From NCBI RefSeq assembly GCF_024810105.1, contig NZ_JANUDX010000003.1:1-64000 (forward strand): a stretch of 64,000 nucleotides of DNA, read 5' to 3'. The position numbers and the translations under genes were made by a program. This document shows positions 1 through 64,000 of this stretch, piece after piece (position 1 is the stretch's first letter; each line of letters opens with the position of its first letter). Under the pieces are notes generated by a model. That model was not told the origin of the DNA and did not search any database. It saw nothing but the letters and a program-made list of their open reading frames with translations. This DNA is from Stenotrophomonas sp. BIGb0135. Lineage in GTDB: Bacteria > Pseudomonadota > Gammaproteobacteria > Xanthomonadales > Xanthomonadaceae.

Positions 1-101
<101 letters not shown>

Positions 102-138
102 CCCTCCCACCGATCCGGAACCCGCCCTGGCTCTGTGC

Positions 139-245
139 CGTTGCGGTTGCCGTTGCGGTTGCCGTTGCCCTGCCGTTGCCCTGCCGTTGCCCTACCGTTG
201 CGGTTGCCGTTGCCCTGCCGTCGCCGTCGCCGTCGCCGTTGCACC
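139..245. repeat. Hexamer-like simple repeat (GTTGCG/GTTGCC/GTCGCC)
   Basis: Degenerate tandem units of 6 nt follow one another up to about 245, then C/A-rich low-complexity sequence runs to about 340. An open frame starting at 135 runs through the repeat into the lipoprotein gene, but its first part only translates the repeat. I treat it as non-coding. Confidence 0.75.
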
Positions 246-380
246 CGCCCCGCCGTCGAAAAAAACAAAACCCACCCCACACCCACTACCCTCAAACCCC
301 CCACCCACCCAAAGCCATCAAAACCACCATACGCCGTAGTATGCTTTGGCCCACGCAGCACCCGCACGAGGATTGCGCCC

Positions 381-869
381 ATGCACCACCGCTTCCGTAC
401 CGCCCTGATGATCGCCTTGGCCGCCACCACCGCCATCGCCCTTGCCGCCTGCAACAGCGGCGTCGTCAAGCGCGTCTCGCCCCCGGCCGCCAGCGTCCAG
501 CAGCTCACCGTCCGCGCCGACGGCGGATGGGACGTCGCCCTGCGCCTGCAGAATTTCAGCTCCATGCCCATGCACTTCGATGACGTCAACCTCACCCTCA
601 CCGTCGGCGACGAAACCGCCGGCACCCTGGCCACCCGACCCGCCCTCTCCATCGGCGGCGTCTCCGCCGACGTCATCACCCTCCAGCTCCAGCCCGCCTC
701 CGGCGCCCGCCTGGTCGTCGCCGATGCCCTCGCCGGCAATCGCACCCTCGCGTACGCGCTCAAGGGCACGGTCAGCGCCACCCCGCAGGAAAAGAAACAA
801 CGCAGCTTCGACGTCGACAGCCGCAGCACCCTCAACCAGGCCCCCGGCCTGCCCGGCGTGCTGCGCTGA
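381..869 (+). CDS. LEA type 2-like lipoprotein
   Basis: A 162-residue protein. It has a lipoprotein signal peptide with lipobox LAAC (Cys24), then one beta-rich domain with a pattern like 'GGWDVALRLQNFSSMPMHFD', as seen in LEA14/WHy domains. Such proteins are likely anchored in the envelope, and their function is poorly known. The start at 381 was chosen because it begins a normal signal peptide; the longer frame upstream only translates simple repeats. The gene sits 45 bp before the acyl-CoA dehydrogenase gene on the same strand and may share its transcript. The family assignment rests on pattern recognition only. Confidence 0.7.
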   Translation: MHHRFRTALMIALAATTAIALAACNSGVVKRVSPPAASVQQLTVRADGGWDVALRLQNFSSMPMHFDDVNLTLTVGDETAGTLATRPALSIGGVSADVITLQLQPASGARLVVADALAGNRTLAYALKGTVSATPQEKKQRSFDVDSRSTLNQAPGLPGVLR

Positions 870-914
870 CCCCCGCTTCCCCGGCCCCCCTTTGCACCTG
901 ATCGAGACCTGACG

Positions 915-2708
915 ATGAGCAGCTACACCGCACCGCTTTCCGATATCCGTTTCGCCCTGCATGACGTGCTCAAGGTCGAACCCCTGTTCGCCCGCCTCGG
1001 CTTTGCCGACGCCACCGCCGACGTCGTCGATGCCGTCCTCGACGAAGCCGGCCGCTTCAGCGCCACCGTGCTCGCCCCGCTCAACAGCGTCGGCGACGAA
1101 ATCGGCTGCGCGCTTGACCAGGCGACCGGCGAAGTGACCACCCCGCCCGGCTTCAAGCAGGCTTACGCCCAGTTCGTCGAGGGCGGCTGGACCGGCCTTA
1201 CCGCCGCGCCCGAACTCGGCGGCCAGGGCCTGCCGCACACCCTCGGCGTGCCGCTCAACGAAATGATCAACGCCGCGAACCTGGCCTGGGGCAACTTCCC
1301 CCTGCTCTCCCATGGCGCCATCGAAGCGCTCAAGCAGCACGGCGAAGCCTGGCAGCAGGACGCCTTCCTCAAGCCGCTGATCGAGGGCCGCTGGACCGGC
1401 ACCATGTGCCTGACCGAACCGCACTGCGGCACCGACCTCGGCCTGCTCAAGACCAAGGCCGAACCGAACGCCGACGGCAGCTATGCCATCACCGGCACCA
1501 AGATCTTCATCACCGCCGGCGAGCACGACCTCACCGACAATATCGTCCACCTGGTCCTGGCCAAGCTGCCCGACGCCCCCGCCGGCGCCAAGGGCATCTC
1601 GCTGTTCGTCACCCCCAAGTTCAAGGTCGACCGTGACGGCAAGGTCGGCGAACGCAATGCGCTGCGCTGCGGTTCGATCGAACACAAGATGGGCATCAAG
1701 GGCTCGGTCACCTGCGTGATGAACTTCGATGGCGCCGAAGGCTACCTCGTCGGCCAGCCGCACAAGGGCCTGCAGGCCATGTTCACCATGATGAACACCG
1801 CGCGCCTGGGTGTCGGGCTGCAAGGCATCGGCCTGTCCGAGCGTGCCTACCAGAACGCCCTCAAGTACGCCCGTGAACGCCTGCAGTCGCGCTCGCTGAG
1901 CGGCCCGAAGAACCCGGACAAGCCGGCCGACCCGATCCTGGTCCACCCGGACGTGCGCCGCATGCTGCTCACCATCAAGTCGCTGGTCGAAGGCAGCCGC
2001 CTGCTCGCCCTGCACGCGGCCACCCTGGTCGATGTCGCCCACCACGCCGAGGACGCCGGCGAGCGCGAGCGCGCCGATACCCTGGTCAGCTTCCTCACCC
2101 CGATCTCCAAGGCCTGCCAGACCGAATGGGGCATCGAAAACACCTACAACGCCCTGCAGTGCTTCGGCGGCCACGGCTACATCCGTGAGCACGGCATGGA
2201 ACAGCTGGCCCGCGATGCCCGCATCACCACGCTGTACGAAGGCACCACCGGCATCCAGGCGCTGGACCTGATCGGGCGCAAGACCGCCTCCAGCCAGGGC
2301 GCCGGGCTGAAGCTGATGCTGGCCGAGATCGAGGCCTTCGCCCAGGCCAACGAAGGCAATGAAGCGCTCGCCGAGTTCATCGCCCCGCTGCGTGCCAAGG
2401 CCGACGAATGGGGCACGCTGACCCTGGCCACCCTGCAGCGCGCGGCCGGCAACCCGGACGAACTCGGCGCGGCCAGCTTCGATTACCTGTTCTATTCGGG
2501 TTATGTGGTGCTGGCGTACTGGTGGGCCCGCAGCGTCGCCGCCGCCGAGGCCTCCGCGCAGAGCGAAACGTTCAAGCAGGCCAAGCGCGAAACCGCCCGC
2601 TTCTACTTCGCCCGCGTCCTCCCGCGCACCCTCAGCCACGCCGCCGCGATCCAGTCCGGCGCCGCCCCGCTGATGGCCATGGAAGACGCGCATTTCGGCG
2701 AAGCCTGA
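915..2708 (+). CDS. Acyl-CoA dehydrogenase (long, DmdC-like type)
   Basis: A 597-residue flavoprotein of the acyl-CoA dehydrogenase superfamily, which introduces the alpha-beta double bond into acyl-CoA and passes electrons to ETF. The substrate-contact motif is near residues 162-174 (MCLTEPHCGTD). The segment 433-446 (RDARITTLYEGTTG) holds the probable catalytic base Glu442. The C-terminal extension of roughly 120 residues after the core is typical of the 590-600-residue class that includes 3-methylmercaptopropionyl-CoA dehydrogenase (DmdC). The true substrate cannot be read from sequence; a general role in fatty-acid oxidation is likely. Confidence 0.9.
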   Translation: MSSYTAPLSDIRFALHDVLKVEPLFARLGFADATADVVDAVLDEAGRFSATVLAPLNSVGDEIGCALDQATGEVTTPPGFKQAYAQFVEGGWTGLTAAPELGGQGLPHTLGVPLNEMINAANLAWGNFPLLSHGAIEALKQHGEAWQQDAFLKPLIEGRWTGTMCLTEPHCGTDLGLLKTKAEPNADGSYAITGTKIFITAGEHDLTDNIVHLVLAKLPDAPAGAKGISLFVTPKFKVDRDGKVGERNALRCGSIEHKMGIKGSVTCVMNFDGAEGYLVGQPHKGLQAMFTMMNTARLGVGLQGIGLSERAYQNALKYARERLQSRSLSGPKNPDKPADPILVHPDVRRMLLTIKSLVEGSRLLALHAATLVDVAHHAEDAGERERADTLVSFLTPISKACQTEWGIENTYNALQCFGGHGYIREHGMEQLARDARITTLYEGTTGIQALDLIGRKTASSQGAGLKLMLAEIEAFAQANEGNEALAEFIAPLRAKADEWGTLTLATLQRAAGNPDELGAASFDYLFYSGYVVLAYWWARSVAAAEASAQSETFKQAKRETARFYFARVLPRTLSHAAAIQSGAAPLMAMEDAHFGEA

Positions 2709-2720
2709 GCACCGCACCGG

Positions 2721-2757
2721 CCCACCGACCCACCGACCCACCGACCCACCGACCCAC
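2721..2757. repeat. 8-bp tandem repeat (CCCACCGA)n
   Basis: Four and a half perfect copies of CCCACCGA lie just after the acyl-CoA dehydrogenase stop codon. Non-coding; a slippage-prone microsatellite. Confidence 0.9.
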
Positions 2758-2839
2758 GGTCACTGAATACCACCACGGCTGTCACTCCGGCCAGGTGCTG
2801 ACCGCTGGTCGGCACCACCGACACCCCATCTGGAGAAAA

Positions 2840-2862
2840 GCCCCCTTTTTGTTAAAGGGGGC
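2840..2862 (+). terminator. Hairpin, possible terminator of the acyl-CoA dehydrogenase gene
   Basis: GCCCCCTTT and AAAGGGGGC pair over 9 bp around a TTGTT loop. There is no T tract after the stem, so intrinsic termination is uncertain. It directly precedes the 66-bp repeat array and may be part of the same repeat family. Confidence 0.45.
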
Positions 2863-3090
2863 GCGCCAAAGGCGCGGGGTTTAGGGGGAATGCGCGGAAC
2901 GCGGTCGCCACAGGCGGTCGCGTTGGGCGCGCCAACGGCGCGGGGTTTAGGTGGAATGCGCGGAACGCGGTCGCCGCAGGCGGTCGCGTTGGGCGCGCCA
3001 AAGGCGCGGGGTTTAGGTGGAATGCGCGGAACGCGGTCGCCACAGGCGGTCGCGTTGGGCGCGCCAAGGGCGCGGGGTTTAGGTGGAATG
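2859..3090. repeat. 66-bp tandem repeat array
   Basis: Three full units of exactly 66 bp (starting at 2890, 2956 and 3022) plus a partial unit before and the first bases of a fourth at 3088. Units differ by only a few bases, such as CACAGG versus CGCAGG. Because 66 is a multiple of three the array stays open in frame on both strands, with no translation signal I trust. It has no CRISPR-like repeat/spacer structure. It fills most of the 466-bp gap between the acyl-CoA dehydrogenase and HNH genes. Confidence 0.9.
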
Positions 3091-3095
3091 CCTAC

Positions 3096-3155
3096 CGAAT
3101 CGTTACCAATTGGGTACAGGCACGCAAGCGCCTATACCCAATTCGTAACGATTCG
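3096..3155. promoter_or_regulatory. Long inverted repeat upstream of the HNH gene
   Basis: Two 21-nt arms (3096-3116 and 3135-3155) are complementary at 20 of 21 positions and separated by 18 nt. The arms contain CGAATCGTTAC and its complement. A TATAAG box at 3158-3163 follows the right arm, and the HNH start codon is at 3175. This could be a two-site operator over a promoter, or a strong RNA hairpin. There is no T tract, so it is not a standard terminator. Confidence 0.6.
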
Positions 3156-3174
3156 GGTATAAGCTGTTTTCCCG

Positions 3175-3834
3175 ATGGAGACAGACACTACACGCCTAGG
3201 TCTGATCGATACCGGAGCCTCGTCCGCCCCGGTCGACGAAGTATCGCCCCTCGCCCCCCTGCATCGTCCCGGCAGCGTGCGCCTGCTGTCCCTGGACGCG
3301 CATGGCCGCGTGCTGGACTGGATCAACTGGCAGGACGCCGCCTGCCTCTACGCCCGTGATGCCGTCGCCTGGACCCTGGGCGACCCGTGCCTGCACATCC
3401 ACGGCGGCACCAGCCGACTGACCGGGCTGCGCAGCGGCATGGACCTGCACCCGATCATCGCCGCGCGCGGCCACGCCCGCTCGCGCGCGCTCGATCCCAC
3501 CCCGAACCTGTCCAACCAGGCGCTGTTCGCCCGCGACGCGCACCTGTGCCTGTACTGCGGCCAGCAGTTCCACCGCCCACAGCTGACCCGCGACCACGTC
3601 ATGCCGATCTCCAAGGGCGGCCGGGATGTCTGGGAGAACGTGGTCAGCGCCTGCTTCCACTGCAATTCGCGCAAGAGCGACCGTACCCCGCAGCAGGCGG
3701 GCATGCCCCTGCTGGCGGTGCCGTACCGCCCCAGTTGGATCGAACACATGATCCTGTCCAACCGCAACATCCTGGCCGACCAGATGGCGTTCCTGAAGGC
3801 GCAACTGCCCAAACGTTCCAAGCTGGCCGACTGA
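3175..3834 (+). CDS. HNH endonuclease family protein
   Basis: A 219-residue protein. The nuclease module is C-terminal: CLYC (Cys125/Cys128), then TRDH (Asp140-His141), Asn155 and CFHC (Cys160/Cys163). This is the zinc-bound HNH fold (HNH_5-like), with the catalytic His in RDHV. The first 110 residues match nothing I recognise. Similar stand-alone HNH genes are found on chromosomes without any mobile element, so a housekeeping or defence role is possible and the target is unknown. The gene is monocistronic, 114 bp before dxs, with a long inverted repeat in its upstream region. Confidence 0.8.
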   Translation: METDTTRLGLIDTGASSAPVDEVSPLAPLHRPGSVRLLSLDAHGRVLDWINWQDAACLYARDAVAWTLGDPCLHIHGGTSRLTGLRSGMDLHPIIAARGHARSRALDPTPNLSNQALFARDAHLCLYCGQQFHRPQLTRDHVMPISKGGRDVWENVVSACFHCNSRKSDRTPQQAGMPLLAVPYRPSWIEHMILSNRNILADQMAFLKAQLPKRSKLAD

Positions 3835-3948
3835 ACCCTGCGACCGACTGTCGCAGGCGCGCTCACCGTTTGCTCACTGCAAAGGCGGTTTGCTTGCCCC
3901 ACCCGAGTTTGGGGGGGAAAATAGGCGCTCAGAAGAAGCGCGATAAAC

Positions 3949-5859
3949 ATGATCGATTCCGCCCGCTATCCCCGCCTGTCGCGCATCCAGTCACCGGATG
4001 ACCTGCGCAGGTTCGACGAGTCCGACCTTCCCGCCATCGCGGATGAACTGCGCGCCTACCTGATCGAGTCGGTCGGCAAGAGTGGCGGCCACTTCGGCGC
4101 CGGGCTGGGCGTGATCGAACTGACCGTGGCACTGCACTATCTCTACCAGACCCCGATCGACCAGCTGGTCTGGGACGTGGGCCACCAGACCTACCCGCAC
4201 AAGATACTCACCGGCCGTCGCGATGCGATCCACACGGTCAAGCAGAAGGACGGCGTGGCGCCGTTCCCCAAGCGCGAGGAAAGCGAGTTCGACACCTTTG
4301 GCGTCGGCCACTCCTCGACCTCGATCTCGGCGGCACTCGGCATGGCCATCGCGCGCCAGGCCGCCGGTGACGACCGCAAGGTCGTGGCGGTGATCGGCGA
4401 CGGCGCGATGACCGCCGGCATGGCCTACGAGGCGCTCAACCATGCCGGTGGCATGGACAACGAGCCGAACCTGCTGGTGATCCTCAACGACAACAACATG
4501 TCCATCTCCGAGGCCGTCGGCGGGCTGACCAAGATGCTCGGCCGCGCCACCGGCAGCCGCACGCTCAACGCGCTGCGCGAAGGCGGCAAGAAGATCCTCG
4601 GCGACAAGAAGAACAACCCCACCGCGCGCTTCGTCAAGCGCTGGGAAGAGCACTGGAAGGGCATGTTCGTGCCCTCCACGTTCTTCGAGGAAATGGGCTT
4701 CCACTACACCGGCCCGATCGATGGCCACGACATCCCGGCGCTGGTGGCCACGCTGAAGACGCTCAAGGGCCTCAAGGGCCTGAAGCTGCTGCACGTGATG
4801 ACCACCAAGGGCAAGGGCTACGAGCGTGCCGAGGGTGACCAGATCGGTTACCACGCGGTGGGCCCGTTCGACCCGGACAAGGGCCTGGTCTCCAAGGGCG
4901 GCGCCAAGAAGCCGACCTACACCGATGTGTTCAGCGACTGGCTGTGCGATGCCGCCGCGGCCGAGCCGAAGCTGCTGGGCATTACCCCGGCGATGCGCGA
5001 AGGCTCGGGCCTGGTGCGTTTCAGCAAGGAGTACCCGGACCGGTACTTCGACGTGGCCATTGCCGAGCAGCATGCGGTGACGCTCGCCGCGGGCATGGCC
5101 ACCCAGGGCGCCAAGCCGGTGGTGGCGATCTACTCCACCTTCCTGCAGCGCGCCTATGACCAGTTGGTGCATGACGTGGCCGTGCAGGAACTGGACGTGC
5201 TGTTCGCGATCGATCGTGCCGGCGTGGTCGGCCCCGATGGCGCCACCCATGCGGGCAACCTCGACCTGAGCTTCCTGCGCTGCGTGCCGCACATGGTGGT
5301 GATGGCGCCGGCCGATGAAGCCGAATGCCGGCAGATGCTCAGCACCGGCCTGGCCTACACCGGCCCGGCGGCGGTGCGCTACCCGCGTGGCAGCGGCACC
5401 GGCGTGGCGGCCGGCACCGATCTGTCCACGCTGGAAATCGGCAAGGCCGACCTGCGCGAGCAGGGCAGCCGCGTGGCCCTGCTGGCCTTCGGCAGCACCG
5501 TGCCGGCCGCCGAAGCGGTGGGCCGCGAACTGGGCCTGAGCGTGGTCAACATGCGTTTCATCAAGCCGCTGGATCGTGCCCTGCTGCTGGAACTGGCCCG
5601 CACCCACGACGGCTTCGTCACCATCGAAGACAACGTGGTGGCCGGCGGCGCCGGCTCCGGCGTGGCCGAGCTGTTCAATGCCGAGGACGTGCTCAAGTCG
5701 ATCCTGCACCTGGGCCTGCCCGACAGCTTCCAGCACCACGCCAGCCGCGAAGACCTGCTGGCCGAAGCCGGCATCGATGCCGCCGGCATCCGTGCGGCGG
5801 TGCTCAAGCGCTGGCCGCAGCTGGCCGGCAACGGCCGCCCGCTCAGCGCCGCTGGCTGA
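3949..5859 (+). CDS. dxs: 1-deoxy-D-xylulose-5-phosphate synthase
   Basis: A 636-residue thiamine-diphosphate enzyme that condenses pyruvate and glyceraldehyde 3-phosphate to DXP, the first step of the MEP isoprenoid pathway and a precursor of thiamine and pyridoxal. The TPP/Mg motif GDGAMTAGM starts at residue 150, with LNDNNMSIS near 179-187. HQTYPHK (79-85) holds the conserved active-site His. The proton-relay Glu373 is in VAIAEQHAV. Full length and intact. Its start at 3949 gives the standard N-terminus. Confidence 0.98.
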
Positions 5860-5900
5860 TCCAGGGCCGTCGGCCCACGGTCCGTAGCGGCCACACGGCA

Positions 5901-5929
5901 AGCGGCCGCGTCGTCTCGACGCGGCCGCT
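5901..5929 (+). terminator. Strong GC hairpin after dxs
   Basis: A perfect 13-bp stem (AGCGGCCGCGTCG / CGACGCGGCCGCT) with a 3-nt loop, 42 bp after the dxs stop. There is no T run after it, so it may stabilise the 3' end rather than terminate. Confidence 0.55.
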
Positions 5930-5961
5930 CTGGTGTCCGCGCGTGTGCCGCCGCGCGGGCC

Positions 5962-6165
5962 TCAACCGTAGCGCACCGCCTCCACGTACGCGCCGCTGGC
6001 TTCCACCCGCACCGAGCTGCGGTGGCCGGTTTCGGTGTGGTGCAGGCGTGCCAGCGCATCGGCGAAATCGAACGCCTTGGCGCTGTCGTGGAAGCGGAAG
6101 GATTCCAGTCTATCCGGGTGCAGCACACGCCACAGGCGGTGCTCCAGTTGCAGGCGGATCAGCAT
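5962..6165 (-). CDS. Small conserved protein, paralogue of the 8557-8904 gene
   Basis: A 67-residue protein starting MLIRLQLEHRLWRVLHPDRL. The start at 6165 was chosen because it aligns with the paralogue (MVIRVQCKNRRWQVIHP); a longer start exists at 6183. The shared core reads 'FDFADALAR-HH-TG---VRVEA-GA-V-AVRYG'. Pattern W-V-HP followed by an alpha/beta segment suggests a small DUF2188-like fold, but I cannot name the family with confidence. Function unknown. Confidence 0.65.
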   Translation of the reverse strand: MLIRLQLEHRLWRVLHPDRLESFRFHDSAKAFDFADALARLHHTETGHRSSVRVEASGAYVEAVRYG

Positions 6166-6338
6166 GCGATGCTCTCTCTCCATGAGGCGGCATACCGGAG
6201 GCGGCCAGGCCGCGCCATTGCAGCGCGGCGGCCCCTGTCGGCAGGGAAGCCGGGGCTTCCCGCCCCGGACAGTACTCCATCAAAACTGTGCGCCGTATCA
6301 GATTTTTCTGAATCTACGCACGGCAGCGGCCCGGTCGA

Positions 6339-6881
6339 TCAGTTGACCATGAACTCGCCGCGGCAGCCGCCGTCGACCCATATCCCGGTGCGGTCCCAGC
6401 CCCAGGTGCTGCCTTCCACGCAGGCGGTGCCCGAGGTCTGGCGAATCAGCCGCGCCTCGTTGCGCACGTTGGCCGTGCAACGCTGACGGCGGCGGTTGTT
6501 CGAGTCGCAGGTCAGCAGCTCGCCACGCCCGCCCCAATTGCCCCCGTTGTTGCCGCCATGGTTGTTACCGCCGTGGTTGTTGCCCCAGCCGCCGCCCCGG
6601 CCGCGGCCTTCGGCGATGAACTCGGCACGGCAGCCCTGAGTGACCCAGACGCCGTTGCGGGCCTGGCCCCAGGTCTGCCCTTCCACGCAGGGCGTACCGG
6701 AGATCTGCCGGACCAGCCGGGCACGGCCATCCAGTGCGCACTGCTGGGTGCGGCCCTTGATCGATTCGCAACGTACCGGGCCATCGCTGTAGCCGCCGTA
6801 CGACTGCGCCTGCACCGCGCCGCCCAACAGCAGCATCGAGGGCAGCAATGCCCACATCCACGTGCGCTTTCCGTGCTTCAT
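6339..6881 (-). CDS. DUF3011 domain protein, secreted
   Basis: A 180-residue exported protein with a clear signal peptide (cleavage after AQA, residues 24-26). Two DUF3011 repeats (about residues 35-90 and 125-178) are separated by a Gly/Asn-rich linker (GGWGNNHGGNNHGG). Each repeat has the pattern 'C-S---RR-QRC-------ARL-RQ-SGT-CVEG-TWG-----GIWV--GCR-EF'. DUF3011 proteins are frequent in Xanthomonadaceae and have no assigned activity. The start at 6881 is supported by AGGAG upstream; two in-frame upstream ATGs lack good ribosome binding sites. Confidence 0.85.
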   Translation of the reverse strand: MKHGKRTWMWALLPSMLLLGGAVQAQSYGGYSDGPVRCESIKGRTQQCALDGRARLVRQISGTPCVEGQTWGQARNGVWVTQGCRAEFIAEGRGRGGGWGNNHGGNNHGGNNGGNWGGRGELLTCDSNNRRRQRCTANVRNEARLIRQTSGTACVEGSTWGWDRTGIWVDGGCRGEFMVN

Positions 6882-7065
6882 CCCGTTGCTCCTCATGCCT
6901 GCCTCTGAACCGTGTGTGGTGGTGGGACACAGGATGTGGCAAAGCGAGGGGACGCGACATAGGCCGAAAGTCGCTGATTTCATCCCCTATTTAGGTAACC
7001 GACGCCTGGCTGACTGGGCCGTGCCGGCTTGCGTCACATCCCCCTGCCCCACCGCGGGATGCGCG

Positions 7066-8169
7066 TCAGGCCGTCGCCGGGTCACCGCCCAGCACCTCCA
7101 GCAGATGCGTCGGCGAGTTGGCCACCAGCAGGCGCTGCGCGCTCGCCGCAGCCACCGCCGCCCGCGCCATCATCACCTGCTCATGGGCCGGTACGGCCAC
7201 CTCCCACGCCCCGCTGCACACGGCGTCGGCCAGGTCGGCCGCGTCGCGCAGGGCCAGGTTTGCGCCTTCGCCTGCCGGCGGCATCAGGTGCGCGGCATCG
7301 CCCACCAGCGTGAGCGACCGGCGATGCGTCCACTGATGGCCCACCGGCAGCATGTGGATCGGCCACGGCCGCACGGCGTCGCCGGCTTCGGCAATCAGGC
7401 GGCGCAGGTCGGGATGCCAATCGGCGAACTGCTGCAGCAGGTCCTCGCGCGACAACAGGGGCGCCAGGTCGCCCTCGCCCAGCACCTGCGGCAGCGAGGC
7501 GTAAACGCTCACGTGGGCCCCGGCATTGCGTTGGGCGAACAACGTGGTCTGTCCGCGTTTGGCAATCAACGTGCCGTGCCCGACCAGCGCCGCCAACTGC
7601 GGATGGGCCCGGTCGACATCCGGCAGCGAGAGCTCGTACAGCGTGATACCCGCATGCAGCGGACGCACCCCGGTGAGCAGCGGGCGCAGCCTCGACCAGG
7701 CACCGTCGGCGCCGACCACCAGGTCATGCCGCTGGACGTGGCCGTTGCCGAACCGCAGCTCGACCTGCTCGCCCTCGAACGCAGCCTGCTGCAGCGCGTG
7801 GCCCCACCGCACGGTGTCGGCCGGCAGCGCCGCCAGCAGCAGGTCGCGCAGGTGGCCGCGGTCGATCTCCGGGCGGTCGCCGGCCTGGCCGTCGTCCTCC
7901 AGCAGCAGCCGGCCGTCGGCATCGAACAGGCGCATGCCCTGGTCTTCATAGCGCGCCCACTGCTGGAAACGCTCGAACAGGCCGGCACTGCGCAGCGCGG
8001 CCTGGCCGGTGTCCACATGCAGGTCGAGCATGCCGCCCTGGCTGCGCGCGTCGGCGGCGCCGTCGGCTTCGTAGAGGGTGAACGGCCTGCCGGCCTGGTG
8101 CAGGCGGCAGGCCAACAGCAGGCCGGCCGGGCCGGCACCGACGATGGCAATACGGGGGAACGGGGACAT
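7066..8169 (-). CDS. FAD-dependent monooxygenase, TetX-like
   Basis: A 367-residue flavoprotein hydroxylase. The Rossmann motif GAGPAG is at residues 11-16, the GGMLDLHVDTGQ segment follows, and the second FAD motif is GDAAHLMPP near residue 287. The GGxLDLHxxxGQ and GDAAHLMPPxxGxGxN patterns are the same as in the tetracycline-inactivating TetX and related monooxygenases. The start at 8169 has GGAGG upstream. The gene diverges from a marR regulator with two palindromes between them, the classic layout for substrate-inducible detoxification. Whether it acts on a drug or a natural aromatic compound cannot be told. Confidence 0.85.
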   Translation of the reverse strand: MSPFPRIAIVGAGPAGLLLACRLHQAGRPFTLYEADGAADARSQGGMLDLHVDTGQAALRSAGLFERFQQWARYEDQGMRLFDADGRLLLEDDGQAGDRPEIDRGHLRDLLLAALPADTVRWGHALQQAAFEGEQVELRFGNGHVQRHDLVVGADGAWSRLRPLLTGVRPLHAGITLYELSLPDVDRAHPQLAALVGHGTLIAKRGQTTLFAQRNAGAHVSVYASLPQVLGEGDLAPLLSREDLLQQFADWHPDLRRLIAEAGDAVRPWPIHMLPVGHQWTHRRSLTLVGDAAHLMPPAGEGANLALRDAADLADAVCSGAWEVAVPAHEQVMMARAAVAAASAQRLLVANSPTHLLEVLGGDPATA

Positions 8170-8190
8170 CGACCGCCTCCAGGGTTTAAA

Positions 8191-8226
8191 CATAGGACCC
8201 TATGCTCTATATCATAGGCGCCTATG
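8191..8226. promoter_or_regulatory. Twin MarR-type operators
   Basis: CATAGGACCCTATG (8191-8204, one central mismatch pair) and CATAGGCGCCTATG (8213-8226, perfect palindrome) lie 22 bp apart, about two helical turns, in the divergent region between the monooxygenase and marR genes. Probable binding sites of the MarR protein for repression of both genes. Confidence 0.8.
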
Positions 8227-8247
8227 TCAACAGACCGGAGCGAGCGC

Positions 8248-8685
8248 ATGGAGCGTCCCGATCCCAGGAACGTCCCGTCTTTCCTGATCAAGCGGGTGGC
8301 CCGCGAGTTGAGCCGGATGGCCGAAACCGAGCTGCGCCCGTTGGGCCTGGGCATGGCCAGCCTGCCGGTGCTGGAGGCCTTGCGCCAAGGCAAGGCGGCG
8401 ACCCAGGCCGAGCTGGCCCGCCTGCTGCGGGTGGAACAACCCTCGATGGCGCAGACCTTGGCACGGCTGGAGCGCGATCACCTGATCCAGCGCTTTCCCG
8501 ATCCCCACCACCCGCGCGCGCAGCGCATCGAGCTCACCCCACTGGCGCTGCAGCGGTTACCGCAGGCGCGCGAGATCCTCAACGACGGCAACACCCGCAT
8601 GCTGGCCGGCTTCAGTGTCGATGAAACCATGCTGCTGGCAAGCTTCCTGCAGCGGCTCAGTGGCAACCTCGACCGCGACGCGTAA
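8248..8685 (+). CDS. MarR family transcriptional regulator
   Basis: A 145-residue winged-helix protein (153 if started at 8224). The recognition region is near residues 50-90 (TQAELARLLRVEQPSMAQTLARLERD), followed by a beta wing (DPHHPRAQRIELT). I prefer the 8248 ATG, which has GGAG about 8 nt upstream; the 8224 ATG lies inside the second operator palindrome. It probably represses itself and the divergent TetX-like gene until a ligand binds. Its last 129 bp are overlapped tail-to-tail by the 8557-8904 gene. Confidence 0.9.
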   Translation: MERPDPRNVPSFLIKRVARELSRMAETELRPLGLGMASLPVLEALRQGKAATQAELARLLRVEQPSMAQTLARLERDHLIQRFPDPHHPRAQRIELTPLALQRLPQAREILNDGNTRMLAGFSVDETMLLASFLQRLSGNLDRDA

Positions 8686-8904
8686 GTCCGTCGCGGCGGC
8701 CGCGCCGTAACGCACCGCATCGACGAACGCGCCCAGCGCCTCCACGCGTACCGCACTGACCTGCCCGGTCTGGTCGTGGTGCGCACGGGCCAGCGCGTCG
8801 GCGAAATCGAACGCCACCGCGCCGCTGGCAAAGCCGATCGGGGCGGCACGCAACGGGTGGATGACCTGCCAGCGGCGGTTCTTGCATTGCACTCTGATCA
8901 CCAT
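8557..8904 (-). CDS. Small conserved protein, read-through paralogue of the 5962-6165 gene
   Basis: A 115-residue frame whose first 67 residues are clearly homologous to the 5962-6165 protein, including FDFADALARAHHDQTGQ and AVRYG. The paralogue stops right after VRYG; here the stop is missing and the frame continues for 48 residues antisense to the end of marR. The extension is therefore probably not a conserved domain. Start at 8904 chosen by alignment with the paralogue. Function unknown. Confidence 0.6.
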   Translation of the reverse strand: MVIRVQCKNRRWQVIHPLRAAPIGFASGAVAFDFADALARAHHDQTGQVSAVRVEALGAFVDAVRYGAAAATDLRVAVEVATEPLQEACQQHGFIDTEAGQHAGVAVVEDLARLR

Positions 8905-9008
8905 GCTGATCGCTCCTGCGGCGCGCATCCGTGCGGAAAGAAGCGCACGTGCAGCACGATACGGGCGGCACAGCAGCCGGGATATCGGATTGGTCTGAAT
9001 CTACGGCG

Positions 9009-10073
9009 TCAGTCGCCGGTGCCGAGGAAGACGAATGGGACCGCGGGTTGGAACCGGGCCAGTGCATCACCGGCGAATACGTTGCGCTGGTCGGTGCCCA
9101 GGTCGAGCTTGCGCACCGGCGCGCCGACGCTGAAGTCGGCCTTGTTCAGATCCACCCAGAAGGTGTTGGGGGTGAGCGCGGACTCGAAGAAATACAGCTT
9201 TCGCTTGTGGTCGGCCACCGTGCGCCACCGCGTGGACGAGATGTTGGGCTCGCCTTCGGTGGTGATGCCGTAAGGCACCGACACGTTGCGGATCACGCTG
9301 AACACGCTGGCCAGCGCCACCACCGGGTCCTCGGACTTGGGAATGGCGTTGACGTAGAACGTTGCGCGCGCGAACCGATCGGCCGATCGGTTGGTGCCAG
9401 GCAGCATCACCGTGCCACCGATCTGCTGCCAGTACGCATTGAGCGCCAACTGCTGCTCGAACACCGGCGAGTTGGTCATCACCTGGTAGGCGCGGTCATG
9501 GTGGATGACCTGCTTGCCGTCGATGTACTCGATGATGGCGCTGTCGCCGCTGGCATCGGACAGCGACAGATGCAGGGTGGCCAGCCGCGTCTCGCCGGGC
9601 ACCCTGTCGGTCACCAGCGCGTAGGGCTCGCGCTGCAGCGCCGCCACGGCCTCTGCCACGGTGGCGAAGTTGTCGAGCATGTACTGCGCCCACAGCGAGA
9701 TCGCCAGGCCCGGCTTGCGCCCGCGCGCCGCGGGATACCCGGACTCCACCAGCCACAGCAGGTTGGCCGACAGCCCGGCCTCGTTGAGGCCGTCGGTGGT
9801 GGCGACGTCGTACGCGCTGGCGACCACGCTGCCGTAGCGGGCGGTCCAGCGGATGGAATGGCGGCCGGCCTGGCCAGTGCGCGCGATGCCGCGCGGCAGC
9901 ACCCACAGATGGGTGGCAGTGTCGCTCTTCCAGTCCATCGACCGCGCGGTGATCACATCCTGGTGGTCGCCCAGGTAGACCACGCGGGTGCAGGCCGCGG
10001 CCGGAGCGACCGCGGCGGCGGCGGACAGGGCCAGCGCCAGCAGCGACAGACGCACGTACGCGAAAGACGTCAT
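9009..10073 (-). CDS. Linear amide C-N hydrolase (choloylglycine hydrolase / penicillin V acylase family)
   Basis: A 354-residue exported protein. A signal peptide (about residues 1-27, ending APAAA) is followed at once by CTRVVYLG; Cys28 would be the N-terminal nucleophile of the Ntn-hydrolase fold after processing. RSMDW near residue 45 and NEAGLSANLLWL near 101-112 are typical family motifs. Gram-negative members often hydrolyse acyl-homoserine lactones or penicillin V rather than bile salts; the substrate here is unknown. Start at 10073 chosen for the signal peptide. Confidence 0.85.
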   Translation of the reverse strand: MTSFAYVRLSLLALALSAAAAVAPAAACTRVVYLGDHQDVITARSMDWKSDTATHLWVLPRGIARTGQAGRHSIRWTARYGSVVASAYDVATTDGLNEAGLSANLLWLVESGYPAARGRKPGLAISLWAQYMLDNFATVAEAVAALQREPYALVTDRVPGETRLATLHLSLSDASGDSAIIEYIDGKQVIHHDRAYQVMTNSPVFEQQLALNAYWQQIGGTVMLPGTNRSADRFARATFYVNAIPKSEDPVVALASVFSVIRNVSVPYGITTEGEPNISSTRWRTVADHKRKLYFFESALTPNTFWVDLNKADFSVGAPVRKLDLGTDQRNVFAGDALARFQPAVPFVFLGTGD

Positions 10074-10198
10074 CGGCGGTCTCCGGGCAGGGCGGGGGTG
10101 ATGCGCCCGATCACAGCCCATGCCCGGTGATGAGGCAGTGAACCGGCAACGCCCCTGCACGCGCTACGCTGGCCGGACCTGCACAAGGAGCTCCGGCC

Positions 10199-10480
10199 AT
10201 GTGGCGATCCCTTCCCGTCGTACTGTTGGTCAGCCTGCTCACCGCCTGCAGCCACCCCGGCGCTGCAGGGCCCTCCCCCGCCCCGCCGATGCCCGGCGCA
10301 GACCGTGACCCCCACGGCTGCATTGGTTCGGCCGGCTACCGCTGGTGCGCGCGTACCGCGCAATGCGAGCGGCCCTGGGAACTCGCCAAGGCCCGCCAGA
10401 TCGACAACAGCGCGGCCGCCTTCGATGCGTACTGCGCGGCGGCGCCAGCGCGCCACGATGGCCCGGGCGCGTCGCGCTGA
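10199..10480 (+). CDS. Small Cys-rich lipoprotein
   Basis: A 93-residue protein with a lipoprotein signal peptide (lipobox LTAC, Cys17) and a motif 'GCIGSAGYRWCARTAQCERPWELA' spanning residues 40-63 (three Cys). I recall this C-x-SAGY-WC--x-C-RPWE pattern in many small bacterial envelope lipoproteins of unknown role; the cysteines may form a disulfide. It stands alone between the amidase and two-component genes. Confidence 0.75.
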   Translation: MWRSLPVVLLVSLLTACSHPGAAGPSPAPPMPGADRDPHGCIGSAGYRWCARTAQCERPWELAKARQIDNSAAAFDAYCAAAPARHDGPGASR

Positions 10481-10531
10481 TCGCCCCCGCGCGGGTGCCG
10501 CGGGTGCGGGCGTATCGCAGTCGGGCAGGCC

Positions 10532-11887
10532 TCAGCCCGGCGTCGCAGCACCGCGATCGACCGCCAATGCCACCACGAAGCGCGCGCCGCCGCCGGCTGC
10601 GCTTTCTGCCGCAATGCTGCCGCCGTGGCGCAGCATGATCTCGCGCGCCAGGTACAACCCCAGGCCACTGCCACTGCCGCTGGGCCGCAACCGATGGAAC
10701 GGTTCGAAGATGGCCTGGCGCTCCTGCTCGGGCACGCCGGAGCCTTCATCGGTCACCGCCAGCACGCCATCGGCCTGCAGCGCCACCGCGATCATGCCGC
10801 GGTCGCCTCCGTGGGCGATCGCGTTCTGCAACAGGCTGGCCACCACCCGATGCAGCGCATGCGGATCGCCCCGCACCCACACCGGCTCCTCCGGTGCATC
10901 CACCGAGAAGGCATAGCCGGCGTCGAGCACGAGCGGTGCCACGTCACCGGCCACTTCGCGGGTGAGCGCGGCCAGGTCCACGCGCTGGGAGTGGCTGCGA
11001 TGGTGATCCAGCCGCTGCAGGTCCAACAACTGCTCGGCGATGTTGCTGAGTCGGCTCAGGTCGCGTTGCAGCCGCGAGCGCGCCGGCCCCGGCGGCAGGT
11101 CGTCGATGCGCGTGGCCAGGATCGCGATCGGCATGCGCAGTTCGTGCGCCGCCCCCACCAGGAAACGGTCCTGCGCGTCGTAGCTTTCGCCGATGCGCCG
11201 CACGGCGGCATTGAAGGCATCCACCAGCGGGAAGATTTCCGCCGGCACCGCGTGCGTATCCAGGCCGCCGCCACGCTCGTTGATCTGGATCGCCGCCGCC
11301 TGCGCGGCCACCCGGTTGACCCCGCGCAGCGAGCGGTGGATCGCCCACGGTGCCACCACCAGCGTGATCACGATCAGCGGCACGGTGATCCAGCCACCGA
11401 GGTAACCGATCACCACCAGCATCTGCCGCCACAACCCGCGATGCGGCATGCCGCCGATCATCACGTGCACGCGTCCCTCCGGCGTGTCGTTGACCCAGAT
11501 CCGCATCGCCAGCTCGGCCGCGCGCGTGCGCGTGCGGATGTCGGTGGGCTCCAGGTACTGCAGCTGCGCCACCAGCGGGCGGAAGACCTCCGGCACGGTG
11601 CCGTGGGTGAGCTGGCGACCGTCCTCGTCGCTGGCGGCAAACCAGAACGTGGCCGGTCGGTCCTGCGCGGCGCGGTCCAGCGCGGCCCAGTCCACCTGCA
11701 GCGCATCGCCGTCGACACGGATCGACTTGGCGATCGACTCGCTCATCTTCCAGTCGATGTAGCCCGCGCCGCTGTCGCCATACATCAGCACCATGCCGAC
11801 CAGGCCCATCGCCACCATGGTCACCTGGATGAGGATGATCTTCCAGGCAAGGCTGAAGGACAGCGACCCGGGCTTGAGGAATTTCAT
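10532..11887 (-). CDS. Sensor histidine kinase
   Basis: A 451-residue membrane kinase. TM1 is at about residues 15-36 and TM2 at about 157-180, with a periplasmic sensor domain of about 120 residues between. The phospho-acceptor His249 is in AAHELRMPIA. The N box is LLQNAIAHG (Asn355), G1 is DEGSGVP (380-386) and G2 GSGSGLGL (404-411). It starts inside the stop of the response regulator gene (ATGA overlap), so the two are co-translated. The signal is not evident. Confidence 0.93.
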   Translation of the reverse strand: MKFLKPGSLSFSLAWKIILIQVTMVAMGLVGMVLMYGDSGAGYIDWKMSESIAKSIRVDGDALQVDWAALDRAAQDRPATFWFAASDEDGRQLTHGTVPEVFRPLVAQLQYLEPTDIRTRTRAAELAMRIWVNDTPEGRVHVMIGGMPHRGLWRQMLVVIGYLGGWITVPLIVITLVVAPWAIHRSLRGVNRVAAQAAAIQINERGGGLDTHAVPAEIFPLVDAFNAAVRRIGESYDAQDRFLVGAAHELRMPIAILATRIDDLPPGPARSRLQRDLSRLSNIAEQLLDLQRLDHHRSHSQRVDLAALTREVAGDVAPLVLDAGYAFSVDAPEEPVWVRGDPHALHRVVASLLQNAIAHGGDRGMIAVALQADGVLAVTDEGSGVPEQERQAIFEPFHRLRPSGSGSGLGLYLAREIMLRHGGSIAAESAAGGGARFVVALAVDRGAATPG

Positions 11888-12558
11888 GCCACCTCCTTCA
11901 ACAGGTAGCCGATGCCGCGCATGACGTGGATTTCCACCTGCGCATCCGCCTCGGCCAGCGCCTTGCGCAGCTTGGACACGTGCGCGTCCAGCGCATTGGA
12001 CTGGATCGCATCATCGAAACCGTACACCGCTTCCAGCAGGGCCGCACGCGCCACCGTGCGACCTTGCCGTACCGCCAGCGCTTCGAGCACCAGCAACTGC
12101 CGGCGCGGCAACGCCAGCAGCACGCCATTGACCGTCGCCTCGCGTGCGACGAAATCGAACTGCAGGCGGCCCAGCAGCAGCACCGGCAATGCGATCTGCG
12201 AGGGCCGCCGCGAGATCGCGCGGATCCGCGCCAGCAGCTCTTCCACCGCGAAAGGTTTGGTCAGGTAGTCGTCGGCGCCCACGTCCAGGCCGACCACCCG
12301 GTCGGCCACCGAATCGCGCGCGGTGAGCATGATCACCGGCAGGTTGGGCACCAGGCTGCGCGCCACGCGCACGAAGTTGGCGCCGTCGCCATCGGGCAAC
12401 TGCCGGTCCAGCAGCAGGATCTGGTGCACGCCGGCTTTGAGCGCTTCGCCGGCCTGGGCCATGCTGGCCACCACGTCCACCACCATGCCGTGCCGGCCCA
12501 GGCTGGCCTGGATGGCATTGGCCAGTTCCGGATCGTCTTCGAGCAGCAGGATGCGCAT
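11884..12558 (-). CDS. OmpR-family response regulator
   Basis: A 224-residue regulator. The receiver domain has the acidic pair Asp8-Asp9, phospho-acceptor Asp51 (LLLDRQLPDGDG), Thr79 and Lys101 (TKPF). A C-terminal winged helix follows. The true start is MRILLLEDD at 12558; the frame runs further upstream without meaning. It is paired with the downstream kinase and divergent from a mipA-type gene, which is a plausible target. Confidence 0.93.
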   Translation of the reverse strand: MRILLLEDDPELANAIQASLGRHGMVVDVVASMAQAGEALKAGVHQILLLDRQLPDGDGANFVRVARSLVPNLPVIMLTARDSVADRVVGLDVGADDYLTKPFAVEELLARIRAISRRPSQIALPVLLLGRLQFDFVAREATVNGVLLALPRRQLLVLEALAVRQGRTVARAALLEAVYGFDDAIQSNALDAHVSKLRKALAEADAQVEIHVMRGIGYLLKEVA

Positions 12559-12677
12559 GGGCGTGGGGGACAGGGTCGACGGCTGCCGATGGTACCGCGC
12601 GGCCCGGCGCAACGTTCCGACAATGTAGCCCCGGCACCCTGCCTGTCTGGCATTCCCACTGTTGCAGGTACACGCGC

Positions 12678-13514
12678 GTGCGTTCCAAGGAAGACTCCCC
12701 CCAGGCAGGCCACTGCCGCCCCAACGCCAACGACGGCGCCCCGCGGGCCATCGGCCCCTATCTGCTCGCGCTCGCGCTGATGACCGTGGCCTGGCTGGCC
12801 GCGGGCAGCGCCATGGCCCAGGCGCCGGGCGCCAAGCCGCGCAGCAGCCTCGGCGTGGCCGTGGTGGCGTTGAAATCGCCGTATGCCGGTTACGGGACCG
12901 ACACCGTCGCGGCACCGATCATCAGCTACGAAGGCCGCAGGTTCCACCTGCGCGGTGGCAGCATCGGCTACAAGGTGTTCGACACCGAACAGACCGAAGT
13001 CTCGCTGATGGCCTCGCCGTACATGATGCGCTTCAAGCGCAAGGACAGCGACGACCTGCAACTGCGCCAGCTGTCCAACCGCGGCTTCTCCGCGATGGCC
13101 GGCGTGGCGCTGCGCCACAACGCATCGTGGGGCCTGGTGCAGACCAACGTGCAGGCCGAGGTCAGCGGCCACGGCGGTGGCATCGCCGCAGACGCCAAGT
13201 ACGCCTATCCGTTGCCCACCGGCCGGGTCACCCTGATGCCCGGGATCGGCGTGAACTATGCCGGCAGCGCCCTCAACGACTACTACTTCGGCATCAGCGA
13301 CGCCGAAGCGCGCCGCAGCGGCCTGGCCCGCTATCGTGCCGGCAGTGGCGTCTCGCCGTACATCGACCTGACCGCGGTGATGCCGCTGGGCACGCACTGG
13401 ACCGCGACGGCCTCGCTGCGTCGCTCCGTTCTGTCCGACGCGATCAAGGACAGCCCGATGACGCGTGGCGACCACATGGACGCGGCCGCGCTCTCGCTCA
13501 GCTACGGGTTCTGA
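12678..13514 (+). CDS. MipA/OmpV family outer-membrane protein
   Basis: A 278-residue predicted outer-membrane beta-barrel of the MipA/OmpV family. The signal sequence ends near SAMAQA (residue 49 of this start); the mature part opens with 'SSLGVAVVALKSPYAGYGTD' and ends in Phe (LSLSYGF), the usual barrel C-terminus. The frame starts with GTG at 12678 and has a long N-terminus before the hydrophobic core; the Met in LALMTVAWLAAG is an alternative start. It diverges from the two-component operon, as mipA genes often do. Confidence 0.85.
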   Translation: MRSKEDSPQAGHCRPNANDGAPRAIGPYLLALALMTVAWLAAGSAMAQAPGAKPRSSLGVAVVALKSPYAGYGTDTVAAPIISYEGRRFHLRGGSIGYKVFDTEQTEVSLMASPYMMRFKRKDSDDLQLRQLSNRGFSAMAGVALRHNASWGLVQTNVQAEVSGHGGGIAADAKYAYPLPTGRVTLMPGIGVNYAGSALNDYYFGISDAEARRSGLARYRAGSGVSPYIDLTAVMPLGTHWTATASLRRSVLSDAIKDSPMTRGDHMDAAALSLSYGF

Positions 13515-13515
13515 C

Positions 13516-13755
13516 ATGCGCCAGGGAATCGTACGCCGCGTCGCCGAAATGGCCCTGCGCATCGAGCCGAACCGCACGGCGGTGCTCGACTGGATCCTGC
13601 ACACCCCGCTGCCCTCGCTGGGCATGCAGACCACCTTCGAGCTGGCCTGCAACGGCGAAGGCGAGCGGGTGATCGCGCTGCTCAACGACCTCCTGCTGCA
13701 GCCCGGCGACACCGTGCCACGGCTGCCACAGGCCGCGCCGCCGGCCTTGCACTAG
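13516..13755 (+). CDS. MbcA/ParS-like (DUF2384) protein without toxin partner
   Basis: A 79-residue protein. The segment WILHTPLPSLGMQTTFELA followed by GEGERVIALLNDLL resembles the toxin-binding C-terminal domain of Xre/MbcA/ParS antitoxins, where a W-P-LG-TP-EL motif precedes a helix. There is no helix-turn-helix domain before it and no RES-domain toxin gene beside it. It follows the mipA-type gene by 1 bp and is probably co-transcribed. The assignment is by motif only and could be wrong. Confidence 0.5.
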   Translation: MRQGIVRRVAEMALRIEPNRTAVLDWILHTPLPSLGMQTTFELACNGEGERVIALLNDLLLQPGDTVPRLPQAAPPALH

Positions 13756-13796
13756 CTGCGCCGGTCCGTATTTTCGCCCCACCCGACGGAGCCCGC

Positions 13797-14222
13797 ATGA
13801 GCCGACCCTTCCCGATGATGAGCACCCAGGACAGCAGCGGCGATCCGCTGCTCGCCCAGGCCCTCGTCGATTTCGATCACGCCGTGGAGGCGTTGATCGC
13901 AGCGGACCCGGTCATCCACGGGCGCTTCTCGCGCGCCTACGTCACCGCGATCTTCCGCGCCTGCCTGGCCCGCAACGATCCGGGGCCCGGCGCGCCGCGC
14001 GGGCGGCCCGATCCCGAGATCGCCCAGGCGCTCAAGCACTGGATCCAGGGGCGCCTGCTGCAGCATCCCGGCGAAGGCAGCGACCATCGCCTGACCGCCG
14101 CGCGCCGCGCCGCGCACGGCTTCTGGCTGCAGTCGCTGGCCGACCCGATCGATGCCGATGGCCGGCCGCGCGCCAACCGCCTGCTCGATGGACTGCTGGC
14201 CCTGACCCGGCCAGACGCCTGA
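13797..14222 (+). CDS. TetR C-terminal-like protein lacking the DNA-binding domain
   Basis: A 141-residue protein whose body aligns with the C-terminal half of the TetR regulator at 18620-19204. Shared landmarks are HGRFSRAYV versus HGRFTRAYV, a W-GRL segment, the RLTAARRAAHGFWLQ versus RLRVARLAADGYWLQ helix, and RLLDGLLALT versus ALLDAVLRFT. The N-terminal helix-turn-helix is absent. It may act as a dimerisation partner or ligand sink, or be a decayed regulator. It is preceded by a plausible GGAG site and no frame remnant of a helix-turn-helix is seen upstream. Confidence 0.6.
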   Translation: MSRPFPMMSTQDSSGDPLLAQALVDFDHAVEALIAADPVIHGRFSRAYVTAIFRACLARNDPGPGAPRGRPDPEIAQALKHWIQGRLLQHPGEGSDHRLTAARRAAHGFWLQSLADPIDADGRPRANRLLDGLLALTRPDA

Positions 14223-14297
14223 GCGCGTTCGGTCACTACCCTCACGATCCCTTGGCGCGCGCTCTACCAAGCTGCCGCGCTTACCGGAGATCGTACG

Positions 14298-15068
14298 ATG
14301 CGCCTGACCACCACCCTGGCCCTGCTGCTGCTCGCCTCACCTGCCCTGGCGCAGGACGGCGGCGAGGAGACCCCCGCCTTCGACCGCCCCGGCATCGGCT
14401 TCTCGCCCAGCACGCTGCCGCGCGGCAGCGTGGCGCTGGAGTGGGGCCTGCCCAGCGTGGAGCGCGACCGCGATGAGGACGGCACCCGTTCCACCCAGTA
14501 CAGCAGTGACCTCAACCTGCGCATCGGCGTGGCCGAGCACGTGGAACTGCAGGTGTTCAGTACGCCCTGGAACCACCTGCAGGTGGACCCGCGCGGCGCC
14601 CGCTCGCGCAGCATCAACGGGGCCGGCGACAGCGGCCTGGCGCTGAAGATCGCGCTGCCTTCTTCCTCCGACAGGCACGCCTTCGCGCTGCTCGCCAGCA
14701 GCAGTTTCGCCACCGGCGCCCGCGATTTCAGCGAAGGCGGCACCCAGTACGCCCTCGGCGCCAGCTACGAGTACACCTTTGACGACCGCTGGAGCGGCGC
14801 ACTGTATGCCAATGCCACCCGTGGCGCGGGCGAGGACAGCGTCACCTGGTCGCCGAGCCTGAGCGTGGCACTGAGCGACCGCGTCAGTAGTTACATCGAA
14901 GCCGGGTTCACGCATACCGACGGCGAGCCGTCTACCGCCATCGCCGGCGCCGGCCTCACCTGGATGGTGGCGCGCACGGTGCAACTGGACGCCTCCTTCG
15001 ATGTGGGCCTGGACCACGACAGCCCCGACCTGCAGGCCGGGCTGGGCGTGTCGTTCTTCTTCCAGTAA
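14298..15068 (+). CDS. Outer-membrane beta-barrel protein, phenol MetA degradation-like family
   Basis: A 256-residue exported protein. The signal peptide ends ASPALAQ (residue 19), and alternating beta strands run to a C-terminal aromatic (LGVSFFFQ). Patterns such as 'LPRGSVALEWGLPSVERDRD' and 'LNLRIGVAEHVELQVFSTPW' fit the Phenol_MetA_deg / putative transporter family common in Xanthomonadaceae. The transported substrate is unknown. It is followed by a strong terminator. Confidence 0.7.
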   Translation: MRLTTTLALLLLASPALAQDGGEETPAFDRPGIGFSPSTLPRGSVALEWGLPSVERDRDEDGTRSTQYSSDLNLRIGVAEHVELQVFSTPWNHLQVDPRGARSRSINGAGDSGLALKIALPSSSDRHAFALLASSSFATGARDFSEGGTQYALGASYEYTFDDRWSGALYANATRGAGEDSVTWSPSLSVALSDRVSSYIEAGFTHTDGEPSTAIAGAGLTWMVARTVQLDASFDVGLDHDSPDLQAGLGVSFFFQ

Positions 15069-15073
15069 CGCAG

Positions 15074-15101
15074 AAGGCCTGCGCATCGCTGCGCAGGCCT
15101 T
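15074..15101 (+). terminator. Intrinsic terminator hairpin
   Basis: A perfect 12-bp stem (AAGGCCTGCGCA / TGCGCAGGCCTT) with a TCGC tetraloop, 5 bp after the beta-barrel gene stop and followed by TCGTCGTTTG. It may serve both converging genes. Confidence 0.85.
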
Positions 15102-15147
15102 CGTCGTTTGCCGCCGGGCATCGGCCAGGCTGAGGTGACTTTCTTGC

Positions 15148-15321
15148 TCAGGTGACCTTCTTGGCGATGGTCATGCCCAGCAGGAACAGCACCACGGCGA
15201 TGATGATGCCGGCCCAGAACAGGAACTTGGCCACGCCGATGGATGCACCGGCGAGGCCGCCGAAGCCGAGCGCGCCGGCGATGAGGCCGATGATGGCGAA
15301 AATGATGGCCCACTTGATCAT
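15148..15321 (-). CDS. DUF1328 (YtjA-like) small membrane protein
   Basis: A 57-residue, two-helix hydrophobic protein: MIKWAIIFAIIGLIAGALGF, then a Gly-rich turn, then WAGIIIAVVLFLLG and a short KK tail. This is the standard DUF1328/YtjA layout. Members are often stress-induced membrane peptides. An in-phase start further upstream does not exist; AGGATC precedes the ATG. Confidence 0.85.
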   Translation of the reverse strand: MIKWAIIFAIIGLIAGALGFGGLAGASIGVAKFLFWAGIIIAVVLFLLGMTIAKKVT

Positions 15322-15429
15322 GCTGATCCTTTTTCCCGGAACGGGATGACTGACAGGCAGTCACGATAGTCGCGCGCCCGTCCCGCCCTCGTGAACAGCG
15401 CGCACGAAGGGCGTGAAGCAGCGTGCGAC

Positions 15430-15900
15430 TCAGCCGCTCCCTGCGACCAGCGTGCGTTGCATCGGCTGGTACACCAGCCCCGCCGACTCGGCCACGTCGC
15501 CGGCGCACTGGAAACCATGGCGTGCGTAGAAACCCACCGACGGCAACGAGGCGCTGACGGTGAGCACCTCGGTGCGTGCCTGCGCGACCAGCGCGGCCAA
15601 CAACGCCTCGCCTACGCCCTGGCGCTGGCATGCCGGGTCGACGAACAGCATCGCCACGTGGCGGCGCTGTTTCAGTTCGCCGACGCCTTGCAACTGTCCC
15701 GACGCGTCGTACACCAGTTGCAGGTTGTCCTGGTCACGGCGCTGTGCAAAGCCATCCGGCGCGGCGATCATGCGGAACGTCGCCACGCCGTGCGCTGCCA
15801 GCGACGGCGCCACGGCCATCAGGAAGGCACGCATGCACACCGCGCTTGCAGCGTCCAGGTCGGCATCGAGCAACATCCTGATCATCCTGTTCTCCGTCAT
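15430..15900 (-). CDS. GNAT-family N-acetyltransferase
   Basis: A 156-residue protein. The acetyl-CoA binding motif A is VDPACQRQGVGEALLAAL (Q/RxxGxG/A type), followed by a terminal motif with GFYARHGF. The substrate is unknown. A second Met at residue 6 is an alternative start. It is a single-gene unit. Confidence 0.85.
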   Translation of the reverse strand: MTENRMIRMLLDADLDAASAVCMRAFLMAVAPSLAAHGVATFRMIAAPDGFAQRRDQDNLQLVYDASGQLQGVGELKQRRHVAMLFVDPACQRQGVGEALLAALVAQARTEVLTVSASLPSVGFYARHGFQCAGDVAESAGLVYQPMQRTLVAGSG

Positions 15901-16009
15901 GGCGTGGTCGGTTGGATCACGCTACACGTTGCGCACGCCACGCGGGAAACCGGGCGCGACAGCGACGGCGAAATCTGTTGAGATTGCCGCCCGCACCGCC
16001 CACGCCCGC

Positions 16010-16483
16010 ATGACGACCCTGCCCGCTGCATCACCACCGACGCTCGCACGCACGCTGTGGCAGGCCGCCATCGATCTTGCCGTGCTGTCCACCACGTCGG
16101 TCACCTTCGCGTGCGTGCTGACCGCCGCCCTTGTGAGCGACCGGCTCGGCTGGACATGGCCCTCGATTCCCTACGGCTACGCGCGTGGCGATGTGCTGAT
16201 CCATGCGTTGCTGGCCAGCCTGGTGGTCCTGCCCGCGCTGGTCCTGGTTGACCGGCTGCCCCGCCTGCGCCGGCCAAGCGTCTGGCAGGACCTGGCATTC
16301 GTGCTGGCCACGCTGGCGGTGATCCGCCTCGGACCGCCGGATGCGCAGGTATTCGGCACGACCTGGACAACATGGGAGGTCACCACCGGCTTGTTCCTCC
16401 TGCAGTGGCCGATCATCCTGCCGCTCACTCTGGCCGCGGCGCTCCTGCGCCGGCTGCTGCGCGGCGCGGCAGGGACACGCTGA
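16010..16483 (+). CDS. Membrane protein of unknown function
   Basis: A 157-residue protein with about four hydrophobic segments: DLAVLSTTSVTFACVLTAAL, VLIHALLASLVVLPALVLV, WQDLAFVLATLAVIRL and PIILPLTLAAALL. Start at 16010 chosen as the first Met after the divergent GNAT region; the frame is open further upstream without a membrane-protein pattern. No family recognised. Confidence 0.55.
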   Translation: MTTLPAASPPTLARTLWQAAIDLAVLSTTSVTFACVLTAALVSDRLGWTWPSIPYGYARGDVLIHALLASLVVLPALVLVDRLPRLRRPSVWQDLAFVLATLAVIRLGPPDAQVFGTTWTTWEVTTGLFLLQWPIILPLTLAAALLRRLLRGAAGTR

Positions 16484-16614
16484 AGGCATTCCGGACGGCG
16501 AGACGGGCCATCCGGGAGCGATTGAACTCCGATTGACCCCTTTAATATCAATCACTTGGCGCTGGATCGAGATGGCCTCATGAACGTTCATCATCTCGCT
16601 AAGCGCGTTTAATT

Positions 16615-16630
16615 TGTGATCATTGCCACA
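16615..16630. promoter_or_regulatory. CRP/Clp-type binding site
   Basis: TGTGA-N6-CCACA differs by one base from the CRP/Clp consensus TGTGA-N6-TCACA. It sits in a larger perfect 8-bp inverted repeat (AATTTGTG / CACAAATT, 16611-16634). It is about 50 bp upstream of the 33-residue ORF, in an AT-rich stretch unlike its surroundings. Confidence 0.55.
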
Positions 16631-16681
16631 AATTCACGCCTCCGTCACAATCGAGGCGTCCACTCCTTCCTGCTCACGCCC

Positions 16682-16783
16682 ATGCGCGCGCTTATCACCA
16701 AGCAACATCCGGCCTTGCTGAAGTTCTACTTCGTGGCCTGCTACGTGGTTCTGATCGAAGAAGTGCTGCGCGCCATCGGCTAG
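16682..16783 (+). CDS. Possible 33-residue membrane-associated small protein
   Basis: A short frame, MRALITKQHPALLKFYFVAC onward, with one hydrophobic segment (FYFVACYVVLIEEVLRAI). It stands alone in the 337-bp gap between the membrane-protein gene and panB. Support comes from the CRP/Clp-like site upstream and the amphipathic helix; there is only a weak ribosome binding site. It could be a real small protein or chance. Confidence 0.4.
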   Translation: MRALITKQHPALLKFYFVACYVVLIEEVLRAIG

Positions 16784-16820
16784 GACGGCCACCCGACGCG
16801 CTGCACCCCGCCCCTGCCGG

Positions 16821-17672
16821 TTACGACTGGAACGCGTGTTCCGGCCCGGGGAACACACCCGCCTCCACCTCGGCGGCAAACTCGCGCGCGGCCTTCTGCA
16901 GCAGCCCGTGCATGTCTGCGTATTGCTTGACGAAACGCGGCAATGCGCCGGTTCGCAGCCCGGCCATGTCCTGCCACACCAGCACCTGCGCATCGCAGTC
17001 GCTGCCCGCGCCGATGCCTACCGTCGGCACCGACACCGCGGCGGTGATCTGCGCGGCCACGTCGGCCGGCACCATCTCGATCAACACCGCGAACGCACCG
17101 GCCGCTTCCAACGCACGCGCCGCTTCCACCAGCACCGGACCACTATCGCCACGGCCCTGCACGCGGAAGCCGCCCAACTGGTGCTCCGATTGCGGGGTGA
17201 AGCCGATGTGCGCCATCACCGGGATGCCGGAGCTGACCAGCTTGCGCACCTGCGGCACCATCTCGATCCCGCCTTCCAGTTTCACCGCATGCGCGCCGCC
17301 CTCCTTCATGAAGCGCACCGCGGTGTGGAAGCACTGCTCCGGCGAGGCCTGGTAAGAGCCAAACGGCAGATCGGCAATCACCAGCGGCCGGCGCGTGCAC
17401 CGGCTCACCGCGCGCACCAGCGGCATCAGCTCGTCCACGGTGATCGGCAGCAGGCTGTCGTTGCCGAGCACGTTGTTGGACGCCGAATCGCCGATCAGCA
17501 GCACCGGGATGCCCGCATCCTCGAAGATCGCCGCGGTGTACATGTCGTAGGCGGTCAGCATCGCCCACTTCTCGCCGCGCTCCTTCATCTGCTGCAAGTG
17601 CGGAATGCGCACGCGCTTGGCCTGCGCCAATGGGCTCTTGGGAGTGGCGTACGGCGGGGGTTGTTCGTTCAT
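16821..17672 (-). CDS. panB: 3-methyl-2-oxobutanoate hydroxymethyltransferase
   Basis: A 283-residue enzyme that makes ketopantoate from 2-oxoisovalerate with 5,10-methylene-THF, the first committed step of pantothenate and CoA synthesis. Family marks are [33 protein letters not shown] (Mg-binding Asp), KLEGG and [15 protein letters not shown]. Start at 17672 gives the usual length. panC and panD do not follow it in the window, so the pan genes are at least partly separated here. Confidence 0.95.
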
Positions 17673-17693
17673 GGCAATACCTTGAATGTAACG

Positions 17694-17708
17694 CCGACCG
17701 TCGGTCGG
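17694..17708. promoter_or_regulatory. Palindrome upstream of panB
   Basis: CCGACCG-T-CGGTCGG is a perfect 7-bp inverted repeat around one base, 22 bp upstream of the panB start codon. Its place fits a repressor operator; no regulator is assigned. Confidence 0.45.
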
Positions 17709-17778
17709 CTGCGCTACGGGAAACCGCACGGCATGCCCCACGCCGCGCGATCGCGTGGCGGGTCCGCCGTGCGGAGGG

Positions 17779-18090
17779 TCAGCGTTGGCTGGACAGCGCC
17801 TGCGCGACGTCCTTGATCAGCCCGGTAATCTCATTGGCCAGGCGTCGACTGTCGGCGATGGAGCCGAAGAAGCGGATGCTGCGGCCCTCCATGGCCACCC
17901 CGGCCAGGCCGAGTTCGCCCTTCAGGGCATCGACATGGGCGTGGAAGACCTGCAGCCACGCGCTCGAGGGTTCGACATCGAGCATGGCCACGATGGCCTC
18001 GTCCTCGGCGTGGTCGACGCGGCTGTGCAGGTCGGGCACGTCGAAACCAAGCAGGCGCGGTGCGTTTGGATCCGCCGGAGAAGTAGTCAT
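17779..18090 (-). CDS. Hypothetical protein
   Basis: A 103-residue soluble protein, mostly helical and acidic in its first half ([32 protein letters not shown]), with a basic C-terminal part. No family recognised. It ends 107 bp before panB on the same strand and may be co-transcribed. Confidence 0.6.
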
Positions 18091-18239
18091 GCGGCATGGT
18101 AGCCGCTACGTCGCCCCCCGCAACGGGCCCGCCACCTGGAAGTCGCGCTCGCCGACGCGCCGACGACCCGCAACGCCCGTCCCGAAAGCGGCGCGCGTGA
18201 ATGCGCGGTCATCCGCCATTCATCGCACAGGCAAGTAAC

Positions 18240-18257
18240 ATACCGCCCGGTCGGTAT
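18240..18257. promoter_or_regulatory. TetR-type operator upstream of the SMR gene
   Basis: ATACCGCCCGGTCGGTAT is palindromic at 16 of 18 positions and lies 18 bp upstream of the SMR start codon. It is the likely binding site of the TetR protein encoded just downstream. Confidence 0.75.
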
Positions 18258-18275
18258 CTAACAACGGATGACATC

Positions 18276-18620
18276 ATGTCCCCCCTCATCACTGCGTACC
18301 TGTTCCTGTCCGGCGCCATCGTGGCCGAGGTCACCGGCACCCTGCTGCTGCAGAAGACCGAGCAGTTCAGCAAGCTCGGTCCTACGCTCGGCATGGCCCT
18401 GTGCTACCTGGTGTCCTTTTACCTGCTCAGCCATGCCTTGAAGACGCTGCCCTTGGGCATCGCCTATGCGATCTGGGGCGGCGTGGGCATCGTGCTCACC
18501 CTGGTGATCGGCGTGACCGTGTTCAAGCAGTCGCTGGACTGGCAGGCCGTCACCGGCGTGGCGTTGATCGTCGCGGGCGTGGTCATGATCAATGCCTTCT
18601 CCAAGGCGGCGGCGCATTGA
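18276..18620 (+). CDS. Small multidrug resistance (SMR) efflux protein
   Basis: A 114-residue protein with four transmembrane helices. The essential Glu is in helix 1 (FLSGAIVAEVTGTLLLQKTE), and GIAYAIWGGVGIVLT is the conserved helix 3 dimer motif of EmrE-like proteins. SMR proteins export cationic drugs or guanidinium by proton antiport. The stop codon overlaps the start of the tetR gene (TGATG), and a palindromic operator precedes it. Confidence 0.93.
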   Translation: MSPLITAYLFLSGAIVAEVTGTLLLQKTEQFSKLGPTLGMALCYLVSFYLLSHALKTLPLGIAYAIWGGVGIVLTLVIGVTVFKQSLDWQAVTGVALIVAGVVMINAFSKAAAH

Positions 18621-19204
18621 TGGGCGCCACCCCACGCCGCCGGCAGCCGGACATCGTGCGCGCCGCGCTGCTGGACGCGGTCGTGCAGGAGGCCGTGCAC
18701 GCCGGCCTGGGCAGCGTCACCGTGCTCGCCGTGGCCGCACGCGCGGGCGTCAGCAAGGGCGCGCTGTTCCATCATTTCCCCAACCGCCAGGCGCTTCTCG
18801 AGGCCGCGTATGCCGAGTGCCTGGCGCAGTTCGGCGTGGCGATAGACGCGCTGCTCGCCGGCGACCCGACGCCCCACGGGCGCTTCACGCGCGCGTATGT
18901 GCGGGCCACGTTCGCGGCGATGCAGAGGGACGATCGCAGCTGGGCGAGGTTCTCCCTCACCGCGCTGGTGGAACCGGCGTTCGCCGAACAGTGGCGGCAG
19001 TGGCTCGGCGCCCGCCTGGACGCGCTCCCGGCCGAGCGCACCGACCCCAGGCTGCGGGTCGCGCGGCTGGCCGCCGACGGCTATTGGCTGCAGATGCTGG
19101 GCAGTGGCTTCGGTGCGTATGACACCGACGGCCTGGAGGCACTGCTGGACGCCGTGTTGCGCTTCACCTGCGAGGATGCCGGCGCGGGCGTGGCGCGCGG
19201 TTGA
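18620..19204 (+). CDS. TetR family regulator of the SMR gene
   Basis: A 194-residue regulator. The helix-turn-helix is near residues 28-58 (VTVLAVAARAGVSKGALFHHFPNRQALL), with a C-terminal ligand-binding domain in the rest. It overlaps the SMR stop codon, so the pair forms a self-regulated efflux operon, with the operator at 18240-18257. Its C-terminal domain is the homologue of the protein at 13797-14222. Confidence 0.93.
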   Translation: MGATPRRRQPDIVRAALLDAVVQEAVHAGLGSVTVLAVAARAGVSKGALFHHFPNRQALLEAAYAECLAQFGVAIDALLAGDPTPHGRFTRAYVRATFAAMQRDDRSWARFSLTALVEPAFAEQWRQWLGARLDALPAERTDPRLRVARLAADGYWLQMLGSGFGAYDTDGLEALLDAVLRFTCEDAGAGVARG

Positions 19205-19242
19205 CGGCAGCGCCAGCGCGCGCGGTGTTTCCCGCACGCAAT

Positions 19243-19276
19243 GAAAAAGGGCCCGCACATCGCTGTGCAAGCCCTT
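19243..19276 (-). terminator. Original tRNA-Pro terminator, now separated from the gene
   Basis: Read on the minus strand: AAGGGC, an inner GCACA/TGTGC stem, GCCCTT and a T run. It lies just beyond the left att core, where the 3' end of the tRNA-Pro gene ended before phage integration. The prophage now separates it from the tRNA by 39 kb. Confidence 0.75.
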
Positions 19277-19291
19277 GATCGTTTACCAACA

Positions 19292-19341
19292 TTGGTCGGG
19301 ACGGCCGGATTTGAACCGACGACCCTCTGCCCCCCAGGCAG
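19292..19341. repeat. attL core: 50-bp copy of the tRNA-Pro 3' end
   Basis: Identical over 50 bp to 58241-58290. It contains the tRNA-Pro 3' half from the anticodon stem-loop (TGGGGGG) to CCA, on the minus strand. The 5' half is missing here, so this is not a working tRNA. Confidence 0.93.
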
Positions 19342-19436
19342 CGCCCCTCTCCGTGCTATCTCGTTGACTGGAAAGGAATCTAGCCATCCAGATGCCACCC
19401 CAAAAGTGGCAATAGCTGCACATACAGATCAACAGG

Positions 19437-19814
19437 TTACCGGACGATAGGGGGACGCAGCGCCTCGCGCAGGCGCCGCTCCTGCTGCCTCTCTGTGGCC
19501 GTGCGGGCGGGCCGCGCCGGCTCTTCCTTCGCGGTGATCCTCTCGACCGCCTGCCGCAGCGGTAGGTCCGGCAGAACCCTGGCCGCGCACCACCGCTCGG
19601 CGTAGCGCTTGCCCTGGCCGATGCTGGCCGCCCGCACCCGCTTGTCCTGCCACAGCTTCCGGCAGGCCAAGGTCACCGCGGCCCCTTTGGCGTCTGGATT
19701 GACGTTGGCGATCTGCCGACCGTTCCACCAGAGCGTCCACGTCTGACCGAGCTGCACCCAGCCCTGTGGCCGGGGCGCAAGCATGAATTCGGTGTCGTCG
19801 CAGGGCGGGCGCAT
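19437..19814 (-). CDS. Phage protein of unknown function
   Basis: Up to 125 residues (115 if it starts at 19784). It begins with 'PQGWVQLGQTWTLWWNGRQIA', a Trp-rich beta segment, and ends with a charged helix rich in Arg and Glu. No family recognised. It is the last gene of the leftward late operon and its 3' end overlaps an integrase arm-type site. Confidence 0.6.
   Translation of the reverse strand: MRPPCDDTEFMLAPRPQGWVQLGQTWTLWWNGRQIANVNPDAKGAAVTLACRKLWQDKRVRAASIGQGKRYAERWCAARVLPDLPLRQAVERITAKEEPARPARTATERQQERRLREALRPPIVR
19447..19457 (+). promoter_or_regulatory. Arm-type integrase site, left end
   Basis: ATAGGGGGACG, the same 11-mer family as the three tandem copies at 58157-58189 next to attR. 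Being present on both sides of attP, it probably binds the N-terminal domain of the integrase, or excisionase. Confidence 0.6.
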
Positions 19815-19839
19815 GCCGGGCAGGATACGCCCGGGCGTC

Positions 19840-20175
19840 TCAGGGGATGCGAATGGTCCCGCCGTCCCCCGCCGCTCCGTTGGCCAGGCCGGGCGGCTGC
19901 GGCCAAACCACGTCAGGGAAACCGGCCAGCGCCGGGAGATCCCGCAGCGCCTGCCGGTATACGCCGTAGGCCAGCTTCTCGGCGAGGCTCAGCGGCGCGT
20001 CGTCCATCTGGGTCCAGTCCGTGCTGCGCAGGCGCTGGCTGCGCTCAGCCTTCATCTGCTCGCCCCTGATCTTGGTCAGGAGCACGGCAGGCAGCACATC
20101 GACGCGGGTTTCGCCAGGCGAGAGCGCCATGTCCGCGGTGACGGCGCGGTAGCCGGTGTCTGTGATTGCGAACAT
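19840..20175 (-). CDS. Phage tail assembly chaperone-like protein
   Basis: A 111-residue protein. The C-terminal half reads RLRSTDWTQMDDAPLSLAEK, then YRQALRDLPALAGFPDVVWP. This 'R-TDWTQ-DAPLS---YRQALRDLP--G-P-VVWP' pattern marks the phage tail fibre assembly (Phage_tail_APC) family, which helps fold or attach fibres. Start at 20175 has AGAGGTGATC just upstream. It lies directly after the fibre genes, as is usual. Confidence 0.75.
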   Translation of the reverse strand: MFAITDTGYRAVTADMALSPGETRVDVLPAVLLTKIRGEQMKAERSQRLRSTDWTQMDDAPLSLAEKLAYGVYRQALRDLPALAGFPDVVWPQPPGLANGAAGDGGTIRIP

Positions 20176-20177
20176 GA

Positions 20178-20966
20178 TCACCTCTCGAATCGGAAACCCG
20201 AACACCACAAATACAGAAGCCCACTAGACGATGATGGGACAATTACCGTCAGATCTTGCCCGCTTCTCAGGGACAGGGGCATCGATGACTTCTGGCTGGG
20301 GGGGACGAAGTCCCGCCATGATCCATCCGCAACTACAGGGCCGTCAGTGCTGCTTACGTATGCATTGGCGTTGCAAAGGTTCAGGTACTGGAGAAGAACC
20401 GCCGATCTTGTGACCGGTGCACGAGTATCGACAGAGACACTCACCGCCGAGGTTGGGCGAGAGTTGAGTATGAGGAAATCGGGGCTGCTGATGTTCTCCA
20501 CATATTCAAACGTCCCACTCTGAGGAGAGTGGTCAAACTTGAAGATAGCCCCCGCAGAATTGGTCCTGAAACTGCCGATGTACCGCCGGGAGGTGTCGCC
20601 GGTCTTTGCGCGCGCGGTGCCGCTGTAGGGGGCGGCGGGAGCGGTGGTCACCGTCTCCACGCCCACCGTGCTGCCGCTGACGGTCAGGTAGATGTGATAC
20701 CAGGTATTGGCGGCAAGGGTCGGCGTCAGCGTGACCGCCGAGGCCAACTCTGCGATGCGCTTCGGTCCAGGCACATAGGCGGCGCCGGAGGTGACCTGTA
20801 CCTGCGTGCCGGATACCCAGACCAGCTTCAGGCCATCGATGTGGCCCTTGGGCTGGACCAGCGGCGCGCGGCCGTCGGCGCCGGCGGCGGTTCGGAACAT
20901 GAGCTGATCGTCATCGGTCGGCGTGATGGCGGGGAACGAGGGATCGGCGTACTTGACGTTGGCCAT
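20178..20966 (-). CDS. Tail fibre protein, paralogue 1
   Basis: A 262-residue beta-rich protein with low-complexity Ser/Thr stretches. It shares the layout of its neighbour at 20977-21717: an opening segment with 'VTSGAAYVPGPKRI' versus 'VTPGMCYVPGTGRV', then NTWYHIYL versus NTFYHLYAY, 'TTAPAAPYSGTARAKTGD' versus 'TTAPDAPYLGTARCKTGD', and a divergent C-terminus ending in GFRFER or GYEFDR. It is probably part of the receptor-binding apparatus. The diverging C-terminus suggests different targets. Confidence 0.7.
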   Translation of the reverse strand: MANVKYADPSFPAITPTDDDQLMFRTAAGADGRAPLVQPKGHIDGLKLVWVSGTQVQVTSGAAYVPGPKRIAELASAVTLTPTLAANTWYHIYLTVSGSTVGVETVTTAPAAPYSGTARAKTGDTSRRYIGSFRTNSAGAIFKFDHSPQSGTFEYVENISSPDFLILNSRPTSAVSVSVDTRAPVTRSAVLLQYLNLCNANAYVSSTDGPVVADGSWRDFVPPSQKSSMPLSLRSGQDLTVIVPSSSSGLLYLWCSGFRFER

Positions 20967-20976
20967 GGTGGGGGTC

Positions 20977-21717
20977 CTATCGATCGAACTCGTAGCCGAT
21001 CAGGTTGATGGTCACAGAGCCGGTCAGGATCGCGATGATCCCGCCGAGGATGTCGGTGGAGCTGAGGACGCAGTTGAAGCTGCGGTCGGCACTGAGGGTC
21101 ACGTCCAGCACCGGCGATGAGCCGGGGATGGCGACGTACTGGTAATTGGTAGCCGACGCCGCGCCCAGCTCCGAACGCGAGACGTACAGCGTCCGGCTGG
21201 ATGGGTTCAGCACCTGGATGATCGCGCGGGTGGCGGTCACCGGAAGCACCGCCGAGAGGTCGATGTTCGTGCTGCTGGTGGCCGTGAACAGCGCCAGCAA
21301 GCCCAGCGGGATGCTGCCGGCCGCGGTGGCCGCGTCGAGCATCACCCGGTTGCCCATCTCCGCCGGCCGCGTGTGCTTGCCCGGGCGCAGGACGCTGCTG
21401 GCGTTGGTGCGGCCGGAGATCAGGTAGCGGCGCGTCGGGTCGCCCGTCTTGCAGCGCGCCGTGCCCAGGTACGGGGCATCCGGCGCGGTGGTGCTGGCCT
21501 CCAGGCCCATCAGGCCGCCGCCGGCGTCGTAGGCGTACAGGTGGTAGAACGTGTTGGCTGTCGGGCTCACCAGCGTCACCGAGGCCGTGCCGTCGCTCAG
21601 CACGCGGCCAGTGCCTGGCACGTAGCACATGCCGGGCGTCACCCGGACCGTCAGGCCGTTGAGGTCGACCGATGCCTGCAGCCCGCGGATGATCGAAATG
21701 GAGGGGTCGAGGGCCAT
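20977..21717 (-). CDS. Tail fibre protein, paralogue 2
   Basis: A 246-residue homologue of the preceding fibre protein, with the same N-terminal PGT/YVPG module and TARCKTGD-RRYL segment. Its C-terminal half is different and beta-rich. The start codon overlaps the stop of the 21717-22646 gene. The tandem pair is best explained by duplication of a receptor-binding gene. Confidence 0.7.
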   Translation of the reverse strand: MALDPSISIIRGLQASVDLNGLTVRVTPGMCYVPGTGRVLSDGTASVTLVSPTANTFYHLYAYDAGGGLMGLEASTTAPDAPYLGTARCKTGDPTRRYLISGRTNASSVLRPGKHTRPAEMGNRVMLDAATAAGSIPLGLLALFTATSSTNIDLSAVLPVTATRAIIQVLNPSSRTLYVSRSELGAASATNYQYVAIPGSSPVLDVTLSADRSFNCVLSSTDILGGIIAILTGSVTINLIGYEFDR

Positions 21718-22646
21718 CAGTTCGCGATGCTCCGGTCAGAGTAGCGGCGCCAGCGCGTGCCGCTCGAAATGGTGGCGTCGTACCAGCACGGCTCGCGGCC
21801 GCCGGCCAGGTCGGTGATCAGCACCTCTTGCCCGTCCAATACGCCGGCCAGTGCGTTGGCCTGGGAGAGCGTCAGCACCTGCGGCGCGGCGGCAACGACG
21901 ATCGTCGTCATGCTGGGCCAGCCGGGCGGGATGATCGGGCTGTTGGCGATCAGCGGGTTCCCGGCCTGGTCGGTGAGCTGGTTGCCGAGCTGGTCGGTGA
22001 GCAGCGGGTACTCGATCAGGAAGAACCGCGAGCCCGGGCCATGGATCTGCTGCCAGGCCGCGTCCATGCGGGCGTACGGGTTCCCATCGATCGGAGCCTC
22101 TGGGAGGCCTGTCGCGCCCGGCGCCGACACGATCGGGTTGCGGGGGTCGGCATTGTTCACGGTGACGCCGGTGCCGGCCACGATCGACTGGACCGCGCTG
22201 TCGGCCTTGGCCAGCGAGGCAATAACCGCCGGATCAAGGCCCAGCGTGGCCACGCCGTTGGCACCCACCGCCTTCGAAATCTGGCCAGCCGCAACCGCAA
22301 TAGCGTCTGCCAGCGGATACCACCCTTTGCCGCCGGCGGGGCCAGTGCCATACACGTAGGTGTTGCCCGGCGCCGAGGTGTCGCCCTTGAGCGTCAGCGT
22401 GACCACGCCATTGGCCGGGATACCCTGCACTTCGACCGACAGCGGGCCATTGATCTGCAGGTTGGCGCCCTGAGCCTGCTGGATCTGCTGAACCAACTGT
22501 TCGAGCGCCTGGATCTGCGCCTCCAGCTCCGCACCGGACTGCTGCGAGGCCAGCTTCATGAAGAAGTTGAGCCACGCCTGGGTCAGATACCCGCCTTGGC
22601 CCGCAATCGGCTCCGAGATTCGCGGAACGTCATTCGGGCTTGCCAT
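21717..22646 (-). CDS. Tail fibre / virion structural protein with coiled coil
   Basis: A 309-residue protein. The N-terminus has a virion-attachment-like segment (SEPIAGQGGYLTQAWLNFFM), a Gln-rich coiled coil (about residues 38-60, ALEQLVQQIQQAQ), then repeats typical of fibre shafts (VATLGLDPAVIASLAKADSA) and a C-terminal domain ending in a tryptophan-rich strand. Start at 22646 overlaps the upstream stop (ATGA); a longer start at 22676 is less likely. Confidence 0.65.
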   Translation of the reverse strand: MASPNDVPRISEPIAGQGGYLTQAWLNFFMKLASQQSGAELEAQIQALEQLVQQIQQAQGANLQINGPLSVEVQGIPANGVVTLTLKGDTSAPGNTYVYGTGPAGGKGWYPLADAIAVAAGQISKAVGANGVATLGLDPAVIASLAKADSAVQSIVAGTGVTVNNADPRNPIVSAPGATGLPEAPIDGNPYARMDAAWQQIHGPGSRFFLIEYPLLTDQLGNQLTDQAGNPLIANSPIIPPGWPSMTTIVVAAAPQVLTLSQANALAGVLDGQEVLITDLAGGREPCWYDATISSGTRWRRYSDRSIAN

Positions 22647-23431
22647 CAGGAGGCGACCTTGCCGATGGCGCGCCACATGACCGGCAGCGGGGTGCCGAGG
22701 TTGTAGTTCGAGTTGACCGCATCCACTCCCAGATCCCAGTTGATCGTGGCCCCAGTCAGCGTCACCGACGATGCGCCGATGTCACCGATATAGCCGGCGG
22801 TGACCACGCCCGATCCCTTGTTGATCGTCAGCTGCAGGTTGGGGACGGCGATGTACGGCGTGGGGAACGTGATCGTGCCCGTCGCCAGCTGTGCACCACT
22901 GGCCGGGATGCTGACCACGCCCCACTGGTCCAGGATGTTGTTCACCTTCACGGAGTTGTCGGTGGTCACGACGGGCAACGTCGGAATGGTCGGCTGGGCC
23001 TGCAGGACGTAGCCGCCGCCGCTCGCCACCGGGATTTTCCCATCCGATCCGGTCGGGTCGGGGAGCTGGAAGAAGCTGCCCCAGAGCAGGTTGGAACCGT
23101 CGTTGGTCAGCCACTGCCCGCTGGCGAGCGTGGGGATCGTCAGGCCGGCGGCGGTCCCGCTGTCCACGTCACGGGTCCAGATCACCACACCTGCGGAATC
23201 GCGCAGGCGAACGGAGTACGCCCCGTCCAGCCAGACGTTGGTGTTCACCCGGCCGGAGCTGTCCAGAGGCGCCGGATTGGGGTTCAGCACCGTCTTGCCC
23301 GAATCACTCCAGGTGTTCTTGGGGGTGGTGGTCCCGATCTCGTAGAAGGCCAGGCTGCCGCCCGCGCAGGGCTGCAGGCCAAGGAGATCCATCAGGACCG
23401 GGGCCGGGTTGTAGAAGCGATACGCTGCCAT
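22646..23431 (-). CDS. Tailspike/fibre protein with podovirus head-binding domain
   Basis: A 261-residue protein. Its first 90 residues ('YNPAPVLMDLLGLQPCAGGS' ... 'LDSSGRVNTNVWLDGAYSVRLRD') follow the pattern of podovirus tailspike N-terminal domains that dock to the tail hub. The rest is a beta-rich trimeric-fibre-like region. Start at 23431 is backed by GGAG 6 nt upstream. An intrinsic terminator lies just before it, so it may have its own promoter or depend on antitermination. Confidence 0.75.
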   Translation of the reverse strand: MAAYRFYNPAPVLMDLLGLQPCAGGSLAFYEIGTTTPKNTWSDSGKTVLNPNPAPLDSSGRVNTNVWLDGAYSVRLRDSAGVVIWTRDVDSGTAAGLTIPTLASGQWLTNDGSNLLWGSFFQLPDPTGSDGKIPVASGGGYVLQAQPTIPTLPVVTTDNSVKVNNILDQWGVVSIPASGAQLATGTITFPTPYIAVPNLQLTINKGSGVVTAGYIGDIGASSVTLTGATINWDLGVDAVNSNYNLGTPLPVMWRAIGKVAS

Positions 23432-23445
23432 GGGATCTCCGGGCA

Positions 23446-23469
23446 AAAAGAAAGCCGCTCAAGGCGGCT
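23446..23469 (-). terminator. Intrinsic terminator between ejection and fibre genes
   Basis: On the minus strand AGCCGC-CTTGA-GCGGCT is followed by TTTCTTTTTG. It would end leftward late transcripts after the ejection-protein gene unless Q-type antitermination applies. Confidence 0.8.
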
Positions 23470-23517
23470 GGTGGTTTCGGGTGGTAGGATCGGCGGACCC
23501 ACTGAAGACAGACCGCC

Positions 23518-23676
23518 ATGAGCTGGATGATCGCCCTCGGCCTGAAGGCCATCTTGATGCCCGTGTTCGCCTACCTCTACTGGCTGGTGGCGATCAAGGG
23601 AGGGAATACCATCGTTCGCTGGCTGGTCCCGAGCAAAAAGTGGCGCGAGATCCTGACCAAGGACCGCTATTTCTAG
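23518..23676 (+). CDS. Small membrane protein on the opposite strand (moron candidate)
   Basis: A 52-residue protein with one transmembrane segment (MIALGLKAILMPVFAYLYWL) and a basic, soluble tail (WLVPSKKWREILTKDRYF). It is the only plus-strand gene in the 28-kb minus-strand late region and sits between two virion genes, directly beside a terminator. This is the classical position of a moron: an independently transcribed lysogeny gene that may alter the host. I see no strong promoter. No homologue recalled. Confidence 0.55.
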   Translation: MSWMIALGLKAILMPVFAYLYWLVAIKGGNTIVRWLVPSKKWREILTKDRYF

Positions 23677-25712
23677 TCGCTGGCCGGCTGCGCCGACCGG
23701 CCAGAGGCCAAGGCAAGCTGCCCGAGCGTCTTCCTGAGGTTGCTGGCGTCCTGCTTCGGCAGCGCCGCCATTACTCGTTGCGCCTCCTTCGGGTTCGCCA
23801 TCAGGAACGCCAGGCGCTCGTTCAACCGCTGGTTGGCGGCGCCTTCGAAATGTTCAAACAGCGGCCCAACCCACGGCAGTTTGGATGCCGCGCCGCGCAT
23901 CGCCGCCCGCTCCCCAACGCTCAGGCGCTCCATGGTCTGGCTCCCCGCCGCGGCCGACCGATTCCGCTGCGCGATCCGCTGCATGTCGTCCTGGATCGCT
24001 CGCAGAGAGGCCAGGTCATCGGCGGTGAGGATCTGATCGGCCCGAGCCTTCTTGAAGTCGGTCGCTTTCGCCGCGATGGCGTCAAGGTCGTTGGTCGCCC
24101 GAGAAACCCCTGAGGGCGTCAGGATCGGATTTCCCAGCTGATCTTGGGCGGTGCTGGACGATCGATTCAGGATCTCCCGTCCAACCTCCATCCGGTTGAT
24201 CGGCTTGGACGCCGCTCGGTAAGCGCCAAGGTACTCGGGGAAGCTGGGAGCACGATTTGCCAGCTCGGCGTCGAGGGCATCGCGGATCTGAATCAGCTCG
24301 CGGGATGCGGAGCGCGCGTAACTCTTGTCCGCACCAGCCTTGCCAGCCAGTAGATCCCCGATGTACTGGCGAACTTGGTAGAGCGAGCCGACAGACTCAT
24401 CAGCGCCACGCAGCGCCCGGCTGACATCGTTGATCGCGGATTGGACACTGGGCCGCGCCGCGTTCTGCCCCTGCATCTCGGTCACCATGCCGCGAAGGTT
24501 GCGCAGACCCTCCGAGACGGTGGCGCCTTCTGCAGGAACCTCAGGAACTGGCACCCGGCCCCCCAGCCCCATCGATGCCAGGCGCTGGTTCTCGGCAGTC
24601 GCTGCGCCCGCCGCACTGATCGCAGACTGCCGCTCTGCCTGCTGTGCAGCACGCAAGCCCTGCTCATACTGGCCGCCCTCTTGTAGGGACTGGGCCAAAC
24701 GCGTATCCACAACGCTGTCTCGCGCAGCCTCAGCGGCCGCCATGTCCGAGTCGCTGCCGGCGATCCTCTGGAGTTGGGATACCCGTGCCGCGTTGTTCCT
24801 CAGGTCGATTGGCTCGAATGCGCCGCGGTCGCGCGCGCGCATGACGTTCTCAAGCGCCATCAGGCCAGAATCGCCACTGGCCTCGCCGAGCGTGCGCTCC
24901 ACCCCGGGAACGGCAGATCCCTGAATCACCAGTTGGTTGGGGTTCGTGGCCTCGCGTGCGAGAACCTGGGCGGCCTGGCGGTCGGTCGCGGTCATCCCGG
25001 TACGCGACAGCAGGTTCCGTGCAGCACCAGCGCCCGCGCTTGCCCCGCGCACCACCCCGGCTCCGGTTCCACCAAGGACACCGCCGACCAATGCGTTCTG
25101 CGCACGGTCGCTGCTGCTGGTGGATGGCTGCAGCGATCCCATAATCAGGCCGTTCAGCGCGTTCCCGCGAATGGTGGTGGGCAGCAGTGCCGGCGCCGCC
25201 GCCGTTCCGCGCGCGAGGAACCCAGGCCCCAGCAGCTGCGCAATGGTGCCCACGACGTTGCCCGACATGCCGGCGCCGGTATCCATCAGGTCCTGATCCG
25301 TGGCCCGTCGCTCTGCTGCCGCCGCCTCAAGCGCTTCCCCCGGGGCCGTATAGGCATCCATCACACCTCGGCGGATGGCGCTGTAGGTCGGACTGCCAAT
25401 GGCTTGGTCAACGGAATCCGCAGCTCGGTTTATGAAGTCGGGGACCTTCGGAGGCGTCAGCGCCTGCGCGATGCCGTAGCCCGTATCCACCAGCGACTTG
25501 CCGAGGCCGGCGCGGAAGCGGTCCACCCCACTCATGGTGTCAGTAGCGCGCGTCCCGCCAACGATGTCGATTTCAAGCGGAGGCTGGCCGCCCTCGCCCT
25601 CGTCATCCCACACGATGGTTGCAGGATCGATCTGGCCTGTCGGCATAGAACCAACTGCCGGCTGAGCCGGGGCGGCGTCATCCCATACGATGGTGGACGG
25701 ATCAATTGCCAT
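23673..25712 (-). CDS. Ejection (internal virion) protein, large
   Basis: A 679-residue protein, helical and Ala/Arg-rich, with hydrophobic Gly/Ala stretches (residues ~165-240). It resembles podovirus DNA-ejection proteins that leave the head and form a conduit across the envelope; by position it is the counterpart of P22 gp16. Its N-terminus has a duplicated motif, DPSTIVWDDA and DPATIVWDDE (residues 4-13 and 29-38). The last 4 bp overlap the opposing 52-residue gene. Confidence 0.75.
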   Translation of the reverse strand: MAIDPSTIVWDDAAPAQPAVGSMPTGQIDPATIVWDDEGEGGQPPLEIDIVGGTRATDTMSGVDRFRAGLGKSLVDTGYGIAQALTPPKVPDFINRAADSVDQAIGSPTYSAIRRGVMDAYTAPGEALEAAAAERRATDQDLMDTGAGMSGNVVGTIAQLLGPGFLARGTAAAPALLPTTIRGNALNGLIMGSLQPSTSSSDRAQNALVGGVLGGTGAGVVRGASAGAGAARNLLSRTGMTATDRQAAQVLAREATNPNQLVIQGSAVPGVERTLGEASGDSGLMALENVMRARDRGAFEPIDLRNNAARVSQLQRIAGSDSDMAAAEAARDSVVDTRLAQSLQEGGQYEQGLRAAQQAERQSAISAAGAATAENQRLASMGLGGRVPVPEVPAEGATVSEGLRNLRGMVTEMQGQNAARPSVQSAINDVSRALRGADESVGSLYQVRQYIGDLLAGKAGADKSYARSASRELIQIRDALDAELANRAPSFPEYLGAYRAASKPINRMEVGREILNRSSSTAQDQLGNPILTPSGVSRATNDLDAIAAKATDFKKARADQILTADDLASLRAIQDDMQRIAQRNRSAAAGSQTMERLSVGERAAMRGAASKLPWVGPLFEHFEGAANQRLNERLAFLMANPKEAQRVMAALPKQDASNLRKTLGQLALASGRSAQPASD

Positions 25713-27147
25713 ATTCGATGGTCCCGTCGCTGTACTGGATCACGGGCCGGCCCTGGGAGGTGCCGCGGCGCACGATGGTGCGGCCTTGACTGTTACCGCC
25801 CTGGCCGCCGCCCTGGCCCGCTGCCTTAGCCTGCGCAATTGCCTTCTGGCTCAGTCGCTGCAGTGTCATGCCGGCGGCCCTGCGGATCTCCACCGGCAGG
25901 CTTTCGTTGGCCAGGTCGCCGGCAGCGGCCTTGTACTCGGCCACGTCCTTGTCCGACTGCGGACCCTCGAATCGCGGCACCTTCGCCGTCAGGCGCGTGG
26001 CCAGGACGCGAAGCGAGGCATTGGCCTTGGCGCCATCGGTTGCACGACCGACGAATGCCGCGCCTGCGTCCCGGATTGCACCCAAGCCGCTGCCGGTAGC
26101 GGTGTCTAGCAAGGGCAGCGCCTCCTGCAACACCGCCACGGTCTCCTGAGCATCTCGCAGTCGCGTGGCGCCGGCGGCTGCTCTCTCTCCCTGCTGCTGG
26201 ACCTCAATCTCCGCCTCTTTTTTAAGCCGAGCTGCGTTGGCTTCTGCCTCGGCGACTCGCTGTGCCGCTGCAAGCTGTGCCTCAATCTTTGCCGATTCCA
26301 CTGCGGATGCCCGATCCTCATCTCGACGGCCCACCAAAGGCGTGCCGGCCTGGCCGCCGTCACCGGCGAACGCCATCTGTGCAGGCGGCTCCTGTCCCGC
26401 AGCCAGCGACTGCCGGATCTGCTGCTGGACCTGCGGAGGGAGGCTCGGGTCGATGTAGGTCTGCTGCCCGTTGATCTGCTGGTAGCCGCCCTGCGCCGCC
26501 GGCTGCGGCTGCTGAGGCGCACCCTGGCCGCCAAGGCTGGCGTTGGTGTAGCGCCCCGTGCGCCGGTCGAAGGTGACCTGCGTCGGCGTCCCGTTGACGT
26601 CGATCGTCAGCGTCTGCTGGTTGGCGCCGGCGTCGTTTCCGCCCAGGATCTGCGTCGACCCGTCGCGCATGATCGCCACGCGCTGCCCGTTGTTGTCCAC
26701 GTAGGTGGACTGGACGCCGGACGCGCCGCCGTTGCCGCTGTACGCCTGCACCAGGGACTGCGCGGCCTGGTCGATGATCGGCGCCGTCTGGGCGTTGTAC
26801 TCGGTCGGCAGATCGGACAGCCCGTATTGGCTCAGGGTCGGAATGAAGCGCTGCCACAACTGCGGCCGGGCCTGCTCGGGTGCCGAGGTCAGCAGCTTGG
26901 CCATGTTCACCATCGTGGTGTTGCGCCGCTCGTCGCTGTTGGCGAACGCCTTCTCCTGCTGCTGTGCGGACTGCGCGTCAACGCCTGCCATCTGGCTGAG
27001 CAGTCCGTCGCGCTGGTCCGTCGGCGTGCTGTAGGCCTGCGAGGCCAGCTTGTTGAGCTGGTTGCGGTCCTGGATGCCCCGCAGCTGTTGGCCGAGGTTC
27101 AAGCCGCCCTGCAGCGAGGCGAGGAAATTCTGCTGATAGTCAGCCAT
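25702..27147 (-). CDS. Ejection / DNA transfer protein, middle (gp20-like by position)
   Basis: A 481-residue Gln/Ala-rich protein with a long helical middle (ESAKIEAQLAAAQRVAEAEA) and a Gly/Gln-rich C-terminus (GQGGGQGGNSQG). The composition and the place between gp7-like and gp16-like genes match podovirus DNA transfer proteins. Its 3' end overlaps the next gene by 11 bp. Confidence 0.7.
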   Translation of the reverse strand: MADYQQNFLASLQGGLNLGQQLRGIQDRNQLNKLASQAYSTPTDQRDGLLSQMAGVDAQSAQQQEKAFANSDERRNTTMVNMAKLLTSAPEQARPQLWQRFIPTLSQYGLSDLPTEYNAQTAPIIDQAAQSLVQAYSGNGGASGVQSTYVDNNGQRVAIMRDGSTQILGGNDAGANQQTLTIDVNGTPTQVTFDRRTGRYTNASLGGQGAPQQPQPAAQGGYQQINGQQTYIDPSLPPQVQQQIRQSLAAGQEPPAQMAFAGDGGQAGTPLVGRRDEDRASAVESAKIEAQLAAAQRVAEAEANAARLKKEAEIEVQQQGERAAAGATRLRDAQETVAVLQEALPLLDTATGSGLGAIRDAGAAFVGRATDGAKANASLRVLATRLTAKVPRFEGPQSDKDVAEYKAAAGDLANESLPVEIRRAAGMTLQRLSQKAIAQAKAAGQGGGQGGNSQGRTIVRRGTSQGRPVIQYSDGTIEYGN

Positions 27148-27150
27148 GTC

Positions 27151-27882
27151 TTAGCCCCAGCTCGACTTGCGAGCGTTGCCGCCCAGGAAATTGTCCATGT
27201 TGTTGCCGAAGCCCGTCATGCTGCCCTGGCCGCCGCCACCGCCGCCGAATCCGCTAAACATGCTGGACATGCCGCCGCCGCCACCTGCAGCCCCTGCATA
27301 GGTACTGGCCGCCGATGCCAAGGCATTGCCATAACCGGCCTGCGTCATCGGACCTGCAGCCGCGATCTGTGCGTTGGCCTGGCCCTTGATGCCCATGGCG
27401 TTGGCGAACTGGTTGCCGTAGCTCTGACCGAGCTGGCCCAGGTACTGCTGGGTGTTGGATCCGAGGTTGGTCAGCCCCATCAGCCGGTTGGTGTAGTTGC
27501 CGAGGTTCTGGCTGGCCAGTCCCGAGCTGAAGGCGATGCGGTCGGCATCAGCGCCACCCGAATACAGGCCGCCGCGCGCCGCAGCCCCCCGGTCCAGCCC
27601 CTGGATGCCCTGGTCGCGCGCATACAGGTAGTCCGGCGCGTTCTCGAAGCCGGAGTAGTCGCCGCGGTTGACGGCCTCCAGTTGGCTGAGCGCATTGGTG
27701 CCGGCGTCGGCGTAGGGCTGCGCGCCCTCCACCGCGTTGTTGTAGAGCGCCTGCTGCTGGTCCAGGGTCTGCTGCGCGGCGCTGGCTTGTGCCCGGCCTG
27801 CTTTCTTGGCGGCGGCACCCTGGCGGTTGGCCGAGTAGGCCATGCCGGCGCCGACGACTACTGCTGCGGTGATTGCGGCCAT
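27151..27882 (-). CDS. Ejection / DNA transfer protein, small (gp7-like)
   Basis: A 243-residue protein. The hydrophobic start (MAAITAAVVVGAGMAYSANR) leads into a helix and a segment DYLYARDQGIQGLDRGAAARGGLYSGG, a hallmark of podovirus DNA transfer proteins of the P22 gp7 / p32 type. It ends in a Gly-rich tail. Start at 27882 was chosen over the longer frame, which runs back through the acetyltransferase gene in another frame. Confidence 0.8.
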   Translation of the reverse strand: MAAITAAVVVGAGMAYSANRQGAAAKKAGRAQASAAQQTLDQQQALYNNAVEGAQPYADAGTNALSQLEAVNRGDYSGFENAPDYLYARDQGIQGLDRGAAARGGLYSGGADADRIAFSSGLASQNLGNYTNRLMGLTNLGSNTQQYLGQLGQSYGNQFANAMGIKGQANAQIAAAGPMTQAGYGNALASAASTYAGAAGGGGGMSSMFSGFGGGGGGQGSMTGFGNNMDNFLGGNARKSSWG

Positions 27883-27883
27883 G

Positions 27884-28333
27884 TCAGATGTCCTTGGTGT
27901 AGCTGACTTCGGAGCGGGAATAGCCCAGGCGCTCGTACAGCGCAGCGGCCTGCGGCGGGCTGTTGGGCATGTGCACCATCTGGATGCGGTCGGCACCGGC
28001 ATCGCGCAGCGGCTGCTCGATCGCCTGCAGGAGCGAGGCCGCCACATGCGAGCCGCGCGCCTTGGGGTCAACCCACCACACAACCTCGACGCCGAAGGTG
28101 GCGTGCCGGTTGAACAGGAACGGGGCCAGGAAGATTCCAACCATGCCGAGCAGCTCGCCCTCGTGCTCTGCGACCAGGAACACGTGGTTCTCGATCAGGT
28201 TCGAGGCCAGGTCGGCAACCGTCTCCTCGTCCATATCGCACCACTGGGCGTAATGCGTGGTCGGGTAGAAAGCTGCGGACATGCGGACGATCTCCGGCAC
28301 GTCGGCCAGAGTTGCTTTGCGAATGGTGGTCAT
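27884..28333 (-). CDS. Phage-encoded GNAT acetyltransferase
   Basis: A 149-residue GNAT protein: IRKATLADVPEIVRM at the N-terminus, the acetyl-CoA loop near WWVDPKARGSHVAASLLQA, and ALYERLGYSRSEVSYTKDI at the end. It is encoded within the virion operon, overlapping the oxygenase gene by 1 bp. In phages such enzymes may modify host or virion proteins; the target is unknown. Confidence 0.85.
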   Translation of the reverse strand: MTTIRKATLADVPEIVRMSAAFYPTTHYAQWCDMDEETVADLASNLIENHVFLVAEHEGELLGMVGIFLAPFLFNRHATFGVEVVWWVDPKARGSHVAASLLQAIEQPLRDAGADRIQMVHMPNSPPQAAALYERLGYSRSEVSYTKDI

Positions 28334-28881
28334 CAGCCCCTCGGGGTAAAGAAGGCCACCGCGATGAGGCGGCCGGATTCGTGGTCAGTGCCGAAGGCCT
28401 CGAACGGCCAGCGGCTGTGGAACAGCGCCGATTCGTAGATCAGCAGCCGGCCCAGCTTCATTTCGGCCAGGCCAACCTGGTCCCACTTGCTGGCGTCGTC
28501 CCAGTCGTGGCGGACCTGTTCGAACAGCTCCATGTCGCCCTGTTCGATGCGGCTGGCACCGGTGGCCTTGTGCTGCCAGAAGGCAGTGCCGCCCTCGCCC
28601 TCGCTCAGGTAGAGCACCGCGGCGTGCGTGCCCCACCCCATGTCCGAATGGATCGAGGCATTGGGCAGTTCCTGGTTGAAATTGAGCCGGTAGCCCATGC
28701 CAAGCATCTCGACCGGGCCGCACTCGGCCTCAATCGCCTCCTGCAGGCCAGGCACCGGCGTCAGGCAGACGCGCTTGTAGACCTCGCCGTCGTAGCCCTT
28801 CCAGTCCACGTATGGCGCGCACAGCGCTGCCGCCCGGAGGCCTTGAGCGTCCGGGATCGCATCATCTACAACGATCATCAA
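28333..28881 (-). CDS. 2OG-Fe(II) oxygenase-like protein (DUF6445-type)
   Basis: A 182-residue protein with the iron triad pattern His78-x-Asp80 (IHSDMGWGTHAAVLYLSEG) and distal His155 (LIYESALFHSRWP), followed by Arg171 (GRLIAVAFF), a candidate 2-oxoglutarate ligand. This fits the double-stranded beta-helix dioxygenases, close to DUF6445. It is directly linked to the acetyltransferase (1-bp overlap) and the tail-hub genes. Its substrate, whether protein, sugar or nucleotide, is unknown. Confidence 0.8.
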   Translation of the reverse strand: MMIVVDDAIPDAQGLRAAALCAPYVDWKGYDGEVYKRVCLTPVPGLQEAIEAECGPVEMLGMGYRLNFNQELPNASIHSDMGWGTHAAVLYLSEGEGGTAFWQHKATGASRIEQGDMELFEQVRHDWDDASKWDQVGLAEMKLGRLLIYESALFHSRWPFEAFGTDHESGRLIAVAFFTPRG

Positions 28882-29105
28882 TCCTCCAGAGGTTCCGCCG
28901 TAACCACAGCCCCGAGCAGGTCGCGCTTGCGCGGGGACGACACCTTGATGTCAAACACCCACTGGCGACCGACCCCCATGCGCATCAGCTTTACCCGCTG
29001 CTGGTACTGGCCGATCTGGCCAATGGAGCGGCGCTTCCAGTTGCTCCAGTTGCGGCCGCCGTCCTTGCTGTAGCGCACTTCCACGAAGTGGTCGGTGTCG
29101 GCCAT
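28878..29105 (-). CDS. Separate C-terminal domain of the tail-hub protein
   Basis: A 75-residue protein: VEVRYSKDGGRNWSNWKRRS, IGQIGQYQQRV, MRMGVGRQWVFDIKVSSP and KRDLLGA. I know this pattern as the extreme C-terminus of gp10-like packaged-DNA stabilisation proteins ('SDDGGRTWS--R-IG--GEY--R--W-RLG--R-WVFE--VSDP'). Here it is a separate gene starting 1 bp after the hub gene stop. See the hub entry for the likely splitting event. Confidence 0.7.
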   Translation of the reverse strand: MADTDHFVEVRYSKDGGRNWSNWKRRSIGQIGQYQQRVKLMRMGVGRQWVFDIKVSSPRKRDLLGAVVTAEPLED

Positions 29106-29106
29106 G

Positions 29107-31557
29107 TCACAGCGTCCAGGCGATCGCGCCGATGGAACCAGCGCTGGTGAAAGAGGGCTGCACATTGGCCAGTTGCACCGTCGTGCCAGATACCTTGAAG
29201 AGCATCACCGGGGGCGCGGCGGGCGTGGCATTGCCGATCCTGACCACCGCCATGTAGTCGCCTGACATCGCCGAATCACTCGGACTGAAGCCAGTGGCCG
29301 GAATCAGGCTCGGGTACACGACCGCCGTGCCCAGGACTCCCTCATTCACCGGATAGGCGGCGATGCGGCGGTCTGTCGGTGAGCCCAAGGTGTAGACGAA
29401 CTTGCCGTCAGCGCTGAAATGCGCGCCGCGCCCAGACAGCAGCGTGCCCGTGGAGACGACCAGCGCGCTGGCACCGGTGGTGGAGCGCACCTTCAGCGTG
29501 TTGTTGCTCCACTCGGCGAGGAACCGACCGTCCGGCGACCAGCCGAAACCCGTAGGCGACTGCGCGTTCGGCGTGCCGCCGCCGTAGATGAACGCCCCAA
29601 GCACTGAGGTCGTCTTGTTGAACTCGTAGATCCGGCAGCCGAGATTCGGAGCGGTGGCAGTCTGCGACACCACGATGCGAGAGCCGTTGGGGCTGAAGGT
29701 CACCGACTCGCAGAAGGTGCCCAGCACCGCCGTCGACTTCTCGTTCCAGACCCCAGCCTCCAGCTTGAGCACCCGGAGGGTCCCCGCGGCGGCGCCAGTG
29801 CCAGTGACCAGCGCCAGGTGCAGCCCGTCCGGGCTGAAGTGGCTGCAGCGCACCGACTGCGCGGGGACGAAGCTGATGCTGGCCGATTCCGCGAACGTGC
29901 CGGTATCGGGGTTGTATTTGCACAGGACGCCGAAGGGCGTTGCGGTGAGGCCCACGTATGCGTAGCCGGCGTTAGGCGACACAGAGAACGCGGCCTCGAT
30001 GCTGGGCACCCTGTTGGTGATTGGCGCCAAGGGCACCAGCGATTCGTAGCTCCCGGCATACAGCATCTCCGGGATTGCCAGCGCCAGCACACCCGAGCGC
30101 GACAGGATGCTGTACCTGCCCTCGGTCCAGTTGAGGTTTGCGTCGTACACCCGCACGGTGAAGTTCGACGTGCCGACAGCAGTGGGAGTGCCGGTGATCG
30201 CGCCAGCTGAGCTGAGGGCAAGGCCTGCAGGCAGCGAGCCCTCGGTGATCGAGAAGGCGTAGGGTGCCGTTCCACCGACCGCGCCGAAGCTGAAGGCGGG
30301 ATAGGCCAAGCCGACCAGCGCGGCCGGCGGGGTGCCGGTCAGCGACACAGAAGTCGGGAACGGGGTAGCCACGGTGGCCGGACCTTGGCCGGGATCGAAG
30401 ATCAGCTCGGCGAACGGGATACCGACCTGGCTCTGGTTATCCGCCAGCACCGGCGACACGCGTCGGGAGATGAACTCGTCGTCGCCCTCCAGCAGGTAGT
30501 CCCAGTCGATCTCCCACAGGCGGCCGCTCTGGAAATCACCGCCGTACCAGGTACGCCCCCACTTGACCATATGCGACAGCCGCCACCGGTCAAGCCCGAA
30601 GGACTCCCGGCGCGTCCAGAGGCGCGAGACCACGTCATAGCCCCACGTGTGCCCATCCGGGAAGGTCAGGTAGTAGACCTTGAATCCCTGGTCCTCCCAG
30701 GTGAAGGCGAAGGCTTCGGACCAGTTCTTCCCGACGAACGAGCGCGCCATCGGCCCGGTCGAGATCGGCGTGGCCGAGTAGCCATCCATCCGATACACGA
30801 TTCCGTCGTCACCCAGCCAAAACAGGGTGTTGTCCAGCTTGGCGATGCTGTGCCGGGACGCGCAACCGCGGGTGATGGTCTGCCGGCGGTTCTGGAACGT
30901 CCCGGTGTTGGCTCCGGAGTTGTAGAAGAACTCGATCGTGGTCTGGTTGAACACCACGACCTCGAACTGGCTCACGGCCAGGCCGACGATACGGTCCGGC
31001 GAAGCCTCGGACTCGTAGCGGTCAAGCGTGTTGTAGTCGGTCGCATCGGACAGGTTCGAATGGAACCAGAACCGGCCCTGCGGCTCGACGCCCAGCAGGT
31101 AGGAGTCCAGGTAGTCGGACGAAATCGACCCCGGGTAGCCCTCGTCGGTGATCTTGGCGAAGGTGCCGGCGCTGGTGTCGTAGACGTACCCCCCGCCCCC
31201 CTGCCCGTTCTCCACCAGCAACTGGTTGCCGGTCTTGAACTGGTTGTGCGTCATGGTCACCCGGCCAACGCCGGGGATCGTGCCCAGCGGGCTGATCGAG
31301 CCGTTCGGGTTGATGCGGCAAAGCGTCTGCCCGGACACCACGAACCGAGCGCCCTCGCAGTCGTGCATGCCCCGGATCGGTCCGGAACCCACCTGCTTGT
31401 ATGGCTTCAGGCCAGGCGGGGTCTTGAGGTACTTCGGCGTGCGCGTGCCCGCAATCTCGGCCATCACCGGCAGGTAGTTCACGGTGTCCTGGCACGACCA
31501 CGGCAGGGTGTCGTCGGCGTAGTAGCCGCCGATGAGGTCAACGGGGGTGGCGCTCAT
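29107..31557 (-). CDS. Tail hub (gp10-like) protein fused to an Ig-like domain and a beta-propeller
   Basis: An 816-residue protein. Residues 1-392 match podovirus packaged-DNA stabilisation/hub proteins (P22 gp10-like: DTVNYLPVMAE, LKTPPGL, 'DRIVGLAVSQFEVVVFNQTT', FWLGDDGIVYRMDGY). Residues 402-473 form a bacterial Ig-like/cadherin-type domain (SLTGTPPAALVGLAYPAFSF; LSSAGAITGTPTAVG). Residues ~495-816 show WD40-like blades (CSHFSPDGLHLALVTGTG; GWSPDGRFLAEWS; HFSADGKFVYTLGS). The normal hub C-terminus is missing and is found in the next gene. The added part is probably displayed on the virion surface. Confidence 0.8.
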   Translation of the reverse strand: MSATPVDLIGGYYADDTLPWSCQDTVNYLPVMAEIAGTRTPKYLKTPPGLKPYKQVGSGPIRGMHDCEGARFVVSGQTLCRINPNGSISPLGTIPGVGRVTMTHNQFKTGNQLLVENGQGGGGYVYDTSAGTFAKITDEGYPGSISSDYLDSYLLGVEPQGRFWFHSNLSDATDYNTLDRYESEASPDRIVGLAVSQFEVVVFNQTTIEFFYNSGANTGTFQNRRQTITRGCASRHSIAKLDNTLFWLGDDGIVYRMDGYSATPISTGPMARSFVGKNWSEAFAFTWEDQGFKVYYLTFPDGHTWGYDVVSRLWTRRESFGLDRWRLSHMVKWGRTWYGGDFQSGRLWEIDWDYLLEGDDEFISRRVSPVLADNQSQVGIPFAELIFDPGQGPATVATPFPTSVSLTGTPPAALVGLAYPAFSFGAVGGTAPYAFSITEGSLPAGLALSSAGAITGTPTAVGTSNFTVRVYDANLNWTEGRYSILSRSGVLALAIPEMLYAGSYESLVPLAPITNRVPSIEAAFSVSPNAGYAYVGLTATPFGVLCKYNPDTGTFAESASISFVPAQSVRCSHFSPDGLHLALVTGTGAAAGTLRVLKLEAGVWNEKSTAVLGTFCESVTFSPNGSRIVVSQTATAPNLGCRIYEFNKTTSVLGAFIYGGGTPNAQSPTGFGWSPDGRFLAEWSNNTLKVRSTTGASALVVSTGTLLSGRGAHFSADGKFVYTLGSPTDRRIAAYPVNEGVLGTAVVYPSLIPATGFSPSDSAMSGDYMAVVRIGNATPAAPPVMLFKVSGTTVQLANVQPSFTSAGSIGAIAWTL

Positions 31558-31970
31558 CAGCGGTAGAACCCCTCATACCAGGCGCCCCACGGCTGGCCCT
31601 GACCGGCTGGGAGATCCGGGTAGGTGACGCGCGAGTAGTCAGCAGAAGCCACCTGCGCAGCCATCGCCGCCATCCCCTCACGTGCACCTTGGATCACGTC
31701 AGGGTCCAGCGGCTTCCCGTAATTCGGACGAAGCCGCGTGGCGAGCAGGTAGGCAATACCCTGCTCGTTCTCAAAGGGGCAAGGCATCTCGTCATCAGGC
31801 GATGAAACGTTGGACCAACCGATGCTGATGCCCTCGGCTTCCATCGAGGTCATCATCAGGTTGAGAGCCCGTATCGCGTCCTGGCTATCCTCCGCCTCCG
31901 GGGCCTCTCCAGCGTCCAGCACGCGCAGCAGCAGCAGGGAATCGCGGATGACCTCGCCGACCTTGCTCAT
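31557..31970 (-). CDS. Packaged DNA stabilisation / head completion protein (P22 gp4-like)
   Basis: A 137-residue helical protein starting MSKVGEVIRDSLLLLRVLDA, with LNLMMTSMEAEG and PFENEQGIAYLLATRLRP. This is the pattern of P22 gp4-type tail accessory factors, which plug the portal after packaging and start tail assembly. The start follows the 76-residue gene stop with 1-bp overlap. Confidence 0.8.
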   Translation of the reverse strand: MSKVGEVIRDSLLLLRVLDAGEAPEAEDSQDAIRALNLMMTSMEAEGISIGWSNVSSPDDEMPCPFENEQGIAYLLATRLRPNYGKPLDPDVIQGAREGMAAMAAQVASADYSRVTYPDLPAGQGQPWGAWYEGFYR

Positions 31971-32200
31971 TACGGTGCCTTCGGCTTCGGGCCGGGCTTG
32001 CCCTTCGGCTTCGGGCCATCAGCAGCACTCGCGCCCTCATCGGGCTCCGCCGCGGCCGCCCGCGCCGGAACCTTCTTGGGCTGGCGATCATGCGCCAAGA
32101 AGCCGTCCTTCTCAGCGGTGGCTTCCTCGTCCTCGTCCTGCACGATTCGGTACTCGCCGGCCAGATCGCCGCCGAGATAGATCATCTTGGGGTAGTCCAT
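31970..32200 (-). CDS. Small phage protein with Pro/Lys tail
   Basis: A 76-residue protein: MDYPKMIYLGGDLAGEYRIV, a charged middle and a GPKPKGKPGPKPKAP tail. Such short 'MIYL-GD' proteins commonly sit between coat and head-completion genes; I do not know a function. It is first after the coat terminator. Confidence 0.6.
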   Translation of the reverse strand: MDYPKMIYLGGDLAGEYRIVQDEDEEATAEKDGFLAHDRQPKKVPARAAAAEPDEGASAADGPKPKGKPGPKPKAP

Positions 32201-32210
32201 AGGACCTCCG

Positions 32211-32242
32211 AAAAAGAGGGGCCGGCCAATCCGGCCGGCCCC
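32211..32242 (-). terminator. Intrinsic terminator after the coat gene
   Basis: GGGGCCGGCC and GGCCGGCCCC form a 10-bp stem; on the minus strand CTCTTTTT follows. It lies 9 bp after the coat stop codon and would keep coat mRNA in excess over the downstream tail genes. Confidence 0.88.
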
Positions 32243-32250
32243 GTTGGGCG

Positions 32251-33459
32251 TTACTGAGTGACGCGGACCGCGTGGTCCGCACGGATGGCTGCCGGCAGTG
32301 CGAACAGCACGTCGATACGGGTGTTCTCCATATCGTTCTTGCCGTCGCCGAAGGTCATCACACGGACGCTGATGCCCTTGGTGGTCGCGGTGTAGCCCTC
32401 GCAGGACGCCAGCACCGGAAGCGGGGCGAATGCCGAGGCGAAAGCGTTCTTGTGGAACACCAGGTTCTGCAGCGCGCTCGAGGACGCGGTGCCGAAGATG
32501 GTGATCGCAGCTGCCGCCGCGGGCGAGGCGTTCACGGTGCCGATCACAGTGGAGCTCGTCGGGGTGATCGCCGGGAAGATCGACACGTTGCCCGCGCCAC
32601 CGGCGTAGTCGGCCGTCACCACGAACTGGCGCAGCTTGCCGGTGCTGACGCCGGTGATCGGGTGGACCGAGAACACCCCGGCGATGGTGAAGGTCGAACC
32701 TCGGGTGATCGCGCCGGTGCCGGTGACCACGGCCAGCGTGTTGCCCGTCTGGCCCGCCCCGCCGACCGCATAGCCGGTGCCCGCGCCGTTGGTGTGGACC
32801 GGCAGCGAGAGCTGCTCGAAGAAGTCCAGGTTGGCGAAGCGGCCGACCGCGTTGTCGCTGAACTCGCCGCGGATCTCCTTACCGTCATGGAACAGCGCGG
32901 AGTTGGCCTCGGCCAGCGCATCGCTCGCATCCAGCGAGAAGTGCGAATAGCGCATGTCGTTCGGGGCCAGGAAGCGCGACAGCGAGGAGTCCGCGGAGCG
33001 CCAGGTGGTGCGGGTGTTGGGGACGGTGCCCCAGGTGCCGACCACGTTGGGGGTCTTGCGGTACATCTCGGCCAGCAGGATGGAGTTCACCTTGCTGGAC
33101 AGCGAGTTCATGGCCGGGCGCAGGAAGCGCTCCTTGAAGTCGCTGAGCTCGAGCTTCTTCTCCTTGGCCGTAAAGGTCAGGGCGACGTGCTCCTGCTGGT
33201 CCACGGTCAGGTTGACGGAGGTCTCATTGGTGGACGGCGCATTGCCGCCGCCGGCGAAGACGGAGCCGCTGAAGGTGACCGGCACCGGCGGGACCATGAC
33301 GCGCACGGTATCGCCCTTCTTGTAGCCATTGACCTCTTCGCCGAACTCGCGCTCGCGGGAGGTGTTGATGTTCGGGACGACGGTGTTTTCCTCCACCAGC
33401 ATCGCCGCTGCTTCGCGGGCGATCATCTGGTGGGTCAGTGCCTGGTTGATGTTTGCCAT
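32251..33459 (-). CDS. Major capsid (coat) protein, P22 gp5 family
   Basis: A 402-residue protein. It opens MANINQALTHQMIAREAAAM with LVEENTVVPNIN, and has GDTVRVMVPPVPVTFSG and LTFTAKEKKLELSDFKERFL, the N-arm and E-loop regions of P22-type coat proteins (HK97 fold). An Ala/Gly/Thr-rich insertion near residues 215-330 is in the place of the P22 telokin/I-domain. Flanked by scaffold upstream and a terminator downstream. Confidence 0.9.
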   Translation of the reverse strand: MANINQALTHQMIAREAAAMLVEENTVVPNINTSREREFGEEVNGYKKGDTVRVMVPPVPVTFSGSVFAGGGNAPSTNETSVNLTVDQQEHVALTFTAKEKKLELSDFKERFLRPAMNSLSSKVNSILLAEMYRKTPNVVGTWGTVPNTRTTWRSADSSLSRFLAPNDMRYSHFSLDASDALAEANSALFHDGKEIRGEFSDNAVGRFANLDFFEQLSLPVHTNGAGTGYAVGGAGQTGNTLAVVTGTGAITRGSTFTIAGVFSVHPITGVSTGKLRQFVVTADYAGGAGNVSIFPAITPTSSTVIGTVNASPAAAAAITIFGTASSSALQNLVFHKNAFASAFAPLPVLASCEGYTATTKGISVRVMTFGDGKNDMENTRIDVLFALPAAIRADHAVRVTQ

Positions 33460-33480
33460 TTCGGTGTCCTTGAGGATGGA

Positions 33481-34344
33481 TTAGCGCTTGCGCCGGGCTT
33501 CCTGCCGCTTGGCGAACCACTGGTCATCGGTGAGCTTCTCCGGCGGGGTTTCCGACGGCGAGCGGCCGCTGACGCGCGGGGCCGGGGCGGGAGCCTGCGA
33601 CACGGGTTTGTTGGTCTGCGGAGCAAGTGCCGGCGGAGCGGTCAGCTCCTGGGCCGGCGGCGCTGCTTCCAAGCGCGATGCATAGCGGGCAACTGCCGCT
33701 TCCATCAGTTCCGGCCGGACACTTGCCAGCTGGAACAGCTCGTCCTCGTTCAAGGCGAGCTGGTAGGCGATCTTCGGCCCCTTTTCGTGGGACATGATCG
33801 CCTTCTGCAGCTCAGGGACCAGGTACTGCGCCGGGATGGACCCAACGACCTCTTCGAAGTCGGGGTTCTCCGCGGCAAATGCCTGCACACGTGCTCCGTA
33901 CGCCTGCACCTTCTCCTGTTCCGACCGCGCTGCAGTCTCGGTTTTCTGCTGCTCATCCCACTGCTTTCGGGCCTGCTCGACCTCGTAGCGGGCCGTCTGC
34001 CGGGCCAGCTCCTCGGGATCGAAGCCTGCGCTCTCCATGGTGGGCGGCTTGGGGTCGTGCTTGGGGAAACGGGCCTCCAATGCCTCCAGGCGCTTGCTCG
34101 TCTCCTGAGCAGCCTGCCGCGCGGCAGCGGCCTCGTTCTTCAGCCGGTCGATGTACTGGCTGGTGCGGTTTTTGCGCTTCTCCTCGTCAGCCTTGGCCTT
34201 CTGCTGCTCGGCGTCCTTCGCCTTGTCGGCTTCCTGCCGCTGCAGATCATCCTGGCTGGCCGCCTCCGCATCGTTGCGGGGCTGCTGGGTGGTGGGCAGC
34301 ACTTCGCCGCCGCCCTGATCCAGGGCGTTGTTCTCGTCGCTCAT
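33481..34344 (-). CDS. Scaffolding protein
   Basis: A 287-residue, highly charged helical protein with long coiled coils (KAKDAEQQKAKADEEKRKNR; ARYEVEQARKQWDEQQK) and a basic C-terminus (WFAKRQEARRKR), as in P22-type scaffolds whose C-terminal basic helix-turn-helix binds coat. Its place between portal and coat genes agrees. Confidence 0.85.
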   Translation of the reverse strand: MSDENNALDQGGGEVLPTTQQPRNDAEAASQDDLQRQEADKAKDAEQQKAKADEEKRKNRTSQYIDRLKNEAAAARQAAQETSKRLEALEARFPKHDPKPPTMESAGFDPEELARQTARYEVEQARKQWDEQQKTETAARSEQEKVQAYGARVQAFAAENPDFEEVVGSIPAQYLVPELQKAIMSHEKGPKIAYQLALNEDELFQLASVRPELMEAAVARYASRLEAAPPAQELTAPPALAPQTNKPVSQAPAPAPRVSGRSPSETPPEKLTDDQWFAKRQEARRKR

Positions 34345-34383
34345 AGCATCCTCACGGGGTTCGGCCAGACCGGGCCGATGCGG

Positions 34384-36405
34384 TCAGGCGGGATAGCCGC
34401 CTGTTTGTTCGGGCACAAAAAAGCCGCCCTGAGGCGGCTGGGTGATCGGCATTGCCGGTGGCTGTGACGGTGGCTGCGGAGGTCCGCCGAGAAGCGCCAA
34501 GCCGGCTGCGTTCTCGATCGCCTGCCCGACTGCCTGCTCTCCATAGAGCTGGGCCTGTGCATCGGACCTCTTTGCATCTGCCTCGGCCTTCTGGGCGTCG
34601 GCCATGGCCTTGGGATCGGGCTGCTGGGGCGGTGGCGGCTCCTCGCCATCCTTCGGCTGCAGCAAGCCCTCCCCGACCAGGATCTTGCGGAATGCCGCGT
34701 CCACTTCCTCGCTGCCAGGCAGGTCCATGTTGTTGATTGCCGTGTATGCCATCAGCGAGGCGATCGGCGGCGGCAAGCCCGGGCCCATCTGGCCGAGCAT
34801 GGTGGTGAAGGCGTCGACCGCCTCCATCCTCTGCGTGGCGAAGTTGGGGCCAACGGTAATAGCCACGTCGTACTTTCCCTTGCCGATGTCGTTCAGGACG
34901 ATCTTCTGGCCTGTGGCCGGGTCGATCACCTCTTGGTACAGCCGCTTCCACTTCTCGCCGCCATCGGGGCCAAGCACGCGAACCACGCGCGGGGTGTCGT
35001 ACACGCGCGGGATCATGTCCACCAGCACCCGGTAGGTGTGCCGGATGCCATAGGCCAGATTGTCGATGTAGTTGAAGGTCGCCGTGGCGCCCTGCTGCTG
35101 CCTGGCCAGGATGCCCTTACCGCTCGTCTCGTTGCCCTGAGCGCCGAGGCTCGCGTTGTGGATGCCCGTGTTGGCCTTGATGTCCTCATTGTCGAGCGCG
35201 CCAAGCTGCAGCAGCGCCGCAGGGATCTCTGCCTGGCCGGCGCGCGTCGGGATCTCTGTTGCCTCGTCGTTGATCGGCAGGTAGGGGTAATCCTCGGAGT
35301 TGGCGTTGCGCCAGAACCGCTCCAGCCCCTTGATCGACCTCAGCTTGACGATGAACGGGGCCTTCGGAGCCTTGGCCACCGCCTCGATCGCCGCGGTGCG
35401 GTGCACGTTGTGCAGGCGCTGCTGGTCCTTATTTGGCCGGACCATGCCGAACCAGTAGTCCTCGCCGTCGATGCTGGTGATGTTCCCCCAGATCGGGATC
35501 AGCGGGATGAACTTGGACGGGAAGTCATACTCCTCGCCGAGCCACTCGTGCCCGTTGGTGAAGCGCATCTTCACGTCGTGCGTGTCGATCTCGCGCCGAC
35601 GGATGATCTGCACGCCCTCCCCGGCCAGGATCGCCTCGAGAGCGTCCGGCGACTGGTCCATGCCCTGCCGCTTCGCTTCCTTGCCCAAGTCCTCGACCGA
35701 CACCGTGGCGCCATTGGAAAGCTGCCAGATCTCCGCCTTCCGCGGCTTCTTCCACCAGTAGGCTGCGATCCGAACCTGGCCCTTGTCGCGCCAGCTCGTG
35801 CATCTGTTGTCGTCTTCCCAGTCCGTCAGGCTGGCGTCAGGCCAGCGGCGCTCATGCTCTTCCTTCGAGATGAGTTCTTCTTCGAAGGCGTACTCTGCGT
35901 CTGACCGATCCAGCTCAACCGAAGGCCCCCACTTGATGGCAAACGGGTTGCGCACCGGCTTGATGAAGATGTCCTGGTCGAAATCGTCCTGGTTGGCGTA
36001 CTCGGTGCAGATCCGCCACACGCCGAAGCCGCCCTTGACCGCGAAGTCATAGGCGATGTCATAGGCCTGGTCGGCGTTGCTGACCGCCTCGATGTTTCGG
36101 CAGATGCCCTGCATCAGCTCGGCCAGGCCCTTGTCGCCCTCCTCGGTGCCGCGAACCTTGCCCTGCGGCCGGTTCTGGCGCATCTCGTTGATGACCTGGC
36201 GGACGTGTGCGGCCAGCTTGGGGAACTCGTAGGTCGGGCGATCGCCGCGGCGCGCCTTCAGCTTTTGATCCCACTGAGCGCCCGGAACGGTCACGAACTT
36301 CACGTCGTCACTGGCCTGGTCGTACAGCTCGCGGCAGGCTTCGGACGCAAGATCCCTGCGCTTCAGCATCTCAGCCAGCGCATCGTCCCGCTTCTTGTCA
36401 GCCAT
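34384..36405 (-). CDS. Portal protein, P22 gp1 family
   Basis: A 673-residue protein close to the P22 portal in length (725). Landmarks: ELYDQASDDVKFVTVPGAQWD, YEFPKLAAHVRQVINEMRQN, LRSIKGLERFWRNANSEDYP and NASLGAQGNETSGKGILARQ. It forms the dodecameric DNA gate of the head. The C-terminal 110 residues are Gln/Ala/Pro-rich. The last codons contain an intrinsic terminator (34416-34439). Confidence 0.93.
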   Translation of the reverse strand: MADKKRDDALAEMLKRRDLASEACRELYDQASDDVKFVTVPGAQWDQKLKARRGDRPTYEFPKLAAHVRQVINEMRQNRPQGKVRGTEEGDKGLAELMQGICRNIEAVSNADQAYDIAYDFAVKGGFGVWRICTEYANQDDFDQDIFIKPVRNPFAIKWGPSVELDRSDAEYAFEEELISKEEHERRWPDASLTDWEDDNRCTSWRDKGQVRIAAYWWKKPRKAEIWQLSNGATVSVEDLGKEAKRQGMDQSPDALEAILAGEGVQIIRRREIDTHDVKMRFTNGHEWLGEEYDFPSKFIPLIPIWGNITSIDGEDYWFGMVRPNKDQQRLHNVHRTAAIEAVAKAPKAPFIVKLRSIKGLERFWRNANSEDYPYLPINDEATEIPTRAGQAEIPAALLQLGALDNEDIKANTGIHNASLGAQGNETSGKGILARQQQGATATFNYIDNLAYGIRHTYRVLVDMIPRVYDTPRVVRVLGPDGGEKWKRLYQEVIDPATGQKIVLNDIGKGKYDVAITVGPNFATQRMEAVDAFTTMLGQMGPGLPPPIASLMAYTAINNMDLPGSEEVDAAFRKILVGEGLLQPKDGEEPPPPQQPDPKAMADAQKAEADAKRSDAQAQLYGEQAVGQAIENAAGLALLGGPPQPPSQPPAMPITQPPQGGFFVPEQTGGYPA
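34416..34439 (-). terminator. Intrinsic terminator inside the portal gene 3' end
   Basis: On the minus strand AGCCGCC-TCAG-GGCGGCT is followed by TTTTTT. It lies inside the portal coding region, about 30 bp before its stop codon, in the stretch encoding QPPQGGFFVPEQ. Transcripts that stop here would lack the portal stop codon. Confidence 0.8.
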
Positions 36406-37757
36406 CAGTAGTCCGTCGTGTAGTTGTCCAGGGCCGACATGTCCGGCTCACTGTGGTCGGTGCTCAGGTAGTCCACGGCCATCATCCCGAACGAATCAGC
36501 GCCATGGCTGGCCCAATCGTGGTTGGGGCCGAAGCCGATGTTTCTCTTCTCGTCGCGCTTCTCGTGATACCAGCCCAGCGCATCGCGGCCCGCTTCGGTC
36601 GCGTCAAGCGCCTCGGCGTCCTCGCCCTTGCGTGCGTCCTTGACCGGCGTGTTGTTGAACCAGACGCTGGGGAACAGCCGGCGCGCGGCCTCCACACGGG
36701 TCATCGCCGCGCCTTGTCCCATGTTGGGAATCACCTTCACCTCGAAGCCAGCCTTGCGCAGCTCGCTCTCGTAGCTGACCGAGAACACCTTGTCGTGCGC
36801 TGCGCCGTCGTGTGGCAGCACACACATGGCGCTGCTGAAACCATTCCGGCGCAGGAAGTCCACATGAGTGGCCAACGGCTGCCCGACCGCCTCGTAATAG
36901 CGCAGCACGCGCACCTCGCGCCCAATGAACTGGACGATCCAGATTGCGCATGCGTCAGCCTTGGCGCCGGTGCCGCCGATGTCCCAGTACGCCCTCAGGG
37001 TCATCAGGGGGTCGGCTGCAACCCGGCTGATACGCCCCTGTTCCTTGGCTGCAGCCAGGTCCTTCGCGAAGTAGGCGCCTGCCACCGCAATCAGGTAAGC
37101 ACCGTCCCAGATGTGGGCGTATTGGTCAGGCTTCTCATCGAGATCCCGAAGGCGCTTGCGCTTCAGAACCTCGGGGAACTTGAGGTTGTCGTTCCAGTTG
37201 ATCTCCACGACCTTGACGAGCGGATCTGTCGAGCGCCGGAACCTCTCAACCGCGGCTGACTTGCGCGCAGGGTTCCAGGTCACCCAGAGCTCGGCGTTCC
37301 ATTCAGCACCCTCCTCTCGAAGGGTAGGCCCCAGAGTGTCGAATGCGGTATCGGTGACCGGCTCGGCTTCATCGACCCAGCACAGGAGAATGCGGCCCTT
37401 CGACTTGACAGACCCGATGTTCCGATCCAGGCCGGCGAAGGAGAACCACACCCTGCCATCGTGGCTCTTGATGAACTTCTCGCCGACGTTCCAGTACCTG
37501 GACAACAGCGGATCGCCTTCGATTCCTCGCTTGATCTCCTCCAGCGAGGAGTCATCCAGTGAGTTCATGAACTGGCGAGCGCAGAGGATCTGCCCTCGAA
37601 TGCCGGCCTGCCCGAACCTCATGCCCCAAACCGCCGCCATCGTGGCGAACGATCGGGTCTTGCCAGAGCCGCGACCGCCGTATGCGCCGCGCACGTCCGC
37701 ACGGCCCTGAAACACCGGGATGAGCTTCGGTGGAAGCTCGATCCGCATCTCAGTCAT
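36405..37757 (-). CDS. Terminase large subunit
   Basis: A 450-residue packaging ATPase/nuclease. Walker A is GGRGSGKT (27-34), Walker B and catalytic Glu are in ILLCWVDEAE (Asp128-Glu129), the coupling motif is near WNPARK, and nuclease acidic residues are in YWDIGGTGAKADACAIW and near the C-terminus (HGADSFGMMAVDY). It pumps DNA through the portal. It overlaps the small subunit by 4 bp. Confidence 0.95.
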   Translation of the reverse strand: MTEMRIELPPKLIPVFQGRADVRGAYGGRGSGKTRSFATMAAVWGMRFGQAGIRGQILCARQFMNSLDDSSLEEIKRGIEGDPLLSRYWNVGEKFIKSHDGRVWFSFAGLDRNIGSVKSKGRILLCWVDEAEPVTDTAFDTLGPTLREEGAEWNAELWVTWNPARKSAAVERFRRSTDPLVKVVEINWNDNLKFPEVLKRKRLRDLDEKPDQYAHIWDGAYLIAVAGAYFAKDLAAAKEQGRISRVAADPLMTLRAYWDIGGTGAKADACAIWIVQFIGREVRVLRYYEAVGQPLATHVDFLRRNGFSSAMCVLPHDGAAHDKVFSVSYESELRKAGFEVKVIPNMGQGAAMTRVEAARRLFPSVWFNNTPVKDARKGEDAEALDATEAGRDALGWYHEKRDEKRNIGFGPNHDWASHGADSFGMMAVDYLSTDHSEPDMSALDNYTTDY

Positions 37758-38008
37758 TTCATCGGCACAAGCTTGAACGAGGTGACCGTCTCAAGCGGCC
37801 CGCCACCTTCGCCAGTCACCTGCAAAGGCAGCACTCGGCCCAGCAGACTCATAAATGCCTTGGGCTCCGAAACTGCCTGCGCAGCCAGGTAGTCAACGCC
37901 CCCGTTGCGCTCCAGCGCCTCGAGGATCATCTCCCGGAGCTGCTTGTTGTTCTTGTCGATGGCGCCCTTCGGCCGGCCGGCGCCTTCACGCTTGCCTCCG
38001 CGTGCCAT
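37754..38008 (-). CDS. Putative terminase small subunit
   Basis: An 84-residue protein: MARGGKREGAGRPKGAIDKN followed by two helices. The GKREGAGRPKG start is frequent in short DNA-binding packaging proteins. The position directly before the large terminase with a 4-bp overlap is the main argument. Confidence 0.65.
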   Translation of the reverse strand: MARGGKREGAGRPKGAIDKNNKQLREMILEALERNGGVDYLAAQAVSEPKAFMSLLGRVLPLQVTGEGGGPLETVTSFKLVPMK

Positions 38009-38030
38009 ATATGAATCCTATGATTGTTAT

Positions 38031-38429
38031 TCAGGTTGCCGGGGTGGCGACCATCTGCGTGGGCCCATTCGCCCAGATGTCCGTGGACATGTAGCGTGCG
38101 GGCAGTATCTGGATCACGTGGTGCGCCACGAACTTCTCACCGTTGCTCAGCTCTGCGGTCAGTCGGATGCAGCAGAAGCCGTCGACCTGGGCAGTGAGCA
38201 TCACTTGGCAAGACCGGCCGCCGGCCAGAACCTGCGGGGTGCTCATGGCCGCGGTGAAGGTGTCGAGCGTGTCCCATACCGCGCGGGCGATGGTCACACC
38301 GACTGGCAGAGCGCCATTGAAGTCGCTCACCAGTGCGCGGCGCTCCGGGGCGTACAGCCTGGCTTGGAACACACGGTCCCGGTTGTAGCCCGAGACGATG
38401 TTCCGGGTGGCGCGCCCCATGTCACTCAC
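38031..38429 (-). CDS. Phage protein of unknown function
   Basis: A 132-residue beta-rich protein (VFQARLYAPERRALVSDFNG; GFCCIRLTAELSNGEKFVAH). It sits between the lysis genes and terminase and overlaps Rz by 8 bp. No family recognised. Confidence 0.55.
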   Translation of the reverse strand: MSDMGRATRNIVSGYNRDRVFQARLYAPERRALVSDFNGALPVGVTIARAVWDTLDTFTAAMSTPQVLAGGRSCQVMLTAQVDGFCCIRLTAELSNGEKFVAHHVIQILPARYMSTDIWANGPTQMVATPAT

Positions 38430-38889
38430 GGTCAGCTCTCACTTGAGCCTGGAGTCCGCGGACTTGGGCGTCACACTGGGCGGCGGCGCGAACAATTCGG
38501 CCCGCACTGTCGCTTCGGTCGTTGGCTCCAGCATCAGGCTGGGCGATACCGGCGCCAAGATCGGACATTCGGGCGGCCTCGCAACCTTGCCAACGCTGCT
38601 GCAACTGGAGATTGCCATTGCGCAGCCCAGCGGCCACAGCAGACCCTTTGCGCTCCGCATCTTGCCTCTCCTGTTCGAATTGGGTGGCGACCTGCTCGGC
38701 CCGCGCCACCCTCTGGCGCTCAATGGCCGTGATGGCCTTGGCGTTGTCTCGTTCGATCTCGGCCGATTTCTTGGCCGTGACCGCGTTGTCCCGCTCTCTC
38801 TTGGCGCTGGCCACCGAGCCACGCTGCCAGATGGCGAGCAGGCTCAGGGCAAGAACGACCGCGATGAGGGCGCGGGACAGGATGCTCAC
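38422..38889 (-). CDS. i-spanin (Rz-like lysis protein)
   Basis: A 155-residue protein with GTG start, an N-terminal transmembrane anchor (ALIAVVLALSLLAIW), then a long periplasmic coiled coil (SAKRERDNAVTAKKSAEIERDNA). This is the Rz/i-spanin design, which bridges to an outer-membrane lipoprotein to fuse membranes at lysis. The partner Rz1 gene is nested inside it in another frame. Confidence 0.85.
   Translation of the reverse strand: MSILSRALIAVVLALSLLAIWQRGSVASAKRERDNAVTAKKSAEIERDNAKAITAIERQRVARAEQVATQFEQERQDAERKGSAVAAGLRNGNLQLQQRWQGCEAARMSDLGAGIAQPDAGANDRSDSAGRIVRAAAQCDAQVRGLQAQVRADRE
38439..38660 (-). CDS. o-spanin (Rz1-like lipoprotein) nested in Rz
   Basis: A 73-residue lipoprotein in a different frame, wholly inside Rz. 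It starts at 38660 with a strong AGGAGAGG site. The signal MRSAKGLLWPLGCAMAISSC ends in lipobox AISSC (Cys20), and the mature part is Pro-rich (PPECPILAPVSPS), as Rz1 proteins are. The frame is open upstream to 38822, but only the 38660 start gives a signal peptide. Confidence 0.85.
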   Translation of the reverse strand: MRSAKGLLWPLGCAMAISSCSSVGKVARPPECPILAPVSPSLMLEPTTEATVRAELFAPPPSVTPKSADSRLK

Positions 38890-38891
38890 TG

Positions 38892-39164
38892 TCAGCCCTT
38901 CCGCTGGCTCACGAACTTGGCGACCAGGCCGGCCCCTGCGAACACCCGGATGAACGTGGTGATCGCGCCGGGCATTGCCTCATCGGCGAGCATGCCCAGC
39001 GCAGCGGCGGCGGCGTACAGGCCGTCCGGGCTGGCCAGCAGCAAGCCCCACAGCCAGGTGGTCCAGTGCTTCAGGGTGTCCTTGACCGGTACCAGGCCCT
39101 GCGGAAGAAGGCTGACCTTCTTGGGCCGTGTCGGCGGGGTGATGATGGGGGTCGGGCTGCTCAT
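38892..39164 (-). CDS. Putative holin
   Basis: A 90-residue protein with hydrophobic segments WTTWLWGLLLASPDGLYAAA and AITTFIRVFAGAGLVAKFVS and a basic end (QRKG). Size, topology and the place beside Rz suggest the holin that opens the inner membrane. The two genes at 39161-39729 also encode membrane proteins and one could be the holin or antiholin instead. Confidence 0.65.
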   Translation of the reverse strand: MSSPTPIITPPTRPKKVSLLPQGLVPVKDTLKHWTTWLWGLLLASPDGLYAAAAALGMLADEAMPGAITTFIRVFAGAGLVAKFVSQRKG

Positions 39165-39484
39165 TTGGGTTCGCGCTCCTTCTGGCGCTGAAGCTCTTTG
39201 TCGATCTCTTCGGCGAAGCGCGGGGCCAGCATGTACACCGCCTTCTGGTAGGCCTCTGCCTGCCGGGATGCGGAATCCACCGCAGTGGCCACATGGGAGA
39301 TCCAGACCGCGCCGGCGATGACGCCTGCCATGGACAACCCAATGGCGATCCCGTTCCAGATGGAACCGGCGCCCTCGATCCGCAGCGTGTTGTTGTTGCT
39401 GCTGGCCGGCGGGCGGAGCATCGCGCTCAGGTCTGTGATGCTGGCTTCCAGCCTATCCAGCGGATCCGTGAGGCGGTCGGTCAC
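39161..39484 (-). CDS. Membrane protein of the lysis cassette
   Basis: A 107-residue protein with one hydrophobic segment (WNGIAIGLSMAGVIAGAVWI) and a charged, helical C-terminus (FAEEIDKELQRQKEREPK). Both ends overlap neighbours by 4 bp. Function unknown; possibly a second holin component. Confidence 0.6.
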   Translation of the reverse strand: MTDRLTDPLDRLEASITDLSAMLRPPASSNNNTLRIEGAGSIWNGIAIGLSMAGVIAGAVWISHVATAVDSASRQAEAYQKAVYMLAPRFAEEIDKELQRQKEREPK

Positions 39485-39729
39485 CGGCCAGAGCCTCGAA
39501 TCTCGCCCTTGATCTCGGCCACGGCCTTGAGCAGCTCGGTGCAGGTCTGGCTGATGGTGGCCATGGTCTGCTCGATGCGGGTGATCTCGGGCTTCTTCAC
39601 GAACTCGTCCGAGACCAGGACTCGGAGGTCCGTGATCCGCTTCGACAGGCTCACGATGTAGCCCAGAGCGAAGATCACCAGGGGCATGAGCACCCCGACA
39701 GCCACGTTCACCACGATCTGCCAGTTCAT
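39481..39729 (-). CDS. Membrane protein of the lysis cassette, coiled coil
   Basis: An 82-residue protein: N-terminal transmembrane helix (VVNVAVGVLMPLVIFALGYI), then a soluble coiled coil. It starts inside the lysozyme stop (4-bp overlap). No specific family. Confidence 0.6.
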   Translation of the reverse strand: MNWQIVVNVAVGVLMPLVIFALGYIVSLSKRITDLRVLVSDEFVKKPEITRIEQTMATISQTCTELLKAVAEIKGEIRGSGR

Positions 39730-40163
39730 GAGCGGAACACCCCCTGCTCGTCCAGCCGGCGGTTGGTCAGGCCCTTCATGACCTTGCCCGCCGCTCGGTT
39801 CCAGCGCGGGAACTCCGCTGCTGCCCCGGCCACATCGCCCGCATTGAACTTGCGCAGCAAGGTGGAATTGGCGAACGCCTTGACGCCGATGTTGTAGGCC
39901 AAGCTGGTCATGGCACCGAGCTGGGCGTCAGTCGCGGGCTTCTTCAGCACCGACCGGACACCTTTCAGGAAACGGTCCACATCCAGCGCCAGGCGATCAT
40001 CCGCCTGCGCCTGCGTCCAGGTGACACCATTCTTGATGCCGGGCCCGGTGGCGCCGTAACCGATGGTCCAAGGGTGACCCCCGGATCCAGGGTCGGGATA
40101 GGCGGCCAGCCTGCAGCCTTCCCACTTCTTGATGAGTGAGACGGCGTAGGCAAGGGCTGACAC
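39726..40163 (-). CDS. Endolysin, lysozyme (GH24)
   Basis: A 145-residue phage lysozyme. Catalytic Glu15 is in IKKWEGCRLAAYPDP, the TIGYGATG strand follows (33-40), and the helical lobe has LKKPATDAQLGAMTSLAYNIG and FPRWNRAAGKVMKGLTNRR. It cuts the peptidoglycan glycan chain. There is no signal or SAR anchor, so release needs the holin. GTG start with GGAG upstream. Confidence 0.93.
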   Translation of the reverse strand: MSALAYAVSLIKKWEGCRLAAYPDPGSGGHPWTIGYGATGPGIKNGVTWTQAQADDRLALDVDRFLKGVRSVLKKPATDAQLGAMTSLAYNIGVKAFANSTLLRKFNAGDVAGAAAEFPRWNRAAGKVMKGLTNRRLDEQGVFRS

Positions 40164-40180
40164 GGCTTTTCTCCAGGCAA

Positions 40181-40208
40181 TAAAAAAGCCCCGGCTTTCG
40201 CAGGGGCT
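40181..40208 (-). terminator. Intrinsic terminator between the Q region and lysis genes (tR'-like)
   Basis: AGCCCC and GGGGCT form the stem around about 10 nt, with TTTTTT following on the minus strand. It is placed like lambda tR': downstream of Q and upstream of the lysis genes, so late expression would need antitermination. Confidence 0.85.
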
Positions 40209-40244
40209 ACTTTGGTCGCGCGTAGGATGACACCTAAAACAAGG

Positions 40245-40481
40245 TCAGGTCACGACCTCGCCGACAGGTAAAGGGAGGGGCTGCCAACCAACCGGCTGCC
40301 ATCCGCTGTGCAGAGTTGTCCAACCAGCCCAGCCCACAGTGATAAGCCAGACTTTAACGCCGTCTCTGAAAGAGGGTGCTGCTACGAAGACCTTCTCCTC
40401 CCTCTCAAGTTCCTTAGCCCTCACCCGCAGAAGAATTACGCCGTCATTCGGCGCAGAGCCCATTGACTCCCATTGGTTCAT
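40245..40481 (-). CDS. DUF551-like small phage protein
   Basis: A 78-residue protein with the WESMGSAPNDGVILLRVRA start and GWQPLPLP end that mark DUF551-like proteins (W-P--SAP-DG ... WQPLP-PP). Function unknown. One of several related genes in this prophage (43926-44246, 50408-50611). Confidence 0.6.
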   Translation of the reverse strand: MNQWESMGSAPNDGVILLRVRAKELEREEKVFVAAPSFRDGVKVWLITVGWAGWTTLHSGWQPVGWQPLPLPVGEVVT

Positions 40482-41176
40482 GCAGCCTCCCGCTTCACAG
40501 CATCAGCCATATGATGCGCCGCTTCTGCCTCCGCGTCACGGATCCGCTCGAACAGCCACTGGTAGCAAGGTTTCCAGTCTCGCCGGAAGTTGGAGGGGTC
40601 CTTGCCCAGCTTCTTTGCCCTCCACCCGTCGCTGTTCTTCGTGTGGCCGGTCCCGTCGCAATCCGCACAGGCCCTGACCAACTCGCCGGCCAGGACGTTG
40701 CCACGGCCTCGGCAGGCACCGCAGTTCCTTGGGCAGGCGATCTCCTCCACGATGGTTCGCAGCAGGCTGGGAAGCACCTCAGGCAGACTATCGGGCCACT
40801 GGTCCTCACGCGCCTTGTCGAGGGCCACTTGCGCCCGATACACCTCGGCCCGCTGCTCAGCCGTCTCAGCCCGCTGCCATTGCCGCAGCGCCACGGCCAG
40901 GCCGTACGTGACCTTGGCGTCGATGGCGCGGTTGATGCGCTTCCGCCACTCGGTCAGCGCCAGATGGTTGAACAGGGCATCCAACCGGCGCCGGCTCAGC
41001 GCGGCCCCGTCCGGCCAATGGCAAGCGATGAAGACCTCCCTCCCAAGCCCTGCCGGGATAAAGGCAAGAGCTGCGGCTATGTCCTGATTGGTCAGCTCAG
41101 GGATGCCACCCCGGCCAGTATCGAACTTGACCGTCTGTTCGTTCAGACGGCCCAGCATCTCGCGAACGTCGGTCAT
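40478..41176 (-). CDS. Putative antitermination protein Q
   Basis: A 232-residue protein with a zinc-ribbon-like pair: CPRNCGACRGRG and CADCDGTGHTK (around residues 149-182). This C-x-GxG repeat occurs in Q-type late antiterminators (Q82 family). A helical C-terminus follows. The place just upstream of a terminator and the lysis genes supports the role: it would load on RNA polymerase at the late promoter and allow read-through of the late operon. Confidence 0.7.
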   Translation of the reverse strand: MTDVREMLGRLNEQTVKFDTGRGGIPELTNQDIAAALAFIPAGLGREVFIACHWPDGAALSRRRLDALFNHLALTEWRKRINRAIDAKVTYGLAVALRQWQRAETAEQRAEVYRAQVALDKAREDQWPDSLPEVLPSLLRTIVEEIACPRNCGACRGRGNVLAGELVRACADCDGTGHTKNSDGWRAKKLGKDPSNFRRDWKPCYQWLFERIRDAEAEAAHHMADAVKREAA

Positions 41177-41367
41177 TTCGACTTCCTCCGTTGGATTTCA
41201 CGTTTCATCATCTGGGCCTCGGCCTTGAAGGCGCGGGCCTCGTGCAACACCTCGCGCACGTCGTAGCCCTGCCGGTGGAGGCTGAACACCTCATCGGCCA
41301 GGGCGCGATCGATGCGGGCGACGATTTCCAGCTCAGGGGTGGTGTACTGGGGGAAGGCCGGTGTCAT
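41173..41367 (-). CDS. Small phage protein, helical
   Basis: A 64-residue protein, highly charged, with a basic C-terminal helix (EAQMMKREIQRRKSK). It overlaps both neighbours by 4 bp. Function unknown. Confidence 0.6.
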   Translation of the reverse strand: MTPAFPQYTTPELEIVARIDRALADEVFSLHRQGYDVREVLHEARAFKAEAQMMKREIQRRKSK

Positions 41368-41579
41368 TTCCCGTACCTCAGCTCCAGCAGTAACTGCAGC
41401 TCGTGGATCGCCTTCTCAATGTCCTGTCTGCCTTTCCCGGTATCCCGGTTATGGCGGGTCAGCCGCTTGACCACGCATCCCTCCAAAAACCCGAGTTGGT
41501 TGGCCTCGATGTACTGAACCGGCTGAACTCCGCCTTCGCGGTAGTGGTTTCCGCCAATCTGTGTTTTGAGCGCGCTCAT
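41364..41579 (-). CDS. DUF3310 protein (T7 gp1.7-like)
   Basis: A 71-residue protein: QIGGNHYREGGVQPVQYIEA, GFLEGCVVKRLTRHNRDTGK and DIEKAIHELQLLLEL. This is the DUF3310 pattern; the T7 member gp1.7 is a nucleotide kinase. The start at 41579 overlaps rusA; the frame upstream is a shadow. Confidence 0.85.
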   Translation of the reverse strand: MSALKTQIGGNHYREGGVQPVQYIEANQLGFLEGCVVKRLTRHNRDTGKGRQDIEKAIHELQLLLELRYGK

Positions 41580-41914
41580 GCCCCCTCCACGGTTATTTCC
41601 AGGCGCGGGTTGGCCCGGTCCAGCCCGGCGCGGCGGATGGACAGCTCCACGATCTGGCTGTCGTCCTCGTAGACGCCCGCGTGGGCCAGCGCATCCAGCG
41701 GAGCCTTCAGGAGGTTGTCCACGTCGCGGCGGCGGTTGTCCGGCACCCACGCCTCGATGCGGACGGCGACCTTGGCCTGGCCATACCGCTGGGCAGAGAC
41801 CGCCGCGGCGACGGCCCGGACGCGGTAGTCCCGACCGTGGGCCGAAATCAGCATCCGGCCCCGGAAGGTTCGCCAGTAGGTGTTGACCGACGGCGGCCAC
41901 GGCAGGACGATCAT
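41576..41914 (-). CDS. rusA: RusA-family Holliday junction resolvase
   Basis: A 112-residue protein. PWPPSVNTYWR at the N-terminus and DNRRRDVDNLLKAPLDALAH with YEDDSQI hold the catalytic Asp cluster of RusA. It cleaves four-way junctions formed by replication and recombination, producing DNA that can be packaged. Typical of the nin region. Confidence 0.92.
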   Translation of the reverse strand: MIVLPWPPSVNTYWRTFRGRMLISAHGRDYRVRAVAAAVSAQRYGQAKVAVRIEAWVPDNRRRDVDNLLKAPLDALAHAGVYEDDSQIVELSIRRAGLDRANPRLEITVEGA

Positions 41915-42213
41915 GCCGCCACCCTGACCAGGCCAAGCTGGAATAGCTGCAGGATGGTCCGCTCATGGGCGCGCTGCCAGATGTCGGCCTTCTCCTCGCG
42001 GGTGAAGCGCTTCCCCTGGTCGAGCTCTCGGTGACAGCACCGGCACCCCGACGCGAAGAACACATCATGGGCCTTGATGCTGCCACCCTTGCCGTGGCGG
42101 GACTGGTTGCTGTGGCAGGGCTCGCCCGGGCCGCCCTCGCACACCCCGTCGATCTGCAGGGTGCAGTTGAGCTGGTAGGCCAGGTCCAACAGGCTGCGGT
42201 CACGGTAGTTCAT
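41911..42213 (-). CDS. DUF1364 nuclease-domain protein (nin region)
   Basis: A 100-residue protein with Cys/His pattern CEGGPGEPCHSNQSRHGKGG, KAHDVFFASGCRCCHRELDQ. It matches DUF1364, a small HNH-like zinc protein common between ninB and rusA in lambdoid phages. Probably a recombination accessory. Confidence 0.75.
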   Translation of the reverse strand: MNYRDRSLLDLAYQLNCTLQIDGVCEGGPGEPCHSNQSRHGKGGSIKAHDVFFASGCRCCHRELDQGKRFTREEKADIWQRAHERTILQLFQLGLVRVAA

Positions 42214-42422
42214 GCGCTACCCCTCGGAGTCCTGCAGTAGCTGCAAACCTCCACGCCTTGCATGCGAGCGTAGCTGTGCGATCCGCAAGCCGGGCAGCGG
42301 GAAGCAACATTCGGCTGAATGAGAATCGCAGCCTTGCCAGGCTCGATAACGTTGCGTTGGCGGCCATCCGCCTGGTAAGCCAATCCAGCTGCGACAACGG
42401 TTGCGGCTGCCACTGCTGCCAT
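42210..42422 (-). CDS. Small zinc-ribbon membrane-type protein
   Basis: A 70-residue protein: hydrophobic start (MAAVAAATVVAAGLAYQADG) and a C-terminal zinc ribbon (CPACGSHSYARMQGVEVCSYC). Start at 42422 fits a 1-bp overlap with the next gene. Function unknown. Confidence 0.6.
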   Translation of the reverse strand: MAAVAAATVVAAGLAYQADGRQRNVIEPGKAAILIQPNVASRCPACGSHSYARMQGVEVCSYCRTPRGSA

Positions 42423-42691
42423 CACGGCACCTCCGGGCGAACAACCTTGAACGCCCATTTCAGCGCAGACCAGATAAGCGATACGGCCGTCCACACCGCA
42501 AGGAACGGGGCGGCCACGATCAGCAGCACCAAACCAAGAATCACGCTAACGAAGCTCACCACAATGAGCGGCAGAATCGATCCTGCCCGCGCTGCCTCGC
42601 TTCCTGTTACGTCGCCAACCAGGTCGGCCACACCCATCAGTCGGTCGGTGTGACCATCCAGTAGGAACAATGCTACGTCGATGTATTTCAT
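42422..42691 (-). CDS. Phage membrane protein
   Basis: An 89-residue protein with a long hydrophobic stretch (PLIVVSFVSVILGLVLLIVA; FLAVWTAVSLIWSALKW). No family recognised. Overlaps both neighbours. Confidence 0.55.
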   Translation of the reverse strand: MKYIDVALFLLDGHTDRLMGVADLVGDVTGSEAARAGSILPLIVVSFVSVILGLVLLIVAAPFLAVWTAVSLIWSALKWAFKVVRPEVP

Positions 42692-42984
42692 GCCGATGCC
42701 TCCGCACTGCGATATGCCTTGATGATCGCCACCAGCCGGGGGCTATACAGCCTCAGTGGATCTCGGCCCCAGAAGACTTCACGGTAGTGGTCGTGGTACT
42801 CAACCCGCTTGTAGTCGCCCTCTTCGCCCATCGGCCAACCCAATTTTCTCAGCGCACCGATGATTTCCATGCGCTCGCTGTAGGTGCGGTTGTTGGCCCA
42901 AAACCCTCTGCTCACACACACCAGCACGAGCGAGGACAAAATGGCGATGATGGCCGGGACGGCATCGATCTGCTGGAGGTTCAT
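42688..42984 (-). CDS. Phage protein with N-terminal membrane anchor
   Basis: A 98-residue protein: helix AVPAIIAILSSLVLVCVSRG, then a soluble part (MEIIGALRKLGWPMGEEGDY). Start at 42984 chosen because it follows the upstream stop with 4-bp overlap. Function unknown. Confidence 0.55.
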   Translation of the reverse strand: MNLQQIDAVPAIIAILSSLVLVCVSRGFWANNRTYSERMEIIGALRKLGWPMGEEGDYKRVEYHDHYREVFWGRDPLRLYSPRLVAIIKAYRSAEASA

Positions 42985-43244
42985 GCTGCATCTCCCTCCG
43001 AACGAAGCGCTTGGTTCAGTTCGTTGATACGCGTATTGCCGTCTCCTCCATACGGAAGGCAAGCCCCATCCCAGCCATCACGGAAGTCCGAGATGGCCTT
43101 CACTTCATGGGTAACCACGCAATGAGCTTCGTCAGAATCACTGACTATTTCGCGGGTGAATCGGCGTGCGACCTCAGCCGCTTCAATCTCATTATCAGCC
43201 AGCACCACCGCTACATGGCTGACCTCAACATTCCACATTTTCAT
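42981..43244 (-). CDS. Phage protein of unknown function
   Basis: An 87-residue acidic protein (MKMWNVEVSHVAVVLADNEI ... DGWDGACLPYGGD). Start at 43244 overlaps the ninB stop by 4 bp; the longer frame upstream is antisense-like. No family recognised. Confidence 0.55.
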   Translation of the reverse strand: MKMWNVEVSHVAVVLADNEIEAAEVARRFTREIVSDSDEAHCVVTHEVKAISDFRDGWDGACLPYGGDGNTRINELNQALRSEGDAA

Positions 43245-43717
43245 GCTGCTGCCCTCTGCTGTTTGATGGTCGGCGCGAACTGCGCCAGTCGTTCCACGGC
43301 GCTGTCCGACCACTGCACCCGGTCCGAGAATTCGGCGTGGATGAAGGTCAGGAAGTCGCCCATCTTTCGCTTGCTGTACTTGCTGGTGCGCGCGCCGAGC
43401 ATCACCACGCCACCGCGCAGACCGGGAGCCCACTCGGTTTCTTCCTCGAACGCAGAGGTGAGCACGTCTTTCCAGTCGTAGGCCGTGGCCTGGCGGCTGC
43501 TGCCATCGCGACGAGTGATGACCAGCGGAACCTGCTTGGCGATGTCCGTCAGCGCCGGCCACATCGCCGCGTTCTGGTCCAGGCTCCGCTTCGGCTCGTC
43601 CAGCGTGATCTGCACCGGGCCGCCCTTGATCCAGTCGTTGATGGCGCTCACGACGTTGGAGATCACCTGCGGCCAGTTACGGTTCCCCTGCGGGTCGATC
43701 AGGTAGGTGCGCTTCAT
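43241..43717 (-). CDS. ninB: Recombination protein NinB
   Basis: A 158-residue protein. GPVQITLDEPKRSLDQNAAMWPALTDIA matches the NinB/Orf signature (PKRS-DQN-W), and KRKMGDFLTFIHAEFSDRV the C-terminal part. Lambda Orf/NinB replaces RecFOR functions to help annealing proteins load on SSB-coated DNA. It agrees with the presence of Erf and exonuclease genes. Confidence 0.92.
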   Translation of the reverse strand: MKRTYLIDPQGNRNWPQVISNVVSAINDWIKGGPVQITLDEPKRSLDQNAAMWPALTDIAKQVPLVITRRDGSSRQATAYDWKDVLTSAFEEETEWAPGLRGGVVMLGARTSKYSKRKMGDFLTFIHAEFSDRVQWSDSAVERLAQFAPTIKQQRAAA

Positions 43718-43929
43718 CCCTGCACCTCGGCGCTACCGTCGAGATACCTCAGTTCCCACGTCGGATGGAACGGCATGGTGTGCTTCACGCCATCCAGCTG
43801 GATGTGGACATAGCCACCACTGGCGGATCGGATCGTGCCCAACTCAGGCTTGCCCTCTCCGGTGTACACCACCCGGCCGCCGCGCTTTGCCGGAACCCGA
43901 TAGTTCTTGCGGACCCATGACATGCTCAT
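43714..43929 (-). CDS. Small phage protein, SH3-like
   Basis: A 71-residue basic beta protein (YRVPAKRGGRVVYTGEGKPE; GTIRSASGGYVHIQLDG). It looks like a small barrel; function unknown. 4-bp overlaps on both sides. Confidence 0.55.
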   Translation of the reverse strand: MSMSWVRKNYRVPAKRGGRVVYTGEGKPELGTIRSASGGYVHIQLDGVKHTMPFHPTWELRYLDGSAEVQG

Positions 43930-44246
43930 CCCTCCACCTCCGGCGGAGCGGGCAGCGGCTGCCAGTGGGTAGGCTTGTCGATGCAGAACAACTCATCGCC
44001 GCACTGCTCGGCCCATGACCCGTCGTAATAAAAGGCGATCTTCATGCCATCGGGACCAAGCGTCAGAACCGGCGTAGCTGCATCTGCCGACTCAATCGGC
44101 TGCCACTGCGGCGCGAGCGAATCGATGGCGGCCAGCAATGCTTCGGCGTGGTGGCGGTTTATCCATACTGGTTCGCCCTCGCCAGTGCCGACGATGCGCC
44201 GCAGATCTTTCACGATGTATGCGTCCTTCAATTCGATCTCGCTCAT
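43926..44246 (-). CDS. DUF551-like phage protein
   Basis: A 106-residue protein ending in the DUF551 pattern: WQPIESADAATPVLTLGPDG ... HWQPLPAPPEVEG, preceded by a short N-terminal helix part. Function unknown. Related to the 40245 and 50408 genes. Confidence 0.6.
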   Translation of the reverse strand: MSEIELKDAYIVKDLRRIVGTGEGEPVWINRHHAEALLAAIDSLAPQWQPIESADAATPVLTLGPDGMKIAFYYDGSWAEQCGDELFCIDKPTHWQPLPAPPEVEG

Positions 44247-45682
44247 TCGTCATCTCCTTGGCGGGCGCGCCGGCTGCCAAGACGCGGCGCAAGCTGGCGC
44301 GTCGGCCTCTTCGGCTCTGCCGGGGCTTCGTTGAACTCGTAGGCGGGTCCGTCCCAATCGACGGCTCGCTGGTACTGGTACTGGTTGCGCAGGGACACGA
44401 CGGTGCCCGTCTGGATGTTTCGACCCTTGCCCACGATGACCTCGACCAGGCCGGGTCGGTCGGTCGGGTTGTAGACATCGGGCCGGTGCACGAACAGGAT
44501 CACGTCGGCCACTTCCTCGATGCCGCCGGAGCCGCGGATATCCTTCACCTGAGGCCGTTCGCCCTTCGCTGCATCTCGGTTGAGCTGCGCCAAGATCAGG
44601 ACCGGGCAGCGCAGGAACTTGGCGAGTCCCTTCAGGTCACGCATAGCCTGCCCTCGCTCGATCACCTCGCCCTGCTTACCGGGCAGCGCCATCTCGTGCA
44701 GGTGATCAATGACCACTAGGCGAAGGGGCTTGCGCGCGTGCGCACGCTTGGCGCGGGCAACGATCTGCGGCGCGCTGAGCTGCGGGTCGTCGTCCATCAT
44801 GATCGCCGCGCCCATCATGTCGCTGATGGCCACCGTGGCACGGGACCAATAGCCATCCGTGTCGCCCTGCGATTCGCTCAGGTCCTGTCCGATAACCCAC
44901 TGCAAAGGAATCTCGCCCAGCGCTGCCACATCGCGTGCAGCAACGTCGGTGTCCACCATCTCCATCGAAAACACTGCGACCGGGTCGCCCCGAAGCCCGG
45001 TGAATCGAGCCTGCTGGAAGCCCATCACCGACTTACCCATGTTCGAGCGCGCCGCCAGCACGATCACCTGGCCGTCCTGCAGGCCGCCGATGGCCTTGTT
45101 CACGTCGGCCCACGGCGTGGGCATGCCGATGGGCTTGCCGTCGCGGTGCCGGGCCAGCAGCTCGTCGGAGAACCGCTTCATCACCTCCCGGTACGGCCGC
45201 AGGCCCGTGGTGCGGACTGGAGCGATGGAGCTGAGGCGCGCGGCCATGTGCGCGGCCAGTTCCTCGGCCGAGTGCCCACGCCGGCTGTAGGCCGCCTGCA
45301 GCGCCTTCTGGCACGTGTCGATGAACTGGCGCTTGTGCGAGTGCTCAACGATCACCTCGGCGTAGCTGACCACGTTGGCGGCGGTGTAGGCCTCGCAGGC
45401 GAGGTTGATCGCCAGCATCGCCAGCGCGTCGGCGCCATCGGCGACGTTTGCGTAGATCCACTCGCCCACCGTCACACCGTCAGCGGGCTTGTTGCTGCCA
45501 GCCAGCGCGACGATTGCCGAGTAGATCACCCGGTGCTGGTGGCTGTAGAAGTCCTGCTCCGAGAGCCAGTCCTGCACGTTCGACAGCTCGTCGTTGTGGA
45601 GCATCAGGCCAGCCAGAACCGCCGTCTCCGCGTCCAGGTTGTGGGGCGCCGTCTCGACGCCCGAATCGATCAGGGCGTTCAT
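44243..45682 (-). CDS. Replicative DNA helicase, DnaB family
   Basis: A 479-residue helicase. The N-terminal DnaB domain (PHNLDAETAVLAGLMLHNDE) is followed by the RecA core with Walker A ARSNMGKS (211-218), Walker B LRLVVIDHLHEMA, LAQLNR, and the Arg finger region near RGSGGIEEVADVILFVHRP. It unwinds the fork for phage replication. By position it is the equivalent of P22 gp12. Confidence 0.93.
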   Translation of the reverse strand: MNALIDSGVETAPHNLDAETAVLAGLMLHNDELSNVQDWLSEQDFYSHQHRVIYSAIVALAGSNKPADGVTVGEWIYANVADGADALAMLAINLACEAYTAANVVSYAEVIVEHSHKRQFIDTCQKALQAAYSRRGHSAEELAAHMAARLSSIAPVRTTGLRPYREVMKRFSDELLARHRDGKPIGMPTPWADVNKAIGGLQDGQVIVLAARSNMGKSVMGFQQARFTGLRGDPVAVFSMEMVDTDVAARDVAALGEIPLQWVIGQDLSESQGDTDGYWSRATVAISDMMGAAIMMDDDPQLSAPQIVARAKRAHARKPLRLVVIDHLHEMALPGKQGEVIERGQAMRDLKGLAKFLRCPVLILAQLNRDAAKGERPQVKDIRGSGGIEEVADVILFVHRPDVYNPTDRPGLVEVIVGKGRNIQTGTVVSLRNQYQYQRAVDWDGPAYEFNEAPAEPKRPTRQLAPRLGSRRARQGDDE

Positions 45683-46530
45683 CGGCGCAGCTCCAGGTAG
45701 TTCCCCTCAAGGACCTTGGCGAAGTTCTTGGGCCTGACCAGCCACTCCAGGGTGCAGGCGAAGGCGCGGTCATCGCGCCCCGTGCGCTCGCCCATCAGGA
45801 ACGGCATGTCCCTCACCGACGTGAAGAACTCCCGCCACCAGTCCAGGCTCTGCCGCTCCGGCGCCCCCTTCCAACGGGCTCGCAGCAGCTCCTTGCGGTC
45901 CTCCTCCCACACCCGGACCTGCGCCAGCTCCGGGAGCACTTCGTGGTACAGGTCGATGATTTCCATGTGCGGGCAGTTGGGCACTGCCGGCTTCTTCGGG
46001 CGGTTGCCGAGCAGGTGCTGCCCTTCTTCGCCCTCGTCGTCGGCGTGGTCGTCAGGTGCGGCATCGCCGCCGCCTGTCGACAAACCCACGCCAGTGGGTT
46101 CCCTTCCCTGTTCCTTTCCTTTCCCTTCCTTTCCCTTCCTTTCAGGCGATGAGTCCTCACTGAGCGCTCCGTGAGTGCTCAAACCATCACCCCAAACGAT
46201 GTGTATCACCTTGATTTTGCTGGCAGTCGGACGGTTCACCCGCTGGTGCTCGTCAAATTTCACCACGCGGCCGTAGCGTTTTCCGTCAGCGCCCGCACCG
46301 AGCTCGATGTAGCCAACGTTTGAGAGCTGATTGAGCATTTCCTGCGTACTCAGTGAGTACTCACGGAGCGGCAAGCACTCGGCTTTGACCAAAGCAGGAT
46401 TGGCGTTGAAGTACCCCTCGTCATCGGCGTGGTTGAGCAGCGCCGCCGCGAGCATGTGCGTGATTTCCGGAAGCGCACTCAGGTCCTCGTGCTTCCAGAA
46501 TTCAGGCTTGATTGTTCGGATGCGGGCCAC
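45679..46530 (-). CDS. Replication initiator / helicase loader-like protein (O-like)
   Basis: A 283-residue protein. The N-terminal winged helix (RIRTIKPEFWKHEDLSALPE; LLNHADDEGYF) is typical of phage replisome organisers. A low-complexity linker (KGKEGKGKE) comes next, then a C-terminal DnaT/DnaC-like part (WWREFFTSVRDMPFLMGER). GTG start at 46530 overlaps the previous stop (TAGTG). It probably binds an origin inside its own gene, as lambda O does, and delivers DnaB. Confidence 0.75.
   Translation of the reverse strand: MARIRTIKPEFWKHEDLSALPEITHMLAAALLNHADDEGYFNANPALVKAECLPLREYSLSTQEMLNQLSNVGYIELGAGADGKRYGRVVKFDEHQRVNRPTASKIKVIHIVWGDGLSTHGALSEDSSPERKGKEGKGKEQGREPTGVGLSTGGGDAAPDDHADDEGEEGQHLLGNRPKKPAVPNCPHMEIIDLYHEVLPELAQVRVWEEDRKELLRARWKGAPERQSLDWWREFFTSVRDMPFLMGERTGRDDRAFACTLEWLVRPKNFAKVLEGNYLELRR
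46156..46370. other. Candidate phage replication origin elements
   Basis: Within the O-like gene, ACTCACGGAGCG and CTCAGTGAG occur twice: at 46156-46176 on the minus strand and at 46349-46370 on the plus strand (joined by one T). A TTTCC/CCTTTCC-rich tract (about 46108-46143) lies beside them. Lambdoid origins are iterons inside O; these repeats are fewer and less regular, so the call is tentative. Confidence 0.35.
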
Positions 46531-46706
46531 TACGCAGCTCCCAGGAGGTCAGGCTGCGGCGTAGCCGAGCGCCGGGCTTCCGCCCTGGCCTGCTCGTGCG
46601 CGCATCGGGACAGGTGCGCGACGATCTGCTCGCGCGTCATGGGCGGGCTGGACTCGATAACCCGGATGCACTCGTCCAGCCTTTGCAGGCACTCGGACTT
46701 CTTCAT
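46530..46706 (-). CDS. Small phage protein before the O-like gene
   Basis: A 58-residue frame: MKKSECLQRLDECIRVIESS PP, then MTREQIVAHLSRCAHEQARA. Its TAG stop overlaps the GTG of the O-like gene, a sign of real coupling. It overlaps the 3' part of the cII-position gene in another frame. Function unknown. Confidence 0.5.
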   Translation of the reverse strand: MKKSECLQRLDECIRVIESSPPMTREQIVAHLSRCAHEQARAEARRSATPQPDLLGAA

Positions 46707-47055
46707 TGGCGGACCTCATCAGGTCGGCCAGGCGCTCGACCTCGCAGATGCCCTCTAGGGCGGCCTGCAGGCTGAGGAACTGGCGAAGGAGATTGGAGCC
46801 GGTGGCGGCGCACAGCGGGCCGACCAGCTTCTCGGGGATCGGGCGGACGCCGTTCTGCATCCGCGAGATGTACGACCGCGACTTGCCCACGCAGGCAGCC
46901 ACGTAGTCCAGCTTGTGGTGGCCGGCGCGGATCATCACGGCCAGCGCATGGGCTGCCGATTCGATCTGCCGGACGATCTGTGACGGCGCATCCTTCGCGG
47001 CGTGGTGGACGCCGAATGCGAGGGGGAGCGAACTTTGGTTGCCAAGCGTTTCCAT
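46549..47055 (-). CDS. Helix-turn-helix regulator in the cII position
   Basis: A 168-residue frame. The helix-turn-helix is near residues 48-68 (LDYVAACVGKSRSYISRMQN, then GVRPIPEKL). By place, between cro and the replication genes, it is the equivalent of cII, which activates lysogeny promoters. The last about 50 residues overlap the 58-residue gene and look like unselected sequence, so the working protein may be shorter or this end variable. Start at 47055 has AGGAAACGC upstream. Confidence 0.6.
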   Translation of the reverse strand: METLGNQSSLPLAFGVHHAAKDAPSQIVRQIESAAHALAVMIRAGHHKLDYVAACVGKSRSYISRMQNGVRPIPEKLVGPLCAATGSNLLRQFLSLQAALEGICEVERLADLMRSANEEVRVPAKAGRVHPGYRVQPAHDARADRRAPVPMRARAGQGGSPALGYAAA

Positions 47056-47122
47056 GCGTTTCCTATCGTTGCCAACCGCCTTAGGGCGGAATAAAGGCCC
47101 AACCCACAACGGATTGAGCCAA

Positions 47123-47296
47123 GTGAATTCAGAGTTGAAGCGGTCGAGCGGTGTCGTAGAGCTGGTCCCGGTTGCCGGCCGGCTGTTCGTGCTGAGGCGT
47201 TACGGCGATCGGGTGAAGATCACGCAGGTGGAGCGGAAGAACCCGCCGGCTCCCGGCAGCGGCACCGTGGTGCCCTTCCCCAGCGGTGGCCGGTGA
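47123..47296 (+). CDS. Possible small protein in the immunity region, plus strand
   Basis: A 57-residue frame from a GTG at 47123 (VNSELKRSSGVVELVPVAGR ... GSGTVVPFPSGGR). It is opposite to the cro transcript, between cro and the cII-position gene. The sequence looks protein-like, but the start and ribosome binding site are weak; it may be chance. Confidence 0.3.
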   Translation: MNSELKRSSGVVELVPVAGRLFVLRRYGDRVKITQVERKNPPAPGSGTVVPFPSGGR

Positions 47297-47306
47297 GGTG
47301 CGCATG

Positions 47307-47522
47307 TCAGGCAGCGGCGGCCTTGCGGCGACGGGACGCCTTCGGAGCCGGCGAGAACAAATCGGGGCGCTTCTGGGCAGCCCGCCAGCACCAGCCGTCG
47401 GGGATCGGCTTGTTCTCATCCCGGCCGGTCATGGACTGCCTGGGAAGGCCAAGGAAGCGGGCGAAATCGGCATTGGTTTCGATGCCGAGGGCGGTTTTGG
47501 CTTGGGCAAGGGTCGGGTTCAT
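47307..47522 (-). CDS. Cro-like repressor
   Basis: A 71-residue protein: QAKTALGIETNADFARFLGL, PRQSMTGRDENKPIPDGWCW. This is a short helix-turn-helix with the usual 'N-ADFARFLG' helix, and a basic tail (KASRRRKAAAA). It is divergent from the cI-like gene across three operators and first in the leftward early/late operon. The -10 box of its promoter (47529-47534) is so close to the ATG that the mRNA may be leaderless. Confidence 0.75.
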   Translation of the reverse strand: MNPTLAQAKTALGIETNADFARFLGLPRQSMTGRDENKPIPDGWCWRAAQKRPDLFSPAPKASRRRKAAAA

Positions 47523-47528
47523 GGCTCC

Positions 47529-47558
47529 AGTAAATCATCGGTTACTGGGAGAAGTCAA
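47529..47558 (-). promoter_or_regulatory. Early leftward promoter (PR equivalent)
   Basis: On the minus strand TTGACT (47553-47558), an 18-bp spacer and TTTACT (47529-47534). The -10 box lies in operator O1 and the -35 box in O2. The layout is the same as in the second promoter at 48902-48931. Transcription would begin near the ATG of the cro-like gene. Confidence 0.75.
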
Positions 47559-47593
47559 CCATGATTTCCACGTTTCCGTCAATCATTCGTTAC
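47530..47593. promoter_or_regulatory. Operator cluster O1-O2-O3 between cro and cI
   Basis: Three related 16-mers at 47530-47545 (GTAAATCATCGGTTAC), 47554-47569 (GTCAACCATGATTTCC, inverted) and 47578-47593 (GTCAATCATTCGTTAC). Start-to-start distances are exactly 24 bp. Half-site consensus is GTAA...TTAC. This is the arrangement of lambda OR, with O3 abutting a Met codon of cI. Confidence 0.85.
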
Positions 47594-48085
47594 ATGAGCA
47601 TTGGCGCCCGATTAGAGGAGCTGCGGCGATCCGCGCAGATGACCCAGCAACAGATGGCTGACATCGTCGGGACGACGAAGCAGTACGTTGGCCGGCTGGA
47701 AAAAGGACTGAACCAAACTCCCAATGGGGTGTTCCTTACCGGCTGGGCCCGGCATTTTTCGGTCAGCCCACGCTGGCTGTCTACAGGGGAAGGACCGCGC
47801 TCTTTGACCGAGCGTCCGTCGTCTCAGGCAGCGCGACCGGACTTCGGCAAGCTGGCTGCGTCGGTTCTAGTGCTCCGGCACTACCTGGACTTCACCGGTG
47901 ACCCACCGGAGTGGATCAGTGACGAGGTTCTTCTGGAAACGGCGTTTGAGGTGGTCGAAGAGTTCGGCGCGGAGGTCCAGCCGGGCAATGTCTTCGACCT
48001 AACGAAGGTACTGGCGAAGCGGATCAGGGGGTCACAGGATGCAGAAGGACAAGTTCGAGGAACTCGCGCAGCGGCTGGCGGCTAG
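47561..48085 (+). CDS. CI-like repressor without peptidase domain
   Basis: A 174-residue protein (163 from 47594). The helix-turn-helix is MSIGARLEELRRSAQMTQQQ, MADIVGTTKQYVGRLEKG. A helical C-terminal part follows, with no S24/LexA-like Ser-Lys peptidase domain. The 47561 start has GGGAG upstream but lies in operator O2; the 47594 start directly abuts O3 and would give a leaderless mRNA, as for lambda cI from PRM. It probably represses both early promoters. How it is inactivated is unclear. Confidence 0.75.
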   Translation: MISTFPSIIRYMSIGARLEELRRSAQMTQQQMADIVGTTKQYVGRLEKGLNQTPNGVFLTGWARHFSVSPRWLSTGEGPRSLTERPSSQAARPDFGKLAASVLVLRHYLDFTGDPPEWISDEVLLETAFEVVEEFGAEVQPGNVFDLTKVLAKRIRGSQDAEGQVRGTRAAAGG

Positions 48086-48405
48086 GACCGCCGCACTCCG
48101 GGGGGGAGGCGCAGCAGCGCCCTGCCCTGCGAGTCGTTCCCATCGAGCCTACGGAGCCTCAGGGCGTCCGCATGGATGCGATGGTGCGGGACTCCCACTG
48201 CAGGATGATCCGGCACTTCCGGAGACGCTGGGGCCTGCCGATGCAGATGGTCATAGACCAAGCCTGCTTTGGTCTGGCGGACATCGAGCAGCTGCCGGAC
48301 GACGACCTGATCCAGCTACACAAGGACCTCGAGCGCGCCGAGGACTGCATGCGCGACGGCGTGGCCTTTGAGGACGCCGGCCTTCTCCGCTCTCGATACG
48401 GGTGA
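48039..48405 (+). pseudogene. Phage protein gene with a one-base frameshift at a G7 run
   Basis: The frame starting at 48039 gives MQKDKFEELAQRLAARTAAL RG, then meets G7 at 48100-48106 and goes into unselected sequence. Removing one G joins it to another frame (EAQQRPALRVVPIEPTEPQG ... up to 48405) for an unbroken protein of about 121 residues. Without the repair, translation from a Met at 48172 gives a 77-residue protein. The first frame starts inside cI (overlap). Either a real slip mutation or a sequencing error. Confidence 0.75.
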
Positions 48406-48409
48406 CCAA

Positions 48410-48604
48410 ATGACCGTTTTCCAATGGCTAACCATCGTTCTTCTGTTGGGGGTAACCCTCGAAGCTTGGGGTGCCAGGCGCAACGCCAGGAAGGCGATTC
48501 AGGCCGCCGAGGACGCCAAGCGGGAGATTCAGGCGCTACGGCAGATGCTTGAGCAGCAGATCCAGTTGAGTGGCTCCCCAAGGGTGCGCCTTGGAACCGA
48601 CTGA
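48410..48604 (+). CDS. Small membrane protein with coiled coil
   Basis: A 64-residue protein: transmembrane helix VFQWLTIVLLLGVTLEAWGA, then a soluble helix (ARRNARKAIQAAEDAKREIQ). Start at 48410 follows the previous stop by 4 bp. Function unknown; membrane proteins next to cI often serve lysogenic conversion or exclusion. Confidence 0.6.
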   Translation: MTVFQWLTIVLLLGVTLEAWGARRNARKAIQAAEDAKREIQALRQMLEQQIQLSGSPRVRLGTD

Positions 48605-48851
48605 AGCCCGTGGGTTTCGGAGGCTTTGCATCCTCCTGCGCGCAGGCTTCAGGATCAGCAGTGCCCCGGATCTGGAGGCCGTCGTCCTCGTCCGACCTCT
48701 GGGGTTTATGAAGCATGAAACCGCGTTCGTCTACGACAACGGCACCGTGGTGCTGGATGCCGTTCCAGGGTCCGAGAAACGCATCCGATCGTACGACCCT
48801 GACGACGATCTCTACAGTGCCCTGCTGCTGAACCCAACTGCCAGAATCTGA
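48570..48851 (+). CDS. Hypothetical phage protein
   Basis: A 93-residue frame with GTG start at 48570, overlapping the previous gene by 35 bp. The last 47 residues, from an internal Met (MKHETAFVYDNGTVVLDAVP), look most protein-like. Function unknown; the true start is uncertain. Confidence 0.45.
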   Translation: MAPQGCALEPTEARGFRRLCILLRAGFRISSAPDLEAVVLVRPLGFMKHETAFVYDNGTVVLDAVPGSEKRIRSYDPDDDLYSALLLNPTARI

Positions 48852-48890
48852 ACGAATAGAAAGGCATTCATAATTTACTGCGGGCCCACA

Positions 48891-48930
48891 GTAACTTTTT
48901 GTTGACTCCATAAGGTAACCGATGGTTTAC
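48891..48930. promoter_or_regulatory. Operator pair at the rightward early promoter (OL equivalent)
   Basis: GTAACTTTTTGTTGAC (48891-48906) and GTAACCGATGGTTTAC (48915-48930) are again 24 bp apart start to start. The second matches the inverse of O1 (47530-47545) at 15 of 16 positions. A weaker half-site is at 48863-48878. They cover the -35 and -10 of the 48902-48931 promoter. Confidence 0.8.
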
Positions 48931-48931
48931 T
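48902..48931 (+). promoter_or_regulatory. Early rightward promoter (PL equivalent)
   Basis: TTGACT (48902-48907), 18-bp spacer, TTTACT (48926-48931), the same boxes and spacing as the cro promoter. It leads to the HNH gene and the long rightward operon with Erf, exonuclease, xis and int. Expected start of RNA is near 48938, so the ATG at 48922 cannot be used. Confidence 0.75.
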
Positions 48932-48984
48932 TTCTCCATCGCCCCACGACACCCTCATCCGAGGCGGGGCTGGAGAACGATCCG

Positions 48985-49455
48985 ATGTCCAACCTGAGCA
49001 CATGCAGCAAGTGCAACCAGCCGTTCGAGCGTTCGGCCTGGCAGGTGCGCGGCAACGACTATCGCTGCAAGGCCTGCGAACGCGTCCGCAATCGGGCCCG
49101 CCGCCCGTCGCAGCGACCGCTGCGCTCCGAATCGATCAATGACCACACGCCCGTAACCGAGTCTGGGTGCTGGCTGTGGCTGGGCCACATCAACTCTTCC
49201 GGTTATGGGCGCATCGCGCTTGGCGCACGCGGCGAATTCCAGCTCGCCCACCGCTTTTATTACGAGCGACATAAGGGCTGGATCCCCACTGGAATGTGCG
49301 TCTGCCACAAGTGCGACACCCCTTCTTGCGTCAACCCGGACCACCTTTTCCTCGGAACCCATGCGCAGAACATGCGCGACCGAAGGAACAAGGGCAGATA
49401 CGCGGGCGTCTCCTCATCTAACAAGTCACGAATTCGCAGGCAAGCCTCGAAATGA
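48985..49455 (+). CDS. HNH endonuclease, homing type (copy 1)
   Basis: A 156-residue protein. An N-terminal zinc-finger pair (CSKCNQPF ... CKACERV) comes before the HNH_3 module: [48 protein letters not shown]. The His-Asn-His ligands are in the last segment. It is related to the 55958-56668 protein. Start at 48985 has GGAG upstream and lies downstream of the promoter. Such genes are often free-standing mobile elements in phages. Confidence 0.85.
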
Positions 49456-49502
49456 GTGCTCGCCGTCGGTCAGTAAATGTCATTTTGCCTCGGGAGATAT
49501 CC

Positions 49503-49697
49503 ATGGACTTCATCGCCGTCGTGATCGTTTTAACGCTGCTCGCACTGGCAGCGCTGGGTGGCTGGGTTCTGTTTTGCATCCGGGTCAGCGGCCTTGTCTC
49601 GTACATGGCCCGGCAGTCGGACCGCGAGGCTCAGTTCTTGGCCTCAGAGATGGACGCCAGCTACGACGCGGCCAAGCACGTGCGGGGTGAGGAATGA
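49503..49697 (+). CDS. Small membrane protein
   Basis: A 64-residue protein: MDFIAVVIVLTLLALAALGG WV, then a charged tail. Start at 49503 has GGGAGATATCC upstream. Function unknown. Confidence 0.6.
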   Translation: MDFIAVVIVLTLLALAALGGWVLFCIRVSGLVSYMARQSDREAQFLASEMDASYDAAKHVRGEE

Positions 49698-50029
49698 GAG
49701 CCCTCCTCAACCCGGTGTACCTGGATCACGACGGAGCCGGCCGGCGGGTTGCGCACCCGGCGGTTCTGGATCGGACCGTCGAGGCGGTGTCCGCCCTGAC
49801 CAGCAACGCCAAGGTGATCGCCGAGTTGGTGCTGAACGACGAGGAATGCGCGGGCGTTGGCCGGGCGCTGGCCGCTGGCGATGCTGAGGCGTTGATGCGT
49901 GTGTACCGCGCCGCGATGGACCGCCACGTTCAGGAGCTTCTGGACGATCAGAACCACAAGCGCTGGGAGCGCGGGCTGGGCGAATCGGACCTTGAGGCGG
50001 CTTGGGCGCTGCAGGCGGTGTATGCATGA
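49694..50029 (+). CDS. Phage protein of unknown function
   Basis: A 111-residue acidic, helical protein (MRALLNPVYLDHDGAGRRVA ... ESDLEAAWALQAVYA). 4-bp overlaps on both sides show it is part of the early operon. No family recognised. Confidence 0.6.
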   Translation: MRALLNPVYLDHDGAGRRVAHPAVLDRTVEAVSALTSNAKVIAELVLNDEECAGVGRALAAGDAEALMRVYRAAMDRHVQELLDDQNHKRWERGLGESDLEAAWALQAVYA

Positions 50030-50301
50030 GCCGGCATGTCGATGTGCTGGCGGTGCTTAGGAGCCAGTTGGCGTGGATTGGGCCTTGCCGACCCGATGGT
50101 GACGAAATCGACTGCGAGCGCTGGGACCGTATCGAGTCGGCCATCGCCGCAGTCGCCGAACTGATCGAGGCGCTGGAAGGGCTTGATGAGGCGTATTGCC
50201 GCGCTGGCCCACAACTGACGCGTGATGAGCGCATGGAGGATCGGAAGCGCCTGATTGCCGCACGCGCCGCCCTCACCCTAGTCAAAGGCGGTGCAGCGTG
50301 A
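50026..50301 (+). CDS. Phage protein of unknown function
   Basis: A 91-residue protein, mostly helical (WDRIESAIAAVAELIEALEG). Start at 50026 overlaps the previous stop (ATGA). No family recognised. Confidence 0.6.
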   Translation: MSRHVDVLAVLRSQLAWIGPCRPDGDEIDCERWDRIESAIAAVAELIEALEGLDEAYCRAGPQLTRDERMEDRKRLIAARAALTLVKGGAA

Positions 50302-50408
50302 CCGCCGCCGACCGCGCCGCGCACCGCTACGCCATCGGCCACATGGCCGCCTACTTCCTCGCGTTCTGCTTCGGGGTGGCCTTCTCTCTGATTGTTGGAG
50401 CTTTGTGA
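50298..50408 (+). CDS. Small membrane peptide
   Basis: A 36-residue frame with GTG start in overlap with the previous stop (GTGA) and stop in overlap with the next start (TGATG): MTAADRAAHRYAIGHMAAYF, LAFCFGVAFSLIVGAL. One transmembrane helix. Translational coupling on both ends supports it. Confidence 0.55.
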   Translation: MTAADRAAHRYAIGHMAAYFLAFCFGVAFSLIVGAL

Positions 50409-50611
50409 TGAATTGGAATCCCATCAGCACTGCGCCTCTGGGCGTAGTGGTCGTCACCAAGATCGATGACGCCAGTGGTCCCCGCAACGAGCAGCTCCTG
50501 ATCCAGAAGCAGCGCGGCCCGGAATTCCGCCCGATGTGGTGGTTTCCGGACATGAGCATGTACGTCTACTACACCCCAACGCACTGGCGGCCCAGCAAGG
50601 TGGATGCATGA
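50408..50611 (+). CDS. DUF551-like small phage protein
   Basis: A 67-residue protein: MNWNPISTAPLGVVVVTKID at the start, HWRPSKVDA at the end. Same layout as the other DUF551-like genes (40245, 43926). Function unknown. Confidence 0.6.
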   Translation: MNWNPISTAPLGVVVVTKIDDASGPRNEQLLIQKQRGPEFRPMWWFPDMSMYVYYTPTHWRPSKVDA

Positions 50612-50835
50612 CCATCCGCGCCCACCTGGACTCTGCCTTCGCCGAGCAGTTTAAGGGCCGTCGAACCTTGGCAGATCAATTCGGATTTCCGCAGATCGAG
50701 CCGCCCATCGCGCCCGGCCTCGCCGTCACCGAGTATCGCATGGACGGGGTGCTGCTGGGCAACGCGGATATCGAGATAAACAACCACGAGGCAATCAACG
50801 GCCTCTGCGCAGAGGATTCGAACGATGACCAGTAA
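50608..50835 (+). CDS. Phage protein of unknown function
   Basis: A 75-residue protein (MTIRAHLDSAFAEQFKGRRT ... EINNHEAINGL). Start at 50608 overlaps the previous stop by 4 bp. No family recognised. Confidence 0.55.
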   Translation: MTIRAHLDSAFAEQFKGRRTLADQFGFPQIEPPIAPGLAVTEYRMDGVLLGNADIEINNHEAINGLCAEDSNDDQ

Positions 50836-51163
50836 GCACACGCCGGGGCCTTGGCACCTCGATGAGACGTTCGTAGACGGCAAGTGGGGAAACCCGAGCC
50901 ACTGGATTTGCGAGGTTGTCGGCCCGGACAACAGCCGAATCGTTGCGGATATCCCCGAGTACCGGACGTACGAGGAAGACACCGCAGAACTGGAAGCCAA
51001 CGCCCGCCTGATAGCCGCCGCGCCGGAGCTTTTAGGGGCGCTTGCTGATCTTTTGGATGTTTACAGGCGTGGTGCACAGGGCTTCCCGCTTACCTATGAG
51101 CTCTGCAAGGTTATTGAGGAGCAGGCAGCAAATGCCATCGCCAAAGCCACGGGAGAAGCCTGA
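50825..51163 (+). CDS. Phage early protein of the 'HTPGPW' type
   Basis: A 112-residue protein. The start HTPGPWHLDE and the later segment EANARLIAAAPELLGALADL make up a pattern very frequent in phage early genes of unknown function. Confidence 0.7.
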   Translation: MTSKHTPGPWHLDETFVDGKWGNPSHWICEVVGPDNSRIVADIPEYRTYEEDTAELEANARLIAAAPELLGALADLLDVYRRGAQGFPLTYELCKVIEEQAANAIAKATGEA

Positions 51164-51438
51164 TGAACAAGGACAACGCGAAAGACTACCTGCCCCTGGT
51201 GCAGGCGCTGGCTGATGGGAAGGTGATTCAGTGGCGCGACCACTACGGGGTGTGGAGAGACATGGAGGAATTGTCCTACCCATGGCCTGCCGACCACTAC
51301 CGCATCAAGCCTGAGACGAAAGAGATTTGGGTGAATCAGTACCTCGATGGTCACATGTCTGTCCACCTTACAGAACAGTCAGCTGAAGACTGCCTTATCT
51401 CGGGTGGTGTAACTCGCCGCCACGAGGTGATCGAGTAA
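51163..51438 (+). CDS. Phage protein of unknown function
   Basis: A 91-residue protein: YLPLVQALADGKVIQWRDHY ... HYRIKPETKEIWVNQYLDG. Similar short proteins with an 'ALADGK-IQ ... YRIKP' layout are frequent in phages; function unknown. Confidence 0.65.
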   Translation: MNKDNAKDYLPLVQALADGKVIQWRDHYGVWRDMEELSYPWPADHYRIKPETKEIWVNQYLDGHMSVHLTEQSAEDCLISGGVTRRHEVIE

Positions 51439-51557
51439 TGCGCCTCCTGACCGCCACCGGCTGCCGCAGCTGGTCCGACTTCGCCGCCTGCGCTACCTGC
51501 TACGGCATCACCGCCGCGCTTGCGTGCGCGCTGTGCTGGCCGGCGGCCTGGTCCTGA
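51438..51557 (+). CDS. Possible small Cys-rich peptide
   Basis: A 39-residue frame (MRLLTATGCRSWSDFAACAT CYG...), start overlapping the previous stop (TAATG). Ala/Cys-rich, weakly hydrophobic. Real or not is open. The 85 bp that follow, up to the erf start, hold nothing else. Confidence 0.35.
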   Translation: MRLLTATGCRSWSDFAACATCYGITAALACALCWPAAWS

Positions 51558-51642
51558 TTTCCCGCTGCCCGCTCCCCACGGGCAGCACCACCCGCGCCGG
51601 CCGGGTCCCCAATGCCGGCACCTATTCCACGCAGAGGCACCC

Positions 51643-52395
51643 ATGAACCAGATCACCACCACCACGGCCGATGCGCAGCAGCTCGCGCCGGCCCATGCGG
51701 CAGCCGCGCCCGACTCGATGCTGGCAATGATCGAGCGCGTGGCCACCGACCCCAACGCCGATATCGACAAGATGGAGCGCCTGATGCAGATGCACGAGCG
51801 CCTGCTGGACCGCGAGTCGGCAGCGGCCTACACCTCTGCCCTGGCCGGCATGCAGCCCAAGCTGCCGTCGATCAAGGAGCGCGGCGCGATCAAGGACCGC
51901 TCCGGCAACGTGCAGAGCACCTACGCGCTGTGGGAGGACATCAACGCGGCGATCAAGCCGGTGCTGCAGGAGTTCGGCTTTGCCCTCTCCTTCCGCACGC
52001 TGACGGAGGACAACATGGTCCGCGTGACCGGTGTCCTGGCGCACAAGAACGGCCACAGCGAGCAGACCGAGATTCTGCTGCCGGCGGACACCAGCGGCTC
52101 CAAGAACAGCGTGCAGTCGGTGGGTTCCAGCGTCAGCTACGGCAAGCGCTACGCCGCCGGGGCGCTGCTGAACCTCACCACCCACGGCGAGGACGACGAT
52201 GGCCTGCTGGGCGGCACCAAGCTGGACGACAAGGCCGTCAACTGGATCGACGTCGCCAACGAGCTGGAACACCCCGAGCAGTACCAGACGAAGCGGGCCG
52301 AGCTGCTCAAGGACTACGGCGGCGCTGCCAACCTGCCGGCCGACGTGCGCAACGCGTTCAACCGGGCCAAGGCCCGCGTGACCCCCAAGGACTGA
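51643..52395 (+). CDS. erf: ERF-family single-strand annealing protein
   Basis: A 250-residue protein with the Erf core: KLPSIKERGAIKDRSGNVQS, TYALWEDINAAIKPVLQEFG FALSFRT, and SVSYGKRYAAGALLNLTTHG EDDDG. It anneals complementary single strands and, with the exonuclease, circularises and recombines phage DNA, as P22 Erf does. Start at 51643 chosen for the family N-terminus. Confidence 0.92.
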   Translation: MNQITTTTADAQQLAPAHAAAAPDSMLAMIERVATDPNADIDKMERLMQMHERLLDRESAAAYTSALAGMQPKLPSIKERGAIKDRSGNVQSTYALWEDINAAIKPVLQEFGFALSFRTLTEDNMVRVTGVLAHKNGHSEQTEILLPADTSGSKNSVQSVGSSVSYGKRYAAGALLNLTTHGEDDDGLLGGTKLDDKAVNWIDVANELEHPEQYQTKRAELLKDYGGAANLPADVRNAFNRAKARVTPKD

Positions 52396-52398
52396 GCC

Positions 52399-53010
52399 AT
52401 GCGCATTCTGGACGTCGAGCAGGGTTCGGTGGAGTGGTATGCAGCGCGCAAGGGCGTCCCGACCGCCAGCGAATTCAGCAGCATCATCACCCCGAAGCGC
52501 GGCGAGTACGCCACCGCGGCCGACACCTACATCAACCAGCTGATCGATGAGCTGATGCGGCCCGAGGCCGGCGAGTCGTTCGGCGGCAATCGGCACACCC
52601 TGCGCGGCAAGGAATTGGAGCCCGAGGCTCGCGAGTACTACGCCTTTGAGCAGGACGTGGTGCCGCAGCAGGTCGGCTTCATCCTCAACGACGCCGGCAC
52701 GTTGGGCTGCAGCCCGGACAGCCTGATCGGCAAGCCCGGTGGCCTGGAGATCAAGTGCCCGGACGGTCCCACCCACGTGAAGTGGCTGCGCGCCGGCGGC
52801 GTGCCGGACGAGCACAAGCCCCAGGTTCACGGCTCTCTGATCATCACCGGCCGCGAGTGGTGGGACTTCCTTTCCTTTTGCCCGGGGTATGAGCCGCTGC
52901 TGGTGCGCGTTACCCCGGACGGCTTCACCGAAAAGCTGCAGGCCCATCTGGACCGGTTCCTGACCGAGTACCAGGCCGCCCGCGCCATCTTCTTCAAGGA
53001 CGCAGCATGA
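52399..53010 (+). CDS. YqaJ-family phage exonuclease
   Basis: A 203-residue nuclease. GSVEWYAARKGVPTASEFSS is the YqaJ N-motif; catalytic residues are Asp107 (GCSPDSLIG), Glu117 and Lys119 (LEIKCPDG). It resects double-strand ends to feed the Erf protein. The gene follows erf by 3 bp. Confidence 0.92.
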   Translation: MRILDVEQGSVEWYAARKGVPTASEFSSIITPKRGEYATAADTYINQLIDELMRPEAGESFGGNRHTLRGKELEPEAREYYAFEQDVVPQQVGFILNDAGTLGCSPDSLIGKPGGLEIKCPDGPTHVKWLRAGGVPDEHKPQVHGSLIITGREWWDFLSFCPGYEPLLVRVTPDGFTEKLQAHLDRFLTEYQAARAIFFKDAA

Positions 53011-53342
53011 GCGACAAGAAATTCATCGACGGCCTGCTGGTCAAGCAGCCGCGCGACGGCGCCCCCGAGTACGTGATCGCGCAGATTTCCATGAAGCGCG
53101 AAGAGCTGATCGCCTGGCTGCAGCAGCAGGACGGCGAGTGGATCAACGCCGATATCAAGGTGGCGCAGAGCGGGAAGTGGTACGCGCAGGTCGACACTTG
53201 GAAGCCCGACCGGCAGCGCGGCGGCGGCCAGCGGACGCAACGCACCGGCCGGGAGACTGGCTATGGGAGCCGCGGCGAGGCGCACACCCCGCTCTCGCGC
53301 CCGCCGGTGGATGACTTCGCCGACGACGACCTGAATTTCTGA
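53007..53342 (+). CDS. Recombination-linked protein with SSB-like acidic tail
   Basis: A 111-residue protein. The N-terminal part (FIDGLLVKQPRDGAPEYVIA; LQQQDGEWINADIKVAQSGK WYAQVDTWKP) is a small beta/alpha domain; a Gly/Arg-rich linker follows, then DDFADDDLNF. This tail looks like the C-terminal peptide of SSB (DDDIPF-type), which recruits partners. It overlaps the exonuclease by 4 bp. Function not proven. Confidence 0.6.
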   Translation: MSDKKFIDGLLVKQPRDGAPEYVIAQISMKREELIAWLQQQDGEWINADIKVAQSGKWYAQVDTWKPDRQRGGGQRTQRTGRETGYGSRGEAHTPLSRPPVDDFADDDLNF

Positions 53343-53572
53343 TGGACACGAAGCGCTGCACCGCCTGCAGTCGTCGTCTGCCGCTGGCGGCGTTCCCCAA
53401 CGCCGGGCGGCGCGGCAAGGAACCCACCTGCGCCATGTGCACCAACGACGCGCGCCGGCTGCGCACGCCGCTGCCGGCGCTCAAGCGGGACCCGGAACTG
53501 ATCCGCCTGTCCAACCTCACCAACCTGTGGTTCGGGCCTGTGCGCCGCGAGCCGATGAGGAGCATCGCATGA
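53342..53572 (+). CDS. Small zinc-finger phage protein
   Basis: A 76-residue protein: CTACSRRLPLAAFP and CAMCTNDARRLR form a two-CxxC zinc knuckle common in phage proteins. Function unknown. Confidence 0.65.
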   Translation: MDTKRCTACSRRLPLAAFPNAGRRGKEPTCAMCTNDARRLRTPLPALKRDPELIRLSNLTNLWFGPVRREPMRSIA

Positions 53573-53838
53573 GCAACGCTGACGAATTGGCCTACCCGAC
53601 GCCACATGTTTGGGCAGAGCGATGGGAAATGCTGGAGAACATCAAGCCGTCCGAGGGCGGCCTGACCAAGCGCGAGCTGATCGCCGCGATGGTGATGCAA
53701 GGCATGGGCACTTGGGTGCCAAACGCAGACCACGGGCCGTTCAATTGGGATAGCCCTCAAGCCGTTGGCGAGCTCAAGGCTCGGTGGGCAATCGCTCAGG
53801 CGGATGCCCTGCTGGCCGAGCTGGAGCGCACGGCATGA
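53569..53838 (+). CDS. Phage protein of unknown function
   Basis: An 89-residue protein (MSNADELAYPTPHVWAERWE ... GGLTKRELIAAMVMQGMG). The pattern 'LTKRE-IA-M-MQG' followed by 'A----ADALLAEL' is common in phage hypothetical proteins. 4-bp overlap on both sides. Confidence 0.65.
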   Translation: MSNADELAYPTPHVWAERWEMLENIKPSEGGLTKRELIAAMVMQGMGTWVPNADHGPFNWDSPQAVGELKARWAIAQADALLAELERTA

Positions 53839-54059
53839 CCAGCATCCACGCACTCGTCCTGTACGACAGCCCGACCGCGCGCCAGAAGGCCGCCGAGGCA
53901 TTGCAGCTGGCAGCCGACGTGGCCGCCTTCGAGCGCAAGGGCGGCAAGATCCAGCGCCTGGGCAATACGCCGATCAACCGCTCGACCATCAGCCGCCGGA
54001 AGGGAATCGAAGGCGGCGCCAACGAACGCATCGCTGCGAAGAAGGAGAAGCGGACATGA
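53835..54059 (+). CDS. Small basic phage protein
   Basis: A 74-residue protein with a basic helical C-terminal half (INRSTISRRKGIEGGANERI AAKKEKRT). Possibly DNA-binding; no family recognised. Confidence 0.55.
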   Translation: MTSIHALVLYDSPTARQKAAEALQLAADVAAFERKGGKIQRLGNTPINRSTISRRKGIEGGANERIAAKKEKRT

Positions 54060-54427
54060 CTACTGATACCAAGGCTGTGGCGCTTTATCCGGAAGTTTGC
54101 CCCATGCAGCTCGACAAGGACGGTGGCTACTACTGCCGCCATGTCGAAGCCATGACCGCCGAGGGTCTACATAGGAAATCTGACATCGCGGAGCAGCTTG
54201 GATGGCGTGATCGTGAAATCGACAAGCTCCGCACCGCCCTCGCAGCGAGTCGCGCCGAGGTTGAGGGGTTGCGTGCGGCCTGTTCTGGCAGTGCCTACAC
54301 ACTTTTTCTTGATGCTTACTACAAGGCGTGCGAAACCTCGAAGCCCTCTGATTGGCACGACGCCGCAATGCTCGCAAAGCAGTGGGAACAGCAAATCGAC
54401 GCAGCAATGGAGAAGGGAAATGTCTGA
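54056..54427 (+). CDS. Phage protein of unknown function with coiled coil
   Basis: A 123-residue protein. The centre is a coiled coil (DREIDKLRTALAASRAEVEG). It overlaps the next gene by 8 bp. Function unknown. Confidence 0.55.
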   Translation: MTTDTKAVALYPEVCPMQLDKDGGYYCRHVEAMTAEGLHRKSDIAEQLGWRDREIDKLRTALAASRAEVEGLRAACSGSAYTLFLDAYYKACETSKPSDWHDAAMLAKQWEQQIDAAMEKGNV

Positions 54428-55502
54428 CACCAAGATCAGTGAGGCGGTGCCGGCGGCGTGGCTGGTGGAGTCGGCGCAGGCAGGGGTGGTTTCCTGCGAG
54501 ACCAACGAAGCATCCGCCAATCGAGTTATCGCCGAGGTGCATCGCGAATACGGTGACGCCTACGGCGCGGTCACGAAACGGCCGTTGTTCACCCACCCGC
54601 AGCCCGCAGAGCTGGCCGAGCAGCAGGGGGTGGATTGCGATGTTGACGATGCTCGCAAGCTGTTTGAGGAGTGGGCGAAGGGCCGCGATCTGACTCCCGA
54701 CACTTGGGGCACCAGTTCTTATGTGAGCCCCCACGTGGACAACGACTGGGATGTCTGGTTCGCCGCGTGGAAAGCCCTTGCCGCAACTGGCAAGCAGCAG
54801 GTTGGCGTCCTTCCGGATGACGTTGTCGAGCGCTGCCGAGCGCTGCCGACCGACGAGCTGCTGAACTGCGCGCTCGAAGTGTATGCGCGGTCGTGCAGGT
54901 ACGGGACGAAGGGCCAGCACGACGCGGCGATGGCATACAAGGATGAAATCATCCGTCGCATCGATGGCTGTGCTGCGCAGGTTGGCGAGGTGCAGGGGGA
55001 TGCGCTGGCGCAGTGGCTGGAGGTTCGTGGGCTGGCCGCAGGCATCGTCAAGAATCTCGAAGCCTTCGCCGTATCGCCGCACAAGGCGGCATGGTGCGGG
55101 GCGCTGGACGATTCGCTGTCGTTCGCTGACCAGATCGAAAAGGATGCGGCCGCCGCCATCGCCGCCCGCCAGCCGGTGGCGCAGGTCCGTGACCGTGTTC
55201 CGCAGGAAGTCGTTTCGGCAATCTCAGCAGTGGCTGTCATTGCGCACAAGGAATCGCGGCACCCCGTCCAGAAGCACATCGACACGATCAATGCGTGGCT
55301 CTACGCCGCCCGGCCCGCGCAGGGCATCGACCTGGGGTCAATTCCTGACGGCTGGAGCCTGCGTACGCTCGAAACCTGCTATCAGCTCAGCGATGGCAAT
55401 CAGGTCGTCGCCAATCTAGTCGGTCCGGACGCGGAGCGAAACGCACAGATCCTTGCCACCCTGATCGATCAACGCGATGCAGCGCCGGGGGTGGGCCAAT
55501 GA
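54420..55502 (+). CDS. Large early phage protein of unknown function
   Basis: A 360-residue protein. Segments such as AWLVESAQAGVVSCETNEAS, LFEEWAKGRDL and YVSPHVDNDWDVWFAAWKAL are frequent in composite phage proteins of the accessory region. It looks like several small modules fused; none has a known role. Start at 54420 chosen by overlap with the previous gene. Confidence 0.6.
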   Translation: MSDTKISEAVPAAWLVESAQAGVVSCETNEASANRVIAEVHREYGDAYGAVTKRPLFTHPQPAELAEQQGVDCDVDDARKLFEEWAKGRDLTPDTWGTSSYVSPHVDNDWDVWFAAWKALAATGKQQVGVLPDDVVERCRALPTDELLNCALEVYARSCRYGTKGQHDAAMAYKDEIIRRIDGCAAQVGEVQGDALAQWLEVRGLAAGIVKNLEAFAVSPHKAAWCGALDDSLSFADQIEKDAAAAIAARQPVAQVRDRVPQEVVSAISAVAVIAHKESRHPVQKHIDTINAWLYAARPAQGIDLGSIPDGWSLRTLETCYQLSDGNQVVANLVGPDAERNAQILATLIDQRDAAPGVGQ

Positions 55503-55816
55503 GCGTTGAGTTCTTCGTGTGCTGCGCTGCATGTGGCGAAGCTCGCGCCGTTTCGGCTGATGAACCGCCGAGATTTGGGTGCCATCTTGCACAGGCAGCA
55601 CAGGCAGCGGGCTTCAAAGCGCTATTCGTCGGGGGTTTCTCAAAGGTGGTCATATTCTGCTCTGATCGTTGTATTGACCACAACAGAACAAAGAGCGGGG
55701 GAATCCGCGCACGCCTCAAGATCCCCCCGCCCACCACCCTCTCCACCGTCAAGCCGCCGCGCAACATGCGCGTAAAGGTCCCGGCTGTTGCTGAGATTCA
55801 AGGAGCCCAACAATGA
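55499..55816 (+). CDS. Phage protein with zinc-binding motifs
   Basis: A 105-residue protein: CCAACGEARAVSADEPPRFG CH and later CSDRCIDHNRTK. The Cys pairs suggest a zinc fold. Low GC in its middle compared with the neighbours. Function unknown. Confidence 0.5.
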   Translation: MSVEFFVCCAACGEARAVSADEPPRFGCHLAQAAQAAGFKALFVGGFSKVVIFCSDRCIDHNRTKSGGIRARLKIPPPTTLSTVKPPRNMRVKVPAVAEIQGAQQ

Positions 55817-55965
55817 CTGACGCCCTGACCATCTGGCTGGCGAAGTACCTGGTGCTGGCCCTGATGCTGGTCATCGGCTTCCTGACCGTGTGGCTGGTCG
55901 TCGCCCTCTGCCGCGCGGTGCGCTGGTGCTGGCGGCGGGCGGCAAGGCTGGTGGCGCATGGCTGA
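55813..55965 (+). CDS. Small membrane protein
   Basis: A 50-residue protein with one long transmembrane helix (YLVLALMLVIGFLTVWLVVA) and a basic Trp/Arg tail (RWCWRRAARLVAHG). 4-bp overlap with the previous gene and 8-bp overlap with the next. Function unknown. Confidence 0.6.
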   Translation: MTDALTIWLAKYLVLALMLVIGFLTVWLVVALCRAVRWCWRRAARLVAHG

Positions 55966-56668
55966 GCTGCAGAACCACCTCGAGGGCCGGAGGCAGAGGC
56001 CGCTTTCCGAAGTGGCCGACATCTTCGATGAAAAATATCAGGCTGTTACGGAGTCGGGTTGCTGGCTGTGGATGGCTGCAGTCAGTAGCTCTGGCTATGG
56101 CGCCATCAAGCTTGGCAGAGGCATGCAGCCTGCACACCGAGTCTCATGGATGATTCATCGCGGCTCGATTCCGCCTGGCTTACTTGTCTGCCACCGATGC
56201 GACACGCGCTCATGCGTGAACCCTGATCACCTGTTCCTGGGTTCGCCCCAGGACAACATGGACGACATGAGGAAGAAGGGCCGCCAGGACTATCCAGCAG
56301 GACAGAGGCACTCCCATGCAGTTCTTACGGATCGCGATGTCTACGCCATACGCGCCAGCGGCCTTACTTCCGTAGAAGTTTCACGCCGCTTTGGTATTGC
56401 GGAATGCACAGCAAATCAAATTCTGCATAGGAAGGCATGGACCCACCTCCCGCCGCGGCTCGATGAAGTTTCACCGCTGCCACGCCGCTACGCTCAGGGA
56501 AGGGCATTACCTCAGGCAAAACTCACCGAACAGAACGTCATAGCAATCCGAGCTGACCAACGTTCTTCCTCAGTCGTCGGAAAATCCTATGGGGTTTCTG
56601 GATCACTCGTCCTGCAAATCCGTAAACGCCTGGTGTGGCGACATCTTCCAGACCCGGAGGGAGCGTGA
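55958..56668 (+). CDS. HNH endonuclease with two helix-turn-helix repeats (copy 2)
   Basis: A 236-residue protein. The HNH_3 module ([41 protein letters not shown]) is homologous to 48985-49455. It is followed by two copies of a helix-turn-helix: LTDRDVYAIRASGLTSVEVS and LTEQNVIAIRADQRSSSVVG, each ending in a W-HLP segment. This NUMOD-like build is typical of phage homing endonucleases, where the repeats give target specificity. Confidence 0.88.
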   Translation: MAELQNHLEGRRQRPLSEVADIFDEKYQAVTESGCWLWMAAVSSSGYGAIKLGRGMQPAHRVSWMIHRGSIPPGLLVCHRCDTRSCVNPDHLFLGSPQDNMDDMRKKGRQDYPAGQRHSHAVLTDRDVYAIRASGLTSVEVSRRFGIAECTANQILHRKAWTHLPPRLDEVSPLPRRYAQGRALPQAKLTEQNVIAIRADQRSSSVVGKSYGVSGSLVLQIRKRLVWRHLPDPEGA

Positions 56669-56847
56669 ATAGACTCCTCTTCCCGAAGCAACCAAGAAGG
56701 CTCATCCAACCGACCAAGGATGTGCTCAGGAAAAACCTGATCGCGGCGGCCGATCGGATCATCGAGCTGGCCGCCGAGAACCAGCGCCTGCGGGACGCCG
56801 CGCACCAGGTCACGGAGCAGCTGCGCGCTGCCCTGGCCGCGAACTGA
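56665..56847 (+). CDS. Small phage protein, helical
   Basis: A 60-residue protein with GTG start overlapping the HNH stop (GTGA). A heptad-like helix (IIELAAENQRLRDAAHQVTE) suggests a leucine-zipper-type dimer. Function unknown. Confidence 0.55.
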   Translation: MNRLLFPKQPRRLIQPTKDVLRKNLIAAADRIIELAAENQRLRDAAHQVTEQLRAALAAN

Positions 56848-56860
56848 CCGGAGGCCGCCA

Positions 56861-57058
56861 ATGAACCTTCTCACCACCGACCAGTGGCTGCTGCGCTATT
56901 TCGACGCCTCCAGCCGGCCCAGCATCGCCACCCTGCAGCGCTGGCTGCGCGATGGCAAGATCCCCGGCAAGAAGGTGGGCGGCACCTGGTTCATCGATGA
57001 ACACGCATGGCTCTCGGACGGGGATGACCTGGTCGAGCGCGTACTGAAAGCAGGATAG
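56861..57058 (+). CDS. xis: Excisionase (Xis-like)
   Basis: A 65-residue winged-helix protein: LTTDQWLLRYFDASSRPSIA, TLQRWLRDGKIPGKKVGGTW FIDE. This is the layout of Xis/AlpA-type DNA-bending factors. It lies 4 bp before the integrase gene and should direct excision. Confidence 0.8.
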   Translation: MNLLTTDQWLLRYFDASSRPSIATLQRWLRDGKIPGKKVGGTWFIDEHAWLSDGDDLVERVLKAG

Positions 57059-57062
57059 GAAC

Positions 57063-58160
57063 ATGTCACCACGGAAGCGCAGCGCCGGCCGTCAGGGCTG
57101 GCCGGACAACCTCTACCCGAACAAGGGCGGGTTCAAATACCGCCACCCGACCACCCGGCGCGAGACGTTCATGGGCCGGGACCAGGCCAAGGCGTTCGCC
57201 GCGGCCAAGAAGCTCAACGCCATGCTGCTGCCGGGCAACGACCTGGTGGACAAGGTGATCGGCTCGCGCGAGACGGTGGCCGACGCGATCGCGGTGTTCC
57301 GCCGCGACGACGTGCCCGGGCGCAACTGGGCCCCGAAGACGGCCGAGGTCTACGAAAGCGTCATCCGCCGCACCGAGGCCAGCATCGGCAGCCGGTCGGT
57401 CGAGGACGTGACGGTGAAGGACTGCGCCGAGTTCATCCGCGGGGTGACCCAGTCCGACCGCGCGCGTCAGCAGTTCCGGCTGGTGTTGGGCTGGATCATG
57501 GCGTGCGCCGTGCAGGAGGGCTGGATCGACACCAACCCGGTGCTGGCCACCCGCCGGTTCCAGCACGAGCGAAAGCGCGCGCGACTGACCCGGGAGGTCT
57601 ATGCGGCGATCTGGGAGAAGGCCGAGCCGTGGCTGCGCCTGGCGATGGACCTGTCGCTGGTCACCCTGCTGCGCCGCGAGGACGTGGTGTCGTTGAAGTT
57701 CGCCGACGTGCGCGACGGCTACCTGTGGGTGGTGCCGCAGAAGACCGAGGGCAGCACGCTGGTGAAGTTGAAGATCCGGGTCGGCGAACAGCTGGCCGGC
57801 CTGCTGGCTCAGGCGCGCGACACGGTGCTGTCGCCGTTCGTGGTGCATCGCCTGCCTGACCGCGCACGGCCCTCGGACAAGCGCGCATCGGCGCGGCAGC
57901 ACCACACGCAGGTGATGCCGGAGCAGCTCACCCGCGCATTCCAGGACGCGCGCGAAGCGGCCGGCATCAGCGGCGACAACCCGCCGAGCTTCCACGAGAT
58001 CCGCAGCCTGGGCGGCGCGCTATTGAGCGAATCGGGCTGGGCGATCGAGCAGGTCCAGGGCCTGATGGGCCACTCGTCCACGTCGATGACCGAGCACTAT
58101 CTGGAAGGCCACGACACGCCCTGGCAGGAAGTGCAGACCGGCAGCGTGCTGGTTCGATAG
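57063..58160 (+). CDS. int: Tyrosine integrase
   Basis: A 365-residue lambda-type recombinase. The N-terminal arm-binding part (GFKYRHPTTRRETFMGRDQA) and a core-binding domain precede the catalytic domain: Arg205 (TLLRREDVVSLKF), Lys227 (VPQKTEGST), His311 and Arg314 (HEIRSLGG), His337 (LMGHSSTSMTEHYLEG) and nucleophile Tyr346. It recombines attP with the tRNA-Pro 3' end. It ends 80 bp from attR, and its stop overlaps the first arm-type repeat. Confidence 0.96.
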   Translation: MSPRKRSAGRQGWPDNLYPNKGGFKYRHPTTRRETFMGRDQAKAFAAAKKLNAMLLPGNDLVDKVIGSRETVADAIAVFRRDDVPGRNWAPKTAEVYESVIRRTEASIGSRSVEDVTVKDCAEFIRGVTQSDRARQQFRLVLGWIMACAVQEGWIDTNPVLATRRFQHERKRARLTREVYAAIWEKAEPWLRLAMDLSLVTLLRREDVVSLKFADVRDGYLWVVPQKTEGSTLVKLKIRVGEQLAGLLAQARDTVLSPFVVHRLPDRARPSDKRASARQHHTQVMPEQLTRAFQDAREAAGISGDNPPSFHEIRSLGGALLSESGWAIEQVQGLMGHSSTSMTEHYLEGHDTPWQEVQTGSVLVR

Positions 58161-58189
58161 GGGGAGAATAGGGGGACAATAGGGTGACG
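58157..58189 (+). promoter_or_regulatory. Arm-type integrase sites, right end (three 11-bp repeats)
   Basis: ATAGGGGGAGA, ATAGGGGGACA and ATAGGGTGACG follow without gaps, starting inside the integrase stop codon. A fourth copy (ATAGGGGGACG) is at 19447-19457 near attL. Typical of arm-type sites. Confidence 0.75.
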
Positions 58190-58190
58190 C

Positions 58191-58226
58191 AAAAAAAAGG
58201 CCCGCGCATTGCTGCGTAGGCCTTTG
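58191..58226 (-). terminator. Phage-borne terminator for tRNA-Pro
   Basis: On the minus strand AAAGGCC, an inner CGCA/TGCG stem, GGCCTTT and a long T run. It lies 16 bp after the tRNA 3' end, on the phage side of attR, and resembles the displaced host terminator at 19243-19276. Confidence 0.85.
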
Positions 58227-58240
58227 TTTTCATTACCAGT

Positions 58241-58290
58241 TTGGTCGGGACGGCCGGATTTGAACCGACGACCCTCTGCCCCCCAGGCAG
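58241..58290. repeat. attR core (50 bp)
   Basis: Identical to 19292-19341. Here the core joins the host 5' half of tRNA-Pro and rebuilds a complete gene. Confidence 0.93.
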
Positions 58291-58318
58291 ATGCGCTACC
58301 AGGCTGCGCTACGCCCCG
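58242..58318 (-). tRNA. tRNA-Pro (GGG anticodon)
   Basis: A 77-nt tRNA with encoded CCA. The acceptor stem CGGGGCG pairs with CGTCCCG; the anticodon loop contains GGG in CTGGGGGGC; the T arm has GGTTCAAATCC. Intact: 5' half from the host, 3' half from the phage attR core. It reads CCC codons. Confidence 0.96.
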
Positions 58319-58385
58319 ATGATGCTGGCAATGTCCCCGCCTCTCAGCGGGCCGACGAGTATAACGGTTTTATCCGCGTATTTGT

Positions 58386-58742
58386 TCAGCGACGCAGCAA
58401 TTGAAGCACTTCTTCCAGCTCCATCCGCGTCTGCTTGATGATCTGGTTGCTCAGCGCCGATTCGTCGCGGGCGCCGGCACCTTCCAGGCGCAGGCGCGCG
58501 CCGCCGATGGTGTAGCCCTGCTCGTAGAGCAGGCCGCGGATCTGGCGCACCATCAGCACGTCGTGGCGCTGGTAGTAACGTCGGTTGCCGCGGCGCTTGG
58601 CCGGTTCGAGGCTGGGAAATTCGGTCTCCCAGTAGCGCAGCACGTGCGGCTTGACGTCGCACAGCTCGCTGACTTCACCAATGGTGAAGTAGCGCTTGGC
58701 CGGTATCGGCGGAAGTTCGCGGTTACTGCCCGGATCCAGCAT
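58386..58742 (-). CDS. MerR family regulator downstream of ihfA
   Basis: A 118-residue protein with the MerR helix-turn-helix: [28 protein letters not shown], then [20 protein letters not shown]. It overlaps the ihfA stop by 20 bp, the arrangement conserved in many gammaproteobacteria. The target is unknown. Confidence 0.92.
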
Positions 58743-59022
58743 ATGCCTCTACCCTTTCCTTGAGCTTCTGGCCCGGACGGAAGGTGACCACCGTGCGGGC
58801 GGAAATCGGAATTTCCTCACCGGTCTTCGGGTTGCGGCCCGGGCGCTGGTTCTTGCGCCGCAGGTCGAAGTTGCCGAAGCCGGACAGCTTCACCTGACGT
58901 CCCTGTTCCAATGCCTCTCGCAACACATCGAAGAACGCGTCGACAAATTCCTTGGCCTCGCGCTTGTTCAGACCCACTTCGTCGAACAGCTTTTCGGCCA
59001 TCTCAGCCTTGGTCAATGCCAT
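58723..59022 (-). CDS. ihfA: Integration host factor alpha subunit
   Basis: A 99-residue HU/IHF-family protein: [20 protein letters not shown] ... [20 protein letters not shown] (DNA-intercalating Pro). It bends DNA as a heterodimer with IhfB. Located after pheT as in E. coli. It may also assist the prophage integrase nearby. Confidence 0.97.
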
Positions 59023-59048
59023 TGCCTGCTATCCCCCATGCTGCCCGC

Positions 59049-61430
59049 TCAACCGCGGATCCGGGCGTGGTGTTCACGCTCCATGGCAGAGACCGCCTCG
59101 GCCACTACCGAATCCACGTCGCGGTCCGTCAGAGTGCGCGACTTGTCCTGCAAAATCAAGCCCATAGCGAGACTCTTGAAGCCCGGCTCGACCCCCTGGC
59201 CGACGTAGCGGTCGAACAGGGTGACCTGGCGCAGCAACGGGCCGACGGCGCGGCGCAGGGTGGCCTCCAGGTCGGCCCAGGCGACGGCCTCGGGCACCAG
59301 GAAGGCCAGGTCGCGGCGCACCGAGGGGAAGCGCGACAGCTCGCTGGCACGCGGCAGCTGGCGCGCGGCCAGCAGGGCCAGGTCCAGCTCGAAGGCGAAC
59401 ACGTCCACGTCGATGTCCATGGCCTTGGCCAGGCGCGGGTGCACCTGGCCGATCCAGCCCAGCACCACGCCATCGCGGAGCACATCGGCCGAACGCGCCG
59501 GGTGGCCATACGGGCGCTGCGAGGGCTGGAAGGTCAGCACCGCGCCGGAGGCGGCGGCCAGCGATTCCAGGTCGCCCTTGAGGTCATGGAAGTCGACCTT
59601 GCGGGTGGCCAGGCCCCATTGCTGCGGATCCGCATCGCCGCACACGGCGGCGGCCACGCGCTGGGTTTCCAGCGGCGCCGGCTGGCCGTCGCCGGCCTGC
59701 GGGTGGAAGCTGCGGCCCAGTTCGAACAGGCGCACCCGGCCCAGCTGGCGCGCCGCGTTGCGGCCCAGCGTGGCCACCAGCCCCGGCAGCAGCGACGGGC
59801 GCATCACCGCCAGTTCGGCCGACAGCGGGTTGGCCAGCGCCACCACGTCGCCCTGCAACTGCCAGTGGCCCAGCAGGCCGGCGTCGACGAAGGCGTAGTT
59901 GATGGTCTCCTGCAGGTCCCGCGCGACCAGCTGGCGGCGGACGCTGAGGTCGTCCAGGCGGGTCTCGCTGGGCATGGCGATGCGCGATGCGCCGCCCGGC
60001 AGCGTGGTCGGGATCTGCTCGTAGCCGTGGATGCGGGCCAGTTCCTCGATCAGGTCTTCTTCGATCGCGATGTCGAACCGGCGGCTCGGCGCGGTCACCT
60101 GCCAGCCGTCGGTGGCCGCCGCCACGTCCATGCCCAGCGCGCGCAGGATGCGCTCGACCTCGGCATCGGCGATCTGGATGCCGAGCACGCGGGCGATGCG
60201 TGCACGGCGCAGGGCGATCGTGGCGGTCGCCGGCAGGTCGGCCGCACGCAGCGCTTCGGTGACCGGGCCCGGGGTGCCGCCGGCCAGGTCCAGGACCAGG
60301 CGGGTGGCGTACTCGATGGCGGTACGCGGCAGCGCCGGGTCGACGCCGCGCTCGAAGCGGTGGCCGGCATCGGTATGCAGGCCCAGCTTGCGGCCACGGC
60401 CCATGATCGCGGCGGGCGCGAAGTGCGCCGCCTCCAGGAACACGGCGGTGGTGTCATCGGTGACGCGGGTGTCGAAGCCACCCATCAGGCCAGCCAGCGC
60501 GATCGGGCGATCGGCGTCGGTGATGACCAGGAAGCTGTCGTCCAGCGCTGCATCGCGGCCGTCCAGCAGTTTCAGCGCTTCACCGGCACGCGAACGGCGC
60601 ACGCCGATGCTGCCCTGCAGGGTGCCCAGGTCGAAGGCGTGCATCGGCTGGCCCAGCTCCAGCATCACGTACTGGGTGATATCCACCAGCAGCGACACCG
60701 GGCGCACGCCACTGCGACGCAGGCGCTCGGCCATCCACAGCGGAGTGGCCGCGCGCGCGTTGATGCCCTCGATGACGCGACCGACGTAACGCGGCGCCTC
60801 GGCGCCTGCGGCCAGTGCAACGGTCAGTTCGCGCGTTCCTACCGCCGGGACCGGCGCGGCGTTGAACGGCACCACTTCACTGGCGCACGCGGCGGCCACG
60901 TCGAAGGCGATGCCGCGGATGCTGAAGCAATCGGCACGGTTGGGGGTCAGCTTGATCTCGATGCTGGCGTCGGGCAGGCCGAGGTACTCGACCAGCGACT
61001 GGCCGACCGGCGCATCGGCCGGCAGCTCGAACAGGCCCGAGGCATCGCTGTCCAGGCCCAGTTCCTTGGCCGAGCACAGCATGCCGTTGGACTCCACGCC
61101 GCGCAGCTTGGCCGGCTTGATCGCCAGCGTGCCGATCTGCGCGCCCACCATGGCCAGCGGCGCAAGCAGGCCCGGGCGTGCGTTCGGCGCGCCGCAGACG
61201 ATCTGCAGGTGCTCGCCCTGCCCCGCGTCGACCTGGCAGATCTGCAGGCGGTCGGCTTCGGGATGACGCTCGGCCGAGACGATGCGCGCGACCACGACGT
61301 GGTCCAGGCCCGCGCCGAGCGCGGTGACCTCTTCCACTTCCAGGCCGATGGCGGTCAGCACCGCGCTGAGTTCTTCGCGCGAGGCCGATGCGGGAACGTG
61401 GCTGCGCAGCCAGTTTTCAGAGAATTTCAT
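59049..61430 (-). CDS. pheT: Phenylalanine-tRNA ligase beta subunit
   Basis: A 793-residue subunit: N-terminal tRNA-binding domain (DHVVVARIVSAERHPEADRL), B5 and catalytic-like core (AGHRFERGVDPALPRTAIEY), and the C-terminal ferredoxin-like anticodon-binding domain (FPSVRRDLAFLVPEAVAW). Forms an alpha2-beta2 enzyme with PheS and edits mischarged Tyr. Start at 61430 gives the standard MKFSENWL. Confidence 0.97.
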   Translation of the reverse strand: MKFSENWLRSHVPASASREELSAVLTAIGLEVEEVTALGAGLDHVVVARIVSAERHPEADRLQICQVDAGQGEHLQIVCGAPNARPGLLAPLAMVGAQIGTLAIKPAKLRGVESNGMLCSAKELGLDSDASGLFELPADAPVGQSLVEYLGLPDASIEIKLTPNRADCFSIRGIAFDVAAACASEVVPFNAAPVPAVGTRELTVALAAGAEAPRYVGRVIEGINARAATPLWMAERLRRSGVRPVSLLVDITQYVMLELGQPMHAFDLGTLQGSIGVRRSRAGEALKLLDGRDAALDDSFLVITDADRPIALAGLMGGFDTRVTDDTTAVFLEAAHFAPAAIMGRGRKLGLHTDAGHRFERGVDPALPRTAIEYATRLVLDLAGGTPGPVTEALRAADLPATATIALRRARIARVLGIQIADAEVERILRALGMDVAAATDGWQVTAPSRRFDIAIEEDLIEELARIHGYEQIPTTLPGGASRIAMPSETRLDDLSVRRQLVARDLQETINYAFVDAGLLGHWQLQGDVVALANPLSAELAVMRPSLLPGLVATLGRNAARQLGRVRLFELGRSFHPQAGDGQPAPLETQRVAAAVCGDADPQQWGLATRKVDFHDLKGDLESLAAASGAVLTFQPSQRPYGHPARSADVLRDGVVLGWIGQVHPRLAKAMDIDVDVFAFELDLALLAARQLPRASELSRFPSVRRDLAFLVPEAVAWADLEATLRRAVGPLLRQVTLFDRYVGQGVEPGFKSLAMGLILQDKSRTLTDRDVDSVVAEAVSAMEREHHARIRG

Positions 61431-61490
61431 GGTGTCACCCTGGTGGGCCCGGCGCATGCGCCTGGGCCGTGATGGTCTTGGATCCGATCC

Positions 61491-61513
61491 AGCCGGGCAT
61501 GGCCCGGCCCTAC
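61491..61513 (-). repeat. SMAG-like palindromic element
   Basis: On the minus strand GTAG, then a GCCGGGC-CAT-GCCCGGC hairpin (61492-61508). The 'GTAG + stem-loop' form is the hallmark of Stenotrophomonas maltophilia GTAG (SMAG) repeats. It lies in the 93-bp gap between pheS and pheT. Confidence 0.7.
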
Positions 61514-61523
61514 GCCGACGTGC

Positions 61524-62714
<1,191 letters not shown>

Positions 62715-63074
62715 TTATGCCGCCAGTGCGCCCTTGGCCTTCTCGGCCAGTGCAGCAAAACCAGCTGCGTCGTGCACGGCGATGTCAGCCAGAACCTTAC
62801 GGTCCAGGGTGATGCCGGACTTGAGCAGGCCGTTCATGAAACGGCTGTAGCTCAGGCCGTTGATGCGGGCAGCCGCGTTGATGCGGGTGATCCACAGCGA
62901 ACGGAAATTGCGCTTCTTCTGCTTACGACCGATGTAGGCGTACTGCTGCGCCTTGATCACGGCCTGCTTGGCAACGCGGAAGACCTTGCGGCGAGCGTTG
63001 TAATAACCCTTAGCCAGGGTCAGGATTTTCTTGTGGCGGCGACGCGCCTGTACGCCACGCTTTACTCGTGCCAT
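62715..63074 (-). CDS. rplT: Ribosomal protein L20
   Basis: A 119-residue protein: [40 protein letters not shown] and [20 protein letters not shown] with one residue variation. It binds 23S rRNA early in assembly. In E. coli it also represses its own operon. Located after rpmI. Confidence 0.98.
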
Positions 63075-63084
63075 GGGTCAGTCC

Positions 63085-63282
63085 TCAGAGGTAGGGAAGC
63101 ATACGGTTCAAACGGCCTGCGTCTTCTGCACGAACATGGTTCGTCTGACGCAGATTGCGCTTCCGCTTGGTCGACTTCTTCGTGAGGATGTGGCTACGGT
63201 TGGCATGGCCAGCCTTGAACTTGCCGGAGGCGGTCTTGCGGAAACGCTTGGCCGCCGCCCGGTTGGTCTTGATCTTGGGCAT
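63085..63282 (-). CDS. rpmI: Ribosomal protein L35
   Basis: A 65-residue basic protein: [23 protein letters not shown] ... [16 protein letters not shown]. Ten bp upstream of rplT, as usual. Confidence 0.98.
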
Positions 63283-63723
63283 TGCAATGTCCTTGATGAT
63301 GTTTTGTCACTGACCAGGGCGGTGGCATTGCCACACTTTCCGTCCGTGCCCTTGCCTGCTTGTAAGCCCGGGATCCCCGATGGGAACCAGGCCGGTCCTG
63401 TTGCCATTGAAACAGCGTGCCTTTATGGGGCGGGAAACCGTTCAAAACAGCACCCCCGCAAAACGGGGCCGCCCATTATGCCCGTGAAGCCGGGCAGTTG
63501 CAAACGCTTGATTGGGCGGCGGTTTGCCGGCGCCGGCAGGCGTGGAACGCCGACCGTACAGGCCGCAGGGGGAGTGCGACCACGGCAAACGGCAGCAGGC
63601 GCCTGAAAAGGCGCCCCTGCCTTGTGACGCGAATCTGAAGCACACGACGCCGGCGGCGCCGGCAGCCGGGCATGGCCCGGCGCTGCGCCCGCCCCGCCCG
63701 TTCGGGCCGGGGCCGAGGGTCGG
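63283..63723. other. Long infC-rpmI intergenic region
   Basis: 441 bp without a convincing gene. It holds a second SMAG-like hairpin (63665-63681, GCCGGGC-ATG-GCCCGGC) and several GC-rich inverted repeats (63650-63720). The usual gap between these genes is much shorter. It may contain the rpmI promoter or an L20-responsive leader; neither can be confirmed by eye. Confidence 0.6.
63665..63681 (-). repeat. SMAG-like hairpin, second copy
   Basis: GCCGGGC-ATG-GCCCGGC, the same stem-loop as at 61492-61508; here the GTAG box is GCAG. Located 43 bp after the infC stop and possibly acting as its 3' end. Confidence 0.55.
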
Positions 63724-64000
63724 TTACTTCTTCTTCGGCGCGATCATCATCACCATCTGCCGGCCTTCGAGGCGCGGACGGGACTCGATCACGATGTCCT
63801 CGCCCAGATCACCCTCGATCCGGTTGGCCATCTCGCGACCCAGTTCCTGATGGCTCATTTCACGGCCACGGAAGCGGATGTTGACCTTGATCTTGTCGCC
63901 CTCTTCCAGGAAACCGCGCATCTTGCGCAGCTTGATCTGGTAGTCGCCTTCATCGGTGACCGGGCGGAACTTCACTTCCTTGATCTCGACCTGCTTGGTC
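63724..64000 (-). CDS. infC: Translation initiation factor IF-3, C-terminal part (cut by window edge)
   Basis: The visible 91 residues begin [20 protein letters not shown] and end [17 protein letters not shown], the IF-3 C-terminal domain that binds the 30S subunit and prevents premature 50S joining. The N-terminal part and start codon (often AUU) lie beyond 64000. The gene looks intact where seen. Confidence 0.96.

Follow-up and report, generated by a model that had tools for sequence, protein, structure and literature searches.

The window, by which we mean the whole 64,000-nucleotide stretch analysed here, contains a short-tailed phage within a bacterial genome. Its head-tail module lies on the reverse strand. 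Upstream of the hub are the genes for the portal protein (34384-36405; PHROG 156, E=3e-144), a P22-type major head protein (32251-33459; PHROG 283, 6.6e-90) and, directly before the hub, a gp4-type head-tail adaptor (31557-31970; PF11650, 1.3e-5; PHROG 637, 1.2e-25); a gp7-type DNA ejection protein follows (27151-27855; PHROG 598, 1.8e-34; start codon chosen by us). This gene order in the window (portal, scaffold, coat, gp4, hub, ejection protein) is that of PHROG 578-type modules. Small unassigned genes are interspersed among some members of the module.

The hub itself is encoded by two genes. An open reading frame of 816 amino acids (29107-31557, reverse strand; stop TGA at 29109-29107) is followed, after the stop and a single C, by the ATG of a 75-amino-acid gene in the +1 frame (28878-29105, reverse strand; ATG at 29105), leaving a gap of 1 nt at the junction TGA-C-ATG (29103-29109, reverse strand). 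Residues 1-394 of the larger protein matched positions 1-401 of the 486 in the PHROG 578 profile ("head closure Hc3"; E=2.2e-104), and the small protein matched positions 408-471 of the same profile (E=1.3e-10), the C-terminal part. We refer to residues 1-392 of the larger protein (30382-31557, reverse strand), a hub of the P22 gp10 type lacking the C-terminal end, as hubN, and to the small protein as hubC. Together they comprise 467 amino acids (392 + 75), the length of the unsplit relatives L071 and L072 when read from the match start. The best solved sequence matches of both pieces were the hubs of the cyanophages Pam1 (PDB 7eeq_1; hub part over 42-320, E=4.4e-14; small protein over 367-409, 1.4e-5) and Pan3 (9vyg_M; 38-310, 2.9e-17; small protein over 372-413), which are single chains of 442 and 446 residues, whereas the window hub is split. 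In Pfam, the hub part scored 24.9 bits against PF11134, marginally under the curated cut-off of 25 bits, and the scan placed the 75-residue protein in no family above cut-off.

The gene for the P22 gp10 / Sf6 gp8 hub (PHROG 578; PF11134; PDB 8eap, 8u10, 7sg7) likewise comes after those for portal, scaffold, coat and gp4, and hubN plus hubC cover nearly the whole PHROG 578 profile. However, the 472 residues of P22 gp10 form one chain, whereas the window divides the hub between two genes, the first of which carries a 424-residue cassette. Because canonical gp10 is one continuous polypeptide and the window has two genes in different frames, we file the window hub, on its profile matches, as a split variant of the P22 gp10-type family. 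The small protein matched 15 of 50,697 phage records at E<=1e-3, all at less than 60% identity. Judged by the hub match positions, none of these 15 has room for a window-sized cassette between the halves, and the two examined each annotate one hub gene.

The insert between the hub pieces is 424 codons long. Its first part, residues 393-485 (30103-30381, reverse strand), consists of a linker and an Ig-like (He_PIG) domain, with PF05345 at residues 421-483 above the Pfam cut-off (E=3e-11). The second part, from about residue 524 to 816 (29110-29988, reverse strand), gave WD40/PD40 matches below the Pfam cut-off. An AlphaFold2 model of the cassette segment (mean pLDDT 79, from a 7-row alignment) had 1,330 Foldseek matches in the PDB at E<=0.001; judged by title, the 50 listed are chiefly propeller chains of the WD40 type together with a few lactonases, and their model-normalised TM-scores span 0.32-0.53, at rmsd values of 3.9-19 Å. 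The model therefore makes the beta-propeller class clear and leaves the exact fold indistinct. An earlier note on this DNA had read the large gene as a gp10-like hub up to residue 392 followed by Ig-like and propeller domains, the small gene 1 bp downstream as the missing hub C-terminus and the insertion as about 420 codons long; each of these readings agrees with the matches and counts given above.

Arrangement of the hub in related loci

A survey of 122 loci with hubN, including duplicates and the window's own phage (L008), showed that 50 are split at the same loop as the window. In 41 of these hubC is the next gene, a count that includes L008 as well as L022 and L068, each identical to another locus. 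The remaining nine carry cargo: in eight, whole genes separate the halves, and L031 has its cargo fused to hubC. Single chains in normal order were found at 58 loci, 38 of them with a short loop, and five loci (L105-L108, L110) are circularly permuted. A scan of genome contigs gave 5 loci. HubC was found near hubN in 113 of the 122 loci, and in the other nine the sequence stops 0-998 nt beyond hubN, such that no related hub naturally lacking the C-terminal domain was encountered in the survey.

Because the adjacent layout recurs in 41 of the 122 loci, own phage and duplicates included, chance is excluded and a one-off disruption is ruled out. The earlier proposal that an insertion had cut the hub holds in part: the inserted segment occupies a site at which the two profile matches are just 12-24 nt apart in the closer unsplit relatives (L070-L072, L090-L092, L096-L098, L104, L109, L111). 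It was not, however, one insertion in one gene, but a widespread and selected split whose cassette changes as a whole between close relatives.

In the permuted loci hubC is N-terminal in the hubN-bearing open reading frame (HMM E 5e-9 to 7e-16), and in the complete examples (L107, L108, L110) an Ig-plus-repeat cassette then follows at the C-terminus. Read from their sequences, the permutants represent an alternative route to an unbroken hub whose cassette sits on a free end. In a structural model of L108, the hubC part had a pLDDT of about 80 and the strand order places the cut after the propeller. P22 gp10 residues 2-406 align with the equivalent part of this model (Z 31.6, rmsd 2.6 Å, 371 residues); all 50 listed rows of the VIA-align comparison begin at model residue 70 or later, so that the packing of hubC lies outside it.

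Two further nozzle proteins resemble this organisation. As described in the cited parts of PMC6702177, T7 gp12 has a propeller plus a platform, as in the window-type hub, and its authors suggest a possible circular permutation with three platform strands N-terminal; in that account it is one chain without a split or swappable cassette, and its site is a possible counterpart of ours. In SU10, according to the portion of PMC9509320 drawn on here, the N-terminal and C-terminal stretches of the chain together make up the platform domain, which attaches to the adaptor, and the nozzle protein gp17 comprises the platform, a propeller and four Ig-like nozzle domains. SU10 gp17 is unsplit in that description, with its Ig-like domains between propeller blades 2 and 3 and not at the C-terminal loop, and its alignment to the L108 model (Z 20.9 over 361 residues) scores no higher than the unrelated propellers listed. 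No split or permuted hub of this type was described in the open-access titles or abstract openings searched.

Cassette exchange and a proposed mode of assembly

Exchange was assessed in 35 split loci, using pairs with hubN at least 78% alike in DNA (identity times coverage). The 50 close hub pairs, which are not independent of each other, had intervening DNA that aligned over at most 10% in 40 cases, over half or more in seven and over an intermediate fraction in three, and the exchange seen was of whole domains. The cassette is exchanged as one unit and the two hub pieces are retained, and in those 40 pairs it displays the block-wise variability expected of a receptor-binding tail protein. 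The variety of cassettes is bounded: compared whole, 31 of 44 fell in one cluster; with the first 120 residues removed, the variable parts of 37 cassettes formed 14 clusters, two of which hold 22 of the 37. He_PIG was present in 24 of 51 scanned open reading frames, alongside several propeller families and, in one open reading frame each, SPRY and LamG (all E<=0.001). In L031 a GTA_TIM protein (1.1e-106; PHROG 4271, tail protein) is fused to hubC, and in L040 the two halves are separated by a tail fibre gene (PHROG 4176). At the other extreme, hubN of L050, L051, L053 and L112 bears just 13-34 extra residues, so the split can persist with no large cassette on hubN.

These observations are well accommodated by a model, which we consider probable, of a naturally split hub that reassembles and displays interchangeable modules, probably for host recognition. 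The hub would be made as two chains from adjacent genes, hubN (392 residues) with its C-terminal cassette and hubC (75 residues). HubC would fold onto hubN in trans and complete the gp4-docking domain (the "platform" of the T7/SU10 nozzle proteins), with each hub subunit whole again once hubC joins. With the cut placed at the loop, the cassette would hang from a single free C-terminal tether and could be of any size or fold. Taken on its sequence variability, the cassette is most probably a swappable module that would be exposed on the particle and contact the host surface.

The hub might instead reassemble with a cassette that serves as a decoration or as an attachment point for the phage's own fibres, an alternative that we regard as possible but rather doubtful. 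Ig domains are common decorations, and the window phage has other candidate fibre genes downstream. A precedent for a dock exists in T7 gp12, whose fibre dock lies between propeller and platform on the outer surface, as far as the cited text describes it (PMC6702177). Yet a dock should co-vary with one partner and keep its fold, and the cassettes range from propeller to lectin-like folds; moreover, a tail enzyme (L031) or a fibre gene (L040) can occupy the slot.

Selection on hubC and the stop/start junction

The median omega of hubC was 0.28 (23 loci; 200 of 253 pairs), compared with 0.20 for hubN (241 of 253 pairs). HubC is under purifying selection, and on this ground we reject a decaying remnant. 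That finding weighs against a reading in which an old insertion removed the hub C-terminus, leaving a truncated hub that works alone beside a small gene that is a remnant or unrelated. The hub part by itself scores well against the family, and the association of the two pieces is something we infer; nevertheless, a remnant would decay, hubC accompanies hubN throughout the survey up to the loci that end shortly after it, and the circular permutants retain hubC within the same chain. We consider the truncated hub improbable.

The history of the split was examined on a "quick" hubN tree that included 81 of the 118 rows of sufficient length (from 122 loci); 31 of the 42 distant loci L113-L154 were left out, as were six presumed duplicates (L022, L068, L080, L092, L097, L103), of which L068 and L022 are the two compared with their partners and found identical. 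Split versus not split required at least six changes on this tree. A single origin, with the 45 split rows together against 32 others, was rejected (p-AU 0.0011). Since the tree is a quick one and hub genes recombine, any number of origins read from it is provisional.

At the junction, hubC starts between -8 and +3 nt from the hubN stop in 36 of 38 split loci. A script located a start codon near the profile start in all 38 (ATG in 36, GTG in 2), and a ribosome-site-like motif was seen in seven. Judged from these sequences, the close junctions fit coupled re-initiation, and the two genes are probably translationally coupled. A frameshift or read-through joining the genes into one long chain with an internal cassette would be an alternative; the small reading frame of the window does continue upstream of its ATG, overlapping the hub open reading frame, and L095 and L099 are single chains that carry an in-frame insertion of about 150 residues. 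However, a programmed frameshift would call for a single offset and for a site conserved across loci, yet hubC is offset from hubN in all three frames (22, 13 and 3 of 38) and the junction DNA differs from locus to locus. It is for this reason that we reject it, and the whole genes separating the halves in eight of the nine cargo-bearing loci, together with the cargo fused to hubC in L031, make such joining very unlikely. An assembly or sequencing artefact is essentially discounted, even though the genome is a 21-contig draft, because further genomes and numerous viral contigs show the same split, their small proteins sharing 24-85% identity with that of the window.

The hub loop as a candidate docking slot

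More broadly, we lean, with modest confidence, towards the view that, across a large group of short-tailed phages, the hub loop acts as a general slot for docking, to which host-contact modules of whatever fold could be attached with the hub kept intact; this would make the hub a direct, swappable receptor-binding platform, with natural split-protein complementation in the virion. The slot would be used in several topologies: in-frame insertion; a pair of coupled genes, the first bearing the cassette; circular permutation; cargo on the second gene; and fibre or glycosyltransferase-like genes in between. The second-gene form may be represented by PHROG 19101 (595 amino acids, unknown function), which is matched over its full length by L031 6632-8419 and whose positions 525-592 correspond to hubC (1.1e-27 for the window protein); there a GTA-type TIM barrel cargo is fused before hubC, whereas the window cargo is attached behind hubN.

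A core part of the virion that has to seal DNA under pressure is here divided between two genes at dozens of loci, and this division has been maintained. If the proposed reassembly is correct, this would be natural protein complementation in a virus particle, for which circular permutants of the same protein provide an evolutionary cross-check, and the interval between hubN and hubC is where host-recognition modules of uncultured phages could be sought. Present profiles hide the split: the hub end lies within PHROG 19101, and the 75-residue protein falls below Pfam cut-offs. Further downstream in the window phage, the genes at 20178-23446 are unassigned and could be its real receptor-binding proteins.

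The split hub and its relatives

The hub in the window belongs to the P22 gp10 family as a split variant that has a slot for swappable display modules. This arrangement is genuine, unusual and found repeatedly. An earlier note had claimed that the hub is cut in two, and profile comparison bears this out. Residues 1-394 of the 816-aa protein (29107-31557, minus strand) correspond to positions 1-401 of the PHROG 578 profile (head closure Hc3, P22 gp10 family), while the 75-aa protein (28878-29105, minus strand), whose gene starts one base past the stop of the larger gene, corresponds to positions 408-471. Two solved hub chains were matched by both proteins, in complementary stretches. The segment that the note had placed between the hub pieces comprises 424 codons that encode an Ig-like domain, recognised by Pfam, and a beta-propeller, recognised by a structural model and structure search. 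Hereafter the two hub parts are called hubN and hubC, and the module that follows hubN the cassette.

Relatives were collected from viral contigs (one list being the best 80 of 580), same-family genomes (12 of 297 with a match, own included) and phage records, and 122 loci were profile-scanned for hubN and hubC, counting the window's own locus and some duplicates. HubC was the next gene in 41 loci, and in nine the hub was split with cargo between the halves or fused to hubC. Unsplit hubs had at most 60 nt (38 loci), 114-228 nt (18 loci) or 468 nt in frame (L095 and L099) between the two matches, and five loci were circularly permuted, with hubC at the N-terminus of the hubN chain. A hubC match was missing in nine of the 122 loci, whose sequence ends 0-998 nt past hubN. 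In later draws, five genomes among 369 from the class and four among 91 from the genus had a match, own included; of three further loci examined, two are split and one is unsplit. One of these two split loci came from another bacterial family and, by reading of the sequence, carries a double lectin-like cassette. The split hub is a recurrent design.

Junctions were compared across the tree set's 38 loci with an adjacent split, the hubC start codon being picked by script. In 36 of them the distance between the hubN stop and the hubC start is -8 to +3 nt; in the others it is 24 nt (L084) and 104 nt (L089). Start codons are ATG in 36 and GTG in two, and a ribosome-site-like motif from our own pattern list was present at seven junctions. 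The simplest reading of these sequences is that hubC would be expressed by coupled termination and re-initiation. A programmed frameshift is unlikely because the hubN/hubC offsets span all three frames (22, 13 and 3 of 38). Median omega across 23 of these loci was 0.28 for hubC (200 of 253 pairs) and 0.20 for hubN (241 of 253), calculated with our own Nei-Gojobori script after excluding near-identical and near-saturated pairs.

A quick tree built on 81 hubN rows shows split and unsplit forms interleaved, with the split L100 sister to the unsplit L104 (support 99). At least six changes between split and not split are needed, gains not being distinguished from losses, and a single clade of all split rows is rejected (p-AU 0.0011). 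Recombination of hub genes may contribute to this alternation.

Cassettes and whole genes in the slot

Among 35 split loci, hubN similarity at the DNA level is at least 78% in 50 pairs, which are not independent of one another. The DNA between the hub pieces aligned over at most 10% in 40 of these pairs, over at least half in seven, and to an intermediate extent in three. L016/L033 are 94% alike in hubN and 95% in hubC, with 2% of the cassette covered; L017/L021, L019/L020 and L073/L074 are further examples. Judged from these sequence comparisons, the cassette is a unit exchanged as a block. L026/L027 (hubN 91% alike, hubC 73%) look like a case of joint transfer of cassette and hubC. The 1.5 kb upstream of the hub can lack blastn similarity even where the hubs themselves share up to 94% of their DNA sequence (L016/L033, L014/L020 and other pairs), so exchange between structural modules seems to extend to entire hub genes.

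Clustering of whole cassettes placed 31 of 44 in one group, with a common Ig domain accounting for at least part of the grouping. With the first 120 residues removed, 37 cassettes fell into 14 clusters, two of which hold 22; one of these two contains both split and permuted hubs. The cassette repertoire is bounded. At Pfam E<=0.001, He_PIG was found in 24 of 51 scanned ORFs; smaller numbers had several propeller families, sortilin or BNR repeats, DUF7483, SPRY and LamG. Elsewhere in the window's own genome (G000:C7:170492-174247), an open frame of 1857 codons contains six stretches 40-48% identical to the cassette Ig region.

Whole genes also occupy the slot. In L031, hubN plus about 150 residues is followed by a 595-aa protein ending in hubC; this protein is a GTA-type TIM barrel (1.1e-106) with a PHROG 4271 tail protein match and a full-length match to PHROG 19101. 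Two genes separate the halves in L040, one a PHROG 4176 tail fibre; a 236-aa gene does so in L112, and L102 has a 343-aa gene followed by a 281-aa protein with hubC at its end. In L050, L051 and L053, a gene of 209-212 aa lies between hubN and a protein in which hubC is fused to a small, proline-linked domain; the L050 copy of this gene resembles glycosyltransferase family 2 weakly, at scores under the Pfam cut-offs. The variability and folds of the cassettes, together with the presence of a tail enzyme or a fibre in the slot, lead us to infer that cassettes probably recognise hosts.

Permuted hubs and the position of the cut

In the permuted L105, L106, L107, L108 and L110, the hubC profile matches no further than the first 81 residues of the hubN-bearing frame (E 5e-9 to 7e-16). 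L105 and L106 are truncated at the contig end; the three complete loci have the order hubC, hubN, Ig-like domain, repeats (domains named by reading). The permutants form a single clade in the quick tree (support 100). In the L108 model, hubN superimposed on P22 gp10 residues 2-406 (Z 31.6, 371 residues, rmsd 2.6 Å); the hubC part was modelled at a pLDDT of about 80, and no structural aligner rows covered it.

In SU10 (PMC9509320), segments from both ends of the chain build the platform domain, which binds the adaptor. In T7 (PMC6702177), the N-terminus supplies three platform strands, and a fibre dock lies between propeller and platform on the outer surface. The L108 model has two long hubN strands after the propeller, and five strands make up hubC; all seven would belong to the platform. 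The cut would then fall between two platform strands, hubC would close the platform domain in trans, and the cassette would gain a free tether. An insert would need both its ends near each other, a constraint that a cassette on a free end would escape. That the cut serves to provide a free end is favoured because L095 and L099 tolerate small in-frame inserts and because permutation solves the same problem.

The surrounding prophage

The window carries a P22-like prophage. Its ends are probably the attachment sites represented by a 50-bp direct repeat (19292-19341 and 58241-58290), the second copy of which overlaps tRNA-Pro (ggg) at 58242-58318; an integrase gene lies at 57063-58160. Minus-strand structural genes run in the order terminase, portal, scaffold, coat, gp4-type adaptor, hub, small gene, DUF6445 gene, acetyltransferase and gp7-type ejection protein. 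The DUF6445/2OG-oxygenase-like gene (28333-28881, minus strand) and the GNAT acetyltransferase gene (27884-28333, minus strand) lie between hubC and the ejection genes. By eye, a similar gene lies 3′ of hubC in L030, L050 and L112, and a cupin-like gene lies 3′ of hubC in L031 and L051 and 3′ of the permuted hub in L108. Four function-unassigned genes after the ejection genes (20178-23446, minus strand) are candidate fibre or tip proteins, two of which (20178-20966 and 20977-21717) match PHROG 34307. At 2890-3087 (plus strand), an open frame contains a 66-bp unit (22 codons) three times in tandem, the copies being nearly identical.
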